This document shows, one piece after another, positions 1-55,619 of a stretch of DNA of 55,619 bases. The stretch is from Gammaproteobacteria bacterium (GTDB taxonomy: Bacteria > Pseudomonadota > Gammaproteobacteria > Pseudomonadales > Azotimanducaceae). The notes beneath the pieces are model-generated. The model was not told the origin of the DNA. It did not search any database and saw only the letters and a list, made by a program, of their open reading frames with translations. Location: positions 1 to 55,619 of the forward strand of contig JAPPDJ010000160.1 of NCBI GenBank assembly GCA_028824555.1. The letters are read 5' to 3'. Position numbers and translations under genes: made by a program. The first letter of the stretch is position 1, and each line of letters starts with the position of its first letter.

Positions 1-465
1 CGCCTCGCCACGCTGCCAAGCCCGAATCCACTCCGGCCGATACAGCAGGCAGCGGTCGTACACGCGCGCCAGCCGATCCGCCAACGCAAATCGCTTGCGT
101 TCATCCGCATCGGCAAGGTAGCGCGCCAGATCGTCGTCGCCATCCCAATCCGCCAGCACATCGAACACCCGCCAGCGCAATGCGCCAGGCGCGAACGGCT
201 GTTCCTTCGGCAGTTCCACCACCGACCGCATCAGCGACCAGGCAAACTCGGCCGGCAGCTCAATCTTGAGGTGCGCCGCAATCCCGAGCCGCTCTGCCAA
301 CTCCAGCGCCAGCCAGCGCCCGAGCACGGGATGCGGCACCACAATCCGTTCCGGCGCCAGCGCATCCCCGGGCCTCGCCCGCATTTCCTCCGCGAGCGCG
401 TCGGCAAGACTCTCAAACTGGTTCGAGACGTGCAGGCGAAACGGGGATGTCGCAGGGGGGCTCAC
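1..465 (-). CDS. recC: RecC, exonuclease V gamma subunit (N-terminal 155 residues, runs off left edge)
   Basis: This reading frame is open from a GTG at 463-465 to base 1 without a stop, so only the N-terminus is present. It reads RLHVSNQFESLADAL near the start, then a P-ERIVVPHPVLGRWLALEL stretch, GIAAHLKIELPAEF, and ends YRPEWIRAWQRGE. These match the order of conserved blocks at the start of E. coli RecC (SNRLDVL, MAQWLQ, GIAANIDFPLPASF, YRPDWLAQW). RecC recognises Chi in the RecBCD helicase-nuclease that processes double-strand breaks. Homology begins right after the GTG, which supports that start, although the frame stays open further upstream. recB and recD would be expected beyond the left edge. 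It is divergent from the CoA-transferase, with about 120 bp between the starts. Confidence 0.9.
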   Translation of the reverse strand, partial: MSPPATSPFRLHVSNQFESLADALAEEMRARPGDALAPERIVVPHPVLGRWLALELAERLGIAAHLKIELPAEFAWSLMRSVVELPKEQPFAPGALRWRVFDVLADWDGDDDLARYLADADERKRFALADRLARVYDRCLLYRPEWIRAWQRGEA

Positions 466-584
466 GGACGGAAAGCCTAACGCAAGAGCTGCGCTACGTA
501 AGACCGCGGCACCGAGGAGGCGCTGTCGTCCCAAGTTTGAATAGACTCCGCTCTCGGGACGGGTGACGGCTGGAGGAATGACCG

Positions 585-1787
585 ATGGGACCAATGCAGG
601 GCGTCAAGGTGCTCGATCTGACGACCATGGTGTCCGGCCCGGTGGCGGCCATGATGCTCGCGGACCAAGGTGCAGACGTCGTCAAAGTGGAGCCTCCGAG
701 GGGCGAGCAGGTGCGGCATTTCGGCGGGCTGCACAACGGCGTCAACGCCATGTTCTATTCGTGCAACCGAGGCAAGCGATCCATCGCGCTCGACCTCAAG
801 TCCGAGGCTGGCAAGGCGGTGCTTGCCGATCTCGTGCGCGAGACGGACGTGCTCGTGCAGAACTTCCGCCCCGGCGCCATGGAGCGGATGGGCTTCGGCG
901 AAGCGGCGGTGCGGGCCATGAACGAGAAGATCATCTATGTCTCGATCAGCGGCTTCGGCGAACACGGGCCGTATTCCCACAAGCGCGTTTACGATCCCGT
1001 CATCCAGGCGCTGTCCGGGGCGACCGACATCCAGGCCAACCGGGAGACCGGCAAGCCGGCGATGTTCCGCATCATCATCGCCGACAAGGTGACCTCGCTT
1101 ACCGCCGCCCAGGCCGTCGCTGCGGCGCTCTTCCATCGCGAGCGCACCGGCGAGGGCCAGCACATCCGGCTGTCGATGCTCGAATCCATGCTGGCGTTCT
1201 TCTGGCCCGAGGGCATGGGCGGGCTCACCTTCGCCGAGCGCGAGTTCGACGTGACCAAGGGGCAGGGCACAATGGACCTGATCTTCGAGGCGCAGGATGG
1301 CTACATCACCGCCGGTGCCATTTCCAACAGCGAGTGGATGGGCATGTGCCGTGCGCTCGACCGCGAAGACCTGATCGACGACGAACGCTTCGCCACGGCG
1401 CGGGCCCGAGGAAGAAACGGCGACGAGCGCAAGCGCATCACCGCCGCCGAGATCGCCAAATGGCCGCGCGACGAGATCCTCGCCCGTCTCGACGCCAACG
1501 ACGTGCCGAGCGCACCGCTCTTGACGCGCATGGAGCTGATGGACCACGAGCAGTTCCGGGTCAACGGATCGATCGAACGGAGCGAGGTGGCCGGCTTCGG
1601 TGAAGTCCGCCAGGCAACGCCCGCCGCCCGATTCAGCGCCTCGCCCAGCGAAATCGCCGGGCCGGCACCAAGACTCGGCGAGCACAGCGTCGAAATCCTC
1701 ACCGAACTCGGCTACGAAGAAGACAGACGCAACGCCCTGTTGGCCGCTGGCGCAGTCGTGCAGTGGTCAGGAACGGAGCCGGCGTGA
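585..1787 (+). CDS. CaiB/BaiF family III CoA-transferase (1)
   Basis: The 400-residue product has the usual length and layout of family III CoA-transferases. It opens with GVKVLDLTTMVSGPVAAMMLADQGADVVKVE, read here as two joined blocks, the glycine-rich CoA-binding N-terminus of the family, followed by NRGKRSIALDLKSEAGKAVL. The family aspartate nucleophile should lie near residue 165, but I did not fix it. Such enzymes move CoA between organic acids (carnitine, formyl/oxalyl, mesaconyl, 2-methylacyl substrates), and the substrate cannot be read from sequence. GGAGG at 571-575 lies about 9 nt before the ATG at 585 and supports that start; an ATG at 594 is the alternative. The gene stands alone, facing the leftward hydroxylase gene across an inverted repeat. 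Confidence 0.88.
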   Translation: MGPMQGVKVLDLTTMVSGPVAAMMLADQGADVVKVEPPRGEQVRHFGGLHNGVNAMFYSCNRGKRSIALDLKSEAGKAVLADLVRETDVLVQNFRPGAMERMGFGEAAVRAMNEKIIYVSISGFGEHGPYSHKRVYDPVIQALSGATDIQANRETGKPAMFRIIIADKVTSLTAAQAVAAALFHRERTGEGQHIRLSMLESMLAFFWPEGMGGLTFAEREFDVTKGQGTMDLIFEAQDGYITAGAISNSEWMGMCRALDREDLIDDERFATARARGRNGDERKRITAAEIAKWPRDEILARLDANDVPSAPLLTRMELMDHEQFRVNGSIERSEVAGFGEVRQATPAARFSASPSEIAGPAPRLGEHSVEILTELGYEEDRRNALLAAGAVVQWSGTEPA

Positions 1788-1844
1788 CGGGCCGAGACCC
1801 GTAGGCCAGCAGTTCGCCCAAACAGCCTGTCCAACGTGCTACGG

Positions 1845-1971
1845 GCGGGCCTTCGGAGCGAAGGCATCCTGGCTTCCGTAGCGCCGATAGGCGCTTTCCT
1901 ATTGCAAGTCGCAGTCAGCGCGCCAGAGGGCGCGCGGGCAAGGCAGGATGCCTTCCCTCCGAAGGCCCGCC
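1845..1971. repeat. Long imperfect inverted repeat between convergent genes
   Basis: Bases 1845-1872 and 1943-1971 are near-perfect reverse complements (arms of about 28 nt, key core CCTTCGGAGCGAAGGCATCC), with a smaller palindrome GCGCCGATAGGCGC between them. The element sits between the convergent CoA-transferase and hydroxylase genes, where it could end transcription from both sides. There is no T-tract, so it is not a classical intrinsic terminator. Just upstream, 1803-1815 contains a fragment (GGCCAGCAGTTCGC) of the commonest repeat family of this window. Confidence 0.65.
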
Positions 1972-1982
1972 TTGTTCACGCA

Positions 1983-4685
1983 CTAGGACGCGGCGGCTCG
2001 GCGCAGGTTGGCTGGGTTGAAGGGGAGGTCGCGGGGGCGGATGCCCGTGGCGGCAAAGATGGCGTTGGCGACGGCGGCGGAGGTGGGGCCTTGGAGGGCT
2101 TCTCCGGCACCGACCGGTTGCTGTTCGGGGTGGTCGAGCAACGTCGTTTCGATGCGTGGCACGTCGGAGAAGCGGAGGATCGGGTAGTCGTTCCAATCGG
2201 TGTCCGTGACGCCGTGGGTGTCGAAGGAGACTTCCTCGAACAGCGTCCACGAGAGGGCTTGGACGAACCCGCCTTCAAGTTGGTTGGTGAGGCCGTCGCG
2301 GTCCACGATGCGGCCGGCGTCTGCGGCGATCCAGGCGCGCCTCACGAGCACTTCGGCGGCATCGGAAACGGCAACTTCCACCACCACCGCCGCGCAGCAT
2401 TGGCGGTTCTTGTAGCGGGCGATGGCGACGCCTCGCGGCCCGTCGAGGCCGCCAGCTAGCTGGAGGGCGGCATTCAACACCGCAAGTGCCCTGGGGTCGT
2501 GGGCGAGGTGGCGGCGACGGAATTCATCGGGAGCCACCTTGGCCGCCTGCGCCAGTTCGTCCATGAACGACTCGATGGCGAACACATTGCAATGGGCACC
2601 GAGGCTCCTGAGCGACGATGTTCTGAGCGGTGAAGCGGTGCAGAAGCGTTTTACGACTTCCTGATTCGGGAACTCGTAGAGCGGCAGGGCATTGCGGTGC
2701 AGGCCCGACTCGGCACCGCGGCCCGGTTGCGGCGGGGTCGGTTCGAACGGTTCGTCCATGAGCCATGCGGCGAGCATGTCCACACCGCGCCGTTGCGGCG
2801 CGGGGCGGCCGGAGTGGGTGAAACCGCGTACGTCGTGGCGCCAATGGGATACCGCGCCGCTTTCGATGCTGGCCCCCAACTCCACCTGCATGGCCGGACC
2901 GAGCGGCTCGAAACGATGCTCGTCGGCGCGGGTCCACTGCAAGAGGATTGCCTGATCCGGCAGAGCGCGGGCGACCAAGGCTGCGTCCAGTGCGGCGTCG
3001 TCGGCACCGTTGTGGCCGTAGCAGCCGGCGCCCTCGCTGTGCGCCACTTCCACCTGTTCGAGTTCGAGGCCGAGCACCTTGGCGAGCATTGCCTTCAAGA
3101 ACTCGATGCCCTGACTCGACGAACGCACGAGCATTCGGCCCCCCTGCCACAGCGCCCAAGCGGCGGACGGGCCGAGCGAACCGTGCATGAGGAACGGGCG
3201 TGAGTAGGTCGCGTGGTGGGTGGTGGCGAGGTCGCGCGCCGGGCGCTCGGTTGGCTTGCCGTCGTCGAGGGGGAGGGCCGCGGTCTCGCTCTTTCGCATG
3301 TGGTCGGCAAGGGTGCCCGCCATGGCAGGCACGTCGGCGGCGTGCCATCTTGCTCGGGACCGGACCCGTTCGGCGAGACGGCTGGCCGTGAATTCATCCG
3401 GGTGCGCCACCGCGACAAAGGAGCCGTTGACGACGAGATGGCCCGGCAGTTCGATTCTCGCCGCGATGGCGTCGAGCCGGTGGTGCATCGACGGCGGACG
3501 CACGACCCGCGCATGCAGGTCTGAGGGCAGGTCGTGGACGAATGCCGGCTCGCCGCGCACCTTGGCTGCAAGGTCGATGCGCGGCGCATGACCCACTCCC
3601 ACCAAACGGTAGTCGGCCGGGCGCTTCTCGGCGGTGGACTCGGAAAGCTCGAAATCCGCGGGCACTGCCTCAAGCTGCCAGTAATCGAGCGGTCGATTGA
3701 TCCCCGGCGCAGTCAAGATGCCGTTTTCAACCGTGATGCGCTCCGGACCCACACCAAGCTCTGCCGCGGCACGCTCGAGCAGGAGCCGTCGCAACCACGC
3801 GGCGGCCTGGCGCAATGCCGCCCCGCTGGTTTCGAGTGACATGGAACCAGCCGTGATGCCTTCGTTCGGCGTTCTTCCCGTGTGCGCCGTCTCGATCACG
3901 ACGCGCTCGGGATCAACATCGAGCTCCTCGGCAACGATGAGCCGTAGCGCCGTAAGGATGCCCTGGCCGATTTCCACCTTGCCGGTGTGCGCAACCACTC
4001 GATCCGGCGCCTCGATGCGCACCCAGTTCGACAGTCGAGGAAACGCCCGCAGCCCGGGCGGCAGGCTCACCGCTGGCCCCCGCCGGCAAGACTCGCAAGC
4101 GGGCCCTTGCGGGCGCGTCGGCAGTTCGCTGGCGCGAACTACTGGCCTTCGTGCTCGCGTTCGCTCGCAGCTACGGCTAGCAGCCTGTCGGACTTCGCCG
4201 CCATACCGCGAAGTCCGACAGGCTGCTAGCGCCCGAAGAATGCGCGGATGCGCCCCACAGCGGCACAGATGCGGCGCAAGCGCCGCGCGGATGTCGGCAT
4301 CCGTGGGTGCTTGCGCGCCCTTACGGGCGCGTCGGCAGTTCGCTGGCGCGAACTGCTGGGGCCGGAACAGCGCCTCCGCCGCCACGACGATACCCGGCAG
4401 GCAATAGCCGCACTGGCCGGCGTTGAAGTCAAGCAGGGCCCTGCGCACGGGCGAGTCGAGACCGGCCGCCGTCTCCACGCTCCGCCCTTGGGCATCTTGC
4501 GCGGGCATCGTGCAAGCGAACGCGAGCTGGCCGTCCACCAGCACCCGGCAGGCGCCGCATTGCTCGGCGCCGCAGCCGTAGCGCACGCTCACATCGCCAA
4601 GCCGCCGCAGCGGATAGAGCAGCGGTTCATCTTGCTGGACGTCGACTTCGCGGGCGACGCCGTTGAGTTCGAAGGCGATTGGCAA
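1983..4685 (-). CDS. Fused [2Fe-2S]-molybdopterin hydroxylase (isoquinoline oxidoreductase / nicotinate dehydrogenase B-like)
   Basis: The 900-residue protein joins two subunits that are normally separate. Residues 1-150 are a xanthine-oxidase-type small subunit with two [2Fe-2S] sites: C38, C43, C46 and C58 (plant-ferredoxin type), and C92, C95, C141 and C143 (CGYC...CRCG). Residues from about 209 (LPPGLRAFPRLSNWVRIE, then TGKVEIGQGILTAL) to the end form a molybdopterin-binding large subunit of the IorB/NdhB type. No FAD subunit is adjacent, as in the IorAB group, which pass electrons to other acceptors. Expected role: hydroxylation of an aldehyde or N-heterocycle; the substrate is unknown. 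Residues 109-125 and about 155-205 are encoded by dispersed repeats, including a perfect 23-bp inverted repeat, inserted without breaking the frame. The start is a TTG with no clear ribosome site, so it is uncertain. It follows the VOC gene by 19 nt. Confidence 0.85.
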   Translation of the reverse strand: MPIAFELNGVAREVDVQQDEPLLYPLRRLGDVSVRYGCGAEQCGACRVLVDGQLAFACTMPAQDAQGRSVETAAGLDSPVRRALLDFNAGQCGYCLPGIVVAAEALFRPQQFAPANCRRARKGAQAPTDADIRAALAPHLCRCGAHPRILRALAACRTSRYGGEVRQAASRSCERTRARRPVVRASELPTRPQGPACESCRRGPAVSLPPGLRAFPRLSNWVRIEAPDRVVAHTGKVEIGQGILTALRLIVAEELDVDPERVVIETAHTGRTPNEGITAGSMSLETSGAALRQAAAWLRRLLLERAAAELGVGPERITVENGILTAPGINRPLDYWQLEAVPADFELSESTAEKRPADYRLVGVGHAPRIDLAAKVRGEPAFVHDLPSDLHARVVRPPSMHHRLDAIAARIELPGHLVVNGSFVAVAHPDEFTASRLAERVRSRARWHAADVPAMAGTLADHMRKSETAALPLDDGKPTERPARDLATTHHATYSRPFLMHGSLGPSAAWALWQGGRMLVRSSSQGIEFLKAMLAKVLGLELEQVEVAHSEGAGCYGHNGADDAALDAALVARALPDQAILLQWTRADEHRFEPLGPAMQVELGASIESGAVSHWRHDVRGFTHSGRPAPQRRGVDMLAAWLMDEPFEPTPPQPGRGAESGLHRNALPLYEFPNQEVVKRFCTASPLRTSSLRSLGAHCNVFAIESFMDELAQAAKVAPDEFRRRHLAHDPRALAVLNAALQLAGGLDGPRGVAIARYKNRQCCAAVVVEVAVSDAAEVLVRRAWIAADAGRIVDRDGLTNQLEGGFVQALSWTLFEEVSFDTHGVTDTDWNDYPILRFSDVPRIETTLLDHPEQQPVGAGEALQGPTSAAVANAIFAATGIRPRDLPFNPANLRRAAAS
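4099..4361. repeat. In-frame repeat cluster inside the hydroxylase gene (two palindromic elements plus a 23-bp hairpin)
   Basis: Two copies of the window's commonest element (core GGGCGCGTCGGCAGTTCGCT then GGCGCGAACT) lie at 4099-4147 and 4311-4361. Between them, 4176-4198 and 4208-4230 form a perfect 23-bp inverted repeat with a 9-nt loop. The element core recurs between genes at 17.6, 21.8, 24.0, 28.3-28.5 and 29.1 kb. The hairpin core TGTCGGAC...GTCCGACA recurs at 49643-49678. All of this is translated in frame here: the first copy falls in a loop of the Fe-S domain and the rest makes up the inter-domain linker. Confidence 0.85.
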
Positions 4686-4704
4686 GGAGTCGCTCGGTCG
4701 TCCT

Positions 4705-5085
4705 TCAGCGCTTCGGCACGCCGTAGAGATAGCGCGTGTTCACCTCCGCCTCGTTGCCGTCTGGATCGAGGATGAACAGCGCCCGGCCTTTGCCGCGGCT
4801 GCCCATGGGCCCACGGGTGAAGATGCGCCCGTCGTCCACGCGGCTCGCCACCTCGTCGAAGTGGTCCTCGCTGACGGTGAACGAGAAATGCATCGGGCCA
4901 CCGCCCTGGTGGCGTCCGGAATGCCCCTTCACCTGCAGCACCACATGGCTGCGTTCGCATTGCAGGTAAGCGCGCTCGTCGCTCTGCGTCGCCACGGGGA
5001 TGCCGAGGAGTCGATGGTAGAAATCCACGGACCGTTCAAGGTCCGCGACGTCGAGGAAGATCTCCTCAAGCCCAATGACGCTCAT
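4705..5085 (-). CDS. VOC (glyoxalase/bleomycin-resistance fold) protein
   Basis: The 126-residue product has the single-domain VOC length. It starts VIGLEEIFLDVADLERSVDF and continues FYHRLLGIPV, and ends with FILDPDGNEAEVNTRYLYG, the usual first and last beta-alpha-beta-beta-beta blocks. The family uses a metal centre with His/Glu ligands; H86 (in MHFSF) and E113 (in DGNEAEV) are candidates. VOC proteins include lyases, dioxygenases and resistance proteins, and nothing here selects among them. Its ATG overlaps the last bases of pspF (ATGA), and the hydroxylase starts 19 nt downstream, so the three genes probably form one leftward transcript. Confidence 0.8.
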   Translation of the reverse strand: MSVIGLEEIFLDVADLERSVDFYHRLLGIPVATQSDERAYLQCERSHVVLQVKGHSGRHQGGGPMHFSFTVSEDHFDEVASRVDDGRIFTRGPMGSRGKGRALFILDPDGNEAEVNTRYLYGVPKR

Positions 5086-6107
5086 GCGCCCTCCTTGCCG
5101 GCACCTTCGGCCACGCCGCCGTCGCTGCGTTGCAGTCCGTATTTCTTGAAGTAGCCGCGGAACTGGTCGTAGCTGAGACCCAATAGCTCTGCCGCCCGAC
5201 GCTGGTTGAATCGTCCCTCGCGCAAGGCTTGATTGATGAGTTCGATCTCGAAGTCCTGCACGGCGTCCTTCAGAGACAGCGGCAGCGCCGGCGCCTGTCG
5301 GGGCCCGCCGTTGTCCTCTTGCGCCTGCGGACGGAAGGGCGATGCGAAGGGGTCCAGCACGATCTCGTCCACCGCTTCGTCTTCAGGCGCCCGGTACACG
5401 GCCCGTTCCACCACGTTCTTGAGCTCGCGCAGGTTGCCCGGCCAGCGGTGCGTGGCAAGGCGGTCCATCGCTGTCGAACTGAAGCCAGGGAAGAAGCCGC
5501 GACCGAGTTCCTTGGCCATGTTGACGGCGAAGTACTCGGCCAGGAGCGGGATGTCGCCCGGCCGCTCCCGCAGCGGCGGCAGGGTGATGACATCGAAGGC
5601 GAGGCGGTCGAGCAGGTCGTGGCGAAAGCGTTCCGCGGCCGCAAGTTCAGGCAAGTCCTCGTTGGTGGCGGCGATCAGGCGCACGTCCGCCTGCAGCGTC
5701 TTGCGCCCGCCCACCCGCTCGAACTCACCGTACTCGATTACCCGCAGCAGCTTCTCCTGCACCAGTGCGGAGGTGGTCGCCACCTCGTCGAGGAACAGCG
5801 TGCCGCCGTCGGCGCGCTCGAAACGACCGTGGTGGGTGCGCGAGGCGCCGGTGAAGGAGCCGGCTTCGTGGCCAAAGAGTTCGCTCTCGATCAGATTGTC
5901 GCTGATGGCGGCGCAGTTGAGCTTGAGGAACTCGCGCTCCCAGCGATCGGAAAGGTAATGCAGGCGGGCGGCGATGAGTTCCTTGCCGGTGCCGCGCTCG
6001 CCCACCACCAGCACCGGCTTTTCCAGCGGTGCCACCCGGGAGACCGACTCCAGCACCTGAAGAAAGGCCGGGGACTCGCCGACGAGACGATCGGGTTCAT
6101 TGCGCAT
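5082..6107 (-). CDS. pspF: PspF, sigma-54-dependent activator of the phage shock operon
   Basis: The 341-residue AAA+ enhancer-binding protein has no N-terminal receiver or sensor domain, which is typical of PspF. It shows Walker A GERGTGKE, Walker B GGTLFLDE, an ATNEDL motif, RERPGDIPLLAEYF, and a C-terminal Fis-type helix-turn-helix (FNQRRAAELLGLSYDQFRGY). The sigma-54 contact loop reads GSFTGA rather than the usual GAFTGA. In E. coli PspF is held inactive by PspA and activates the divergent psp operon; the same head-to-head arrangement with pspA is seen here. The ATG at 6107 (MRNEPDRLVGES) is preferred over an upstream ATG at 6230, which would add a 41-residue arginine/serine-rich stretch with no family counterpart. 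Confidence 0.93.
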   Translation of the reverse strand: MRNEPDRLVGESPAFLQVLESVSRVAPLEKPVLVVGERGTGKELIAARLHYLSDRWEREFLKLNCAAISDNLIESELFGHEAGSFTGASRTHHGRFERADGGTLFLDEVATTSALVQEKLLRVIEYGEFERVGGRKTLQADVRLIAATNEDLPELAAAERFRHDLLDRLAFDVITLPPLRERPGDIPLLAEYFAVNMAKELGRGFFPGFSSTAMDRLATHRWPGNLRELKNVVERAVYRAPEDEAVDEIVLDPFASPFRPQAQEDNGGPRQAPALPLSLKDAVQDFEIELINQALREGRFNQRRAAELLGLSYDQFRGYFKKYGLQRSDGGVAEGAGKEGA

Positions 6108-6249
6108 GGCGGCTAATCCTGCCAACGTTTGGCTCGATCCGCCAGCACTTGATGCACCCCTCGAACGCTGGGGCGCACGCCGGCCAACAACGAAAATCGC
6201 CAGCCAGAGCCACGCAAAACGCGGTGCCAATGTGGAACGTACCAGCCGC

Positions 6250-6265
6250 TGGCACGAATCGTGTT
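6250..6265 (+). promoter_or_regulatory. Candidate sigma-54 (-24/-12) promoter of the psp operon
   Basis: The sequence TGGCACGAATCGTGTT has the -24 TGGCACG block, with GG separated by 10 bases from GT at the -12 position (consensus GC). It lies about 50 bp before the pspA ATG, in the 205-bp gap between the divergent pspF and pspA starts, which is where a PspF-dependent sigma-54 promoter belongs. The -12 mismatch (GT for GC) lowers confidence. I could not identify upstream PspF or IHF sites with certainty. Confidence 0.6.
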
Positions 6266-6312
6266 AAGCCTTGGTGCATGGCAACGCATGCGAATTTCAA
6301 GGAGGACTCGCA

Positions 6313-7011
6313 ATGAGTGTCTTTTCCCGGCTCACCGACATCATCAACTCGAACATCAACTCTCTGCTCGACAAAGCGGAGGACCCCGAGAAGATGGTGC
6401 GCCTCATCATCCAGGAGATGGAGGAGACGCTGGTGGAGGTGCGCACCGCCTCGGCGCGTGCCATCGCTGACCGCAAGGAGCTCCAGCGCCGCTCCGCCTA
6501 CTTCGAGGCCGAAGCCGGCGAGTGGGAGCGCAAGGCCGAACTCGCCGTCGGCAAGGGTCGTGACGACCTCGCCCGGGGCGCTCTGATGGAGCGTGCCAAG
6601 GCCGAGGAAACCGCCGTCACGGTGCGGTCAGACCTCTCGGTGCTCGACGAAACCCTGGCCAAGCTCTCTAACGACATCGCCGCCTTGCAGCAGAAGATCA
6701 AGGATGCCAAGGCGCGGCAGAATGCCATCGTCCTGCGCGGTCAGGCCAGCCGCTCCCGCCTCGACGCCCGGCGCCAGCTTTCCGACCACAGCATCGACGA
6801 TGCAATGAACCGCTTCGAGCAGTACGAACGCAAGATCGACGACCTCGAAGGGCAGGTGGAGTCCTACGACATGGGGCAGCGCTCGCTCACCGACGAGATC
6901 AACCAGCTCGAGGTGGACGAGGGCGTGGACGAGGAACTCCAGGCGCTCAAGGCGCGGCTGGCCGGCAACGGCGAAGCCCAGCCTCTGCCGGCGCCGAAAG
7001 ACGGGGAGTGA
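6313..7011 (+). CDS. pspA: Phage shock protein A
   Basis: The 232-residue product begins SVFSRLTDIINSNINSLLDK and continues AEDPEKMVRLIIQEMEETL, the signature start of PspA/IM30 proteins, and is then almost entirely coiled coil. PspA is an ESCRT-III-like peripheral membrane protein that binds and stabilises damaged inner membrane and inhibits PspF in the resting state. A strong ribosome site (AAGGAGGA at 6299-6306) precedes the ATG at 6313; an upstream in-frame ATG at 6271 is not needed. It is slightly longer than E. coli PspA (222) through an acidic, proline-ending tail. It is the first gene of the expanded psp operon. Confidence 0.95.
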   Translation: MSVFSRLTDIINSNINSLLDKAEDPEKMVRLIIQEMEETLVEVRTASARAIADRKELQRRSAYFEAEAGEWERKAELAVGKGRDDLARGALMERAKAEETAVTVRSDLSVLDETLAKLSNDIAALQQKIKDAKARQNAIVLRGQASRSRLDARRQLSDHSIDDAMNRFEQYERKIDDLEGQVESYDMGQRSLTDEINQLEVDEGVDEELQALKARLAGNGEAQPLPAPKDGE

Positions 7012-7014
7012 GCC

Positions 7015-7260
7015 GTGGACCTCGCTGCAGTGTTTGTCGTGCCAACCACGCTCTTTCTGTTGATCGTGGCGCCGACATGGCTCTTTCTTCACTACCGCTC
7101 GAAGAGGCGGTCCGAGGCGGCGCTGTCCGATGACGAGCGCGTGGAGCTCGAACGGCTCACAGTCGCCGCCGGGCGGATGTCGGAACGGATCGAGACGTTG
7201 GAGTCGATCCTCGACGAGCGAACTCCCGACTGGCGCAACCGCATCGCCGCCGGCCCGTAG
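7015..7260 (+). CDS. pspB: Phage shock protein B
   Basis: The 81-residue product has one N-terminal membrane helix (TTLFLLIVAPTWLFLHY) and a cytoplasmic coiled coil ending RMSERIETLESILDERTPDW, which matches E. coli PspB (RMRERIQALESILD then PNWR). PspB and PspC form the inner-membrane sensor that recruits PspA. It starts at a GTG three bases after the pspA stop, which implies translational coupling. Confidence 0.93.
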   Translation: MDLAAVFVVPTTLFLLIVAPTWLFLHYRSKRRSEAALSDDERVELERLTVAAGRMSERIETLESILDERTPDWRNRIAAGP

Positions 7261-7335
7261 CGGCGGACCTCGTGGTCGCCCTTGCCGACGGTCCCATAAG
7301 CCCTAAGCCAGCCAAGGAAAAACGAAGGACAGCAG

Positions 7336-8067
7336 ATGAGCGACGAAAGCCCCGGCGCACGCGCCAAAGCCGAGAAGCGGCTCAAACGGGCGGTCGAAGA
7401 CATGGTGGCAGAACAGGTGGACAGTGCCGCAGCGTATGTCGAAGACGCTGCCGAGCGGCTGAAGGGCAAGACCGGCCGCGACAAGAAACCGAGTTCGAGC
7501 TCGCGCCGAGATGATGCCGACGATTGGGACTGGCCCGAGTGGCGACCGTGGCCCGGTTCCCGAGATCTCATGCGAGACCCAGAGCGGGGCAAGATCGGCG
7601 GCGTCTGCGCTGGACTTGCCAATTACTTCGGCGTCGAGACCTGGGTGGTGCGGCTGATCGCGGTGACTGGCCTCATCTTCCTGCCGTCGGTGGTGTTCCC
7701 CGCCTACTGGATCGCCTTCTTCGTCATGGACAAGCCGGGCGACGCGTCGCGTCGGCACCGTCGTCGCCGCCGCCGCCGTCAGCGCGACCACGCCCGAGGA
7801 GGGCAGTCGTTTCCGAACGAAAAGCAGGATGTGCAAGCCGCATTCGAACAATGGGACGGGCGACCGCCGAGACGTCAGCGCCGCCACGCCGATGTCTCGC
7901 CCGCGCCCGAACTCGGCCACCGCCTATCGCCCCGGCGCTCCCTGCGCCACGTACGGGCGGATTTCGACCAGATTGAGCTGCGCCTGCGGCGAATCGAAAC
8001 CCACGTGACCTCCGGTCGCTACGAGTTGCAGCGGGAGCTGTCCCGCATCGAAAGGAGCGAGCCATGA
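7336..8067 (+). CDS. pspC: PspC-domain protein with long N-terminal and arginine-rich extensions
   Basis: Residues about 83-132 form the PspC domain (RDPERGKIGGVCAGLANYFG, then WVVRLIAVTGLIFLP and a second hydrophobic stretch ending FFVMDKPGD). The C-terminus RRIETHVTSGRYELQRELSR resembles the tail of E. coli PspC (ERYVTSDTYTLRSRF). At 243 residues it is about twice the length of E. coli PspC. The extra parts are an about 80-residue charged N-terminal region and an arginine-rich spacer (RRHRRRRRRRQR) after the membrane segment. GAAGGA before the ATG at 7336 serves as the ribosome site. The stop overlaps the next start (ATGA). Role inferred: envelope-stress sensor with PspB. Confidence 0.9.
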   Translation: MSDESPGARAKAEKRLKRAVEDMVAEQVDSAAAYVEDAAERLKGKTGRDKKPSSSSRRDDADDWDWPEWRPWPGSRDLMRDPERGKIGGVCAGLANYFGVETWVVRLIAVTGLIFLPSVVFPAYWIAFFVMDKPGDASRRHRRRRRRRQRDHARGGQSFPNEKQDVQAAFEQWDGRPPRRQRRHADVSPAPELGHRLSPRRSLRHVRADFDQIELRLRRIETHVTSGRYELQRELSRIERSEP

Positions 8068-8795
8068 ACGCGCGTCCGCTAGCGCCCGAGAATCGAACCC
8101 GAGTCTTGGCGATTGCCGCAGTCGGTATTCTCGGCACTGCCATAGTCGCCGCCACCGGCATCGGAGACGACATGCAAACGCGGGCCATCCAGCCAACCGA
8201 GGACTTCCACCGCATTTACGTCGAAGGCCCGGCGACTCTCCACATCGATCAGGGCGAGGAGGCGCGGGTGGAAGTCGCGGCTGCCGACGAGCATCAGGAC
8301 ACCGTCGAAGTGGAGGTGTCGGACGCTACGCTCTTCATCGAGGTGCCGGCGGAACTCGAAGTGGAGGATGTGGTCGTGCAGGTGACCACCCGCCAACTCA
8401 CGGAGCTCTACAGCGCCGGCCCCATTCTGGTCACCGGCGGCAAGCTGCAGACGGACACGCTGGTGGTGGAGAACCGGGGCAGCGGCGATTACCGCCTTGA
8501 CTCGCTCGACGCCGACGAACTCGTTATCGAGGCCCGCGGCGCGTTCCGATTTGAGGTGGACGGCCGTGCTGGCCGCCAGGTCGTGGACATCGCCGGGGCA
8601 GGTGAATACGAAGCGGCCGGTCTCAAAACCCGAACCGCCGAAGTCAGCCTTAAGGGCGCCGGCAGCGCCAGGGTGTGGGCCACAGAACGCCTCGATGTGG
8701 ACATCGCCGGCGCCGGCTCGGTCGCCTACGCCGGTGACCCCGACGTACACCGCCGCATCCGCGGCTTCGGCACCGTCCACAAGATCAACCAATGA
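8064..8795 (+). CDS. GIN-domain (DUF2807, 'toastrack'-like) membrane-anchored protein in the psp operon
   Basis: The 243-residue product has one N-terminal membrane helix (VLAIAAVGILGTAIVAATG, residues 13-31). A repetitive beta-rich domain follows, with the glycine motifs LYSAGPILVTG, VDIAGAGEYEAAG, LKGAGSARVWATERLDVDI and AGAGSVAYAGDPDV typical of DUF2807/GIN head domains. Related DUF4097/DUF2807 beta-solenoid domains are known companions of PspC/LiaF-type envelope-stress systems, so its place here is meaningful. The beta domain is predicted on the periplasmic side. It overlaps pspC by 4 nt, with AAGGAG just before. The biochemical function is unknown; it may sense or scaffold at the membrane. 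Confidence 0.85.
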   Translation: MNARPLAPENRTRVLAIAAVGILGTAIVAATGIGDDMQTRAIQPTEDFHRIYVEGPATLHIDQGEEARVEVAAADEHQDTVEVEVSDATLFIEVPAELEVEDVVVQVTTRQLTELYSAGPILVTGGKLQTDTLVVENRGSGDYRLDSLDADELVIEARGAFRFEVDGRAGRQVVDIAGAGEYEAAGLKTRTAEVSLKGAGSARVWATERLDVDIAGAGSVAYAGDPDVHRRIRGFGTVHKINQ

Positions 8796-8819
8796 CTTAA
8801 GCGCCCAGGAGTTCCCCAA

Positions 8820-9086
8820 ATGGATTGGCCAACCGCAACCCTGCTGATCGTCCTTCTGTCCGTCGGATTGCCTATGCTCCCCGCAGTACTGAAGGCTTGG
8901 AGATCCCGTCCCCGCCAAGCCGAAGCAGCGACGGCGACCGTCCATGCTCTCGAGCAGGAAGTGACGACCTTGCGCGAACGGGTGACAACCCTCGAAGCCA
9001 TCGTCACCGACGACGGCTACCGCCTAACGCGGGAAATCGACAGGCTCGAATCCACCGGGCGAGAGGCAGTAGGCGAGAGGCAGTAA
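8820..9086 (+). CDS. Small PspB-like membrane/coiled-coil protein (first of a tandem pair)
   Basis: This 88-residue protein has an N-terminal membrane helix (ATLLIVLLSVGLPMLPAVLK), a basic stretch (WRSRPRQ) and a coiled coil. The coiled coil ends LRERVTTLEAIVTDDGYRLT followed by REIDRLES. The layout is that of PspB, but the last 25 residues resemble the C-terminal tail of the PspC in this operon (IETHVTSGRYELQRELSRIE). CAGGAG at 8806-8811 is the ribosome site. It lies 24 nt after the GIN gene, so it is probably in the psp transcript. Inferred role: additional partner in the PspBC sensing complex. Confidence 0.8.
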   Translation: MDWPTATLLIVLLSVGLPMLPAVLKAWRSRPRQAEAATATVHALEQEVTTLRERVTTLEAIVTDDGYRLTREIDRLESTGREAVGERQ

Positions 9087-9167
9087 AGGTCGCCGCTCCC
9101 GGACCGGCCGCGGCAACTTGCACACGGCACCTTGAACGACTGATCAAACACGCGGAGATTCACCCTT

Positions 9168-9440
9168 ATGGATTGGTCGACTGTAGTCCTTCTGATCGTC
9201 TTCATGGTCGTGGGGCTCCCCATGCTGATAGGGGCTCTGAAGGTGTGGACATCCCGCCCTCGTCATAGCAGCGACGAAACGGACGCCACAGTTCAGGCCC
9301 TTGAGCAGGAAATGGGAACACTGCGCGAACGGGTGAAGACCTTGGAAGCCATCGTCACCGACGATGGCTATCGCCTTAACCAAGAAATCGACAAGCTCGA
9401 GTCCACCGCGCCAGAGGAAGCAAGGGCCGAACCCTCCTGA
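9168..9440 (+). CDS. Small PspB-like membrane/coiled-coil protein (second of a tandem pair)
   Basis: This 90-residue paralogue of the preceding gene shares the MDW start, the membrane helix (VVLLIVFMVVGLPMLIGALK) and the near-identical end RVKTLEAIVTDDGYRLNQEI with DKLES. The two differ mostly in the linker. The 81-nt spacer before it carries its own GGAGA ribosome site. Clear paralogy shows a tandem duplication; retention of both copies suggests function. A small GGGAC...GTCCC palindrome follows the gene at about 9486-9501 and may close the operon. Confidence 0.8.
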   Translation: MDWSTVVLLIVFMVVGLPMLIGALKVWTSRPRHSSDETDATVQALEQEMGTLRERVKTLEAIVTDDGYRLNQEIDKLESTAPEEARAEPS

Positions 9441-9484
9441 GCCCCATTCCGGCGGGGACTGCTAGACGCTTCGACGAGTTCTGC

Positions 9485-9503
9485 ACGGGACAAGCCCGTC
9501 CCC
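9485..9503. repeat. Short 'CGGGACAAGCCCGTCCC' palindromic element
   Basis: ACGGG and CCCGT arms surround ACAAG, followed by CCCCTACG. The same element type appears at 17536-17563, 17642-17672 and 35359-35390, always as GTAGGGGCGGG...CTTGTCCC or its complement. It stands between the convergent psp and glycerophosphodiesterase genes. It lacks a T-run, so it is classed as a repeat with possible terminator use. Confidence 0.5.
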
Positions 9504-9539
9504 TACGGTTCCCGAACCGCAACAGCGGGGCCGGGTGCC

Positions 9540-10292
9540 TCATGTATCGTCGCGGCAGACCCGGTCCGGGCAGTCCGTGAACACGCCACTCGCTCCGAAC
9601 CCCCTGAGTTCCCTCGCCCGTTCCGGATTGTTCACCGTGTACACCATGCAGGCGAAGCCCCGCTCTCGGATGGCAGCGATGCGGCTGGCGGTGGCGATGC
9701 GGTCGGAAATGTTGATGCTGCTCGCGTCCAGCTTCGCTGCTGTGGCGAGGGGGCTCATCCTGTGAGGGGAGGCCCCTCGCGCTCCCCCAGGCTGAGGGCT
9801 CCGCCAGCGGCTGAACAGCGGGGCGCAAGGGATGTGGGGGCAGGCGGCGTGGAAGCGCCTGAGTTCGGCGTGGTCGAACGAGGAAACCAGCAAGGGCCGT
9901 TCTAGCTCGCACAGGCGCTCCGCCGTGGGCGCGGCGGTGCCATCGCCCTTGAGCTCGACATTGATCCCCACGTTCGCCGGCACGTCTGCCAGCACGTCGT
10001 TCAGAAGCGGAACGATCTGGCCGTTGCCGGCATCCAGCGCGCGAAGCTCAGCAAGGCTGAGTTCCGCCACCGCGCCGGTGCCGTCGGTGGTGCGATCCAC
10101 CGTGTCGTCGTGGATCACCACCAACTCGCCGTCCACCAAATGCACGTCGAGCTCGACCGCATCGACGGCGAGGGCAACGGCCCTCGCAAAGCTGGCCAGC
10201 GTGTTTTCCGGTTCCAGCGCGGCCGCGCCACGGTGGCCAACGATGCACCATCCGGCCGGAGTTGGGGGGAAAAGAGGCGTTCGGGTTAACAT
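9540..10292 (-). CDS. Glycerophosphodiester phosphodiesterase
   Basis: The 250-residue product carries the GDPD hallmarks: VGHRGAAALEPENTLASF (catalytic HRG and ENT), AVDAVELDVHLVDGELVVIH with following DDTVDRTT, and the C-terminal VYTVNNPERARELRGFGASG and VFTDCPD. The family hydrolyses glycerophosphodiesters to sn-glycerol 3-phosphate and an alcohol; with no signal peptide it should act in the cytoplasm. About 15-20 residues (WRSPQPGGARGASPHRM) are encoded by a dispersed repeat at 9767-9812 inserted in frame just after the PCAPLF strand. The ATG start lies only 11 bp from the divergent dnaX start, so the two promoters must lie inside each other's coding regions or 5' ends. Confidence 0.88.
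   Translation of the reverse strand: MLTRTPLFPPTPAGWCIVGHRGAAALEPENTLASFARAVALAVDAVELDVHLVDGELVVIHDDTVDRTTDGTGAVAELSLAELRALDAGNGQIVPLLNDVLADVPANVGINVELKGDGTAAPTAERLCELERPLLVSSFDHAELRRFHAACPHIPCAPLFSRWRSPQPGGARGASPHRMSPLATAAKLDASSINISDRIATASRIAAIRERGFACMVYTVNNPERARELRGFGASGVFTDCPDRVCRDDT
9767..9812. repeat. In-frame 46-nt repeat inside the glycerophosphodiesterase gene
   Basis: The core GAGGGGAGGCCCCTCGCGCT then CCCCCAGGCTGAGGGCTCC matches 13268-13313 at the rnd 5' end over about 46 bases with only about six differences. It contains the palindrome GGGGAGGCCCC. The insertion keeps the reading frame and adds a glycine/proline/arginine-rich loop between conserved strands of the enzyme. Confidence 0.8.
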
Positions 10293-10303
10293 CCTGTCCG
10301 ATC

Positions 10304-12172
10304 ATGAGCTATCAAGTGCTGGCACGGAAGTACCGCCCGCGTGAATTCGATGACGTGGCAGGGCAAGAACACGCCGTGCGGGCGCTCAAGAACGCCCTCG
10401 ACCTCGGCCAGCTGCACCACGCCTATCTCTTCACAGGCACGCGCGGCGTCGGCAAGACTACGCTCGCGCGCATCCTCGCAAGGTGCCTCAACTGCGAAAC
10501 CGGCGTCACTTCCACGCCATGTGGCGAATGCCGCGCCTGCAACGACATCGTGGGCGGGCGCTTCGTCGATTTGATTGAAGTGGACGCTGCCTCCCGCACC
10601 GGCGTGGACGATACGCGGGAGCTCCTCAACAACGTGCAATACCTGCCGACGAACGGGCGCTACAAGGTGTACCTGATCGACGAGGTACACATGCTGTCCA
10701 CCTCCAGCTTCAACGCCCTGCTGAAGACGCTCGAAGAACCCCCGGAACACGTCAAGTTCGTGCTGGCGACCACGGAGGCGCGCCGCATCCCGGTCACGGT
10801 GCTCTCGCGCTGCCTGCAACTGAACCTCAGGAACATGCGTCCGGCCACCATCGAAGCCCAACTGAAGCAGATTCTGGCGGAGGAGAGCATCGAGGCCGAG
10901 GCCGAGGCGCTCGGCGTGATCGCCCGCGCCGCCGACGGCAGCATGCGGGACGCCTTGTCGATCACGGACCAAGCCGTGGCGCATGGCGGCGGCAGCGTGC
11001 GCGAGGCGGAGGTGATCGAGATGCTGGGCGTCGTGCGAAGCGACGAGGTGGGGGCACTGCTTTCCGCACTGGCCGACCACGACGTGCAGCAACTGCTTGC
11101 GGCCGGTGATGCCATCGCGGACCGTGCCGCCAGCCTGCCCGAGGTGGTGGAGGGCTTGCAGCGGGCATTCCACGACCTCGCGGTTGCGGCGGAGCTAGAC
11201 TTGGCGCCGGATGATTCCCTAACCGCGTTCCAGGGGCGCTTCTCGGCGGAGGACTTGCAGCTTTGCTATCAGATCGCGCTCATGGGCGGGCGCGACATGC
11301 AGTTCGCGCCGGATCCGAAGGTGGGCTTCGACATGACCCTGCTTCGGCTGGCGGCGTTCGAGCCCTCGGGGGAGGGCGGGGATGAACGCCGCGCCAGCGA
11401 CCGGGGGAGCAAGCCGGAGCCAAGCGTGAAGCCGGCGCGCCAAAGGGCGAACACACCACCGGCGGAGCAAAAGGGACGCGATGGGGGCGTGAATGGTCGC
11501 CTGATGGATGGAGGGGCAGTGCCGGAAGCCGAGGCTCCGGTGACGCCGGCACCGTCGCCCGATTCTGCGTTTGCCCAACCGCCGCACCCGGCGATGGAAG
11601 CGACCCCGTTACCCGACGGGGGAGACGGAGGGCGGGACGCCTTCCCTCCAGACGAACCCATGCGATCAGAGTCGCCCGTTCCGGTCGGACCCGTGGCGCC
11701 GGAGCCTCCTCCAGAGGACCGCGTCCCACCACCGGCAACCGTCGGGGCCGCGGCGGCTTCCCCCAACGGGCCGGCATCGGGCGAGTGGCACGAGATCGTC
11801 GCGGCAATGGCGCCGCAGGGGGTGACGGCAATGGTGCTGGAAAACGCCAACCTGCTGGAAAAGGGCGACAACGTCTGGCGCATCGCCCTCGATCCGGGGC
11901 ACGAAGCGATCCTCAACGACAAGCAGCGCGCCGAGGTGGCGAACCTCGCTTCCCGCTACGCCGGACATAGCGTGCGCGTCGCCATCGAAATCGGCGCTCT
12001 TGCCGAGGAGACGCCGGCGGCGCGGCGGACGCGCATCCGTGCGCAGCAGGAGGAGGCGGCGCGGCAGGCTTTGATGCAGGATGATGCCGCACGGAGCCTG
12101 ATCGAACAGTTCGACGGTCGGATCGAGAGTGTCAAGGCCATCGCGCCGGCCAGCGAGGGAGCGAGGGAATGA
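10304..12172 (+). CDS. dnaX: DNA polymerase III subunit gamma/tau
   Basis: The 622-residue clamp-loader ATPase has YQVLARKYRPREFDDVAGQE, Walker A GTRGVGKT (about residue 45), four zinc-binding cysteines (C61, C64, C73, C76) and Walker B VYLIDEVHML, followed by the sensor-1 region. Residues about 370-500 are a low-complexity proline/acid-rich linker, and the last 120 residues correspond to the tau region. No obvious A-rich slippery site was seen, so a frameshifted gamma form is not predicted. A copy of a dispersed palindrome lies in frame in the linker (11627-11652). The ATG at 10304 (MSYQVLARKYRP) is preferred over an upstream GTG/ATG at 10262. It is the first gene of dnaX-ybaB-recR-rnd, and ybaB overlaps its stop (ATGA). 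Confidence 0.95.
   Translation: MSYQVLARKYRPREFDDVAGQEHAVRALKNALDLGQLHHAYLFTGTRGVGKTTLARILARCLNCETGVTSTPCGECRACNDIVGGRFVDLIEVDAASRTGVDDTRELLNNVQYLPTNGRYKVYLIDEVHMLSTSSFNALLKTLEEPPEHVKFVLATTEARRIPVTVLSRCLQLNLRNMRPATIEAQLKQILAEESIEAEAEALGVIARAADGSMRDALSITDQAVAHGGGSVREAEVIEMLGVVRSDEVGALLSALADHDVQQLLAAGDAIADRAASLPEVVEGLQRAFHDLAVAAELDLAPDDSLTAFQGRFSAEDLQLCYQIALMGGRDMQFAPDPKVGFDMTLLRLAAFEPSGEGGDERRASDRGSKPEPSVKPARQRANTPPAEQKGRDGGVNGRLMDGGAVPEAEAPVTPAPSPDSAFAQPPHPAMEATPLPDGGDGGRDAFPPDEPMRSESPVPVGPVAPEPPPEDRVPPPATVGAAAASPNGPASGEWHEIVAAMAPQGVTAMVLENANLLEKGDNVWRIALDPGHEAILNDKQRAEVANLASRYAGHSVRVAIEIGALAEETPAARRTRIRAQQEEAARQALMQDDAARSLIEQFDGRIESVKAIAPASEGARE
11627..11652. repeat. In-frame palindromic element in the dnaX linker
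   Basis: GGAGGGCGGGACGCC and the following TTCCCTCCAGA match, with one mismatch over 26 bases, the reverse complement of the intergenic hairpin at 33131-33159 downstream of etfA. The element is palindromic (GGAGGGCG...CCCTCC). It encodes GGRDAFPPD in the flexible DnaX linker, at about residues 442-450. Confidence 0.75.
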
Positions 12173-12501
12173 AGGGCATTGGCGACCTTTTCCAGCAAGC
12201 ACAATCCATGAAGCGTGCCGTGGAGGAGCTCAACACCGAGATGAGCAAGGCTCGCGTCACCGGCGAGAGCGGCGCCGGCATGGTCAAGGTGACCATCAAC
12301 GGCAGCTACGAGGCACTGAGTGCCCAGATCGATCCCACCGTGCTGGCGGGCCTTTCGGAAGACGAGCGGACGATGGTCGAGGATTTGGTGGCCGCTGCAG
12401 TGACCGATGCATCGCGGCGACTGCGAGAGTTCCAGAAAGATCAGATGGCGTCGCTGACGCGGGGGGTGAACCTGCCCCCAGACCTCAAGTCGCTGCTTTA
12501 G
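12169..12501 (+). CDS. ybaB: YbaB/EbfC nucleoid-associated protein
   Basis: The 110-residue product reads GDLFQQAQSMKRAVEELNTE, then GMVKVTINGSYEALSAQIDP and LVAAAVTDASRRLREF, the standard YbaB layout. It is a DNA-binding, probably dimeric nucleoid protein. The gene sits between dnaX and recR as in most proteobacteria. Its ATG overlaps the dnaX stop by 4 nt and recR follows 27 nt later, which supports co-transcription. Confidence 0.93.
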   Translation: MKGIGDLFQQAQSMKRAVEELNTEMSKARVTGESGAGMVKVTINGSYEALSAQIDPTVLAGLSEDERTMVEDLVAAAVTDASRRLREFQKDQMASLTRGVNLPPDLKSLL

Positions 12502-12528
12502 GCACGGCGCGGAAACACCGCGGCCTGT

Positions 12529-13128
12529 ATGCGCATCAGTCCCCTCATCGATCGCCTTGTGGAGGCATTGCAGACGCTTCCCGGGGTGGGCCCGAAAACC
12601 GCTGTGCGAACCGCCTTGCACCTGTTGCAGCACAATCGCCCCGGCGCCCGAGCCCTTGCCGCGGCGTTGAGCGAAGCCGCCGATCGGGTCATGCGCTGCC
12701 GTAGCTGTCGCACCCTGTCGGAAACCGAGCTCTGTGCCATCTGCGCGAATCCGAAGCGCGATCCGAAGCTCCTGTGCATCGTCGAGTCGCCCTCCGACAT
12801 CGTTGCCATCGAACAGTCTGGCGCCTTTGGCGGCCGCTACTTCGTGCTCCACGGCCGCCTGTCGCCGCTTGATGGGGTGGGGCCGGAGGAACTCGGCATC
12901 GTCGATTTGGCCGAGCGCGTGACCGGCCAAGGTGCCGAGGAGGTCATCCTTGCCACCAACCCGACCGTCGAAGGCGAGGCAACCGCGCACTACATCGCCG
13001 AGGCGCTGCGTGGCACCGGCGCGAGTCTCAGCCGAATCGCGCACGGCGTTCCGGTGGGTGGCGAGCTCGAATACACCGACGGTGGCACCATCGTTCATGC
13101 CCTGCAGGGGCGTCGTGTCGTCTCCTGA
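12529..13128 (+). CDS. recR: Recombination protein RecR
   Basis: The 199-residue product contains the helix-hairpin-helix [20 protein letters not shown], the zinc finger [16 protein letters not shown], the Toprim domain ([20 protein letters not shown] then [13 protein letters not shown]), a Walker-like [18 protein letters not shown] motif and the C-terminal [14 protein letters not shown]. RecR loads RecA with RecFO at gaps. The rnd frame begins inside its last codons (GTG 13115) if that start is used. Confidence 0.95.
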
Positions 13129-14383
13129 GGGCTCCGCTAGCGAGGGGAAGCCCCTCCCGCACGCGCGCCGTGGCGGGCGCGTTGGAAGTTCCGCTGGCGC
13201 GGAACCTCTGAGCCCCACCGCTGAAGGGGCCCCGTCCGCGCTCCCCCAAGCTGAGGGCTCCTCCAGCGAGGGGAGGCCCCTTGCGCTCGCCCAAGCTGAG
13301 GGCTCCTCCCCGCTACTGGTGGACGATGCTGCCATCGAGGCCGCGGTAGCGGCAGAGGGCCCTTTGGGGCTGGACACCGAGTTCATGCGCACCGACACGT
13401 TCTTTCCGGTGCCGGCGCTGTATCAGATCGCCAGCGTAAGCGGCACGTTTTTGGTGGACGGTCAGGCCGACGTGAGCTTCGCCGCCCTCGCCCAGGTGAT
13501 GACGGACCCGACCCGCCTCAAGATCATGCACTCGCTTTCCGAAGACCTCGAGGTGCTCGACTGCCACCTCGGCGTCCTGCCGCAGCACGTGATCGACACC
13601 CAGCTTGCCCATGCCTTTGTCACGCCGGAATACGGCGTCGGCTACGCGGCCCTGGTGGAACGCCATCTCGGCATCGTCCTCGCCAAGCACTCCACCCGTT
13701 CCAACTGGCTGCGCCGACCGCTTTCGCCGGAGCAGCTTTCCTACGCGCGTGAGGATGTGGAATACCTGCTGCCGCTTTGGGAGCGCATCGGCGCCGAACT
13801 CGAAAGCCTGGGCAGGCTCGATTGGGCGATGGAGGAGATGGCGCGGCTATTGGTGCGACGCCCGCCACCAGAGGAACACTACCGGGGCGTGTCGGGCGCC
13901 CGGCGTCTTTCCCGGCGCCAACTTGCCATCCTGCGGGGCCTCATCACGTGGCGCGAGCGCGAGGCGCGACGACGCGACATGCCTCGTGCCCACCTTGCTC
14001 GTGATGACGCACTGCTTGGCCTGGCCCTCAACGAGGCCCCGTCGCCTTCGCTGGATGCGTTGCCGAAGGGCTTGCGTCGTCGCTACGGCAAGGTCTTGCT
14101 GCAAACACACGCGAAGGGCCGGGACGATCCGCGTCCGCCACCGCGCTTGCCCGAGCCCCTGAGCCGTCGCCAGGGCGAACTCGCCGCGGTGCTTCGGAAC
14201 TTGGCCAAGGCGTGCTCCGAGCGTTTGGGCATGGCACCGGAGTTGCTTGCCCGCAGGCGCGACATGGAAGCGTGCGTGTTGCACTGGCGCGAACATGGCG
14301 ACCTGCCGCCCTGGTTTGGTGCATGGCGAGAGAGCCTGCTTGGGGACGAGTTTCGACGCCGGCTCGGAGGGATGCCGACATGA
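13115..14383 (+). CDS. rnd: Ribonuclease D with repeat-derived N-terminal extension
   Basis: The DEDD exonuclease domain is intact: [33 protein letters not shown], the [20 protein letters not shown] block, and [18 protein letters not shown], followed by HRDC-like helical domains. RNase D trims the 3' ends of tRNA and other small RNAs. Homology to known RNase D begins at about 13310 ([13 protein letters not shown]). Everything before it, from the GTG at 13115 that overlaps recR, is translated repeat sequence ([20 protein letters not shown]). Alternative starts are GTG 13319, which would remove the extension, or another codon in the repeat. The domain itself has normal length. ycgN overlaps the stop by 4 nt. 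Confidence 0.88.
13126..13313. repeat. Tandem and mixed repeats at the recR-rnd junction
   Basis: A unit of about 45 nt (GCTGAGGGCTCCTCCAGCGA, GGGGAGGCCCC, TTGCGCTCGCCCAA) is present fully at 13251-13295, partly at 13125-13160 and 13213-13250, and begins again at 13296. A copy of the commonest element (GGGCGCGTTGGAAGTTCCGC) is embedded at about 13160-13209. All of it is open in the rnd frame; the unit length is a multiple of three. The same unit sits in the glycerophosphodiesterase gene at 9767-9812. Confidence 0.8.
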
Positions 14384-14916
14384 GGTGGCGAAGGCGCCGC
14401 AAACGCAAGAACCTGACGGAGACAACAGCCGCACCGGCTGCGAGCGACGGCGACGAGCCGTTCTGGCGCCGCAAGCCCCTCGAGGAGATGACCGACGAGG
14501 AATGGGAATCCCTCTGCGATGGCTGCGGCCGCTGTTGCCTGCTCAAGACCGAAGACCAGGACACCGGCGAAGTGCAGACCGCCGCCATCGCCTGCCGCCT
14601 GCTGGACCTCGAAAGCTGCCGCTGTACCCAGTACCCGAAGCGTCACGATTACGTTCCGGATTGCATCCAACTCGACATCGAAGGCATCCGCACGCTCTCC
14701 TGGCTGCCGAAATCCTGCGCCTACCGACGCCTCGATGAGGGGCGCGATCTAGCGTGGTGGCATCCCCTGGTGTCCGGGGACCCCAATACCGTTCACGAAG
14801 CCGGCATCAGCGTCGCCGGCAACGTCGTCTCGGAATCCTCCGTGCATCCGCAGGAACTCGCGGCCTGGCACGCTGGCCGGTTGCAGGAACAGACGGTGAA
14901 GTGGGTGGATGAATGA
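14380..14916 (+). CDS. ycgN: YcgN-family (UPF0260) cysteine-cluster protein
   Basis: The 178-residue product has [20 protein letters not shown] followed by [10 protein letters not shown], then [20 protein letters not shown] and WLPKSCAYR. The conserved cysteines match the zinc/iron-cluster type UPF0260 family found in proteobacteria. The molecular function is not established. The ATG ([11 protein letters not shown]) overlaps the rnd stop, and the next gene overlaps its stop by 4 nt, so it is translated as part of the dnaX-rnd run. The N-terminus is unusually basic. Confidence 0.9.
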
Positions 14917-15329
14917 GTTCCCACGCCATTGCCTGGTGGGTAGCTGGCGTCTCCTGCCTCGGCTTGGCGGCGCTCGCCTTCGTGCTGCTGCGTCGCTATC
15001 CGCTGCTGCGGGGCCTGCGCTGGTTCGTACCGGCGTTGGTGTTGACGCTGGGGCTTGCGCCGTATCAATTCGACGAGGCCCATCTCGCGCCGGCATGGGT
15101 CGTGGCCGGGTTCCGCACCTTCTTTGAAGCCGGCATGGATCCCGGGCCGCCTTGGCGGCTGTTGGGCGCAGCCGCCACGGGCCTCTGCGCCGCCTACATC
15201 GCTGCCCTCAGCCTGCGTGGCCTCGGCCACGCAATCCTGCGGCGCATCCACCCCCGCCGCGCCGGCGCCGCCCCGGATGCGCAAATCGACACCGAGGGTG
15301 CATCCGACGCACCAAAGCGGGTAAAGTAG
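14913..15329 (+). CDS. Small integral membrane protein of unknown function
   Basis: The 138-residue product has about three hydrophobic segments ([55 protein letters not shown]) and a basic, hydrophilic C-terminus ([15 protein letters not shown]). I recognise no family. It overlaps ycgN by 4 nt and precedes moxR by 73 nt. The coupling with ycgN suggests a real gene. The [12 protein letters not shown] loop between segments 2 and 3 is the most distinctive hydrophilic feature. Confidence 0.75.
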
Positions 15330-15402
15330 CGCCTTTTGTCTGCGGCACCTCCCACCGGAACGCTGCAGTTAGGGCTCTCACGCAAAGGAGATGGACAGCC
15401 GA

Positions 15403-16251
15403 ATGAAGTTCGACAGCACCGACACCTACATTTCGACCGACGAGCTGTCGATGGCAGTGGATGCGGCCGTCAAGCTGGAGCGGCCCCTGCTCATCAAGGG
15501 CGAGCCCGGCACCGGCAAAACCCTGCTGGCGGAGGAGATTGCCAAGACCTACGACCTGCGCCTCATTACCTGGCACATCAAGTCGCAAACGAAGGCGCTC
15601 CAGGGCCTGTACGAATACGACGCCGTCTCCCGCCTGCGCGATTCCCAGCTCGGCGACGACCGGGTGCAGGACATCCGCAACTACATCAAGAAAGGCAAGC
15701 TCTGGGACGCGTTCGAGGCCTCCGAGCGGGTCGTGCTCCTGATCGACGAGATCGACAAGGCCGACATCGAGTTCCCGAACGACCTCCTGCAGGAACTCGA
15801 CCGCATGGAGTTCTTCGTGTACGAGACGAGCGAGACGGTGAAGGCGCAGCACCGCCCGATCGTCGTCATTACCTCAAACAACGAGAAGGAGCTGCCGGAC
15901 GCGTTCCTGCGCCGCTGCTTCTTCCACTACATCAACTTCCCGGATCGGGAAACGATGCAGCAGATCATCGAAGTGCATCATCCCGAGATCAAGGATCACT
16001 TGGTCAAAGAGGCGATGGAGATCTTCTTCGACGTGCGCAAGGTGCCGGGGCTGAAGAAAAAGCCCTCCACCTCAGAGCTCATTGATTGGCTCAAGCTATT
16101 GATGGCAGATGATATTCCCGATGAAATCCTGACAAACCGCGATCCGTCCAAGGCGATTCCGCCGCTGTACGGAGCGCTGGTGAAGAACGAGCAGGACGTG
16201 CATCTGCTCGAACGGCTGGCCTTCATGAACCGACGCGACAGCCGGGGTTAG
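15403..16251 (+). CDS. MoxR-family AAA+ ATPase
   Basis: The 282-residue product has Walker A KGEPGTGKTLLAEEIAKTYD, Walker B VVLLIDEIDKADIEFPNDLL, sensor-1 ITSNNEKELPDAFLRRCFFH, and the C-terminal lid. MoxR ATPases act as chaperones that mature enzyme complexes together with a VWA-domain partner, and such a partner follows directly. AAGGAG at 15383-15388 fits the ATG at 15403 (MKFDSTDTYISTDEL) better than the ATG at 15391, which lies too close. Confidence 0.92.
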   Translation: MKFDSTDTYISTDELSMAVDAAVKLERPLLIKGEPGTGKTLLAEEIAKTYDLRLITWHIKSQTKALQGLYEYDAVSRLRDSQLGDDRVQDIRNYIKKGKLWDAFEASERVVLLIDEIDKADIEFPNDLLQELDRMEFFVYETSETVKAQHRPIVVITSNNEKELPDAFLRRCFFHYINFPDRETMQQIIEVHHPEIKDHLVKEAMEIFFDVRKVPGLKKKPSTSELIDWLKLLMADDIPDEILTNRDPSKAIPPLYGALVKNEQDVHLLERLAFMNRRDSRG

Positions 16252-16299
16252 GCACGCCATCGACACCCGTCCTTCGAAGCAAGCGGAGAAACGCCCAAC

Positions 16300-17463
16300 G
16301 TGCTGATCAACTTCTTCCTCACGCTGCGCCGCTACAAGGTGCCGGTGACCATTCGCGAGCTGATGGACCTGTTGGCGGCGCTGGACCGCAACGTGGTGTA
16401 CAGCAACGTTGACGACTTCTACCTGCTCGCCCGCACCTGCATGGTCAAGGACGAGAAGAACTACGACAAGTTTGACCGCGCCTTCAGCGCCTACTTCAAG
16501 GGGCTCGAAGACCTGCAAGGCCTGCTCGAATCCCTCATCCCGGACGAGTGGCTGCGGCGCGAGTTCGAACGTTCCCTGACGCCTGAAGAACTCGCCAAGA
16601 TCGAGTCCTTGGGCGGCCTCGAAAAGCTGATCGAGGCATTCCGCAAGGCGCAGGAGGAAGAGGCGAAGAAGGCCGAGGAGGGTGAAGAGGGCAAGGACGG
16701 CGAAAAGGGCAACGCCGAGCGCCAGGGCAGAGACGGTCCCGGCCAGGGCCGCGGCAAGAAGCGCAAGGCCAAGAAGGTCTGGGATCAGCGCCAGTACAAG
16801 AACCTCGACGATTCGGTGGAGCTAGGCACGCGCAACATCAAGATGGCGCTCCGGCGCCTGCGCAAGTTCGCGCGCACCGGCGCGGACGAAGAGCTGGACA
16901 TGGACAACACCATCCGCTCCACCGCCCACAACGGCGGCATGCTCGACATCCAGATGCGACCGGAGCGGCGCAACACGGTGAAGGTGCTGGCGTTCTTCGA
17001 TATCGGCGGCTCCATGGACGCGCACGTGAAAATCTGCGAGGAGCTGTTCTCCGCCACCCGCACCGAGTTCAAGCATCTGGAAAGCTACTACTTCCACAAC
17101 TTCATCTACGAATCGGTGTGGAAGGACAACCGGCGGCGCATGAACGAGCGCATCCCGACTTGGGAGATCCTCAACAAGTACGCGCACGACTACAAGGTGG
17201 TGTTCGTCGGCGACGCCACCATGGCACCCTACGAGATCACCCACGCCGGCGGCAGCGTCGAGCACTGGAACGAAGAACCGGGTGCGCTGTGGCTGAGTCG
17301 CTTCACGGAAATCTACGACAAGCTGGTGTGGATCAACCCGACGCCGCAGGAGACGTGGGAGTATTCCACCTCGGTCGCCATGACGCAGGACCTGGTGGAC
17401 GGCGATATGTACCCCCTCACCATCCGCGGCCTCGAAGAGGGCATGAACACCCTCTCGAAGTAG
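16300..17463 (+). CDS. VWA-domain protein (CoxE-like), MoxR partner
   Basis: The 387-residue product begins LINFFLTLRRYKVPVTIREL, typical of CoxE/YehP-type VWA proteins. A charged low-complexity middle follows (EEEAKKAEEGEEGKDGEKGN), then a C-terminal VWA domain whose metal site reads DIGGSMDAH, a variant of DxSxS. GDATMAPYEI and PTPQETWEYS are further domain blocks. The MoxR-VWA pair forms a metal-dependent chaperone system whose client is not evident here; the closest molybdenum enzyme is 12 kb away. The start is a GTG 48 nt after the moxR stop. It is the last gene of the run before a 348-bp repeat-filled gap. Confidence 0.9.
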   Translation: MLINFFLTLRRYKVPVTIRELMDLLAALDRNVVYSNVDDFYLLARTCMVKDEKNYDKFDRAFSAYFKGLEDLQGLLESLIPDEWLRREFERSLTPEELAKIESLGGLEKLIEAFRKAQEEEAKKAEEGEEGKDGEKGNAERQGRDGPGQGRGKKRKAKKVWDQRQYKNLDDSVELGTRNIKMALRRLRKFARTGADEELDMDNTIRSTAHNGGMLDIQMRPERRNTVKVLAFFDIGGSMDAHVKICEELFSATRTEFKHLESYYFHNFIYESVWKDNRRRMNERIPTWEILNKYAHDYKVVFVGDATMAPYEITHAGGSVEHWNEEPGALWLSRFTEIYDKLVWINPTPQETWEYSTSVAMTQDLVDGDMYPLTIRGLEEGMNTLSK

Positions 17464-17811
17464 CGCACGCAAGACGCCTTCCTTCGCCCGGCCCCTCGGG
17501 GCATGTGCCGAGTCCATCGGCGCGTCTTCGCATTCCTCGTAGGGACGGGCTTGTCCCGTCCCGGCGCGCCCTGACGGGCGCGTTGGCAGTTCGCTTGCGC
17601 GAACTGCTTTGCTTCGACGAAATGCTCGTGTCGAATTCAAGACGGGCGGGGACAAGCCCCGCCCCTACGAGGCCCGTGGCGCGTCCGCCGGTGCGTTCAA
17701 CACGGGCGGCATGGACTCGGCTTCGAGGCGCTTTCTTGGTTTACCGGCGAGGCATTAGCATATTGAGGTCGAGCGAGGCGTAGGCTCGAAGGCGTTCCGA
17801 GGACCACATCC
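17464..17811. repeat. 348-bp gap filled with palindromic elements
   Basis: The gap holds GTAGGGACGGGCTTGTCCCG (17539-17558), then a full copy of the commonest element (17563-17608: CGCGCCCTGACGGGCGCGTT, GGCAGTTCGC, GCGAACTGC), and then GACGGGCGGGGACAAGCCCC (17641-17660), which is the first element inverted. I see no coding potential. The last ~100 bp before hrpA should hold its promoter, but I could not assign one. Confidence 0.75.
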
Positions 17812-20800
17812 ATGCAAAGCCGAAGCAAGGGCAAGCGTCCGACCCGGCGCCCAAGACGTCACCCTCCGCCGCGTAACCTAACGCCTCCCACGCCTTCCTT
17901 CCCTCCAGAACTTCCCATCACCGAACGCATCGACGAGGTCGTCGAACTCATCCGCCAACATCCTGTGGTGGTAGTGGCTGGCGAGACCGGCTCCGGCAAG
18001 ACCACCCAACTCCCCAAGGCCTGCCTCGCCGCTGGCCTCGGCCGCAAGGGCGTCATCGGCCACACCCAACCAAGACGCCTCGCCGCACGCACTGTGGCCG
18101 CGCGAATCGCCCAAGAGCTCGAAGTGCCCCTCGGCGCGGATGTAGGCTATGCCGTGCGCTTCTCCGAACGCCTGTCCGAAAAGACCTGCATCAAGGTGAT
18201 GACCGACGGCTTGCTGCTAACGGAAATCCAGCAGGATCAACGCCTCAGACGCTACGAAGCCATCATCGTTGACGAAGCGCACGAACGCAGCCTCAACGTC
18301 GACCTCCTGCTCGGCCACCTCAAGCGCCTCGTCGGTCGGCGCCCCGATCTCAAGGTACTCATCACCAGCGCCACCATTGACGTCGCAGCGTTCTCGAACC
18401 ATTTCGGCGAAGCCCCCGTCGTGGAGGTGTCGGGGCGCGGCTATCCCGTGGACGTCGCCTACCGCGAACCGAGCGACAATCCCCTCGACGCCCTCGGTGA
18501 GTGCCTGGAGGAGATCGACTCCGGCAAGGCCCGGTCAGGTGCCCGCGACGTGCTGGTGTTCCAGACCGGCGAGCGAGAGATTTTCGACACCTCGCACTGG
18601 CTCCGCCGCCGCTTCGGCGATCGCTTCGACATCCTGCCGCTCTACGCCCGCCTGCCGCCCAAGGAGCAGCAGCGCGTGTTCGCCCCGGGCGGCCGGCGGC
18701 GCATCGTTCTCGCCACGAACGTCGCCGAAACCAGCATCACGGTGCCCAACATCGGCTTCGTGGTGGACCCGGGCCTCGCCCGCATAAGCCGCTACAGCTA
18801 CCGCTCGAAGCTGCAACGCCTGCCCATCGAAGCGATCTCCCAAGCCAGCGCCGCCCAACGCGCCGGCCGCTGCGGTCGCGTGGCGGCAGGCGTGTGCTTC
18901 CGCCTCTACGACGAAACCGACTTCGACGCCCGTCCCCCCTACACCGATCCAGAACTCAAGCGCACCAACCTTGCCTCGGTGGTGCTAACGATGCGCGCCT
19001 TTCGCTTGGGCGACATTTCTACATTTCCCTTCCTCGACCCCCCGGACCCCCGCGCCGTCCGCGACGCGGTGCGCCTGCTGCACGAACTCGGCGCCCTCCG
19101 CCCCGCGTCGAGTGCCCGTCTGGAGGGCGCTTCCCCGGGGGAAGGGCGCAGCGTCCGAAGGCCGCGCAAAGACAACGACTCGGACGACGAACTCACCGAC
19201 ATCGGCCGCACCATGGCGCGCATTCCCGTGGACCCCCGCCTGGCGCGAATGCTGATCGAAGCCTCCCGCCGCGGCTGCCTCACCGAGGTGTCCATCGTCG
19301 TCGCTGGCCTCGCCGTCCAAGACCCCCGCCTGCGCCCTCTCGATCGCCGCGACGCAGCCGACGAAGCCCACCGCGCCTTCGCCGACGATTCCTCCGACTT
19401 CCTCGCCTACGTCAACCTCTGGCGTTGGCTCGACGCCACGCGCGACGCAACCACGCGCAGTGGCTTCCGGCGCGAGTTGGAGCGCCGCTTCCTGAGTCCG
19501 GTCCGGGTTGGCGAATGGCGCGCCCTGCACCGTCAACTCCTGCTCTCCTGCAAGCGTCTCGGAATGCGCTTCAACAGCGCCGAGGCCGACTACCAAGGAG
19601 TCCACCGTGCCCTCATCGCCGGTTCCCTCTCATTCGCCGGCATGAAGGACGACACGGCAAAGGAGCGCTTCTCGTATGCCGGCGCTCGCGACCTCAGCTT
19701 CCGCATCTTTCCTGGCTCGGCCTTGAGCAAACGCCGCCCCAAGTGGATCGTCGCCGCCGAGATCAGCGACACCGGCCGCACCTACGCCCGCTGCGTCGCC
19801 GCCGTCGAACCGCGCTGGCTGGAGGAAGCCGCCGGCCATCTGCTGAGGCGATCCTTCTCGGACCCCGAGTGGGACGCTACCCGCGGCGAGGCCATCGTCC
19901 GCGAACGCGCAACCCTTTACGGCCTGCCGGTCGTCAACAACCGCGCGCGGCGGCTGGCCGACATCAACGCCGGCCAAGCCCGCGAAATCTTCGTCCGCGA
20001 AGCACTCGTGCGCGGCGATGCAAGCCTCAAGGCACCCTTCCTCGCCCATAACGGGCGCCTCATCCGGCAGGTGCTCGCGCGCCAAGACAAGGCGCGTCGA
20101 ACGGACCTGCTGGCCCCCGAACCAATACGCACCGCCTTCTATCTCGAACGCCTGCCCGACGACATCGTCGGCGTCAAATCCTTTGAGGCATGGCTACGTC
20201 GCGCATCCCCCGCGGGCCTCGCGGCGCTGGAAATGACCGAAGCAGACCTCGTGACCAGCGTCCAGGTACACCTAGCCGAGGACGCTTTCCCGAGCCGCCT
20301 GCGCCTCGCCGCCGGCGGCGAGGCGCAACTGCGCTACCGCTTCGCCCCGGGAACCCCCGATGACGGCATTTCGGCCGAACTCGATTCAGGCCTTCTCGCG
20401 AACGCCCATCCCGAGGACTTCGAGTGGCTGGTGCCAGGGTTTTTGGAGGAGAAGTGCACGTTGCTGCTGCGCAGCTTGCCGAAGTCTGCTCGCCGCCGCC
20501 TGGGCCCCATTCCCGACTGCATGCAAGAGCTCATGCCGGTGCTGCTGAGCAAGGGCCTCCATCGCCAAGAACGGCTCACCCAAGCCCTCACGCAGGTTCT
20601 CGGCAACGCATTCGGCGTGCATGTGTCCCCTAGCGACTGGCATCCGGAACGGTTGCCCCCACATCTTGCCGTCAATGTACGCGTGCTGGGGCCAAGTCGT
20701 GGCCGCGGTCGCCGGGGCAAGCGCCGCGTCCTCGACGAAGATCGCGACTTGGCCGCGCTCAAGCAGCGCCTGCTCGCGCGAGTGGAACAGCACATGGCGG

Positions 20801-21690
20801 ATGGGCTGCGAGAAACCCACGAACAGGAGGCGCTGACGGAGTTTCCCGCCGAGGGCGTTCCGAGCCAGCGCATTGCCCGTACCGAAGACGGCCAGTCGGT
20901 CGTCTATCCGGTGCTCGTGGACCGAGGTGCCACGGTGGACCTCCTCATCCAATCTTCCCCGAAAGGGCAGGGCGCGACCAATCGACGCGGCCTCGCGCGC
21001 CTCGCCCTTTTGGCCGACCGCCGCGCAAGCCGCAAGATGCGGCGCGAGGTGGAGTCAGACACCCTGATGCCGCTCTACTTCGCGCCTCTCGGCACGATGG
21101 CTGAACTCGTCGATGAAGTGTTGCGGGCGACGACTTGGCAGACGTTCTTCGAGGGCCGCCCACTGCCGGAAACCCGCCAAGACTTCGACGAGCGCCTTGC
21201 GGCGACGAGCAAGCATCTCCCAGGCACCTTTCAGCGAATCCTGGAACTTGCGCGTTCGATCCTGGCCAGACGATTCGCCGTCGCCAGCGTCTTGGAGCGC
21301 CTGGACTCGCCGGCCTACCGCGCCGCCCGTGCCGACATGGAGTCCCAACTCGCACAAATCGCCGGCAGGGACTTCCTCTCGGCAACCCCCGGCACGCGCT
21401 TGGCCGACATCCCCCGTTATCTCGACGGCATGGAATGGCGGGGCCAAAACCTCCAAGGCCGAATCCAGCGAGACCAGCAGGGCATCGAAACCCTGGCCCG
21501 CTGGCAATCCCGCCTCGCAACCCTGCGCGAAGCCACCGGCGAAACCGAAACCACCACCGACCTCAGGTTCCTGCTACAGGAACTGCGCATTACCCTGTTC
21601 AGCCAAAGAACCGGCACCCGCGAAAAAGTCTCGGAAGTCCGCCTCGAACGCCTGTTCCAGCCCGCCGAGCGCGCAGCGGGACTTCGCTAG
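17812..21690 (+). CDS. hrpA: ATP-dependent RNA helicase HrpA
   Basis: The 1292-residue DEAH-box helicase is close to E. coli HrpA in length. It shows Walker A GETGSGKTTQ (G57), TQPRRLAARTVAARIAQEL, DEAH at residue 154, SATID, NVAETSITVPNIGFVVDPGL, and QRAGRCGR, followed by winged-helix/OB parts and the long HrpA-specific C-terminal domain (DUF3418). HrpA rescues stalled ribosomes on mRNA. Residues about 435-459 (after LHELGALRP) look like an inserted repeat: the DNA at 19118-19150 contains CTTCCCC/GGGGAAG arms, and the SARLEG peptide is shared with other copies. The stop TAG is the start of a dispersed element (CTAGGAGGCTGCG) that continues downstream. Confidence 0.95.
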   Translation: MQSRSKGKRPTRRPRRHPPPRNLTPPTPSFPPELPITERIDEVVELIRQHPVVVVAGETGSGKTTQLPKACLAAGLGRKGVIGHTQPRRLAARTVAARIAQELEVPLGADVGYAVRFSERLSEKTCIKVMTDGLLLTEIQQDQRLRRYEAIIVDEAHERSLNVDLLLGHLKRLVGRRPDLKVLITSATIDVAAFSNHFGEAPVVEVSGRGYPVDVAYREPSDNPLDALGECLEEIDSGKARSGARDVLVFQTGEREIFDTSHWLRRRFGDRFDILPLYARLPPKEQQRVFAPGGRRRIVLATNVAETSITVPNIGFVVDPGLARISRYSYRSKLQRLPIEAISQASAAQRAGRCGRVAAGVCFRLYDETDFDARPPYTDPELKRTNLASVVLTMRAFRLGDISTFPFLDPPDPRAVRDAVRLLHELGALRPASSARLEGASPGEGRSVRRPRKDNDSDDELTDIGRTMARIPVDPRLARMLIEASRRGCLTEVSIVVAGLAVQDPRLRPLDRRDAADEAHRAFADDSSDFLAYVNLWRWLDATRDATTRSGFRRELERRFLSPVRVGEWRALHRQLLLSCKRLGMRFNSAEADYQGVHRALIAGSLSFAGMKDDTAKERFSYAGARDLSFRIFPGSALSKRRPKWIVAAEISDTGRTYARCVAAVEPRWLEEAAGHLLRRSFSDPEWDATRGEAIVRERATLYGLPVVNNRARRLADINAGQAREIFVREALVRGDASLKAPFLAHNGRLIRQVLARQDKARRTDLLAPEPIRTAFYLERLPDDIVGVKSFEAWLRRASPAGLAALEMTEADLVTSVQVHLAEDAFPSRLRLAAGGEAQLRYRFAPGTPDDGISAELDSGLLANAHPEDFEWLVPGFLEEKCTLLLRSLPKSARRRLGPIPDCMQELMPVLLSKGLHRQERLTQALTQVLGNAFGVHVSPSDWHPERLPPHLAVNVRVLGPSRGRGRRGKRRVLDEDRDLAALKQRLLARVEQHMADGLRETHEQEALTEFPAEGVPSQRIARTEDGQSVVYPVLVDRGATVDLLIQSSPKGQGATNRRGLARLALLADRRASRKMRREVESDTLMPLYFAPLGTMAELVDEVLRATTWQTFFEGRPLPETRQDFDERLAATSKHLPGTFQRILELARSILARRFAVASVLERLDSPAYRAARADMESQLAQIAGRDFLSATPGTRLADIPRYLDGMEWRGQNLQGRIQRDQQGIETLARWQSRLATLREATGETETTTDLRFLLQELRITLFSQRTGTREKVSEVRLERLFQPAERAAGLR

Positions 21691-21802
21691 GAGGCTGCGT
21701 CGTAAGCGGCGTAGCCTCCTAGCCGAAGTGGTGAGCGAATGCGAAGTAAGGAGGCCAGCAGTTCGCGTAGCGAACTACCAACGCGCCCGTCACGGCGTGC
21801 TA
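21685..21802. repeat. Composite repeat abutting the hrpA stop
   Basis: It begins CTAGGAGGCTGCGTCGTAAG and forms a hairpin with GCGTAGCCTCCTAG. It continues GTGGTGAGCGAATGCGAA and ends with the commonest element (CAGCAGTTCGC, GCGAACTACCAACGCGCCCG, GGCGTGCTA). The same composite, in the same order, follows the DUF1285 gene at 29027-29140, with about 80% identity by eye. The hrpA stop codon lies in its first four bases (CTAG). Confidence 0.8.
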
Positions 21803-21940
21803 TCGCTTGGCTGCGTTCCTGGCGTTCCTACTAGAGGAGCCTGCGGCGCAGAGCATCGCGGGGAGGTGCCCCCGAATGCGACGAACCTCAGCAGTTGTCG
21901 CGCCAGCGAAAACTGCCAGAGCGCCGCGAAGCGGCGCTAG

Positions 21941-22101
21941 TGTGCCGTCCCATAAGTTCGACGTACTTCGGGATGCCCAATCCTCGTCCCGGCCGACCTT
22001 TCGGGGGGAGAGTCTGGGCGGCACATCCTCCTTTTCTCGGCATCGGTGCGCCAGCCAGCGCCCAGCGGGAAGGGTGACGTGTTTTCGCGACGCGACGCTA
22101 G
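21941..22101. mobile_element. MITE-like/structured dispersed element, copy 1
   Basis: About 160 bp, bounded by CTAG on both sides, with outer bases TGTGCCGTCCC at the left and CGACG at the right. A second copy lies at 44931-45086 in the same orientation. Blocks shared by both are GTGCCGTCCC, CCGGCATC/CTCGGCATC, CTGGGCGGCACATC and GCGCCAGCCAGCG. GTGCCGTCCC can pair with GGGCGGCAC in each copy. There is no coding capacity for a transposase. The final CTAG contains the stop codon of the leftward sppA gene. Confidence 0.65.
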
Positions 22102-23897
22102 AGCACCGGTGAGCAGGTGCGGCAGAGGGCGTAGATATGGCGCGGGTCGTTCAGGAGGAAGAGCCGGTCCATCTCTTCGGCCATGTGGCGTGCTGCGGCC
22201 GTCGGCAGCTTTGGTGCGCTGGTTGCGAGCTCTTCGACCATGCGGCTCAGGAGTTCCTCCTGGGGGGATAGTTGCCGGTGCAGGTAACGCACCTCAGGGT
22301 CGTCTATTTCGGCGAGGTCGGCGGCGATGCGGATGGCGTCGTCCAGGGTGCCCACTGCGTCCACCAGGCCCACTTCGAGCGCCTGCTGGCCGCTGTACAC
22401 GCGGCCGTCGGCGACGGCGCGTACCTCTTCGGGGGACATGCCGCGACCGCGGGCGACGACGCCCAAGAACTGGCGGTAGGTGTAGTCGACGCTCGATTGC
22501 AGCACGCGCTGCATCTGCTCGCCAACGCCGTCGAAGACGTTCATGCCGCCGACCAAGGGGCCCGTGGCCACGCCGTCGAAGTTGACGCCGACGCCGGCGA
22601 GGCTCTCTTCGAGCGTCTGCACCATGGCGAAGACGCCAATGGAACCGGTGATGCTGAATGGCGAGGCAACGATGCGGTCCGCGGCGGTGGCGACCCAGTA
22701 TCCCCCGGAGGCTGCGGCCGCACCCATGGACACTACCACCGGCTTGCCCTTCGTGCGTAAGAGTTCGAGCTCTCGGCGAATGGCTTCGGAGGCGAAGGCG
22801 CTGCCGCCGCCGGTGTCGAGTCGCACCACGAGTGCCTTCACGTTGTCGTCCTTGCGGACGTTGCGGAGGCGTCGGGTCATGTCGCCGGCGCGTATGCCGG
22901 CGTCGCCGGAACCGGAAAGGATGAGGCCAGATGCGGTGATTACGGCGATGGGGGCGTCGGTCGGTGGCAGGGCAGGGCGCAGGTAGTCGGCGAAGGAGGT
23001 GCCGCGATAGCCGTCGCCATCTCTGCCCACCATGTCGGTGAGGCGAACGCGCACCTCGTCCGCGTCGACCAGCTCGTCCACCAGGCCAGCCTCGAGCGCT
23101 GCCCGTGCTGCGTCCCCGTCGGCGGCCGCCAGGTGCTCGTCGTAGCGCGCCGCGAAGTCCGCCAGTGCATCGGTGGCGATGCCGCGGTTGCTGGCAACCT
23201 GGTTCAGGAACAGCGTCCAAGTCTGGTCCACCAGCGCCTGGTAGCTGCGCCGGGACGTCTCGGACATATCGTTGCGGGTGTATGGCTCGACGGCATCCTT
23301 GAACTCTCCGGCGCGGAAGACGTGGACATTCACCTTGAGCTTGTCGAGCAAGTCCTTGGTATAGAAGCCGAACAGGCCGTAGCCGAGGAAGCTCACCTCA
23401 CCCATCGGCGCAAGGAAGACCTGGTCCGCGAAGCTCGCGAGGTAGTACTGCCCTTGGCTGAAATGGTCGCCGAAGGCGACGACCTGCTTGCCGCTCGCCT
23501 TGAATGCCGTCAAGGATTGGCCAATAGTGTGCAGGTGCGCGGGTTGGACGAACGCGAGGTCTCCAACATCAAGAAACAAGGCACCGATGCGGTCGTCTTC
23601 GGCGGCCTTCGCCAATGCCTGGGTGATGTCCCGCAGCCGGGGGCCCGTCGGCGGCACACCCGCGAGCACGTCGGTGGCAGAAGGGGGGGTGCGCTCTTCG
23701 ACGATGATGCCGGCGGGGTCGAGCACCAAGGCGCTGCCGGGTTCGATGGTCTGGGTCGAAGGTCCGGACGACACTACGAGGGCTACGATGCCGATGGCGA
23801 CCAGAAGCACCAGCGCATTGCCGAGTGCGGCGCGTCCCCACGCGAAGGCACGGGATACGCCGGAGAAGAATCGCCTGATGGCACTCTGCGTGGACAT
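22098..23897 (-). CDS. sppA: Signal peptide peptidase SppA (67-kDa type)
   Basis: The 599-residue product has a single N-terminal membrane anchor (ALVLLVAIGIVALVVSSG) and two tandem protease domains, as in E. coli SppA (618). Catalytic-site blocks are visible: FGDHFSQGQYYLASFADQVF with YTKDLLDKLKVNVHVFRAGE (N-terminal lysine region), and VVSMGAAAASGGYWVATAAD (C-terminal serine). It degrades cleaved signal peptides in the inner membrane. The ATG at 23897 (MSTQSAIRRFF) is well placed. Its stop TAG lies in the terminal CTAG of the adjoining dispersed element, so the element edge defines the 3' end of the gene. Confidence 0.94.
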   Translation of the reverse strand: MSTQSAIRRFFSGVSRAFAWGRAALGNALVLLVAIGIVALVVSSGPSTQTIEPGSALVLDPAGIIVEERTPPSATDVLAGVPPTGPRLRDITQALAKAAEDDRIGALFLDVGDLAFVQPAHLHTIGQSLTAFKASGKQVVAFGDHFSQGQYYLASFADQVFLAPMGEVSFLGYGLFGFYTKDLLDKLKVNVHVFRAGEFKDAVEPYTRNDMSETSRRSYQALVDQTWTLFLNQVASNRGIATDALADFAARYDEHLAAADGDAARAALEAGLVDELVDADEVRVRLTDMVGRDGDGYRGTSFADYLRPALPPTDAPIAVITASGLILSGSGDAGIRAGDMTRRLRNVRKDDNVKALVVRLDTGGGSAFASEAIRRELELLRTKGKPVVVSMGAAAASGGYWVATAADRIVASPFSITGSIGVFAMVQTLEESLAGVGVNFDGVATGPLVGGMNVFDGVGEQMQRVLQSSVDYTYRQFLGVVARGRGMSPEEVRAVADGRVYSGQQALEVGLVDAVGTLDDAIRIAADLAEIDDPEVRYLHRQLSPQEELLSRMVEELATSAPKLPTAAARHMAEEMDRLFLLNDPRHIYALCRTCSPVL

Positions 23898-23997
23898 GGG
23901 CGAGGTCGATTGCGACTAGGCGTGCCATTGTGGGAACTCCGGGCGACAATTGGAAGTCTCAAGTTCGCGTCAATGCATAGGCCAGCGGTCGGCCCGA

Positions 23998-24086
23998 GAG
24001 AACTGCCGACGCGCCGTGACGGGCGCGTCTGTAGGGGTCCGCAGTTCGCGCCAGCGAATTGCCAACGCGCCCGTCAGGGCGCGCCG
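23998..24086. repeat. Two copies of the commonest palindromic element upstream of murF
   Basis: One copy (AACTGCCGACGCGCC then GTGACGGGCGCGT) lies at 24000-24029. A second (CAGTTCGCGCCAGCGAATTG, CCAACGCGCCCGTCAGGGCG, CG) lies at 24041-24083. They occupy most of the 259-bp gap between the divergent sppA and murF starts, so one or both may overlap promoters. An AAGTTCGCGTC fragment is also present at 23961-23971. Confidence 0.8.
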
Positions 24087-24156
24087 CGAGCCCCTTTGGG
24101 AAATGGCCGAACCGCAGGATGGTGTCTTGCTCGGATGATTGGGGAGCGTCCTTGAG

Positions 24157-25515
24157 GTGAAGCCGCTGTGGCGCTGGCAAGAGTTGCGCTCGGCCTTGGG
24201 GTTGGCGGCCGAGGAAGGGCCCGACATCGGCGGTTTCGCCATAGATTCGCGCCTGCTTTCTCCGGGCGATTTGTTCGTGGCATTGCTCGGGGATCCGGGG
24301 CCGCGCTTCTATGCCAGTTCGGCTTCGGAGCGCGATGGCCATGACTTCGTTGCCGATGCGATCCGGCGCGGCGCTGCCGGCGTGCTTGTGCATCGAGACG
24401 AACGCTACGGCGCTCCCTCGCTGTGCGTGCCGGACACCCTCGATGGGCTTTGGGCGCTCGGCCGCCACCGACGGAGCCGGCTTGCCTGCCCGGTAGCTGC
24501 CGTCACCGGCAGCAGCGGCAAGACCACATGCAAGGAGTTTCTTGCCGGCGTACTTGGCGCGTTCGCCACCGACGGGAGCTTCAACAACCACATCGGCGTG
24601 CCGCTGTCGCTCGCCTCGACGCCCGTGGATGCTGCGGCAGCGGTGTATGAGATCGGCACCAACCACCCCGGCGAAATCGCGCCACTCAGCCGGTTGGCCG
24701 CCCCCAACGTCGCCATTGTCCTGAACATCCATCCCGCGCACATCGAGTTCTTCGATGGCCTCGATGGCATCCGGCGCGAAAAGCTCTCCATCGCCGAGGG
24801 TCTTGGCGTGGATGGGGTGCTGGTGCGGCACGAGCAAGTGCAGCCGCAGGGCGACGCACCCCGGACCCTGACATTCGGCAAGGAGGCGTCAGCGGACGTG
24901 CGGCTGGTGGCCATCGACGGCGACCGGGCGCGATTGGCGACGCCCGAAGGCGTCGTTGCTGCGCCGGTGCCAGGGGGAGGGCAGCATCGCGCCATGTCCG
25001 TCGCTGCCTGCGCCGCCGCGCTGCTGGCGCTCGAATTGCCGCTCGCGCAACTCGAACGGCTCGGTGCCGCCAAACTGCCGAAGGGACGCGGCAACCGCAT
25101 CGAGGTGGCTGGCGTGACGGTGATCGACGACAGCTACAACGCCAACCCCGCAAGCATGAAAGCGGCCTTGCTGGCCCTCGCCGCCGAACCCGCAAGTCGC
25201 GGCGGGCGCCGCGTGGCGGTGCTAGGCGAGATGCTGGAGCTCGGCGATGGTGGGGAGCGCTTCCATCGGCAACTCGCAGCCGATTGCGAAGGGCTGGACC
25301 AAGTGTTCTGCATCGGTTCCGGCATGGTGCCGTTACACGAGGAACTCGGGGCGATGGTCGACGTGCAGTGGCTCCCTCAAGCGGACGCGGATTTCGCCGC
25401 TGCCTGCGCGCGGACGCTGCGGCCGGGTGACACGGTGCTGGTGAAGGGTTCGAACCGCGTCTTCTGGGCCAACGGCTTCGTCAACGCACTGGTGGCGGCT
25501 TTGCGCGAGGATTGA
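24157..25515 (+). CDS. murF: UDP-N-acetylmuramoyl-tripeptide--D-alanyl-D-alanine ligase
   Basis: The 452-residue product contains GGFAIDSRLLSPGDLFVAL, the ATP-binding AAVTGSSGKTTCKEFLAGVL, TDGSFNNHIGVPLSLA, AVYEIGTNHPGEIAPLSRLA, IDDSYNANPASMKAAL and VLGEMLELGD, all MurF signatures. It adds D-Ala-D-Ala to UDP-MurNAc-tripeptide in the cytoplasm. GTG 24157, with GGGGAG 10 nt before it, is chosen over a TTG at 24139. It stands outside any division/cell-wall cluster: no mraY, murE, murD or ftsW is nearby. Whether a second murF exists elsewhere cannot be seen from this window. Confidence 0.93.
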   Translation: MKPLWRWQELRSALGLAAEEGPDIGGFAIDSRLLSPGDLFVALLGDPGPRFYASSASERDGHDFVADAIRRGAAGVLVHRDERYGAPSLCVPDTLDGLWALGRHRRSRLACPVAAVTGSSGKTTCKEFLAGVLGAFATDGSFNNHIGVPLSLASTPVDAAAAVYEIGTNHPGEIAPLSRLAAPNVAIVLNIHPAHIEFFDGLDGIRREKLSIAEGLGVDGVLVRHEQVQPQGDAPRTLTFGKEASADVRLVAIDGDRARLATPEGVVAAPVPGGGQHRAMSVAACAAALLALELPLAQLERLGAAKLPKGRGNRIEVAGVTVIDDSYNANPASMKAALLALAAEPASRGGRRVAVLGEMLELGDGGERFHRQLAADCEGLDQVFCIGSGMVPLHEELGAMVDVQWLPQADADFAAACARTLRPGDTVLVKGSNRVFWANGFVNALVAALRED

Positions 25516-25563
25516 TGCTTAAGGCGGTCGCCGCCGGAGTTGCGGCTACCGTCACCGCGGCGG

Positions 25564-25878
25564 TCAGTCTGGATGCCGGTCGATGGTGACGACGGGGGAA
25601 AGCGCGATCAGCTCGTAGCCCTCGCCTTCCATGCAGGCGCGATAGGCGAGGAACTCCGGCGAGTCTCGCCGCGCGCCTTGCACGTTCATCTGCGTGTCGG
25701 AGAGGCAGCGCGAGTTGTGAAAGTTGTACTTCGCCACCGACACATCGGCGCGAGCCCAATGATGGGTCGGCTGGCCAATCTGGCTGCCCGAGTCGATGCT
25801 GGCGCAGCCGGCACCCGCCAGCAGAAGCCCGCCACACACCAGCTTTGCGCAAGGGACCAGCTTGTCCAATACACGCAC
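25564..25878 (-). CDS. Small lipoprotein of unknown function
   Basis: The 104-residue product has a basic start, a hydrophobic core (LVCGGLLLAGAG) and a candidate lipid-attachment cysteine (GAGC, residue 25; the -3 position is Gly, so the lipobox is atypical). The mature part contains YNFHNSRCLSDTQMNVQGAR and YRACMEGEGYELIALSP. The CMEGEGY motif, with two further cysteines, resembles small proteobacterial outer-membrane lipoproteins of unknown role. The GTG start at 25878 has GGAGA about 8 nt upstream; a longer frame to an ATG at 25965 is possible but would bury the signal peptide. It is convergent with murF across 48 bp. Confidence 0.7.
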   Translation of the reverse strand: MRVLDKLVPCAKLVCGGLLLAGAGCASIDSGSQIGQPTHHWARADVSVAKYNFHNSRCLSDTQMNVQGARRDSPEFLAYRACMEGEGYELIALSPVVTIDRHPD

Positions 25879-25946
25879 TTTTCCGTCTCCATCGAGACAG
25901 GGGCATTGGAACCTACGCCCCCCAAACGGAAAATGCAACTCCTTTG

Positions 25947-26034
25947 TAGGAATAAAAATCCGCAAATCCTAGGAATGTAATTCCGCTTCTCCCTAGGAAG
26001 GTTCTTCCGCGCGGGTTTAGGAAGAAAAATCCGC
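25947..26034. repeat. Four phased 'TAGGAA-N5-TTCCGC/ATCCGC' palindromes, 23-24 bp apart
   Basis: Units start at 25947, 25970, 25994 and 26018. Each reads TAGGAA, five variable bases, then (A/T)TCCGC and a 6-8-nt spacer. Units 2 and 3 hold exact small palindromes (GGAATGTAATTCC and GGAAGGTTCTTCC); units 1 and 4 are degenerate in the right arm (AATCC). The spacing is close to two helical turns, so the sites lie on one DNA face. The array lies 70-155 bp upstream of the lipoprotein start, between it and the 3' end of the binding-protein gene. It could be an operator array for the lipoprotein, or an unrelated short tandem repeat. Confidence 0.75.
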
Positions 26035-26110
26035 CTTGCGAGGGCCCTCGCACGGAGAAGGCACTCGCTCGAGGGCGTTCACTAGCGCCATGGTTGGGCG
26101 CGAACCCTTC

Positions 26111-27217
26111 TCACCGCGCAAGCCAAGTGGCGAAGCGCTCGTTCATCTCGTCGCCGTTGTCGCTCCACCATTGCCAGTCGCTGCGGAGCGAGTTGGCCAT
26201 GTTCTCTGGGCTCGTGGGCATGTGCGGACGCATGTCGACGCCGGTGGCGAGGTGGGTGGAAACGAACGGCAGGGCCGAGCGTCGGGCCGGGCTGTAGGCG
26301 ATGTACTTGCCGACCGCCGCAATGATTTCTGGTCGCGATGCGAAGCGGACGTACTTGAGGGCGTTCTCAAGCCTCGGCGTGCCGGCGACGATTCCGAGTG
26401 GGCCGTGGTCCAGCACCTGCCCGTCCCACACGATCACGAACGGCTGCCCTTCGAGAACCTGGGCGTTGAAGATGCGACCGTTGTAGGCGGTGGACATGGC
26501 GACCTCGCCGTCCGCCAGCATCTGCGGCGGCTGAGCGCCAGCTTCCCACCACACCACCTGATCCTTGATCGTGTCCAGTTTGCGGAAGGCGCGGGCGATG
26601 CCCTCGTCGGTGTCCATCACGGCGTACACCTGGTCCGGCGGCACGCCATCGGCCATGAGGGCGAACTCCATGTTGACCAGTGGCGAGCGCCGCATCCCCC
26701 GGCGGCCGGGGAAGCGTTCTAGATCGAAGAAGTCGGCGACGGTTTGCGGGGCACTGTCGCCCATTCGGTCGGCATTGTAGGCATAGACCGTGGAATAGAA
26801 GATGGTGCTGGCACCGCAGTCGCCGATGGTGTCTGGGAGATAGTCGTCCTCGATCGGCGTGCCGTCGGCGGAGGGGGCGAGGGTGGCGGCGTCCACCTCC
26901 TCCAACAATCCCTCGTCGCAGCCTCGGGTGGCATCCGCGACTTCCATGTCCACGACGTCCCAGCGCACCGCCCCGGTCTCGACTTGGGCGCGGATCTGGG
27001 CAAGGCCCCCGTTGTAGTCCTCGAGCCGCACCTCGATGCCCGTCTCGGCCATGAACGGCTTGATGATCGCCTCTTGGCAGGCGCGGGCGTACGAGCCGCC
27101 CCATGACACGACGGTAATCGTGTCGGCTTGCGTCGGCAGGGCGATGCCCACTGTGACGAAGAGGCCAGCCACTGTGAGGTTGGAGGCGAAGGGACGCCGG
27201 GACCCGAATATGGTCAT
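26111..27217 (-). CDS. Periplasmic substrate-binding protein (PotD/spermidine-putrescine-like ABC family)
   Basis: The 368-residue product has a signal peptide (FASNLTVAGLFVTVGIALPT then QA-DT), followed by TITVVSWGGSYARACQEAII and KPFMAETGIEV. EDYNGGLAQIRAQVETGAVR and WDVVDMEVADATRGCDEG follow, the layout of extracellular solute-binding family 1/PotD proteins. Such proteins deliver polyamines, opines or other small cations to an ABC importer, but no permease or ATPase genes are adjacent. ATG 27217 (MTIFGSRRPF) has GGAGAA just upstream and is preferred over 27250. It is divergent from moaA, with 138 bp between the starts. Confidence 0.88.
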   Translation of the reverse strand: MTIFGSRRPFASNLTVAGLFVTVGIALPTQADTITVVSWGGSYARACQEAIIKPFMAETGIEVRLEDYNGGLAQIRAQVETGAVRWDVVDMEVADATRGCDEGLLEEVDAATLAPSADGTPIEDDYLPDTIGDCGASTIFYSTVYAYNADRMGDSAPQTVADFFDLERFPGRRGMRRSPLVNMEFALMADGVPPDQVYAVMDTDEGIARAFRKLDTIKDQVVWWEAGAQPPQMLADGEVAMSTAYNGRIFNAQVLEGQPFVIVWDGQVLDHGPLGIVAGTPRLENALKYVRFASRPEIIAAVGKYIAYSPARRSALPFVSTHLATGVDMRPHMPTSPENMANSLRSDWQWWSDNGDEMNERFATWLAR

Positions 27218-27355
27218 GATCTTCTCCGAATGCGCTTGTTGGTCCAACATACCACCTACTGCGGCGTCCCTTCAGCGTTCGCGCTGCCTCCCTTGATTTC
27301 GTTCCACGCCCCGCAACAGGGTATGATCGGTGTTGCGCATGAACAGCACCCTCCC

Positions 27356-28321
27356 ATGATCGTCGACGCCCAAGGCCGGCGTTTCCGCAATCTTCGGCTC
27401 AGCCTCACTGCGGCCTGCAACTACGCGTGCACCTATTGCGTCCCGGACGGCAAACGGCTGCAGGCAGCGGCGCTTGAACTCACCGCCAGCGAACTCGTGC
27501 GCGCGGTGCGCCTGCTCATCGACTCGGCGGGGATCGAGAAGCTGCGCATCACGGGGGGCGAACCGCTGTTGTCGCCCAAATTCGAGGAAGTGTTGCCGCA
27601 GGTAATGGCGCTCGGGCTTCGAGACGTGTCGATCACCACCAATGGGCAGCTTCTGCCGCGCAAGGCGCGCACCGTGATTGATTCTGGCGTCCGCCGCATC
27701 AACGTCAGCCTCGACACCCTGGACCCGGTCCGCTTCCGCGCCATCGCCCGCAGCGGCGATCTCGAAACCGTGCTGTATGGGATCGACCTCATGCTCGAGG
27801 CTGGCCTCAAGGTAAAGGTCAACATGGTGCCCATGCGCACGGCGAATGTGGACCAAGTGCTGCCAATGCTCGACTATTGCCTCGATCGCGGCATCGAACT
27901 GCGCTACATCGAGCTTATGAACATGGGGCATCTGAAGCAGAGCGCGTCATTTGTTCGCGACTTTTTCGGCATGGAGGACATCCTTGCCCTGATCGGTTCG
28001 CGCTACGAGTACGCGAGGACCGACGCCGCCTTCGACTCCACTTCGGTGCGTTTCGAGGTGCCGGGGCGCGGCGTGTTCGGCATCATCGCCAACGAGTCGG
28101 AGCCGTTCTGCGCCTCCTGCACACGGCTCAGGCTTTCCTCCAACGGCTTCCTCTACGGCTGCCTGTCGAGCAGCCACCGCCACGACATGAAGGACCTCTT
28201 GGCGCTGCCGGACGATGGCGCCCGGGCCGCGTTGCAGCGGCTCCTGCTGGCGGCACTCGGCGACAAGCAGACCCTCTCGTTCGCCGGCGAAGTAACCGTG
28301 ATGAAGTTCATCGGTGGCTAG
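27356..28321 (+). CDS. moaA: GTP 3',8-cyclase MoaA (molybdenum cofactor synthesis)
   Basis: The 321-residue radical-SAM enzyme has the CNYACTYC cluster (C21, C25, C28), LRITGGEPLL, the C-terminal second cluster CASCTRLRLSSNGFLYGC (C252, C255, C269), and the catalytic C-terminal Gly-Gly (KFIGG). MoaA converts GTP to the cyclic pterin precursor of molybdopterin. This fits the molybdopterin hydroxylase at 2-4.7 kb, although other moa/moe genes are absent. The ATG at 27356 begins directly at the family's FRNLRLSLT block. The gene's last codons (TTCATCGGTGGCTAG) are repeated twice downstream. Confidence 0.92.
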   Translation: MIVDAQGRRFRNLRLSLTAACNYACTYCVPDGKRLQAAALELTASELVRAVRLLIDSAGIEKLRITGGEPLLSPKFEEVLPQVMALGLRDVSITTNGQLLPRKARTVIDSGVRRINVSLDTLDPVRFRAIARSGDLETVLYGIDLMLEAGLKVKVNMVPMRTANVDQVLPMLDYCLDRGIELRYIELMNMGHLKQSASFVRDFFGMEDILALIGSRYEYARTDAAFDSTSVRFEVPGRGVFGIIANESEPFCASCTRLRLSSNGFLYGCLSSSHRHDMKDLLALPDDGARAALQRLLLAALGDKQTLSFAGEVTVMKFIGG

Positions 28322-28472
28322 GACAACGCCGGCTCAGCAGTTGCGAAGCAACTGCCAACGCGCCCGCAAGGGCGCGCGTTCATCGGTGGCTAGTCCGCGA
28401 CAACGCTGGGGTTCAGCAGTTGAGAAGCAACTGCCAACGCGCCCGCGAGGGCGCGCGTTTATCGGCGGGTAG
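28306..28472 (+). repeat. Tandem duplication of the moaA 3' end with palindromic element
   Basis: A unit of about 75 nt runs from GTTCATCGGTGGCTAG, the last five codons of moaA, through CAGCAGTTGCGAAGCAACTG to CCAACGCGCCCGCAAGGGCG, CGC. It is followed at 28378 by a second near-copy that again starts GTTCATCGGTGGCTAG, and at 28457 by the beginning of a third (GTTTATCGGCGGGTAG). Duplicated stop codons mark a recent tandem amplification. The DUF1285 start lies about 20 bp further on. Confidence 0.88.
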
Positions 28473-28493
28473 TTGGCCGCGTCCTTTGTGGCG

Positions 28494-29030
28494 ATGGATC
28501 CATTCACGCAATTGCTGGAGACGGCGCAGAGCCGTCGCCTGCCGCCGGTGCATCTGTGGCAGCCGGAGCGGGTGGGCCGCATCGACATCCGCATCGCCGC
28601 CGACGGCACCTGGTTTCACGAAGGCGTCGCCATCCGCCGCATCGCCATCGCCCGCGTCTTCTCTACCATCCTGCGCTTGGAGGACGGCCAGCACTATCTG
28701 GTGACGCCCCCGGAAAAGCTCGCCATCGAGGTGGAGGACGCGCCGTTCATCGCCGTGGACATGGAATCAAGCGGGCAGGGGCAGGAACGCCGCCTGGTCT
28801 TCGCCACCAATCTCGACGACGCGGTGCTCGCGGACGCAGAACATCCCGTCGAAGTGGAAGGCACGGCCGACGAACCCCGCCCGTACGTGGAAGTCCGCGA
28901 TGGCCTCCGAGCGCTAATCGCCCGCAGCGTGTTCTACCGCATGGTGGACGAGGCGGAAACCGAGCCAAACGGCGAGGTGGTCATCTGGAGCGCTGGCACG
29001 CGGTTCGTGCTCGGTCAGGCCGGCGACTAG
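28494..29030 (+). CDS. DUF1285 family protein
   Basis: The 178-residue product reads LPPVHLWQPERVGRIDIRIA with ADGTWFHEGVAIRR, then IARVFSTILRLEDGQHYLVT, PPEKLAIEVEDAPFIAVDME, and RDGLRALIARSVFYRMVDEA, matching the DUF1285 layout (two small beta-barrel-like domains). The function is not established. ATG 28494 is chosen; an in-frame GTG at 28488 and a TTG at 28473 are alternatives lying in repeat DNA. Its TAG stop is part of a composite repeat (CTAGGAGGCTGCGCC), as at the end of hrpA. Confidence 0.85.
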   Translation: MDPFTQLLETAQSRRLPPVHLWQPERVGRIDIRIAADGTWFHEGVAIRRIAIARVFSTILRLEDGQHYLVTPPEKLAIEVEDAPFIAVDMESSGQGQERRLVFATNLDDAVLADAEHPVEVEGTADEPRPYVEVRDGLRALIARSVFYRMVDEAETEPNGEVVIWSAGTRFVLGQAGD

Positions 29031-29140
29031 GAGGCTGCGCCGTAAACGGCGCGGGCTCCTTCCGGAGTGGTGAGCGGATGCGAACCCGACGGCCAGCAGT
29101 TCGCGCAGCGAACTGCCGACGCGCCCGAAAGGGCGCGCTA
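29027..29140. repeat. Composite repeat abutting the DUF1285 stop (second copy)
   Basis: CTAGGAGGCTGCGCCGTAAA, then GTGGTGAGCGGATGCGAA, then CAGCAGTTCGCGCAGCGAAC and TGCCGACGCGCCCG, in the same order as 21685-21802 downstream of hrpA. From 29160 to 29240 a further pair of GGGGCGACCCTCGTGGTCGC / ACCACGGGCGAGAACAAGGG sequences forms loose inverted repeats before the etf-QO 3' end. No gene is seen in 29031-29280. Confidence 0.78.
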
Positions 29141-29280
29141 GGACGCGCTGGCCGGCCCCGCAGGGGCGACCCTCGTGGTCGCCGTGTTGGCCATACCACC
29201 GCCGTACATTCACGCGACCACGGGCGAGAACAAGGGTCGCCCCAGCGAGAGCCCGGAGTCATGCGCGCTGCGGCCTTCCC

Positions 29281-30942
29281 CTACATGTTCGGGTAGTTGG
29301 GACCGCCCATCCCTTCCGGCACCACCCAGGTGATGTTCTGGGCGGGGTCCTTGATGTCGCAGGTCTTGCAGTGGACGCAGTTCTGGGCGTTGATCTGGAA
29401 GCGGGACTCGCCAGCCTCCTCGATCACCTCGTAAACCCCCGCAGGGCAATAGCGCTGGGCCGGCTCGTCGAACATCGGCAGGTTGTCGCGGATCGGCACG
29501 GCGGCATCCGCGAGCGTCAGGTGGCAGGGCTGGTCCTCCTCGTGGTTGGTGCTCGAGAGGAACACCGACGAGAGCTTGTCGAAGGAGAGCTCGCCGTCCG
29601 GCTTCGGATAGTCGATTGCGGGTGCCTTCGCCGCCGGCAACAGGGTCGCGTGGTCGGGCGTCGGGTCGCTGAGCGTGAACGGCATGTGCCCGCGGGCGAC
29701 CTTCTGATCGACCCAGGCGTAGGCGGCACCAAACAGGGTGCCGAACTTGTGCAGTCCCGGCTGGATGTTGCGGGCAAGGTGCAGTTCCCGACCGAGCCAG
29801 GAGTCGTGCACGCGGTACTCGAAGTCCGCGAGTTCGGTGTTCTCCTCGCCCCGTTCGAGTGCGTCGAAAACGGATTCCGCCGCCAGCATCCCCGACTTCA
29901 TGGCCGTGTGCGAACCCTTGATCTTGAGGGCGTTCAGGAAGCCGGCGTCGTCGCCCACCAGCGCGGCTCCCGGCACCGTCAGGCGCGGCAGTGCCCGGAT
30001 GCCGCCCTTGACGATGGCGCGGGCACCATACGCCACGCGCCGCCCGCCCTGCAGCACGTCGGCGAACAGGGGATGGTGCTTGAGTCGCTGCAGTTCGTCG
30101 AAAGGCGACAGATGCGGATTGCGGTAGGACAAATCGACGATGATGCCAAGCGAAACCTGGTTGTTCGGCAGGTGGTAGAGGAACGACCCGCCGCTCGTGC
30201 CGCGCACCCGACCGAGCGGCCAGCCCACGGCATGCACCACGGCGCCCGGCTGGTGGCGTTCCGGGTCCACGTCCCAAAGCTCCTTCAGGCCGATGGCGTA
30301 GTGCTGGGTCGCGGAGTCCTTGGCGAGGCCGAACTTGGCCATGAGTTCCTTGCCGAGATGCCCGCGACAGCCCTCGGCGAACAGCGTGTACTTGGCGCGC
30401 AGCTCGTAGCCGGGCTCGAACACCGGCTTGCGCTCGCCGCTCGCGTCGACGCCCATGTCCTTGGTGGCAATCCCGCGCACGGAACCATCGTCCCCATAGA
30501 GAATCTCGGCGGCGGCGAAGCCCGGAAACACGTTCACGCCCAGTTCCTCGGCCTGGGTGCCGAGCCAGCGACAGAGATTGCCGAGCGAGAGGGCGTAGTT
30601 GCCGCGGTTCTTGCTCTCGCCGGGGATGGTCCACATGGGCAGGAGGATGCGGTTGGTGTCGTTGACGAGGAAGTAAAAGCGGTCGTCCGTGACCGGGTTG
30701 TCGAGCGGAGCGCCGTTCGCCGCCGCTTCGGGAAACAGCTCGCTGAGCGACTTCGGCGCCAGCACGGCGCCGGAGAGGATGTGGGCGCCGATCTCGGAGC
30801 CCTTCTCGACGAGGCAGACGGAAAGCTCGCGTCCGGCTTCGTTGCCGAGCTGCATCAGCCGGCAGGCGGCTGCCAAGCCAGAAGGCCCGCCGCCAACGAT
30901 GACGACATCGAAATCCATGGACTCGCGGGCTTGGTCTTCCAT
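29281..30942 (-). CDS. etfD: Electron transfer flavoprotein-ubiquinone oxidoreductase
   Basis: The 553-residue product has the N-terminal FAD-binding DVVIVGGGPSGLAAACRLMQ, EKGSEIGAHILSGAVLAP, and the ETF-QO blocks GYELRAKYTLFAEGCRGHLG, DDAGFLNALKIKGSHTAMKS and HLARNIQPGLHKFG. The C-terminal 4Fe-4S motif includes C-x18-20 spacing (RYCPAGVYE ... NCVHCKTCDIKDPAQNITW). It passes electrons from reduced ETF to ubiquinone at the inner membrane. ATG 30942 with GAGGA upstream is chosen over 30975. It is divergent from etfBA, as expected for the linked electron chain; a dispersed repeat lies in the 436-bp gap between them. Confidence 0.95.
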   Translation of the reverse strand: MEDQARESMDFDVVIVGGGPSGLAAACRLMQLGNEAGRELSVCLVEKGSEIGAHILSGAVLAPKSLSELFPEAAANGAPLDNPVTDDRFYFLVNDTNRILLPMWTIPGESKNRGNYALSLGNLCRWLGTQAEELGVNVFPGFAAAEILYGDDGSVRGIATKDMGVDASGERKPVFEPGYELRAKYTLFAEGCRGHLGKELMAKFGLAKDSATQHYAIGLKELWDVDPERHQPGAVVHAVGWPLGRVRGTSGGSFLYHLPNNQVSLGIIVDLSYRNPHLSPFDELQRLKHHPLFADVLQGGRRVAYGARAIVKGGIRALPRLTVPGAALVGDDAGFLNALKIKGSHTAMKSGMLAAESVFDALERGEENTELADFEYRVHDSWLGRELHLARNIQPGLHKFGTLFGAAYAWVDQKVARGHMPFTLSDPTPDHATLLPAAKAPAIDYPKPDGELSFDKLSSVFLSSTNHEEDQPCHLTLADAAVPIRDNLPMFDEPAQRYCPAGVYEVIEEAGESRFQINAQNCVHCKTCDIKDPAQNITWVVPEGMGGPNYPNM

Positions 30943-31011
30943 GTGGGATCCTCGTTGGGCTTGGCTCGTTTGCAATTATAGATGGGTCGGGTTGGCGGAC
31001 AGGCGGGCTCG

Positions 31012-31221
31012 CTTTTGGTGGATTTCCAACAGCAGTGCCTCGAAGCCGAGCCAACACCAACGTGCCGGCCGGAAAGCGCGGTCCCATACGCGACTCGAAG
31101 CGAGGGCCCATCACGCTCCTCCCGCCGAAGGCGAAGCAATCAAGGGCCCGAAGGAGCAACCAGCCGTCACCCCGCGAGACGGGCCTGTTGGTGGCAATAA
31201 AACGGCCCAGTTCCCTGCCGT
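31012..31221 (+). repeat. 'LEAEP' dispersed repeat, copy A
   Basis: A ~200-nt element recognised by CTCGAAGCCGAGCCAACACC, GTGCCGGCCGG, CGCGGTCCCA, GGCGAAGCAA and CCCGCGAGACGGGCC. Further copies are at 46780-46990 (same strand) and 50785-50995 (opposite strand). From CGAAGCC to CGCGAGAC the distance is exactly 132 nt in all three. The frame reading CLEAEPTPTCRPESAVPYAT is open here (30982-31200). It occupies much of the etf-QO/etfB divergent gap. The remaining 150 bp before etfB, with CGATGTAGGAAAATG at about 31309-31323, should hold the etf promoter. Confidence 0.75.
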
Positions 31222-31378
31222 CCGCGGCCAGGCGCCCCCGCCAGGGCGCGAACCTGGTCGGCGTTGCCGAATGCTGGCTTTTGTCATTGCCGGCGTGCCT
31301 TTTTTGTTGCGATGTAGGAAAATGCGCGGCTTTGTCGCGGCGCATGGGCAGCCGCGGCTTAGAACATGAGGTCGTTCA

Positions 31379-32131
31379 ATGAAGGTACTCGTACCCGTCA
31401 AGCGGGTGGTGGACGCCAACGTCAAGGTGCGGGTCAAACCCGACGGGACGGGCGTCGATCTCGGCAACGTGAAGATGGCGGTCAATCCGTTCTGCGAGAT
31501 CGGAATCGAGGAGGCCGTGCGGCTCAAGGAAGCCGGCGTCGCCGAAGAGGTGATCGCCGTGGCCGTGGGGGAGAGCACCGCGCAAGAGCAGCTTCGCACC
31601 TGCCTCGCCCTCGGCGCGGATCGCGCCATTCTGGTAGAGGCCGACGCTGCCCTCGAACCGCTGGCCGTCGCCAAGGTGCTAAAGGCCGTGTATGACAGCG
31701 AGCAACCGGGCATCGTTATCTTCGGCAAGCAGAGCATCGACGGCGACAACGGCCAGACGGGGCAGATGTTCGCGGCGCTGACGGGTCTTGCCCAAGGCAC
31801 GTTCGCCTCCAATGTGTCGGTGAACGGCGACAGTGCACAAGTCACCCGAGAGGTGGACGGCGGCCTGCAGACGGTGTCGCTGAAGATGCCTGTGGTCGTC
31901 ACCACGGACCTGCGCCTCAACGAACCCCGCTACGCCTCGCTGCCGAACATCATGAAGGCGAAGCGCAAGCCCCTCGACGTGACTTCGCCGGAGGCGCTGG
32001 GCGTCGACGTAACGCCCCGCACGGAAGTGCTCGACGTCGCGCCGCCGCCGGACCGACAGGCCGGCATCAAGGTCGAGAGCGTCGAGGATCTGGTGGACAA
32101 GCTCAAGAACGAAGCAAAGGTGATCGAATGA
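31379..32131 (+). CDS. etfB: Electron transfer flavoprotein beta subunit
   Basis: The 250-residue product starts [20 protein letters not shown] and contains [40 protein letters not shown], and [18 protein letters not shown], all EtfB signatures (AMP and partner-dehydrogenase recognition). With EtfA it accepts electrons from acyl-CoA dehydrogenases and hands them to ETF-QO, encoded divergently. It overlaps etfA by 4 nt (ATGA). Confidence 0.95.
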
Positions 32132-33057
32132 CCGTTCTCGTCATTGCCGAACACGACAACTCGGCTCTTCGGCCCGTAACCCTCAACGTCTTTGCCGCTG
32201 CACTCGAGATCGGCAGTGAAATCGACGTGCTGGTGGCCGGGGCTGGCTGCGCCTCGGTGGCGGACGAAGCCGCCGCAATCGACGGCGTGCGCAAGGTGCT
32301 GCTCGCGGACGCGCCGTGCTACGAACACCAGCTCGCCGAGAACATGGGCGCGCTGATTGCCGAGGTAGGGGCCGCCTACGACCACATCCTCGGTGCCCAC
32401 ACCACCACCGGCAAGAACTTCCTGCCGCGCGCGGCAGCGCTGCTCGACACGCAGATGGTGTCCGACATCATTGGCGTCGACGCGCCGGACACCTTCCGGC
32501 GTCCCATCTACGCCGGCAATGCCATCGCCACGGTGAAGTCCGGTGACGCGAAGCGCGTGGTTTCGGTGCGCGGCACCGGCTTCGATCCGGCCCCCGCAGG
32601 CGGCGGCAGCGGTGCGGTGGAGGCCGTTGGCACGGCCCACGACGAAGGCAAGTCGAGCTTCGTTGGCGAGGAGATCGCCGCGTCCGAACGCCCGGAACTG
32701 ACGGCCGCCACGGTCATCATCTCCGGCGGTCGCGGCATGCAAAGTGGCGACAACTTCGTTCTCCTCGAAGGCATCGCCGACAAGCTCGGAGCAGCCATCG
32801 GCGCATCCCGGGCAGCGGTGGACGCCGGCTTCGCCCCGAACGACATGCAGGTGGGCCAGACGGGCAAGATCGTCGCTCCCGACCTCTACATCGCGGTGGG
32901 CATCTCCGGCGCCATCCAGCACCTCGCCGGCATGAAGGATTCCAAGGTGATCGTCGCCATCAACAAGGACGAAGACGCACCCATTTTCCAAGTGGCGGAC
33001 TACGGCTTGGTGGCAGACCTCTTCAACGCCCTCCCTGAACTAGAAGCGGCGCTCTAG
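32128..33057 (+). CDS. etfA: Electron transfer flavoprotein alpha subunit
   Basis: The 309-residue product has the N-terminal [20 protein letters not shown] domain and the C-terminal FAD-binding signature, including [60 protein letters not shown] and [20 protein letters not shown]. It is translationally coupled to etfB. An acyl-CoA dehydrogenase at 45-46.7 kb is a likely electron donor. Confidence 0.95.
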
Positions 33058-33130
33058 CGAGGCATTGGCAGCCTCCTCGAACAGCGCCTGCCGGCAAACA
33101 CCGAAGCAACAATCCCTGCCATGCGAGGGC

Positions 33131-33159
33131 CTCTCTGGAGGGAGGGCGTCCCGCCCTCC
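33131..33159. repeat. GC-rich hairpin downstream of etfA (terminator-like, dispersed element)
   Basis: CTCTCTGGAGGGAGGGCGTC then CCGCCCTCC contains GGAGGGCG and CGCCCTCC arms. It lies 75 bp after the etfA stop, so it may end the etf transcript, but no T-run follows. Its reverse complement is found in frame inside dnaX (11627-11652). The rest of 33058-33278 shows no gene. Confidence 0.55.
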
Positions 33160-33278
33160 AAGCGTGCCGAAGGCGCGCACGCAGCGGAGCCGGCCAAAAC
33201 TACCACCACATGCATCCCAGACAACATCAACGAAGTGCCAGCGGCCATCCGCCACGGCAGGAAGGTCAAAGCGAGACG

Positions 33279-34166
33279 CTAACGTTCGACCAGTCTCCAA
33301 GTGACGCCGCAAAGGTCGATCGCGTCGAACTTCCTTCGGCTGCCGGGTGCCGCCCAAAGGTCCACGCCGATGACGCCGGTACGGCCGCTTGATGGCGGGG
33401 CGACGAAGCGCATGGTTTGATTGCCGGCTAGGCGCAGGGTGGCAGGATTGGACGGGTCTATGGTGCAACCCGCTCCGAGCCCCCGCATCCAGCGTGCGCA
33501 CATCTCGGCCGGGTCCGCGTCGCGAGGGGCGATCTCCACCGCCGCGAACCCCGTCGTGACGCCGCCGTGCGGCCGAGCGTCAACACCTAGCTGCCAGGTG
33601 TTGCCAGCGGGGAAGTACGCGCCCTTGTTGCCTGGAAACTCGTCCGCCCCCGGCCAATTCTCCTGAATCTCCGCCAACGTGCCGAAATCCCGCGGGTGGA
33701 ACTGCACGTTCACGCCGGACACGGTTCCGGGCTCCTTCGGCAGCGCCTCGCCAAGCTGATAGCGCCCCGCCTCGACCCCGGCGAGCCCGGACCCAGGCGC
33801 GCCAGGACACACGTTCCAATCCCCTGACACGATGCCGATCTGATCGCCCTGGGCCGCCATCGACTTCGACGCTACCGCAACATCCGGCACCTGCACAATC
33901 GCCATGTACCCGCAGTCGCCATTGCGCTCAAGCAACCTCGTCTGCGTGGTCGAACGCTGCCAAGCAAGATCGGTCGGACAAACCGTCTCCAGAAACGAAT
34001 CCCCCAACCGAATGTGCGTGTTGGTGAGATTTCCCCCGGCCGCCATGCGCGGATCCCGAAACACTACCTGTGCATCAAACGCCGTACACAGGAGGTTCGA
34101 CGTCCACTCAAGATCGTAAGCAACCAAACAAATCTGCCGAAGACGAAGTATCGGATCGACTGCCAC
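33279..34166 (-). CDS. Two-domain VOC (glyoxalase-like) protein
   Basis: The 295-residue product has a first VOC module (LRLRQICLVAYDLEWTSNLL then CTAFDAQVVFRDPRMA...THIRLGDSFLETVCP), a connecting region with NVQFHPRDFGTLAEIQENWP, and a second half rich in VOC-type strands (FAAVEIAPRDADPAEMCARW, IGVDLWAA). The function and metal ligands are uncertain. The GTG start at 34166 has GGAG 8 nt upstream. It is separated from pyrB by 99 bp on the same strand and may be co-transcribed with it. Confidence 0.75.
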   Translation of the reverse strand: MAVDPILRLRQICLVAYDLEWTSNLLCTAFDAQVVFRDPRMAAGGNLTNTHIRLGDSFLETVCPTDLAWQRSTTQTRLLERNGDCGYMAIVQVPDVAVASKSMAAQGDQIGIVSGDWNVCPGAPGSGLAGVEAGRYQLGEALPKEPGTVSGVNVQFHPRDFGTLAEIQENWPGADEFPGNKGAYFPAGNTWQLGVDARPHGGVTTGFAAVEIAPRDADPAEMCARWMRGLGAGCTIDPSNPATLRLAGNQTMRFVAPPSSGRTGVIGVDLWAAPGSRRKFDAIDLCGVTWRLVER

Positions 34167-34265
34167 AACAAGCTCCTGCCACGAACCCGCGCCACCTTAC
34201 TGAGGGGCGCTCCCGGCATCAACAGCCCCTTGCGTGGCGAGGGTTTGGCGGCGCTAGTCGAAGTC

Positions 34266-35309
34266 TCAGGCACTGGCCTCTTTGCGGAAGCGGGCCGGAG
34301 TCCGCTTGGCCGTGAACCAACGCACTTCCGCGGCGGTTTCGTGGACGGTGTGCGCCACGTCGAGGATGAGCGCGAACAGCGCCATGCGCACCAGCACGCC
34401 GTTGTCGGTTTGGCGGAAGATGGCGAGGTTGGGATTGGCGTTCAGGTCTTCGTCAAGTTCCTGGGCGGCGGGGCGGGAGTCGCGGGGCAGGGGATGCATG
34501 ATGACCGTGTTCGGTTCGCAGTGGCGGGTGTAGATCTCCTGATTGAGGCGAAAGAGGCCCCGATAGCGGTTGGCTTCGGCAGCGGTGGGGAAGCGTTCTT
34601 CCTGGGTGCGCGTGACGTAGAGGATGTCCACGTGGCTGATTCCCTGCTCGAGGTTATGGTGTTCGTTCACCTCGTGGCCTCGCTCGGCGAGACGGCGAGT
34701 GATGTCGGCCGGCGCTTCGAGCCCCGGCGGGGAAACGAGATGCACCTCGATGCGGTCGAACAGTGCCAGCAGCTTGAGCAGCGAATGAACGGCGCGACCG
34801 TACCTGAGGTCGCCGATCAGCGCGATGCGCAGGCCGTGGATGGAGCCGCCACGGGCAGCGATTTCGGTGCGGATGGTGTAGAGATCCAATAGCGCCTGGC
34901 TTGGGTGCTCGTTGGCACCGTCGCCGCCGTTGATGACCGGCACGCGCGACGTTTCCGCGAACTCCGCCACGGCGCCGGCCTCTGGGTGGCGCATCACGAT
35001 CACGTCGCTGTAGCCGGACATCACCCGCGCGGTGTCGTGCAGCGACTCGCCCTTGGCGATGGAGGAAGCGCCCACTTCGGCGATCTCGCGCACATCGCCG
35101 CCAAGCAGGTTGAAGGCACAGCCGAACGAAACCCGCGTGCGCGTGCTCGGCTCGAAGAACATGTTGGAGAGGATGGCCCCTGCGAGCACCCGCGTCATGC
35201 GCTCGCGGCGGGCATAGGGCGCCATGTCATCGGCTACCGCGAACACGCGTTCGATGCCGCCGCGCTCGAACTGGTCAACAGAAAGGATGTGACTACCGAC
35301 GAAATCCAC
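34266..35309 (-). CDS. pyrB: Aspartate carbamoyltransferase catalytic subunit
   Basis: The 347-residue product has carbamoyl-phosphate-binding MFFEPSTRTRVSFGCAFNLL, IAKGESLHDTARVMSGYSDV, NGGDGANEHPSQALLDLYTI, LIGDLRYGRAVHSLLKLLAL and NTVIMHPLPRDS, the ATCase order of motifs. It makes carbamoyl-aspartate for pyrimidine synthesis. GTG 35309 is chosen because GGAGGG lies 5 nt before it; a longer open frame to 35429 runs through repeat DNA. It is slightly longer than E. coli PyrB (311). No pyrI or pyrC is adjacent. Confidence 0.93.
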   Translation of the reverse strand: MDFVGSHILSVDQFERGGIERVFAVADDMAPYARRERMTRVLAGAILSNMFFEPSTRTRVSFGCAFNLLGGDVREIAEVGASSIAKGESLHDTARVMSGYSDVIVMRHPEAGAVAEFAETSRVPVINGGDGANEHPSQALLDLYTIRTEIAARGGSIHGLRIALIGDLRYGRAVHSLLKLLALFDRIEVHLVSPPGLEAPADITRRLAERGHEVNEHHNLEQGISHVDILYVTRTQEERFPTAAEANRYRGLFRLNQEIYTRHCEPNTVIMHPLPRDSRPAAQELDEDLNANPNLAIFRQTDNGVLVRMALFALILDVAHTVHETAAEVRWFTAKRTPARFRKEASA

Positions 35310-35351
35310 GGTATCCCTCCATGCATGGAGTCGCGCCGCCCCCCATGCTAG

Positions 35352-35450
35352 AAAAATCGTAGGGGCGAGGCTTGTCCTCGCCCGCGCTCGGGCACCCAAA
35401 GCCTTCGCTTCGGCCGAGACGGCGACCACAAGGGTCGCCTCTACGTCGCT
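35352..35450. repeat. Palindromic elements in the pyrB-gspE divergent gap
   Basis: CGTAGGGGCGAGGCTTGTCC then TCGCCCGCGC (35359-35388) and GCGACCACAAGGGTCGCC then TCTACG (35425-35448) are two small inverted repeats of the 'CTTGTCC' and 'GGTCGCC' types seen elsewhere (9.5, 17.5, 29.2 kb). They fill most of the 210-bp gap between the starts of pyrB and gspE. The promoters for both genes must lie among them; no clear -35/-10 pair was assigned, though GCTATGATGCC at 35483-35493 is a possible -10 for gspE. Confidence 0.6.
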
Positions 35451-35519
35451 AGCCCAAGCCTCTGCACTATGCCGCTAACTTGCTATGATGCCACTTGATT
35501 CCATTCCGACGCATCGAGC

Positions 35520-37094
35520 ATGGCCGAAAGCGTTCCAACACCCGAGGTCAGCGAACCGATCGAGGCCGACGGTGCGAAGCACGGTGCGGTTCGTCTGCCC
35601 TTTGCCTTTGCGCGTCGGTTCGGTGTCGTCATCACGACTGACCCACCGGCTGCCGATGGCGCGGTCACCATTGCCTGCCGGGTGCGTCCAGAGCTGACGA
35701 CGCTGGCAGAGGTGCGACGCTTCGTGCGCCGTCCGCTGCGCCTCAGCATCGTCGGAGACTCGGCGTTCGAGGAAATCCTCACCGCCGGCTATGCCGGCGA
35801 CGGTGCCACGCGGCAGATGATGGAGGACATCGGCGACGACCTCGACCTCGCCAGCCTCGCCGACTCCGTGCGAGAAACCGAAGACCTGCTCGAACAGCAG
35901 GACGACGCTCCCATCATCCGCCTTATCAACGCACTTCTCGCCGAAGCGATTCGGGAGGGCGCATCGGACGTTCATATCGAGACATTCGAGCGCTTCCTGC
36001 AAGTGCGCTTCCGTGTCGATGGCGTGATGCGCGAAGTCCTGTGCCCGAATCGCGCCTTGGCGCCGCTTCTGGTGTCGCGCATCAAGGTGATGGCCAAGCT
36101 TGACATCGCCGAGAAGCGCATTCCCCAAGACGGCCGCATTCCGCTCCGCATCGGCGGACGCGAGGTGGACGTGCGGGTTTCCACGCTCCCCACGGGCAAC
36201 GGCGAACGCGTCGTCATGCGGTTGCTCGACAAGCAAGCCGGCGCCCTGGAACTGCCGGGCCTTGGCATGGACGACGAGACGCTGCGGCGCGTGCGCGAGG
36301 TGATCGCTCGCCCGCATGGCATCTTCCTCGTCACCGGCCCCACCGGCTCTGGCAAAACGACCACGCTCTACGCCTCGCTCGGTGAACTCAACACCGACTC
36401 GTCCAACATCCTCACGATCGAAAACCCCATCGAGTACAACATCGCCGGCATCGGTCAGACCCAGGTGAACGAGAAGGCGGACATGACGTTCGCGCGGGGC
36501 CTGCGCGCCATTCTCCGCCAGGACCCGGACGTGGTGATGGTGGGCGAGATCCGCGATCTCGAAACCGCCGAGACCGCCGTGCAGGCGAGCCTCACCGGCC
36601 ACCTGGTGATGTCCACGGTTCACACCAACACGGCGGTCGGTTCGGTGACCCGCCTCGTGGACATGGGCGTGGAGCCGTTTCTGCTGGCCTCGAGCATGGT
36701 CGGAATGCTGGCGCAACGGCTGGTGCGGGTGCTGTGCTCGGACTGCAAGGTTGAGAGCGAGCCCGGACCGCTCGATCGTCGCGTGCTCGGCCTGCACGAC
36801 GCCTCCGCCAGCGTTTGGGCGCCGGGGGGATGCGAGGAGTGCGGTCAGTCCGGCTATCGGGGGCGAACCGGCATCTATGAACTCGTGACGGTGGACGACG
36901 GGCTGCGCGAACTGATTCACGACCGCGCCTCCGAGCAGGAACTCACTCGGCACGTGCGGCAGTCGAGCCCTGGCATCGTCGACGACGGTCGGCGCAAGGT
37001 GCTCGCCGGCATCACCTCGGTGAGCGAACTCGTGCGCGTCGCCTTGACGGACATGGACTCCTTCACCGAGCGTCGTGCCGACGGGCGCGGCTAA
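35520..37094 (+). CDS. gspE: Type II secretion ATPase GspE
   Basis: The 524-residue product has the T2SS N-terminal region, then ASDVHIETFERFLQVRFRVD, Walker A GPTGSGKTTTLY (about residue 273), an Asp box, DPDVVMVGEIRDLETAETAV (about 335), HTNTAVGSVTRLVDMG, and the tetracysteine zinc site CSDC...CEEC (about C406, C409, C438, C441) that separates GspE from PilT. It powers pseudopilus assembly from the cytoplasmic side. It is the first gene of a nine-gene operon lacking gspC, gspD and gspO in this window. Confidence 0.95.
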   Translation: MAESVPTPEVSEPIEADGAKHGAVRLPFAFARRFGVVITTDPPAADGAVTIACRVRPELTTLAEVRRFVRRPLRLSIVGDSAFEEILTAGYAGDGATRQMMEDIGDDLDLASLADSVRETEDLLEQQDDAPIIRLINALLAEAIREGASDVHIETFERFLQVRFRVDGVMREVLCPNRALAPLLVSRIKVMAKLDIAEKRIPQDGRIPLRIGGREVDVRVSTLPTGNGERVVMRLLDKQAGALELPGLGMDDETLRRVREVIARPHGIFLVTGPTGSGKTTTLYASLGELNTDSSNILTIENPIEYNIAGIGQTQVNEKADMTFARGLRAILRQDPDVVMVGEIRDLETAETAVQASLTGHLVMSTVHTNTAVGSVTRLVDMGVEPFLLASSMVGMLAQRLVRVLCSDCKVESEPGPLDRRVLGLHDASASVWAPGGCEECGQSGYRGRTGIYELVTVDDGLRELIHDRASEQELTRHVRQSSPGIVDDGRRKVLAGITSVSELVRVALTDMDSFTERRADGRG

Positions 37095-37124
37095 GCCCTA
37101 GCCCCAGGCTAGGCTAGGAGCCCG

Positions 37125-38363
37125 ATGGCCGCGTTCGAATACACGGCGCTCGATGCACGCGGCAAGCGACGGCGCGGCATGTTGGAGGGCGATAGCGGTC
37201 GCCAGATTCGGCAAATGCTGCGCGATCAGGGGCTTGCCCCGCTTTCTGTGGTCGCGAGCAGCGCTCGCACGCGCCCCGGCGCTGGCGTCGCGGGCCGCCT
37301 TGGTGACTTGCGCAGCCGGTTTGGCGGCGGCATGTCGCCCCTTGATCTCGCACTCTTCACGCGCCAGTTGGCGACGTTGCTGGGCGCGGGACTACCGGTG
37401 GAGGAGGCACTCGCGGCCTTGGCCCAGCAGTCGGAGAAACGACGCATCGGGGCACTCGTCATGAATGTGCGCAGTCGCGTGCTGGAAGGGCATTCGCTGG
37501 CGGCGGGCCTCGCCCAGTATCCAGCGACGTTCTCGTCGATGTATCGATCCACGGTGGCAGCGGGCGAGCAGTCCGGCTATCTCGATGCCGTGCTCGACAA
37601 CCTCGCCCGCTACACGGAGAAGCGCTTTGAGTCCGTGCGCAACGTGCAGATGGCCTTGTTCTATCCGGCGCTCTTGGTGGTGATTTCGCTCCTGATCGTG
37701 GCTGGCTTGCTGGTCTACGTGGTGCCCGACATCGTTGCCGTGTTCGAGAACACGGGTAGCGAACTGCCGCTCCTGACTTCGCTCCTGATCGCCGCCAGCG
37801 ATTTCGCCCGGGTGTATTACTGGGCCGTGGCCCTCGCGCTTGTTGTGACCCTCGTGCTGATTCGGCAAACACTGGCACGGCCGTCGGCGAGGCTCGCCTG
37901 GGACCGGCGCAAGCTCGGGCTGCCCATCGTCGGCCGAATCGTGCGAGGAGGCACCGCAAGCCGCTTTGCCAATACCCTGGCGGTACTCACCTCGAGCGGC
38001 GTGCCTCTCGTGGACGCCATGCGCATCGCCACGGAAGTGGTGGAAAATGTCTGGCTCAAGCGGCGCCTGGAAGAAGCTACGCAAACGGTGCGGGAAGGCG
38101 GCAGCCTGCGCGCGGGACTGGAAGCCTGTGGCTACTTCCCACCCATGTTCCTGCACATGGTGGCGAGCGGCGAGGCAAGCGGCGAACTCGACGCCATGTT
38201 GGCCAAGGTGGCGGAGCATCAGCAGCAGGAGCTGGAGCGCCTCGTCACCGCCTTGGTGCAGGTGTTCCAGCCGCTGATGCTGCTCGTGATGGCGGCACTC
38301 GTGCTGTTGATCGTGCTGGCAGTGCTGGTGCCGATTCTCAACATGAACCAACTGGTGGTGTGA
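37125..38363 (+). CDS. gspF: Type II secretion inner-membrane platform protein GspF
   Basis: The 412-residue product has two T2SSF domains: ALFTRQLATLLGAGLPVEEA with LAALAQQSEKRR, and FANTLAVLTSSGVPLVDAMR with IATEVVENVWLKRRLEEA. Three membrane segments are present (ALLVVISLLIVAGLLVYVVP; YYWAVALALVVTLVLI; LMLLVMAALVLLIVLAVLVP). It starts 30 nt after gspE and is overlapped by the gspG GTG at its stop. This is the normal size for GspF. Confidence 0.95.
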   Translation: MAAFEYTALDARGKRRRGMLEGDSGRQIRQMLRDQGLAPLSVVASSARTRPGAGVAGRLGDLRSRFGGGMSPLDLALFTRQLATLLGAGLPVEEALAALAQQSEKRRIGALVMNVRSRVLEGHSLAAGLAQYPATFSSMYRSTVAAGEQSGYLDAVLDNLARYTEKRFESVRNVQMALFYPALLVVISLLIVAGLLVYVVPDIVAVFENTGSELPLLTSLLIAASDFARVYYWAVALALVVTLVLIRQTLARPSARLAWDRRKLGLPIVGRIVRGGTASRFANTLAVLTSSGVPLVDAMRIATEVVENVWLKRRLEEATQTVREGGSLRAGLEACGYFPPMFLHMVASGEASGELDAMLAKVAEHQQQELERLVTALVQVFQPLMLLVMAALVLLIVLAVLVPILNMNQLVV

Positions 38364-38845
38364 AGCCAATGCAACGGAACCACGTTCCCATCCTTCGATA
38401 CGCGCTTCGGCGTCGCGGCGGCAGCGCGCTGTCGCGTCGGCGCGGCTTCACCTTGATCGAGATCATGATCGTGGTGGTGATCGTCGGCATTCTGGTGGCG
38501 CTGGTGGTGCCGAACATCGTCGGCCGCAGCGATCAGGCACGTCGGGTGGCCGTGGAGAACGACCTGCGCGCCATTGCCACCGCGCTTGATCTCTATCGCG
38601 CCGACAACGGCATGTATCCATCCACGGATCAGGGCCTTAGAGCTCTGGTGGAAAAGCCGGCCGGATATCCGGAGCCAAAGCGCTGGGGCCCGGAGCCATA
38701 TCTGCGCCGCCTGCCCCTCGACCAATGGGACAATGAGTATCTCTACATCAGCACTGTGCGCGCGTTCGAGCTCAAGTCGATGGGCGCCGATGGTGAGGAG
38801 GGCGGCGAAGAGCTGGGCGAAGACATCGCCTATGCGGATCTTTGA
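38360..38845 (+). CDS. gspG: Major pseudopilin GspG
   Basis: The 161-residue product has the prepilin cleavage site RRRG|FTLIEIMIVVVIVGIL, DLRAIATALDLYRADNGMYP, STDQGLRALVEKP, and RRLPLDQWDNEYLYI, the GspG signature. The calcium-site acidic tail (GADGEEGGEELGEDIAYADL) is long. The leader before the cleavage site is about 28 residues from GTG 38360, or 25 from ATG 38369. Confidence 0.95.
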   Translation: MKPMQRNHVPILRYALRRRGGSALSRRRGFTLIEIMIVVVIVGILVALVVPNIVGRSDQARRVAVENDLRAIATALDLYRADNGMYPSTDQGLRALVEKPAGYPEPKRWGPEPYLRRLPLDQWDNEYLYISTVRAFELKSMGADGEEGGEELGEDIAYADL

Positions 38846-39441
38846 CCCTCCGAAGGTGGCTACGGCCAGCAGTGGCGAAACAACTGCCAGCGCGCCCGTC
38901 AGGCCGCGCCACGGGCCGCTTGCGGCGCGCTACGCGCCGTTCAGGGCGCGCCTTTACCCTGGTCGAAATCCTGATCGTCGTGACCATCGTCGCCATTCTC
39001 GCCGCCGTCGTGGTGGTGAATTTCGTGGACAGCGCCGGTCAGCGCCGGACCCAGGCCGAGGCGGAACGGTTGGCGCTGGCGGTGGAACTCGCGCGTGGCG
39101 AGTCGGTGCGGCGCAACGAGGTTTGGGGGCTTGCGATCGAGAATCAGCAATACGGTTTCGTCCGTCGGGATGTGCAACGCGAGCGCTGGCAAGAGGTCGA
39201 GGAACCGGAGTTCCGCTCGCACGGCGTGGAAGTGCACCTCAGCATGGAAGGCAGGGCAGGGCGGCTAGCAGCGAGCGGCCCGCAAATCGCCATCTTCCCC
39301 AACGGCGAAACCACACCGTTTAGCGTGCTCGTGTCTCAAGACAGCGCAGGACAATCCCCCGCATGGCAGGTGACCACGGACGGCATCGGCAGAACCCTCG
39401 TGCGCCCAGCCGGCCAAGCCCCGGCCACGGCAGGCCAATGA
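38842..39441 (+). CDS. gspH: Minor pseudopilin GspH with repeat-derived leader and altered cleavage site
   Basis: The prepilin helix AFTLVEILIVVTIVAILAAV is followed by NFVDSAGQRRTQAEAERLAL and the GspH-type C-terminal domain (NGETTPFSVLV). The 37-residue leader is encoded by dispersed repeats at 38868-38952, and the residue before the cleaved bond is Ala (SGRA|FTLVE) instead of the near-invariant Gly. The TTG at 38842 overlaps the gspG stop. A TTG at 38920 would give an 11-residue leader and may be the true start. Ala at -1 can be processed by prepilin peptidase, but often less well. Length from TTG 38842 is 199 residues. Confidence 0.88.
   Translation: MTLRRWLRPAVAKQLPARPSGRATGRLRRATRRSGRAFTLVEILIVVTIVAILAAVVVVNFVDSAGQRRTQAEAERLALAVELARGESVRRNEVWGLAIENQQYGFVRRDVQRERWQEVEEPEFRSHGVEVHLSMEGRAGRLAASGPQIAIFPNGETTPFSVLVSQDSAGQSPAWQVTTDGIGRTLVRPAGQAPATAGQ
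38868..38952. repeat. Palindromic repeat forming the gspH leader
   Basis: CAGCAGTGGCGAAACAACTG, CCAGCGCGCCCGTCAGG and GCGCTACGCGCCGTTCAGGG then CGCGCC carry the signature of the window's commonest element (compare 24041-24083 and 28331-28377). The repeat ends exactly at the codon preceding the pseudopilin Phe+1. It is translated in frame. Confidence 0.8.
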
Positions 39442-39893
39442 GCACGCAGAGAACCCCGTGGAGGAGCAGCGTCTTTCCCTCGCTGCGCGCCGGCAAGCGC
39501 TTCCATGGGCATGCAAAGCGTGGCTTTAGTCTGGTCGAACTGCTCGTGGCCCTCACCGTGTTGGCCGTGGTGTCGGTCACCGTCTTCGCCCGTGGTGGCG
39601 ACACGCTGGCGCAACTGCATGGCCTCGAACAACGCACCATGGCGCGCTGGCTGGCGGAGAACGAGGTGGCACGGATGCGGTTGGACCGCGAAACCACGCT
39701 GCGCGCCGGCAGTCGCTCGGTGCGCGTGGATGTGGGGGCGCGCAGTTGGCGCGTCGAAACGACCCTCAGCGCCACGGATCACGCTGGGCTGTGGCAGGTG
39801 ACCGTGGACGTTCGCCCTGGCGACGTGACCAGCAGCTTTGGCGCGGCCAATGGCCCCGTGGACACCCTCGTGGCATTCGTGGGCGAGCATTGA
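39438..39893 (+). CDS. gspI: Minor pseudopilin GspI
   Basis: The 151-residue product has KRG|FSLVELLVALTVLAVVSV, QLHGLEQRTMARWLAENEVA (the GspI 'WxAENxxA' block), and a short beta domain. ATG 39438 overlaps the gspH stop (ATGA), and its stop overlaps the gspJ start. GspI nucleates the pseudopilus tip with GspJ and GspK. Confidence 0.92.
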   Translation: MSTQRTPWRSSVFPSLRAGKRFHGHAKRGFSLVELLVALTVLAVVSVTVFARGGDTLAQLHGLEQRTMARWLAENEVARMRLDRETTLRAGSRSVRVDVGARSWRVETTLSATDHAGLWQVTVDVRPGDVTSSFGAANGPVDTLVAFVGEH

Positions 39894-40606
39894 TGCCGCG
39901 CCGGCGCAAAGACGGCTTCACCTTGATGGAGGTCTTGGTTGCGCTCGCCGTGTTCGCGGTAATTGGCGTCCTGGCAACACAGATACTGAGGCAGATGACC
40001 GATTTCGGCGGCCATGTCGTGGAGCGCGGGGGGTTGCTCACGGAGGCCCAACGGGCACTCGAGATCATGCGGCGCGACATCGAGCAACTCGCCCATCGTC
40101 CGGTGCGGGATGTCTTTGGCGACGCCGGCACTCCGGTCGCCATGGGCGGCGGCCAGCTCCTGGAGTTCACCCGCCTTGGCTGGCGCAATCCTCTCGGTGA
40201 GGAGCGGTCAGACCTGCAGCGCGTGGCCTATGCATGGGACGGGGCGGAACTGCACCGCGTCTTCTGGCGCGTGCTCGACCGAGCCCCGGGCTCCGAGCCG
40301 AGCCGCCAACTGTTGCTGGCCGGCGTCTCCGAAGCGGCGTTCACGGCGGTGGACTCCGACGGCGAAGAGCACGAAACATGGCCACCGACGGCGGCCCGCG
40401 ATCCGGACGAGCCCGAGCCGCGGCTGGCGGGATTGCGGCTGCGCATCACAACAGACGAGTTCGACGTGGTGCGCCTCTGGACGACGCCCCAGCGCCTTGA
40501 CTTCCTAGAGAGCCGCAGCGAGGACCCGCTCGCAAGCGACGAAGAGTTGGATGGCGAACCGCCCCCGGACGACCCAGACGCGGACTTCGACGATGAGGAT
40601 TTCTAA
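39893..40606 (+). CDS. gspJ: Minor pseudopilin GspJ
   Basis: The 237-residue product has RRKDG|FTLMEVLVALAVFAVI, LTEAQRALEIMRRDIEQLAH and LEFTRLGWRNPLGEERSDLQ, the GspJ signatures. A very acidic tail follows (DEELDGEPPPDDPDADFDDE). Its ATG shares one base with the gspI stop, and the gspK ATG lies 14 nt before its own stop. The long acidic tail is unusual and is absent from E. coli and Vibrio GspJ as I know them. Confidence 0.92.
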   Translation: MPRRRKDGFTLMEVLVALAVFAVIGVLATQILRQMTDFGGHVVERGGLLTEAQRALEIMRRDIEQLAHRPVRDVFGDAGTPVAMGGGQLLEFTRLGWRNPLGEERSDLQRVAYAWDGAELHRVFWRVLDRAPGSEPSRQLLLAGVSEAAFTAVDSDGEEHETWPPTAARDPDEPEPRLAGLRLRITTDEFDVVRLWTTPQRLDFLESRSEDPLASDEELDGEPPPDDPDADFDDEDF

Positions 40607-41588
40607 AGTCCGCGGCGTAGCCCTCGTCAGTGTGCTGCTGATCGTCGCGCTGGTGGCAGCGCTCGCGTGGCGGATGATCACCCAGCACCAATTGGCCGTC
40701 GCCCACACCCGCCATTTCCTGCACGGCGGCCAGGCACGCCACTATGCCCTCGCCGGCGAGGAGTACGCCCGCCAGGCGCTCTTTGCGGATTGGGAGGACG
40801 AGGAGACGCGAACCATCGACACGCTGCTTGAGGAGTGGGCAAACCCGGACCCCGGAGCGTCGGCAAGGGCAGGCGAAGCAGGGCAGGGCAGGCCGCCCCG
40901 TACGCTGCGGTTCGAGGACGGCGAAGTGCTCGTAACCATCGCCGATCTAGGTGGCCGCTTCAATCTGAATGCGCTGGCGGGACCGGAAAGTGCGGAGAAC
41001 CTCCAACGACTGCGACGATTGCTCGAAGGGCTTGCTCTCGATCCGATGCTGGCCGACGCCTGGCTCGATTGGGTGGATGAGGATGCGGAACTGCACGAGT
41101 TCGGCGCCGAAGACGGCGAGCACCTGATGGCGGACGAGCCCCACCGGGCTGCCAACGCGCCGGCTGCGGATGCCTCCGAGATGCTGCTCGCCACCCCACT
41201 TGCCGCCGAGGATTGGCGCCGGCTGCATCCCCACGTCACAGCCCTGCCACTTGGCCAACTGGCAGTGAACGTCAACACCGCCGGGGAGGAAGTGCTGGCG
41301 TCCCTCGCGCCCAACCTCGTGCGGGCAGAGGTGCGGGCGTTGGTAGAATCGGAGCGCGAGTTCGACAGCGTGGAAACCTTCACGGCGGACCATCCCGCCT
41401 ACGGAGCCAGCGTCGGCACGCTGGCCGTCGCGAGTGAGTTTTTCGAGGTGCATGTGCGGGCGGACATCCTAGGCAGGGTCAGCGAGATCGTCTCCACCCT
41501 CCACCGCGACCCCACCACGGGCGAGTTGCGGGTGATCCGTCGCCGCGAGGACTCGCCGCCTCGGCAGCAAGTGGAAGAAGGCCCCTGA
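40593..41588 (+). CDS. gspK: Minor pseudopilin GspK
   Basis: The 331-residue product starts with VRG|VALVSVLLIVALVAALAW, then HYALAGEEYARQAL, DLGGRFNLNALAG, DAWLDWVDEDAELHEFGAED with metal-binding acidic residues, and LPLGQLAVNVNTAGEEVLAS followed by SAM-like helical repeats. GspK is the large tip pseudopilin. ATG 40593 lies inside the end of gspJ. Confidence 0.92.
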   Translation: MRISKVRGVALVSVLLIVALVAALAWRMITQHQLAVAHTRHFLHGGQARHYALAGEEYARQALFADWEDEETRTIDTLLEEWANPDPGASARAGEAGQGRPPRTLRFEDGEVLVTIADLGGRFNLNALAGPESAENLQRLRRLLEGLALDPMLADAWLDWVDEDAELHEFGAEDGEHLMADEPHRAANAPAADASEMLLATPLAAEDWRRLHPHVTALPLGQLAVNVNTAGEEVLASLAPNLVRAEVRALVESEREFDSVETFTADHPAYGASVGTLAVASEFFEVHVRADILGRVSEIVSTLHRDPTTGELRVIRRREDSPPRQQVEEGP

Positions 41589-42862
41589 TGGCCACCGCTT
41601 TCGTGCGGCTGCCGCCATTGCTGGCGGACGGGCCGGAGCAAGGGGCCGCCAACGACGCGCTGGAGAACGCGCCAGCGCCGTGGCTCGTTCGCGACGACCG
41701 CGGTGAGACTGTCGCATCCGGCGAGTCACTGCACGGCTTGGCCTCAGCGCTGCAAGCGCCGGAACAAGGCGCGGACGGGAGGGCAGGGGACACGAGGCTG
41801 GTGGCGTTGGTGCCGGCGGATCAGGTGCTGGCGCTGCCGATCGCCATTCCCGGACGCTCGGCAGCGGAAATGCGTCGTGCTACGCCATTCGCCGTCGAGG
41901 AGCACCTGACCGAGGATATCGAGTCCATGCACGTCGCCACGGATGCGCTTGTGCGGGGTGCAGACGTGATGTGTCTGGCGGTGCCGCGCTCGGCCTTGAC
42001 TGGATGGCTCGAAACGCTTGCGGCACACGGGCTGGCGCCACGGTTTCTCACCGCAGACGCGATGGCGCTGCCGTCGGCACCGCACACCATCGCCGTCTTG
42101 CACGAAGGCGAGCGGGCATTGGTGCGTTGCGACGACCGGCTAGCCGGCGTCGACGCCGCGATGCTGCCGGTAGTGCTTGAAGGGCTTTGCGAGCGAGCGG
42201 ACGGAGACACGCCCCCGTCGCTTCTTGAAGTGAATGGAGCCGTGCGCGCGGTGGAGCTCGGCGCCTTGCCCTTGGGCGAGTGCGAGCGGCGCGACCGTCC
42301 CGCCCTCGACTTCCTAGCCGATTCGTTCGCGGCCGGCAGCGACGCCGTAAATCTGCTGCAAGGAGAGTTCGCGCCCCGGCGGAGCACTTGGGCGAATCTG
42401 CCTCATTGGAAGTCGTTGGCCGCGCTGGCGGCAGCGGGACTCTTGGTTTGGCTGTCGGCGATGGCGACTGAGGGTTGGTGGGCGAACCGTCAGGCGATCG
42501 CACTACGCGAGCAGGCGGCGGCCCTCTACCGCGACATCTATGGCGTGGAGCAGGTGGTGGGCAATCCGGCAAATCGGATGCGCAGCCAGCTCGGCGGCTC
42601 GCCGCAAGGCGGGCCGGGGGGCAGGGCACTCATCGGCCACCTCGGTGCGGGTCTCACGTCATCGGTGGGCGAATACGAGCTACGCACGTTGTCCTATGCC
42701 GACGGCAGGGGGCTTGCCGCCGATGTCATCGTGCCGAGCTACGACGCGCTGGACCGTCTGGAACAGGACCTCACCGACAAGGGCGTGCAGCTCACCATTG
42801 CCTCGGCGGAGCAGGAGGACGGGCGCGTGCGCGCGCGGCTGCGGGTGGGAGTGGATTCCTGA
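41588..42862 (+). CDS. gspL: Type II secretion protein GspL
   Basis: The 424-residue product has the actin-like cytoplasmic domain (LVALVPADQVLALPIAIPGR with SAAEMRRATPFAVEEHL; VNLLQGEFAPRR) and one membrane segment (SLAALAAAGLLVWLSAM), then a periplasmic ferredoxin-like domain (ELRTLSYADGRGLAADVIVP). GspL couples GspE to the inner-membrane platform. Start and stop each share a base with the neighbours. Confidence 0.9.
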   Translation: MATAFVRLPPLLADGPEQGAANDALENAPAPWLVRDDRGETVASGESLHGLASALQAPEQGADGRAGDTRLVALVPADQVLALPIAIPGRSAAEMRRATPFAVEEHLTEDIESMHVATDALVRGADVMCLAVPRSALTGWLETLAAHGLAPRFLTADAMALPSAPHTIAVLHEGERALVRCDDRLAGVDAAMLPVVLEGLCERADGDTPPSLLEVNGAVRAVELGALPLGECERRDRPALDFLADSFAAGSDAVNLLQGEFAPRRSTWANLPHWKSLAALAAAGLLVWLSAMATEGWWANRQAIALREQAAALYRDIYGVEQVVGNPANRMRSQLGGSPQGGPGGRALIGHLGAGLTSSVGEYELRTLSYADGRGLAADVIVPSYDALDRLEQDLTDKGVQLTIASAEQEDGRVRARLRVGVDS

Positions 42863-43368
42863 TGGCGTCGTTGCCGGGCATCGCCCAAGTCGTGCAGGCG
42901 TGGAACGCATCGTCCCTGCGCCGTCGCTACGAGGCCCTCGAACGTCGCGAACGGGTGCTGCTCAAGGCCGGCAGCGTCTTGATCGGCGCAGCCGTGCTTT
43001 GGCTCGCGGCCATTCAACCGACCCTCGACTATCGCGCGGGTGCCATCGGCCGCCTGCAACGAGAGGGCGCATCCCTTGGATGGATGACTGCCAACCGCCC
43101 GTTGGCCGCAGCCCGCCGAGACGCCGGCGACGGCGCTCCCCAAGCCCAGCTTTCGACGATCAACCGCTCCGCCGGCGAGTTCGACCTGCCCTTGCGCCGC
43201 ATCCAACCAGACGGCGACGGATTCGTCGTCCACGTCGAATCCCGCCCCTTTGCTTCCGTCATCGCCTGGATGGAGGCCCTCGAGACCCAACACGGCATCC
43301 GCGTCGTCAACGTCAGCATCGACGCCGACAAGCCCGGCCAAGTAAACGCCCGCCTGACGTTGCGCTAG
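42862..43368 (+). CDS. gspM: Type II secretion protein GspM
   Basis: The 168-residue product has LERRERVLLKAGSVLIGAAV with LWLAAIQPTLDYR, which is the short cytoplasmic arm plus the membrane helix of GspM, and a periplasmic domain ending VVNVSIDADKPGQVNARLTL. The sequence is weakly conserved, but position and layout are decisive. The stop TAG belongs to a CTAGGAGC repeat that continues downstream. Confidence 0.88.
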   Translation: MASLPGIAQVVQAWNASSLRRRYEALERRERVLLKAGSVLIGAAVLWLAAIQPTLDYRAGAIGRLQREGASLGWMTANRPLAAARRDAGDGAPQAQLSTINRSAGEFDLPLRRIQPDGDGFVVHVESRPFASVIAWMEALETQHGIRVVNVSIDADKPGQVNARLTLR

Positions 43369-43449
43369 GAGCTTGCGCCAGACGCCAGGCGTAGCGGGGG
43401 GGTTGGCGGCCTAGGAGGCCGCAAGCAAGAAACGGAGGATGGCTCCTAG
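43365..43449. repeat. CTAGGAG-type inverted repeat at the gspM 3' end
   Basis: CTAGGAGC at 43365-43372 and GCTCCTAG at 43442-43449 are inverted. Between them is a smaller palindrome, GCGGCCTAGGAGGCCGC. The left CTAG contains the gspM stop. An A+T-rich stretch follows (TTTAACATAATATTTATTAT, 43481-43500), unlike the rest of the window, before the convergent AAA ATPase gene. It is plausible as a terminator region for the gsp operon. Confidence 0.65.
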
Positions 43450-43576
43450 TCGTACCCCGTGCAGTGCGTGTCAAGGCTGAATTTAACATAATATTTATTA
43501 TGCGCACATGCGGCCGTGCTGTCGAACCTGCGACTGCCCACCGAGCGCTCTCGGCAATGCAAGCGTTGTAAAGCCC

Positions 43577-44749
43577 TCACTCCCCTGTGATCTTCTCCCG
43601 CGCCCACATGACCATTGACGGGATGGGAGACGCGTACCCGTCCGCGGTGCGGCACACCACGCCCTTTTCGACGAGGGCCGTGGCATACGCGACGGGATTC
43701 GTCTTGACGAGTGGTTCGTGCTTCTTTTCGTCTTCGTCGATTCGGAGCTTGCAGATCCGATGGAGTTGCGACTCCCGCGTGGGCCGCTCCCTTGCCACGT
43801 CCACGATCACTCGATAGTTCACGTCCGGACTGCGCTCAAGCTCCTGCCGGCCGCGGAGGCGGTCGTTGTAGTAGTCGGTCCTCGCCTGGCTGCTATGTCG
43901 TTCCACAGCGCGCATGTTTGTGTCGCAGATGACGCCCCCCGAGTCCAACAAGCCTCGGCAAAGCGCTTGCTGTGCCCGAAACAGGTGCTGAGGCCATCCG
44001 AGAGCGAACTGCGCTACATGCCCTGCTGCCGAAGCACGCTCCGAGTCCGTGCCGACGGCACCGAGGTCGTCAAGCATCATCCGCGTAGATGCGACGCATT
44101 CCTCCCGCGCCAGCAGGCCCATGTCCACATCGGCGTTGTGGGCGGTGCGCGAGATTCCGCCTCCTGTAAGCACATCCTTTGCATGCGTGAGTCCGGCGGC
44201 CAGAACGACAGACTTGACCCCTTCCAAACCGTACGCATGCAGCTCCGCGAGGACCTTCAGGGACTCGGCATCGAGGTTTTGCGCCTCGTCCACTTGCAGC
44301 ACCACGGTAAGCCCATCGATGGCACACTCCCGACGCCACTCTTCTACTGCCTCGCCAAACGTCTTGGCTTGGAGCATCTCGGCCACTGTCTTCAACCCGG
44401 TGCTGAGTCCGCCGCGCACCTCGGCCTTCACACCCTGCACCCTTAAGGCCGCCTCAAGAACGCCCTCTTGCAGGGACGCATCCGAGCGCAGGTATTTGCT
44501 GCGAGCCGGAACGAAGAGGAGTTCCTTCACGTCTGCATGGGTCTTCCGGATATGCGACAGCAAGGAAGTCTTGCCGCACCCAGGAGCGCCGGTGTAAAGC
44601 CGGAACGCAGACTGCGGCTTCCTGCCGGCCTCGATGCACGCGGCGGTGAAGCTGTCCAGTTCCGCGGCACGGCCGCAGAAATACCGAGTGTGGTCCCTAT
44701 CCCCGGTGCGAAACGCGAGGTCCTCGGCCAGTTCCCGGTTGAAAGGCAT
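43577..44749 (-). CDS. Orphan AAA ATPase with C-terminal winged-helix-like region
   Basis: The 390-residue product has Walker A TGAPGCGKTSLL (K60, T61), Walker B TVVLQVDEAQN (D154, E155), and a C-terminal region (DVNYRVIVDVARERPTRESQ) that looks like a winged helix. The layout resembles the ORC/TniB/ExeA-like ATPases that work with a DNA-binding or transposition partner, but no partner gene is adjacent. The true start is ATG 44749 (MPFNRELAEDLAFRTGD); the frame stays open upstream through repeat DNA. Its visibly lower G+C and isolation between repeats suggest acquisition by transfer. Substrate and function are unknown. Confidence 0.72.
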   Translation of the reverse strand: MPFNRELAEDLAFRTGDRDHTRYFCGRAAELDSFTAACIEAGRKPQSAFRLYTGAPGCGKTSLLSHIRKTHADVKELLFVPARSKYLRSDASLQEGVLEAALRVQGVKAEVRGGLSTGLKTVAEMLQAKTFGEAVEEWRRECAIDGLTVVLQVDEAQNLDAESLKVLAELHAYGLEGVKSVVLAAGLTHAKDVLTGGGISRTAHNADVDMGLLAREECVASTRMMLDDLGAVGTDSERASAAGHVAQFALGWPQHLFRAQQALCRGLLDSGGVICDTNMRAVERHSSQARTDYYNDRLRGRQELERSPDVNYRVIVDVARERPTRESQLHRICKLRIDEDEKKHEPLVKTNPVAYATALVEKGVVCRTADGYASPIPSMVMWAREKITGE

Positions 44750-45100
44750 GGACAGTCCCGATTCCCGCGCCCTGATCCCAGTGTACCTTCCAATCAGCCA
44801 CCGTGCAGTTGGTGGCGCTGACGCGTGCGCCTGTTCCCCTGCTTCGCATCGGCCTGGACTACGGCGAAGTCTGCCAGGCAACGAGTTGCCAGAGGGCGGT
44901 TTACCTTTCTCGGAATCCTTGGAGAGCTGGTGTGCCGTCCCCCATATTCCGCGTACTTTGGGATGCTGATCCTCAGCGCGATGGATCTTTCGGGGGCGGC
45001 CTGGGCGGCACATCTCGTTTTTCCGGCATCGCTGCGCCAGCCAGCGCACGGCGGGAAAGGAGACGTCTTCCAAGATGCGACACTAGCGTCGCACTTGGCT
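44750..45100. other. 351-bp gap upstream of the AAA ATPase, half occupied by a dispersed element
   Basis: Bases 44931-45086 are the second copy of the MITE-like element described separately. The remaining 180 bp carry no recognisable gene. The segment AGTCTGCCAGGCAACGAGTT then GCCAGAGGGCGG is weakly repeat-like. The promoter of the leftward ATPase gene should lie at about 44755-44850, but I could not define it. Confidence 0.5.
44931..45086. mobile_element. MITE-like/structured dispersed element, copy 2
   Basis: It shares GTGCCGTCCC, GCGTACTTTGGGATG (compare GACGTACTTCGGGATG), CTTTCGGGGG, CTGGGCGGCACATC, GCATCGCTGCGCCAGCCAGC and GGGAAAGGAGACGT with copy 1 (21941-22101). It ends GCGACACTAG, whose complement CTAGTGTCGC mirrors the CTAGTGTGCC start of copy 1. 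It lies 14 bp beyond the stop of the leftward acyl-CoA dehydrogenase; copy 1 touches the stop of leftward sppA, so both sit at a gene 3' end in the same orientation. Confidence 0.65.
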
Positions 45101-46702
45101 TCATGCGCCTCTATCCAGCAAGGCCCTGCCCACCACCTTCAGCGCCAGCGTTTCCTCTGCGCCCTCGAAGATCGACAGCACTCGGGCATCTGCGAAGTAG
45201 CGGCTCACGTCGGATTCTTCGGCGTAGCCCATGCCGCCGTGAATCTGCAGGGCTTCTCGGGTCAGCCATTCGGCGGCTCGACACGAGAGGAGCTTTACGA
45301 GACTTGCTTCGAGCTGGCCGTCGCCAGTGTCCATGGCGCGGGCGGCGGCGTAGGTGAACTGCTGGCAGGCGACGATGTTGGCGGCCATGCGGGCGAGTTT
45401 CTGCAACGTGAGTGGGTAGGAAGCCACCGGTCGGTTGAACACCTCTCGGTCTTCTGCGTAGGTCAGTGCCTTCTCGAAGGCAGCGCGCATGAGTCCCGAG
45501 GCGCGGGCGGCGGTTTGCAGGCGGCCGCCGGAGAAGCCGCGCATGGTGTAGTAGAAGCCCCGGCCCCGACCGCCCTCTTCGCCCACGAGCGCGTCGTCGG
45601 GCACGAGGAAATCGTCATAGGCCATCTCGAACGAGTGCATGCCGCGATAGCCGATGGTGGGAATGGCGCGGCCGGTCATGCGGCCGCCGCCGCTCTCGAC
45701 GGTGAAATCGTGGCCGTCGGTGCCCGGCTTCTCGACGACGAACAGCGACAGCCCGCGATGTTGCGGGCGAACCTCGGGATCGGTGCGCGCCAGCACGAGG
45801 ATTGCGCCGGCCATGCCGGCGAACGTACACCACGTCTTGCTGCCGTTTAGGCGCCAGCCGTCTTCGGCCCGAGTGGCACGAAGCGCAACCGAGGCGACAT
45901 CCGACCCTGTGCCGGGTTCCGTAACCGAAATCGCGCAAAGCGGATCGCCAGCGGCAAGCCCCGGCAACCAACGCGACCGTTGTGCCTCGGTGCCGCCCTC
46001 CAGCAACGCCCGCGCCATGATCTCCGGGCGTGTGATAAGGCTGCCGGCGGCACCGAGCGACCCGCGGGACAGCTCTTCGGTGACCACCACCATGCCGAGG
46101 CTGTCTTCATGGTCGTCAGGCTTCAGCCCGCCGTAGCGCTCCGGCACCGACAGGCCGAAGCACCCGAGCTCTCGCAAGCCGTTGATTATGCTGTCGGGAA
46201 TGGTCAAATCCTGGCGGTGGATGGCCTCCGCCAACGGCGCCACCCGCTCGTCCGCGAACTGGCGGAACGTGTCGCGCATGATGGCCTTCTCGTTGTCGAG
46301 ATTGTCGGCCGGCAGCCGCCCTTGCCGTTCCCGCACCGCTTCGCCGAGCTGCGCAAGCGCCGTGGGGTCGAGTGCCCTCGCGGTGAAGTCGAGGTGGGCA
46401 TCGCCGAGAGCAGCCGGTGTCAAGCCAAAGGCCGCCGGACGTGCTCGCAATCGCTGGTGCAGGCTGTTCACGGCATCGGCACAGAAGAGCTCCGCAAGCC
46501 CGCGCTTGAACGCCGCTTCGGCCGGCGGCGCATCCAGCGCGGCATAGCGCAGAAACTCCTGAGCGCCGATCAGTTCCGCATGGGACAAGGCGAGATCGAA
46601 GACCTCCATCTGCACGGTGTCTGGATCAACATCCGTGAGGTGCCGTGCGCCCTGCCCTACGAGTTCGGCGGCACGCTCCACCGCACTTCTTGCATCGTCC
46701 AT
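45101..46702 (-). CDS. Acyl-CoA dehydrogenase, methylsuccinyl-CoA dehydrogenase-like
   Basis: The 533-residue flavoprotein carries an about 150-residue N-terminal helical extension ahead of a standard acyl-CoA dehydrogenase core (ISVTEPGTGSDVASVALRAT, NGSKTWCTFAGMAGAILVLA, IPTIGYRGMHSFEMAYDDFL, QIHGGMGYAEESDVSRYFAD). The extension, the length, and the blocks AAGSLITRPEIMARALLEGG and KTWCTFAG are those I associate with (2S)-methylsuccinyl-CoA dehydrogenase (Mcd) of the ethylmalonyl-CoA pathway. That substrate call is inference; other pathway genes (ccr, ecm, mch) are not here. It would reduce ETF. ATG 46702 is chosen over 46798, whose extra segment overlaps repeat DNA. Confidence 0.85.
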   Translation of the reverse strand: MDDARSAVERAAELVGQGARHLTDVDPDTVQMEVFDLALSHAELIGAQEFLRYAALDAPPAEAAFKRGLAELFCADAVNSLHQRLRARPAAFGLTPAALGDAHLDFTARALDPTALAQLGEAVRERQGRLPADNLDNEKAIMRDTFRQFADERVAPLAEAIHRQDLTIPDSIINGLRELGCFGLSVPERYGGLKPDDHEDSLGMVVVTEELSRGSLGAAGSLITRPEIMARALLEGGTEAQRSRWLPGLAAGDPLCAISVTEPGTGSDVASVALRATRAEDGWRLNGSKTWCTFAGMAGAILVLARTDPEVRPQHRGLSLFVVEKPGTDGHDFTVESGGGRMTGRAIPTIGYRGMHSFEMAYDDFLVPDDALVGEEGGRGRGFYYTMRGFSGGRLQTAARASGLMRAAFEKALTYAEDREVFNRPVASYPLTLQKLARMAANIVACQQFTYAAARAMDTGDGQLEASLVKLLSCRAAEWLTREALQIHGGMGYAEESDVSRYFADARVLSIFEGAEETLALKVVGRALLDRGA

Positions 46703-46779
46703 GCCGCGATTGTAAGGGCTATCGTCGCTGCGCCTTTGGACGGAAGGAAGGGCGCATTCCCTCACATGGAGAAAATTCC

Positions 46780-46990
46780 CAAGACGTTGATTCTCCAAGG
46801 ATTAGACTCGAAGCCGAATCAACAGCAACGTACCGGCCGGATGGCGCGGTCCCACACGCAATTCGGAGTGAGGGCCCCTCACGCTCCTGGCGCCGAAGGC
46901 GAAGCAACCAAGGGTCCAAGCATGCAACCAGCCTCCTCCCCGCGAGACGGGCCCTTGTTTGGGTGGCGGGGAACACTGTCATGTTCCTGG
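46780..46990 (+). repeat. 'LEAEP' dispersed repeat, copy B
   Basis: It contains CTCGAAGCCGAATCAACAGC, GTACCGGCCGGATGGCGCGG, GGCGAAGCAACCAAGGG and CCCGCGAGACGGGCCC. It is about 80% identical by eye to copy A (31012-31221) and copy C (50785-50995). It fills the centre of the 378-bp gap between the divergent dehydrogenase and CoA-transferase 2. To its left, GGACGGAAGGAAGGGCGCAT then TCCCTC (46739-46764) resembles the hairpin element found after etfA and in dnaX. Confidence 0.75.
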
Positions 46991-47080
46991 TGCGTCAGCG
47001 TCCCGGCGTCCTCGGCGGACTGGAAACTCCAAACCCCAAACGGAGCATAATGCGCCGCTTTCGCTTGAGGAGGCGTTGGT

Positions 47081-48262
47081 ATGACGATTCTGGCGGGGAC
47101 ACGGGTGCTGGATTTCGGGCGTTACATCGCCGGGCCCTTCTGCGGTGCGTTGCTTGGCGATTTGGGGGCGGATGTCATTCGCATCGAGAAGGTCGCCGGG
47201 AGCGAGGATCGCTACACCTCCCCTGTCACCGAGGACGAACAAGGTGCCGGTTTTCTCGCGCTGAACCGCAACAAGCGCGGCTTCACGCTCAATCCGCGCA
47301 AGCCAGAAGGTGCTGAAATCCTGAAGAAACTGGTGGCGACCGCCGATGTCGTGATCGCCAACTTGCCGCCGGATACCCTTGCCTCCATGGGTCTCGACTA
47401 CGCTTCTCTCGCCGAAATCAAGCCGGACATCATCCTCACCACCAGCACCGCGTTTGGCTCCGGCGGGCCTTATGGAACCCGCGTCGGCTTCGACGGCGTG
47501 GCGCAAGCCATGTCAGGGAACATGCATCTCACTGGCCACGCCGACGAACCGATGAAGAACTATTTCCCCTATGTGGACTACACCACCGGCACGCTCAATG
47601 CCTTCGCCACCCTTGCGGCCCTCATCCATCGCGCCAACACCGGCGAAGGCCAGCAGGTGGAGGGTTGCCTGCTCGCCTCCGCCCTCACCATCGCCAACGG
47701 CACGCTGATCGAGGAGGCGCTGCTCGGCAAGGGCCGGGTCGCCAGCGGCAATCGCGGCCAAACTTCGGCGCCGTCCGATGCATTCGAGACCGCCGATGGC
47801 TGGATTCTGGTGCAGATCGTGGGCAATCCCCTGTTCGAGCGCTGGGCGCGGCTGATGGGCGAGGAGTATTGGCTCACCGACCCGCGCTATGCCACGGACG
47901 AGACCCGTGGCGACAACGCCGCCGACATCAGCGCCCGCATGAGTCAATGGTGTGCGACGCGCCCCACCGCGCAGGTGGTGGCAGAACTGGAACAGGCGCG
48001 CATTCCGTGCGGGGAAGTCCTCTCTCCTGCCGAGGCACTTGCGAACGAACAGATCGTCGATCGCGGCTTTCTCGTTCCGACCGACTATCCGGGGCTGCCG
48101 AAGCCGGCGCCGGTCGGGCGGATGCCGGTGGACTTCGGCAAGGCGGACACACCGATTCGCCTGCGGGCACCGACCCTTGGCGAGCACACACACGAGATCC
48201 TTGCCGAGCTCGGCTATGGCGACGCCGCCATCGACGAGCTGCGGGCGGCGCGAGTGGTATGA
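47081..48262 (+). CDS. CaiB/BaiF family III CoA-transferase (2)
   Basis: The 393-residue product begins AGTRVLDFGRYIAGPFCGAL with LGDLGADVIRIEK and has NRNKRGFTLNPRKPEGAEIL, TSTAFGSGGPYGTRVGFDGV, and HRANTGEGQQVEGCLLAS, a full family III layout. It lies divergently next to a methylsuccinyl-CoA-dehydrogenase-like gene, which raises the possibility of a C5-dicarboxylate (mesaconyl/succinyl) CoA-transfer role; this is inference from position only. Its stop overlaps the hemF ATG (ATGA). It shares only family-level similarity with the first CoA-transferase of the window. Confidence 0.87.
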   Translation: MTILAGTRVLDFGRYIAGPFCGALLGDLGADVIRIEKVAGSEDRYTSPVTEDEQGAGFLALNRNKRGFTLNPRKPEGAEILKKLVATADVVIANLPPDTLASMGLDYASLAEIKPDIILTTSTAFGSGGPYGTRVGFDGVAQAMSGNMHLTGHADEPMKNYFPYVDYTTGTLNAFATLAALIHRANTGEGQQVEGCLLASALTIANGTLIEEALLGKGRVASGNRGQTSAPSDAFETADGWILVQIVGNPLFERWARLMGEEYWLTDPRYATDETRGDNAADISARMSQWCATRPTAQVVAELEQARIPCGEVLSPAEALANEQIVDRGFLVPTDYPGLPKPAPVGRMPVDFGKADTPIRLRAPTLGEHTHEILAELGYGDAAIDELRAARVV

Positions 48263-49191
48263 GCTTGCGCCCTGGCCCACCGGACATCGCGCCGGTGCGC
48301 GCTTTCCTGCAAAGCCTGCAGACCGGGCTCGTTCAGGGCCTTGAGGCCATTGACGGCGCCGCGAAGTTCGTCGGCAAAGAGCTAGGACTCCCGGGAGGCG
48401 GGGTGTCCCGACCCCGAGTCCTGCAAGGCGGCGAACGCCTCGAAAAGGCAGCCGTGCAGTTCACCCACAGCGTTGGCGCCTCGCTGCCGCCGGCTGCCAC
48501 GGAACGCAATCCGCATCTGGCGGGACGGCCGTTTCAGGCGGTTGCTGTTTCGGTCATCGTGCATCCGCGCAACCCGTACGCGCCCACCGCACACATGAAC
48601 CTGCGGTTTTTCCTTGTCGACACACGCGATGCTTCAACGGGGGGGTCGCACTGGCACTTCGGCGGCGGGTTCGACCTGACGCCCTGCTACCCCTTGCTTG
48701 CGGATGTGCGCCATTGGCACCGGGTGGCGCGGGATGCTGCCGGCGAGCACTACGAGGCGATGAAGCAAGCGTGCGACGAGTATTTCTACCTGCCGCACCG
48801 TGGCGAAACGCGCGGCGTCGGCGGCCTCTTCTTCGACGACTGGCGCGAGGGCGGATTCGAAGCGAGCTTTGCGCTTGCCAAGGCCATCGGCAACGCTTTT
48901 GCCGACGCCTATCTGCCGATCTTGCGGCGTCGGCTCGACACGCCGTGGGGCGAGCGCGAGGAGCGTTGGCAGCTCATCCGGCGAGGGCGCTACGCGGAGT
49001 TCAACCTGGCGCTGGACCGAGGCACACGCTATGGCCTGCAGTCGGGGCGCCGGGTGGAATCGGTGCTGGCGTCGCTGCCACCTCGAGCGGCCTGGGTGCA
49101 TGACCACCGGCCGGAGGAGGGTTCGCCGGAGGCGACGCTCAAGGGATTCCTGACGGCCCGGGATTGGTTGGGAGGCGAAGGTCCCGATTAG
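48259..49191 (+). CDS. hemF: Oxygen-dependent coproporphyrinogen III oxidase
   Basis: The 310-residue product has PYAPTAHMNLRFFLVD, SHWHFGGGFDLTPCYPLLAD, CDEYFYLPHRGETRGVGGLF with FDDW, IRRGRYAEFNLALDRGTRYG and VESVLASLPPRAAWVHDH, all HemF signatures including the catalytic His and Arg blocks. It decarboxylates coproporphyrinogen III using O2, which fits aerobic growth. It overlaps CoA-transferase 2 by 4 nt, although the two share no obvious pathway. An A+T-rich 79-bp gap with a TGAGAA/TTCTCA pair (49246-49273) separates it from the convergent BON gene and may act as a terminator. Confidence 0.94.
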   Translation: MSLRPGPPDIAPVRAFLQSLQTGLVQGLEAIDGAAKFVGKELGLPGGGVSRPRVLQGGERLEKAAVQFTHSVGASLPPAATERNPHLAGRPFQAVAVSVIVHPRNPYAPTAHMNLRFFLVDTRDASTGGSHWHFGGGFDLTPCYPLLADVRHWHRVARDAAGEHYEAMKQACDEYFYLPHRGETRGVGGLFFDDWREGGFEASFALAKAIGNAFADAYLPILRRRLDTPWGEREERWQLIRRGRYAEFNLALDRGTRYGLQSGRRVESVLASLPPRAAWVHDHRPEEGSPEATLKGFLTARDWLGGEGPD

Positions 49192-49270
49192 CGTCGCCAA
49201 ACCCGTCGCTTTAAATCCAACGAAATTTACTGTATATCAATTTGTTGAGAAGTATAATGAAACCATTTTC

Positions 49271-49603
49271 TCAAGGTTTGACCTGCAGGCGATTCTCGAC
49301 CCGCTGCACGCCGCGGATCTGCGCCGCCAGGGTTTGCGCGCGGTCCCGTGCCGCTTGTGAAACGACATAGCCGTAGAGGCGAACCACTCCCTTCTCCACC
49401 TCCACGTTGATGCGCATTCCGGCGACCTCGGGGTCGCGCAGGAGGCGGGTCTTGAGGATGGTGTGGATGGCCACATCATCCGTTACCTCGCCGGGCGTGC
49501 GGTTCTCGGCATCGTCGAGATAGGTGTTGCAGCCGCCAACGAGAACCAGCAAGGCCGCCGCAACGGTCGCACCAAGCCCGAGTGGTTGTCGGATGCAGGG
49601 CAT
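49271..49603 (-). CDS. BON-domain lipoprotein
   Basis: The 110-residue product has a short signal (LGLGATVAAALLVLVGG) and a lipid-attachment cysteine (VGGC). A single BON domain follows: VAIHTILKTRLLRDPEVAGM, INVEVEKGVVRLYGYVVSQA and GVQRVENRLQV. BON domains bind phospholipid and occur in OsmY and DolP-type envelope-maintenance proteins. AAGGAG 5 nt before the ATG at 49603 fixes the start. It is a monocistronic leftward gene. Confidence 0.85.
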   Translation of the reverse strand: MPCIRQPLGLGATVAAALLVLVGGCNTYLDDAENRTPGEVTDDVAIHTILKTRLLRDPEVAGMRINVEVEKGVVRLYGYVVSQAARDRAQTLAAQIRGVQRVENRLQVKP

Positions 49604-49642
49604 GGGAACTCCTTCGATTGCATTAGACTGACAGCTTGTCGA

Positions 49643-49678
49643 CTGTCGGACGGCGCAAGCCGCCCGAAAGTCCGACAG
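49643..49678. repeat. TGTCGGAC...GTCCGACA hairpin
   Basis: CTGTCGGAC at 49643-49651 pairs with GTCCGACAG at 49670-49678, with an inner CGGCGCAAGCCG stem. The outer arms match the core of the 23-bp hairpin inside the hydroxylase gene (4176-4230). It lies 40 bp upstream of the BON gene start, in a 234-bp gap with no other feature except further weak repeats to 49800. Confidence 0.7.
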
Positions 49679-49837
49679 GATGATAGGACGGCTTGGGCTG
49701 GGGCAAGAAGCGTTGTCCGAGGCAACGGTTCTTGTGCCGCTGACGCGCCTTTGGCCACCCAAGCCACGCGAAGGCGCGAAGCGTAACAGTCCGCCAAGCA
49801 GAGCAGCTAAGAGAAGCGCAGCCAGCAAGGAAGGAAA

Positions 49838-50764
49838 GTGAATCAGGAACTGAATGTCGTCGCCACCGGCCTCAAGTTTCCGGAGGGCCCGATCGCCATG
49901 CCCGACGGTTCCGTGCTCCTCGTCGAGATCGCTCGCGGCACCCTTTCCCGGGTGGAACCGGGCGGCAAGGTCGAGGTGGTTGCTCAAACAGGCGGCGGCC
50001 CGAACGGCGCTGCCATCGGCCCGGGCGGGCATTGCTACATCTGCAATAACGGCGGCTTCGATTGGGTGGAGCGGCGCGGACGCATCTATCCCGGCGATCA
50101 GGCAGCGGATTACACCGGCGGGCGGATCGAGCGGGTCAACCTTGGCACGGGCGCTGTGGAGACGATCTATGAAGCGGCCGACGGCGTTCGCCTTTGCGGC
50201 CCGAACGACCTGGTGTTCGACGCCCACGGTGGCTTCTGGTTCACCGACCACGGCAAGAACCGACCGAGAGACCGCGATCGCACGGGCGTTTTCTATGCCA
50301 AGGCGGATGGCTCCCACATCGAGGAGGTCATCTTCCCGCTCGAAGCGCCCAACGGCATAGGCCTATCCCCCGATGGGGACGAGCTCTATGTTGCGGAAAC
50401 GCCAACGGGCAGGCTGTGGGCATGGCCTCTCGCCGGCCCCGGCAAACTCGCCGGTGAACGTGCCGACCGACCCGACGGCGGCCGGCTTCTGCGCGGTCGG
50501 CAAGGATACTTCCTGTTCGATTCGCTGGCGGTGGCGGCGGATGGTGGCGTCTGCATCGCCACCATCATTGACGGCGGCGTCACCACCGTCTACCCCGACG
50601 AACGCGAGCCGAAGTTCGTCCCCATGCCCGACCGGCTGACGACCAACGTCTGCTTCGGCGGCGAGGATCTAACCACCGCCTACATCACGCTCTCCTCCAC
50701 CGGTCAACTGGTGTCGATGCCGTGGGACACGCCTGGGGCACCCCTCAACCACTTGAACGTCTGA
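49838..50764 (+). CDS. SMP-30/gluconolactonase family protein
   Basis: The 308-residue six-bladed beta-propeller starts GLKFPEGPIAMPDGSVLLVE, where the metal-binding Glu follows FP, and has CGPNDLVFDAHGGFWFTDHG (Asn and Asp ligands), NGIGLSPDGDELYVAETPTG (second Asn/Asp) and LTTNVCFGGEDLTTAYITLS. Family members hydrolyse sugar or other lactones using a divalent metal. There is no signal peptide. The GTG start has AAGGAA close upstream. It precedes tctCBA on the same strand but is separated from it by a 245-bp repeat region. Confidence 0.88.
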   Translation: MNQELNVVATGLKFPEGPIAMPDGSVLLVEIARGTLSRVEPGGKVEVVAQTGGGPNGAAIGPGGHCYICNNGGFDWVERRGRIYPGDQAADYTGGRIERVNLGTGAVETIYEAADGVRLCGPNDLVFDAHGGFWFTDHGKNRPRDRDRTGVFYAKADGSHIEEVIFPLEAPNGIGLSPDGDELYVAETPTGRLWAWPLAGPGKLAGERADRPDGGRLLRGRQGYFLFDSLAVAADGGVCIATIIDGGVTTVYPDEREPKFVPMPDRLTTNVCFGGEDLTTAYITLSSTGQLVSMPWDTPGAPLNHLNV

Positions 50765-50784
50765 TCCCGACGATGCCATCACGT

Positions 50785-50995
50785 GGAAGGCAGGGAACAA
50801 GACCGCCTCCCCGCCACCGAGAGGCCCGTCTCGCGGGGAGGCGGCTGGTCGCAGCTTGCGACCCTTGGTTGCTTCGCCTTCGGCGCGAGGAGCGTGAAAG
50901 GCCCTCGCTTCGAATGCCGTGTGGGACCGCGCCATCTGGCCGGCACCTTGGTGTTGGCTCGGCTTCGAGATTCATTCTTGGTTTATCAATCTGTT
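50785..50995 (-). repeat. 'LEAEP' dispersed repeat, copy C (inverted)
   Basis: Read on the minus strand it contains TTGATAAACCAAGAATGAAT, CTCGAAGCCGAGCCAACACC, GGTGCCGGCCAGATGGCGCG, GGCGAAGCAACCAAGGG and CCCGCGAGACGGGCC. The spacing from CGAAGCC to CGCGAGAC is 132 nt, as in copies A and B. It fills nearly the whole gap between the lactonase and tctC, so the tctC promoter would have to be inside or at the edge of the element. Confidence 0.75.
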
Positions 50996-51009
50996 GCGCG
51001 ATTTGTTCC

Positions 51010-51993
51010 ATGCGAGACAGCGCGTCGGCCCTGAGGCGTTCCCTTAAGAGAGTGCAGGGCTTCTTGGCCGGGCTCACCTTGGTAGGCGCCCTTTCCGTCG
51101 GGGCAGAATCGATCCACGTCGTCATCCCCGCCGGGCCAGGCGGCGGCCTCGACGGCACGGCGCGCGAGTCTGGCCGGATTCTCAGAGACCTCGGCCTCGT
51201 CGAGTCCGTGTCCTTCGAGAACCTCTCCGGCGGCGGTGGCGGACGGGCAATGGGATGGTTCATGGAGAACGCCGGTCGCCACGACTTCCCGCTGCTGGTC
51301 AATTCGTCGCCGCTCATCGTTCGAAGCCTGCATGGCCTGTTCCCCTACAGTTTTCGTGACCTAACCCCGGTGGCAGCACTGATTGCCGACTACGGCGTCT
51401 TCGTGGTCGCCGCCGATGCGCCGAAGACGGGCTGGGAAGCCACGCTCGGGCGCCTGCGCGAGGATCCCGGTGCGATCGTCGTCGGAGGCGGCTCCGTGCG
51501 CGGCAGCCTCGATCACATCGTGCTTGCGCTCGCGCTGGAAGCGGGTGGCATCGATCCACGCCAAGTGCGCTACCTGCCCTACGACGGCGGCGGCAAGGCG
51601 ATGCTGGCATTGCTTGGAGGCGAAGTGGCCATGCTTTCCACCGGCCTCGGCGAGACCATGCCCTTCATCGAAGCCGGCGAGGTGCGGCCGCTAGCCGTGA
51701 CCTCGCCGGAGCGCATCGGTGGCCTCGACACGCCCACCCTCACCGAACTCGGCTATCCCCTCGCCTTCGCCAACTGGCGTGGCATGTTCGGTGCCCGGGA
51801 GATGCCGGCCGAAGATCGCAGCCGTGCCATCGAGTGGTTCCGGGCGCTGCGCGCATCGCGGGAGTGGCAGGAAGTGCTTGCACGGCGTGGCTGGGCAACC
51901 CTCGACCACGACGGCGAAGACTACACGCGCTTTCTCGAGCGGCAGGAGGAACAGCTCCGCACGACCATGCAGGCGCTGGGCTTCGTCCGATGA
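51010..51993 (+). CDS. tctC: Tripartite tricarboxylate transporter binding protein TctC
   Basis: The 327-residue product has a signal peptide (GFLAGLTLVGALSVGAES), then IHVVIPAGPGGGLDGTARES (the ligand loop with the GGGxDxxAR motif), VGGGSVRGSLDHIVLALALE, LPYDGGGKAMLALLGGEVAM and LTELGYPLAFANWRGMFGAR, the TctC/Bug family pattern. It binds carboxylates in the periplasm and passes them to TctAB, encoded just downstream. No strong ribosome site precedes the ATG at 51010. tctB overlaps its stop by 4 nt. Confidence 0.92.
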   Translation: MRDSASALRRSLKRVQGFLAGLTLVGALSVGAESIHVVIPAGPGGGLDGTARESGRILRDLGLVESVSFENLSGGGGGRAMGWFMENAGRHDFPLLVNSSPLIVRSLHGLFPYSFRDLTPVAALIADYGVFVVAADAPKTGWEATLGRLREDPGAIVVGGGSVRGSLDHIVLALALEAGGIDPRQVRYLPYDGGGKAMLALLGGEVAMLSTGLGETMPFIEAGEVRPLAVTSPERIGGLDTPTLTELGYPLAFANWRGMFGAREMPAEDRSRAIEWFRALRASREWQEVLARRGWATLDHDGEDYTRFLERQEEQLRTTMQALGFVR

Positions 51994-52454
51994 CCCGGCG
52001 GATCGCGCCGCTCGCCTTTCTCGTCTTGGCCATCGCCTACGGCTGGATGGCGAACCGTATCGAACTCGATCCCTGGTCGGCGGCGGAAGCCCTCAACGCC
52101 CGCACCCTCCCGTTCATCTATGCCGTGTTGCTCGCGCTCCTCAGCGTGCCGCTCCTGGTGCGTGGAATGCAGGTGCAAGGCAACGCCGCTCAGGATCCTC
52201 CGAACCCGCGAGACTGGCGCGGCTGGCGCACCGCCGGCCTAATCGCCGCTGCCGTCGTGGCTTTCGGCCTCATGATTCCCTTCGCCGGGCTGTGGCCGTC
52301 CACGGTGCTGCTCTTGGTGGCATCACTGCTTGCCACCGGCGAACGTCGCTGGCTGGTGGTGCTGGGCGCCCCCGCCGCCCTGGCCCTCCTTGGCTGGCTC
52401 GTGGTGGAGAAGCTGCTCGGCGTCTATCTCGATCCCGGCCTCTGGTTCGACTGA
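51990..52454 (+). CDS. tctB: Tripartite tricarboxylate transporter small membrane subunit TctB
   Basis: The 154-residue product has four hydrophobic segments (PLAFLVLAIAYGWMA; TLPFIYAVLLALLSVPLLV; AGLIAAAVVAFGLMIPFAGL; LLLVASLLATGERRWLVVLG plus a final helix), the usual TctB size and layout. Sequence conservation in this family is low, and the position between tctC and tctA settles the call. Confidence 0.9.
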   Translation: MTRRIAPLAFLVLAIAYGWMANRIELDPWSAAEALNARTLPFIYAVLLALLSVPLLVRGMQVQGNAAQDPPNPRDWRGWRTAGLIAAAVVAFGLMIPFAGLWPSTVLLLVASLLATGERRWLVVLGAPAALALLGWLVVEKLLGVYLDPGLWFD

Positions 52455-52479
52455 GCCGTAGCACGCGTCTCAAGGGCCC

Positions 52480-53976
52480 ATGTGGGAAGGGATCATCACT
52501 GGCCTCGCCACGGCACTCGATCCGGGCAATCTCGCTTGGGTGGCGTTCGGCTGCCTCGCCGGCACCTTCATCGGCATGATGCCGGGGCTCGGTCCCATCA
52601 CCGCCATCGCCTTGATGATTCCGGTGAGCTATTCGATGGAACCGGCGGCGGGCCTCATCATGATGGCCGGCGTGTACTACGGCGCTGTGTTCGGCGGTTC
52701 CACGTCGTCCATTCTGATCAACGCCCCCGGCGTGGCATCGACGGTGGCAACCTCGTTCGACGGCTACCCCATGGCGCGACGAGGGCAAGCCGGCCGCGCT
52801 CTCGCGCTGGCGGCTTTTGCTTCCTTCGGCGGCGGCACCTTCGGGGCATTGGCGTTGATGCTGTTCGCAACTTCGCTCGCGAGCCTGGCGATGCAGTTTC
52901 AGTCGCCGGAATACACCCTCGTGCTGGTGTTTGCCCTGTCGAGCATCGCCGCCTTCGCCGAGCGCGGCAAGGTGCTAGCGTCGCTCATTTCCGCACTCGC
53001 CGGCCTAATGCTCGGAACCGTGGGCACGGATCCCTCGGCCGGCATCCAGCGCTTCACCTTTGGCCGTGCGGACCTTGCCGACGGCATTGGCTTCGTGCTG
53101 CTGGCGATGGCCACGTTCGCCTTGGCCGAGGCATTCCACATGCTGGTGCGGGGCGACTCGGAACCGGTGCCGGATCGCGTCGGCAAGCGCGTTCGGCTCC
53201 ATGCCGGCGACGCCCGCGCCATTGCCCCTACCGTGGGGCGGAGTTCCGTCCTCGGCTTCCTCGTCGGGGTATTGCCGGGCGCGGGAGCGACCCTCGCAAG
53301 CTTCTTCGCCTACGACCTGCAAAAACGCTTCCGGCGCGGCGACGAGGCCGACGCTGCACGCGGCGTGGCGGCACCGGAGTCCGCCAACAACGCCGCCTGC
53401 ACGGGTTCCTTCGTGCCATTGCTCACCCTCGGCATCCCCGGCTCCGGCACCACCGCCGTACTGCTCGGCGTGATGTTGAGCTACGGCATTCAACCGGGGC
53501 CGCGCCTCTTGGAAACGGAACCGGCGGTGTTCTGGGGCGTGATCGTGTCGATGTATCTCGGCAACCTCGTGCTGCTGGCGCTGAACCTGCCGCTCATCCC
53601 GTGGCTGTCGCGCATCATCCATCTCAAGCGCCGCGTGCTGATTCCGTTCGTGGTGGCCTTCTCGCTGCTCGGTGTCTATCTCACCTCGCTCAACCCGTTC
53701 GATGTCTTCCTCATGCTCGGCTTCGCCGTTGCCGCCTGCGCCCTGCGCCTGAACGGCTTCCCGATGGCGCCGCTGCTACTTGGCTTCATCTTGAGCCCGA
53801 TGCTCGAAGAGAACCTGCGCCGCACTCTCCTCCTCTCTGACGGCACCCTCGGCGTCTTTGTTGGCGCGCCCTTGACCATCGCCCTCCTCGCGGCCTGCCT
53901 CCTGGTCTGGGCCGTGCCGGCAGCACGCCTGCTCAGCGCACTGCGGTCACGCAACGCATCGCATCAGCGCGCCTAA
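52480..53976 (+). CDS. tctA: Tripartite tricarboxylate transporter large membrane subunit TctA
   Basis: The 498-residue product has about 11-12 membrane segments, with the conserved GCLAGTFIGMMPGLGPITAI, YYGAVFGGSTSSILINAPGV, VLGFLVGVLPGAGATLASFF, PESANNAACTGSFVPLLTLG and IPGSGTTAVLLG motifs. It is the main channel subunit of the sodium- or proton-driven carboxylate importer. It starts 25 nt after tctB. Confidence 0.94.
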   Translation: MWEGIITGLATALDPGNLAWVAFGCLAGTFIGMMPGLGPITAIALMIPVSYSMEPAAGLIMMAGVYYGAVFGGSTSSILINAPGVASTVATSFDGYPMARRGQAGRALALAAFASFGGGTFGALALMLFATSLASLAMQFQSPEYTLVLVFALSSIAAFAERGKVLASLISALAGLMLGTVGTDPSAGIQRFTFGRADLADGIGFVLLAMATFALAEAFHMLVRGDSEPVPDRVGKRVRLHAGDARAIAPTVGRSSVLGFLVGVLPGAGATLASFFAYDLQKRFRRGDEADAARGVAAPESANNAACTGSFVPLLTLGIPGSGTTAVLLGVMLSYGIQPGPRLLETEPAVFWGVIVSMYLGNLVLLALNLPLIPWLSRIIHLKRRVLIPFVVAFSLLGVYLTSLNPFDVFLMLGFAVAACALRLNGFPMAPLLLGFILSPMLEENLRRTLLLSDGTLGVFVGAPLTIALLAACLLVWAVPAARLLSALRSRNASHQRA

Positions 53977-54103
53977 CGGGCCCATGGAGTTACCGCGTAA
54001 GAGCCGACGCGCATTGCCGGGGCGCTTGCACTAGCGAACAGCGCGGAATGCCCCTACACTACGCGCCCTTGGGGAACACCAACGAGCCGGCGGGGAGGAT
54101 GCG

Positions 54104-54517
54104 GTGCGCAAAGGGTTCAGGCGACACGGCGAAGACGGGGGCGAAGAGAAGATCAACCTGACGCCCATGCTGGACGTCGTCTTCATCATGCTGATCTTCT
54201 TCATCGTCACCGCCACGTTCGTCAAGGAAGTTGGCCTCGATGTCAACCAGCCGGAGGACGACAAGCCGAAGACGGTGGACCCGGACAAGAAGAGCATCGT
54301 TGTGCGCATCACCAGCCGCGACCGCATCATCATCGCCCAACGCGATGTGGACATTCGCTCCGTGCGCGCCAACATCGAACGGCTGCACGCCGAGAACCCG
54401 GAAGCTCCGGTCATCATCCAGCCGCACCCGGAATCCACTACCGAGAAGATGATCCATGTCATGGACTCGGCACGGCAGGCGGGTGTGTACAACGTCTCGT
54501 TAGCCGCCGGCAATTGA
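54104..54517 (+). CDS. exbD: ExbD/TolR family biopolymer transport protein
   Basis: The 137-residue product has EEKINLTPMLDVVFIMLIFF followed by IVTATFVKEVGLDVNQPE, with the conserved membrane Asp (D24 in MLDVVFI), and a periplasmic domain. It is a proton-driven stator of the ExbBD-TonB or TolQR type. The start is a GTG. No exbB/tolQ or tonB lies beside it: the upstream neighbour is tctA and the downstream one a threonine aldolase. It is either an orphan or one of several exbD copies. Confidence 0.88.
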   Translation: MRKGFRRHGEDGGEEKINLTPMLDVVFIMLIFFIVTATFVKEVGLDVNQPEDDKPKTVDPDKKSIVVRITSRDRIIIAQRDVDIRSVRANIERLHAENPEAPVIIQPHPESTTEKMIHVMDSARQAGVYNVSLAAGN

Positions 54518-54552
54518 CGCGGGCTCCAGCCACACCTTCAGGATAACTGTCG

Positions 54553-55551
54553 TTGTCGACGGCCAAGGTCGTCGACCTGCGTTCGGACACGGTCACCCGG
54601 CCATGCGCCGCCATGCGCCACGCCATGGCTTCGGCCGAGGTGGGCGATGATGTCTATGGCGAAGACCCGACCGTAAACCGCCTTGAAAGCGCTTGCGCCG
54701 AGCGGCTCGGCTTCGAGTCCGGGCTCTTCGTTGCGAGCGGCACCCAATCGAATCTCGCCGCGCTCCTCACCCACTGCAGCCGAGGTGACGAGTACATCGC
54801 CGGGCAGATGGCGCACACCTACCGCTTCGAGGGCGGCGGCGCCGCGGTCTTCGGCGGCATCCAGCCGCAGCCGGTGCCGTTCGAGGCCGACGGCACGCTG
54901 GACCTCGAGGTGGTCGCTGCGGCGATCAAGCCGGACGACTTCCACTTTGCCCGCACTCGGCTCCTGTGCCTGGAGAACACCCAAGCCGGCAAGGCCCTAC
55001 CCCTGCCCTACCTCGTTCGAGCCAAAGCACTGGCAGAGCGCGAGGGCCTCGCGCTGCATCTCGACGGTGCGCGCTTGTTCAACGCCGCCAGCGCCGAGGG
55101 CGTTCCGGCAGCCGAGATCGCGGGACATTTCGACACGGTCTCGGTGTGCCTGTCGAAGGGCCTCGGGGCCCCGGTTGGATCCGTGCTGTGCGGCAGCGCC
55201 GTCTTCATCGACGAAGCCCGCCGCTGGCGCAAGGTGCTCGGCGGCGGGATGCGCCAAGCCGGCATGCTGGCGGCCGCCGGTTTGTATGCGCTCGAACACA
55301 ACGTCGAGCGCCTGAGCGAGGATCATCGGCGCGCGCAAGCACTGGCGAATGCCCTGGCGTCGCATGGACTGAACGTGACCTGTCACACCAACATGGTTTT
55401 CGTGGAGGATGTGCCCACCGCACGCATGGTGCAGGTGATGGACGCTGCCGGCGTGCTCGTCAGCGGATCCCGCTGGGTGGTCCACCTCGACGTCGATGAC
55501 GCCGACATCGAACACGCCGTCGGCGCCGCCTCTGCCTTGTTGGAGGGTTAG
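54553..55551 (+). CDS. ltaE: Low-specificity L-threonine aldolase
   Basis: The 332-residue PLP enzyme of the beta-eliminating lyase family reads VDLRSDTVTRPCAAMRHAMA, GDDVYGEDPTVNRLESACAE, LFVASGTQSNLAALLTHCSR, LHLDGARLFNAASA and SVCLSKGLGAPVGSVLCGSA, with K202 the PLP lysine. It splits threonine or allo-threonine to glycine and acetaldehyde. The start is a TTG at 54553 (MSTAKVVDLRSDT) 36 nt after exbD; the GATAACTG upstream gives no strong ribosome site. It ends 68 bp before the window edge. Confidence 0.92.
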   Translation: MSTAKVVDLRSDTVTRPCAAMRHAMASAEVGDDVYGEDPTVNRLESACAERLGFESGLFVASGTQSNLAALLTHCSRGDEYIAGQMAHTYRFEGGGAAVFGGIQPQPVPFEADGTLDLEVVAAAIKPDDFHFARTRLLCLENTQAGKALPLPYLVRAKALAEREGLALHLDGARLFNAASAEGVPAAEIAGHFDTVSVCLSKGLGAPVGSVLCGSAVFIDEARRWRKVLGGGMRQAGMLAAAGLYALEHNVERLSEDHRRAQALANALASHGLNVTCHTNMVFVEDVPTARMVQVMDAAGVLVSGSRWVVHLDVDDADIEHAVGAASALLEG

Positions 55552-55619
55552 CGCCGCCTTCTAGCCCGGATTATTCATGAATGCGCGTAGCGAGGGCGAC
55601 GAGACGCCGCTGTGGCTGG

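Follow-up and report, generated by a model that had tools for sequence, protein, structure and literature searches.

How does a palindromic repeat, of a kind found mostly between genes, come to be translated inside an enzyme, and does the enzyme survive it? The question is raised by one gene in a stretch of 55,619 nt (hereafter the window), which is contig C144 of its own genome, G000 (4.216 Mb, 182 contigs). An initial annotation had proposed that two copies of a repeat and a hairpin are translated within a protein of 900 residues. This proved right: the ORF at 1983-4685(-) comprises 900 codons with no internal stop, and both copies and the hairpin were found in it. How they came there appears to be another matter. 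We consider it highly probable that a palindromic repeat of length 3n+1 fused two overlapping genes, that the resulting frame was kept, and that a bare core of the repeat was also inserted in the 2Fe-2S domain. The features are collected in Table 1.

Table 1. Features of the fused gene, its product and the repeats that it contains (nucleotide positions are those of the window; aa, residues of the fused protein).
Feature	Position	Strand	Remarks
Fused [2Fe-2S] and molybdopterin-binding subunit gene	1983..4685	-	xanthine oxidase/IorAB-like family
[2Fe-2S] subunit part of the fused protein	about aa 1-155		domain matches
Repeat-encoded linker of the fused protein	about aa 156-205
Molybdopterin-binding subunit part of the fused protein	aa 206-900		domain matches
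Relic GTGA	4067..4070	-	once the start GTG of the Mo subunit and, in overlap with it, the stop TGA of the small subunit
139-nt family A composite element	4094..4232	+	hp1-hp2-spacer-CTAG-hp3; 3n+1; source of most linker residues
hp1-hp2 core of the linker element	4099..4145	+
hp3 module	4176..4230	.	23-bp hairpin with CTAG ends; far half of the linker element
42-nt double-hairpin core (hp2+hp1)	4316..4360	-	in-frame 14-residue insertion QQFAPANCRRARKG, about aa 110-123

The fused protein matches Fer2 and Fer2_2 at its N-terminus, then MoCoBD_1 and MoCoBD_2. The match of lowest E-value is 8gy3_C, the large subunit of an aldehyde dehydrogenase, and the solved relatives include chains of aldehyde dehydrogenase, aldehyde oxidoreductase and 4-hydroxybenzoyl-CoA reductase. 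Cysteines 38, 43, 46, 58, 92, 95, 141 and 143 are retained, as is GAGE at 859; from knowledge of the family we take the former to be the cluster ligands and the latter an active-site motif. With its Fer2, Fer2_2 and MoCoBD domains and eight cysteines the protein belongs to the Mo hydroxylases of the xanthine oxidase/IorAB type, and the earlier remark that conserved cysteines and motifs are kept was borne out.

The two copies of the element in the fused gene (4099-4145 and 4313-4359) are 94% alike. They are of different classes: in the linker stands a long element of family A, whose limits we corrected to 4094-4232, and at about 4316-4360 a bare core. A 147-nt stretch folds with z = -6.06, none of 200 shuffles being equally stable. 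The two core hairpins, GCGCGCCC-NNNN-GGGCGCG and GCAGTTCGC-NNNN-GCGAACTGC, recur genome-wide. A 32-nt pattern around hp2 has 103 sites in G000 (52 + 51, with at most 3 mismatches) and its reversed control none; the hp2 hairpin alone, a palindrome for which both strands match the same sites, has 126 sites against 7 for the control. Elsewhere in G000 the full form of the element is found at 81-90% identity (40 of 408 first-look candidates scored).

Alignment of 93 copies from G000 revealed two main shells, families A and B, and bare cores as well. In family A many copies carry CTAG at their ends and the further hairpin hp3 is optional. Arms of the GTAGGGGACGGGCTTGTCCCGTCCC type enclose family B. 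In a search of relatives 11 of 38 genomes gave some match to the element, and near-full-length matches, among the matches listed, belong to G000, G009 and G014 (at most 22 candidates scored per genome). On various contigs of G008, among the matches listed, the hp3 hairpin is covered without the hp1-hp2 core, so that hp3 looks like a palindromic element in its own right that was taken up by family A. No Rfam family reached its gathering score in the window.

To place the fused gene among its relatives, 54 loci were considered, 47 of which hold both domains. The two domains are encoded by separate ORFs in 42 of these 47 and fused in five. In the nearer set (L024-L038, L062-L067) 18 of 21 are split, the fused ones being the window, G014, which is of the same genus, and G021, which is of another genus of the family; in 15 of these 18 split loci the stop lies in an ATGA or GTGA context. 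In the distant set (L039-L053, L068-L085; 33 loci, 7 of them single-domain) 24 of 26 are split, and L083 and L084 are fused. Counted from the CRCG motif, starting at its first Cys, the distance to the stop in the ATGA/GTGA overlap is exactly 19 codons in eight split loci of the same genus and 20 codons in a ninth, L036. It ranges from 20 to 28 codons in the more distant split loci listed (L034 was missed by the motif search).

The same distance can be read in the window, where CRCG is followed after 196 nt by the TGA, now out of frame, of a GTGA. These 196 nt are 139 + 57, and 57 nt are 19 codons. The relic GTG is now an in-frame codon, V206, and the split pair L062 has at its junction the same GTGAGCCTGCC as the relic site. 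When the 139 nt are removed in silico the small-subunit frame ends in ...HPRILRSLAGGGQR and the stop at the relic GTGA overlap, while the removal of 138 or 140 nt fails; the restored tail reads ...CRCGAHPRILRSLAGGGQR, terminating in the overlap. In these alignments the 139-nt element thus accounts for the fusion exactly, no further indel being required. Since the match is exact, i.e. 139 nt plus 19 codons, and since only a 139-nt deletion restores the stop, we conclude that the 3n+1 repeat most probably fused the two genes. The initial annotation had presented the linker copy too as an in-frame insertion. That repeat DNA encodes the linker stands; the in-frame insertion does not, for a repeat of length 3n+1 fused two genes there. 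Alignment to fused and split homologues upheld an in-frame insertion for the loop copy only and not for the linker copy.

The fused gene of G014 follows the same arithmetic, with 208 nt from CRCG to TGA, i.e. 151 + 57, 151 being likewise 3n+1. Its linker has the hp1-hp2 part at the identical place and a different module where the window has hp3. The linkers of G000 and G014 differ by 12 nt in length and their left modules are unlike; GTGA is retained in both.

The history that we propose starts from an ancestor with separate genes for the [2Fe-2S] and Mo subunits of a hydroxylase of the IorAB/aldehyde-dehydrogenase type, joined by a GTGA overlap. A 139-nt palindromic element (3n+1) would have inserted close to the 3' end of the gene for the small subunit and made its frame run through the stop and on in that of the following gene. 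The product would be a single fused protein with a linker of translated repeat DNA. The fused frame would then have been maintained as species diverged. In the lineage of G000 and G009 a bare 42-nt core would also have entered the 2Fe-2S domain in frame. The elements presumably moved by transposition. What can be read directly in the sequences is that relatives are split, that the lengths match exactly, that there is an empty site, that the frame has been retained and that dN/dS is low.

The fused gene of G021 (L029:1015-3555), whose linker is devoid of the element, invites another order of events: the genes may already have been fused, with a single origin for this fusion and that of G021, before the element entered an existing linker. 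In the tree the three fused rows indeed stand on one side of a branch with support 78/64, recovered in 82% of 200 bootstrap trees. We find this order improbable nevertheless. An insertion of 139 nt, 3n+1, into an already fused frame would break it, and the window minus the element has exactly the 19-codon tail and GTGA overlap of the split type. Moreover G000 and G014 both still have the GTGA, whereas the junction of G021 shows by eye neither ATGA nor GTGA. Fusion by other routes does occur, as G021 without the repeat indicates, and the distant L083 and L084 are fused as well; these three fusions are possibly independent.

We then consider whether the fused gene works. Between G000 and G014, both fused and the single species pair on which these values are based, dN/dS is 0.25 for the 2Fe-2S part (codons 1-154), 0.15 for the Mo part (codons 207-900) and about 0.96, with saturated rates, for the linker. 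Both domains are under purifying selection between these two genomes. The low values in the domains and the kept cysteines and GAGE argue for a functional protein whose linker is free to vary, and we infer that the full-length chain is the working product. A frameshift marking a dead gene was one of the findings that, by the initial annotation, would have refuted it; the 900 codons are open and dN/dS is low in both domains.

An open frame might still give two products if ribosomes restart at the GTG inside it; alternatively the fusion might be a dead-end allele. Both the GTG start and a G-rich stretch upstream of it are retained, and the linker, with dN/dS about 0.96, appears unconstrained, which would suit either possibility. 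We regard them as unlikely: two species have an open frame despite a rebuilt linker with a net difference of 12 nt, and both domains are under purifying selection. That the assembly misjoined repeat copies has very little probability. Repeats can break or misjoin contigs, and both assemblies are drafts (G014 is in about 300 contigs); several copies of the element lie at contig ends, and the contig of G009 stops just past its loop copy, its last bases being garbled. But the assembly of G014, made on its own, has the core at the same place and G009 has the loop copy, and the intact frame and the exact length arithmetic also speak against an artefact. A fusion brought about by the repeat and kept as a working gene is the reading that we retain.

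The copy in the 2Fe-2S domain is of the other kind. It stands before the PTxxxIxxAL stretch of this domain and can be placed within a few bases only, its 42 nt lying somewhere in the 45 nt of 4316-4360. Compared with G014 the window has 42 nt extra (ALFRPQQFAPANCRRARKGAQAPT versus ALFRRPQAPT), so that this orthologue of the same genus is an empty site for the loop copy. The fragment from G009 carries the insert up to the end of its contig, where the final bases look garbled. All 11 other 2Fe-2S rows aligned are without the 14-residue insert, ten having no extra residue and L036 four. Four printed alignments to solved structures, on which the position of the insert rests, show a 14-residue gap before the stretch leading to the second cysteine pair. 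That one copy splits a loop of the Fe-S domain in frame, as first annotated, is thus confirmed by the empty site in G014 and by the 11 rows. Because the insert is absent from the other rows and both domains are under purifying selection, the comparison supports a clean in-frame insertion tolerated by the gene.

Two copies in one gene, palindromic and with the loop copy in frame, could mean that the family is adapted to in-frame insertion in genes, as the Rickettsia palindromic elements to which it had been likened. This was assessed by a census, in which a copy passes if the element is open and the same coding frame is the best, above a threshold, on both flanks. With the codon model used, the correct frame scored best in 98.6% of 240-nt windows from the ORFs on which it had been trained; since 5% of the true windows fall below a score of about 0.05, the two-sided test may miss about one true case in ten. 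A first model, which it replaced, had picked the right answer in just 84% of cases. Of the 103 pattern sites of G000, 101 distinct copies were examined; 9 of them are too close to contig ends, leaving 92 scorable.

Only one of these 92 passes, the copy at 4114 in the fused gene. That at 4328 fails formally, its left flank being mostly the other element, and is in frame by homology. At L186, a weak site with 3 mismatches, the best frame is open on both sides with scores of 0.18 and -0.02. The same lone open case had emerged from an earlier run over 93 copies. G014 has 72 sites, and of the 58 examined there 53 could be scored; the sole pass is the orthologue of the fused gene. The 14 long copies are open on average in 2.2 of 6 frames, versus 3.3 for 2000 139-mers drawn at random from the genome; for the 42-nt cores there is no difference from random DNA (4.93 and 4.92 open frames). 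Repeats of this family are rarely in frame in genes and the fused gene is the exception. An adaptation to in-frame insertion is hence extremely unlikely: a single gene passes out of 92 scorable copies in G000, the 53 of G014 yield no more than its orthologue, and long copies are open in fewer frames than random DNA. The behaviour expected on the Rickettsia model was not seen genome-wide, and we set this part of the annotation aside, keeping the view that a 3n+1 repeat probably made the fusion.

Rickettsia palindromic elements are described, in the text available to us, as short palindromic repeats translated in frame within genes (PMC10969869, PMC3733652). The comparison is apt only partly. 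Like them the window element is palindromic, as its hairpin z-score attests; unlike them its family favours no readable frame and has in-frame copies only exceptionally, and one window copy fused, as we read it, two genes through a frame shift. Closer in form are the tagged REPs (GTAG/CGTC), some of them intragenic (Di Nocera 2013, PMC3733652). According to the available parts of that paper REPs lie inside ORFs of many species, including Thioalkalivibrio uvrA and Xanthomonas recB, and are thought to occupy linkers or loops there. These repeats too, as described there, are short hairpin units at about a hundred or more sites, with dimers or composites and some copies in ORFs.

The CGTC-tagged REP is described in the same parts of PMC3733652 as having an unpaired CGTC at one end, a stem of 8-9 bp, a loop of 4-5 nt and a short tail. 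The element in the fused gene, with a 9-bp stem and a 4-nt loop after CGTC or CGTT, resembles this class. This tag precedes the GCAGTTCGC stem; its first bases also belong to the hp1 arm and are not clearly unpaired. In contrast to that REP, in which complementary AT in the first two stem positions is almost invariable as far as the available text goes, the window stem starts with GC. Family A differs further by ending in CTAG, and the available parts of PMC3733652 do not mention the fusion of a gene pair.

The initial annotation knew of no description of such behaviour in a gammaproteobacterium of free-living type. To judge from partial texts intragenic repeats had already been published for gammaproteobacteria, for ERIC/RU (PMC2759123), for Coxiella (PMC5896051) and for REPs (PMC3733652). 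As described in the parts available, enterobacterial ERIC/RU are fused to ORFs and add translated residues, one repeat having apparently deleted a stop codon and extended a single protein (Delihas 2007, PMC2759123). In Coxiella, a gammaproteobacterium, residues of the MITE QMITE are read in frame in some ORFs (PMC5896051). ERIC/RU, on this partial evidence, lengthens the end of one gene and the QMITE cases concern gene ends and hypothetical proteins, whereas the window element would join two neighbouring subunit genes. Titles and abstract beginnings in the open-licence PubMed Central literature gave no account of two subunit genes being joined by a REP-type repeat.

The origin of bacterial domain fusions is usually inferred from the finished product alone. 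Here it may be followed base by base: the split type is at hand together with the repeat that was inserted, the GTGA overlap persists as a relic, and the fusion has left two descendants. A selfish or structural repeat would thereby be linked to the origin of a multidomain enzyme. We see about even chances for a wider proposal, that a noncoding palindromic repeat of length 3n+1 can serve as a ready-made linker turning a two-gene operon with overlapping genes into a stable two-domain enzyme, the fusion being selected while the linker turns over, and that this is a regular route in repeat-rich genomes. If so, such genomes would regularly make fusion proteins at ATGA/GTGA overlaps, and the case offers a simple test, a search of repeat-rich genomes for 3n+1 repeats at four-base gene overlaps.

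Some clues bear on the mobility of the repeats. At the site of a copy on contig C179, G014 is without the element and has 32 nt of other sequence; at that of a copy on C145 it has the core in a different left context. In a test for MITE-like features CTAG was found at many copy ends and a single CTAG at one element-free site of G014, which is suggestive. As to family B, whose outer arms start with GTAG, a Y1_Tnp (RAYT-like) gene lies at L175 (G010) amid 6 exact copies of the outer arm GTAGGGGACGGGCTTGTCCCGTCCC, and another at L174 (G004) amid 5 copies, 4 of them exact. From its sequence this arrangement looks like a REPtron for family B. Family A showed no association with RAYT genes at the five loci scanned, L176 having single weak hp1-like and hp3-like matches. 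The one Y1_Tnp match of G000, L178 (C24:10166-10396), lends no support to a RAYT as mobiliser of family A, with 0 of 6 tested modules within its 3.2-kb locus. By eye it is not near the hairpin families studied here and lies near GGAGGGAGGGCGTCCCGCCCTCC-type repeats, as found also at 11627-11652 and 33134-33159 of the window.

Elsewhere in the window further hairpins related to the same core lie at 17564-17610, 21753-21802, 24037-24086, 28331-28473 and 29091-29140. Another repeat, of about 170-190 nt, is present in three copies in two orientations, 82-84% alike (31039-31226, 46780-46953 and 50782-50996). Beside the fused gene, an activator of the PspF type (5085-6107; TIGR02974 above cut-off) adjoins an ORF (6271-7011) that is PspA-like by eye.
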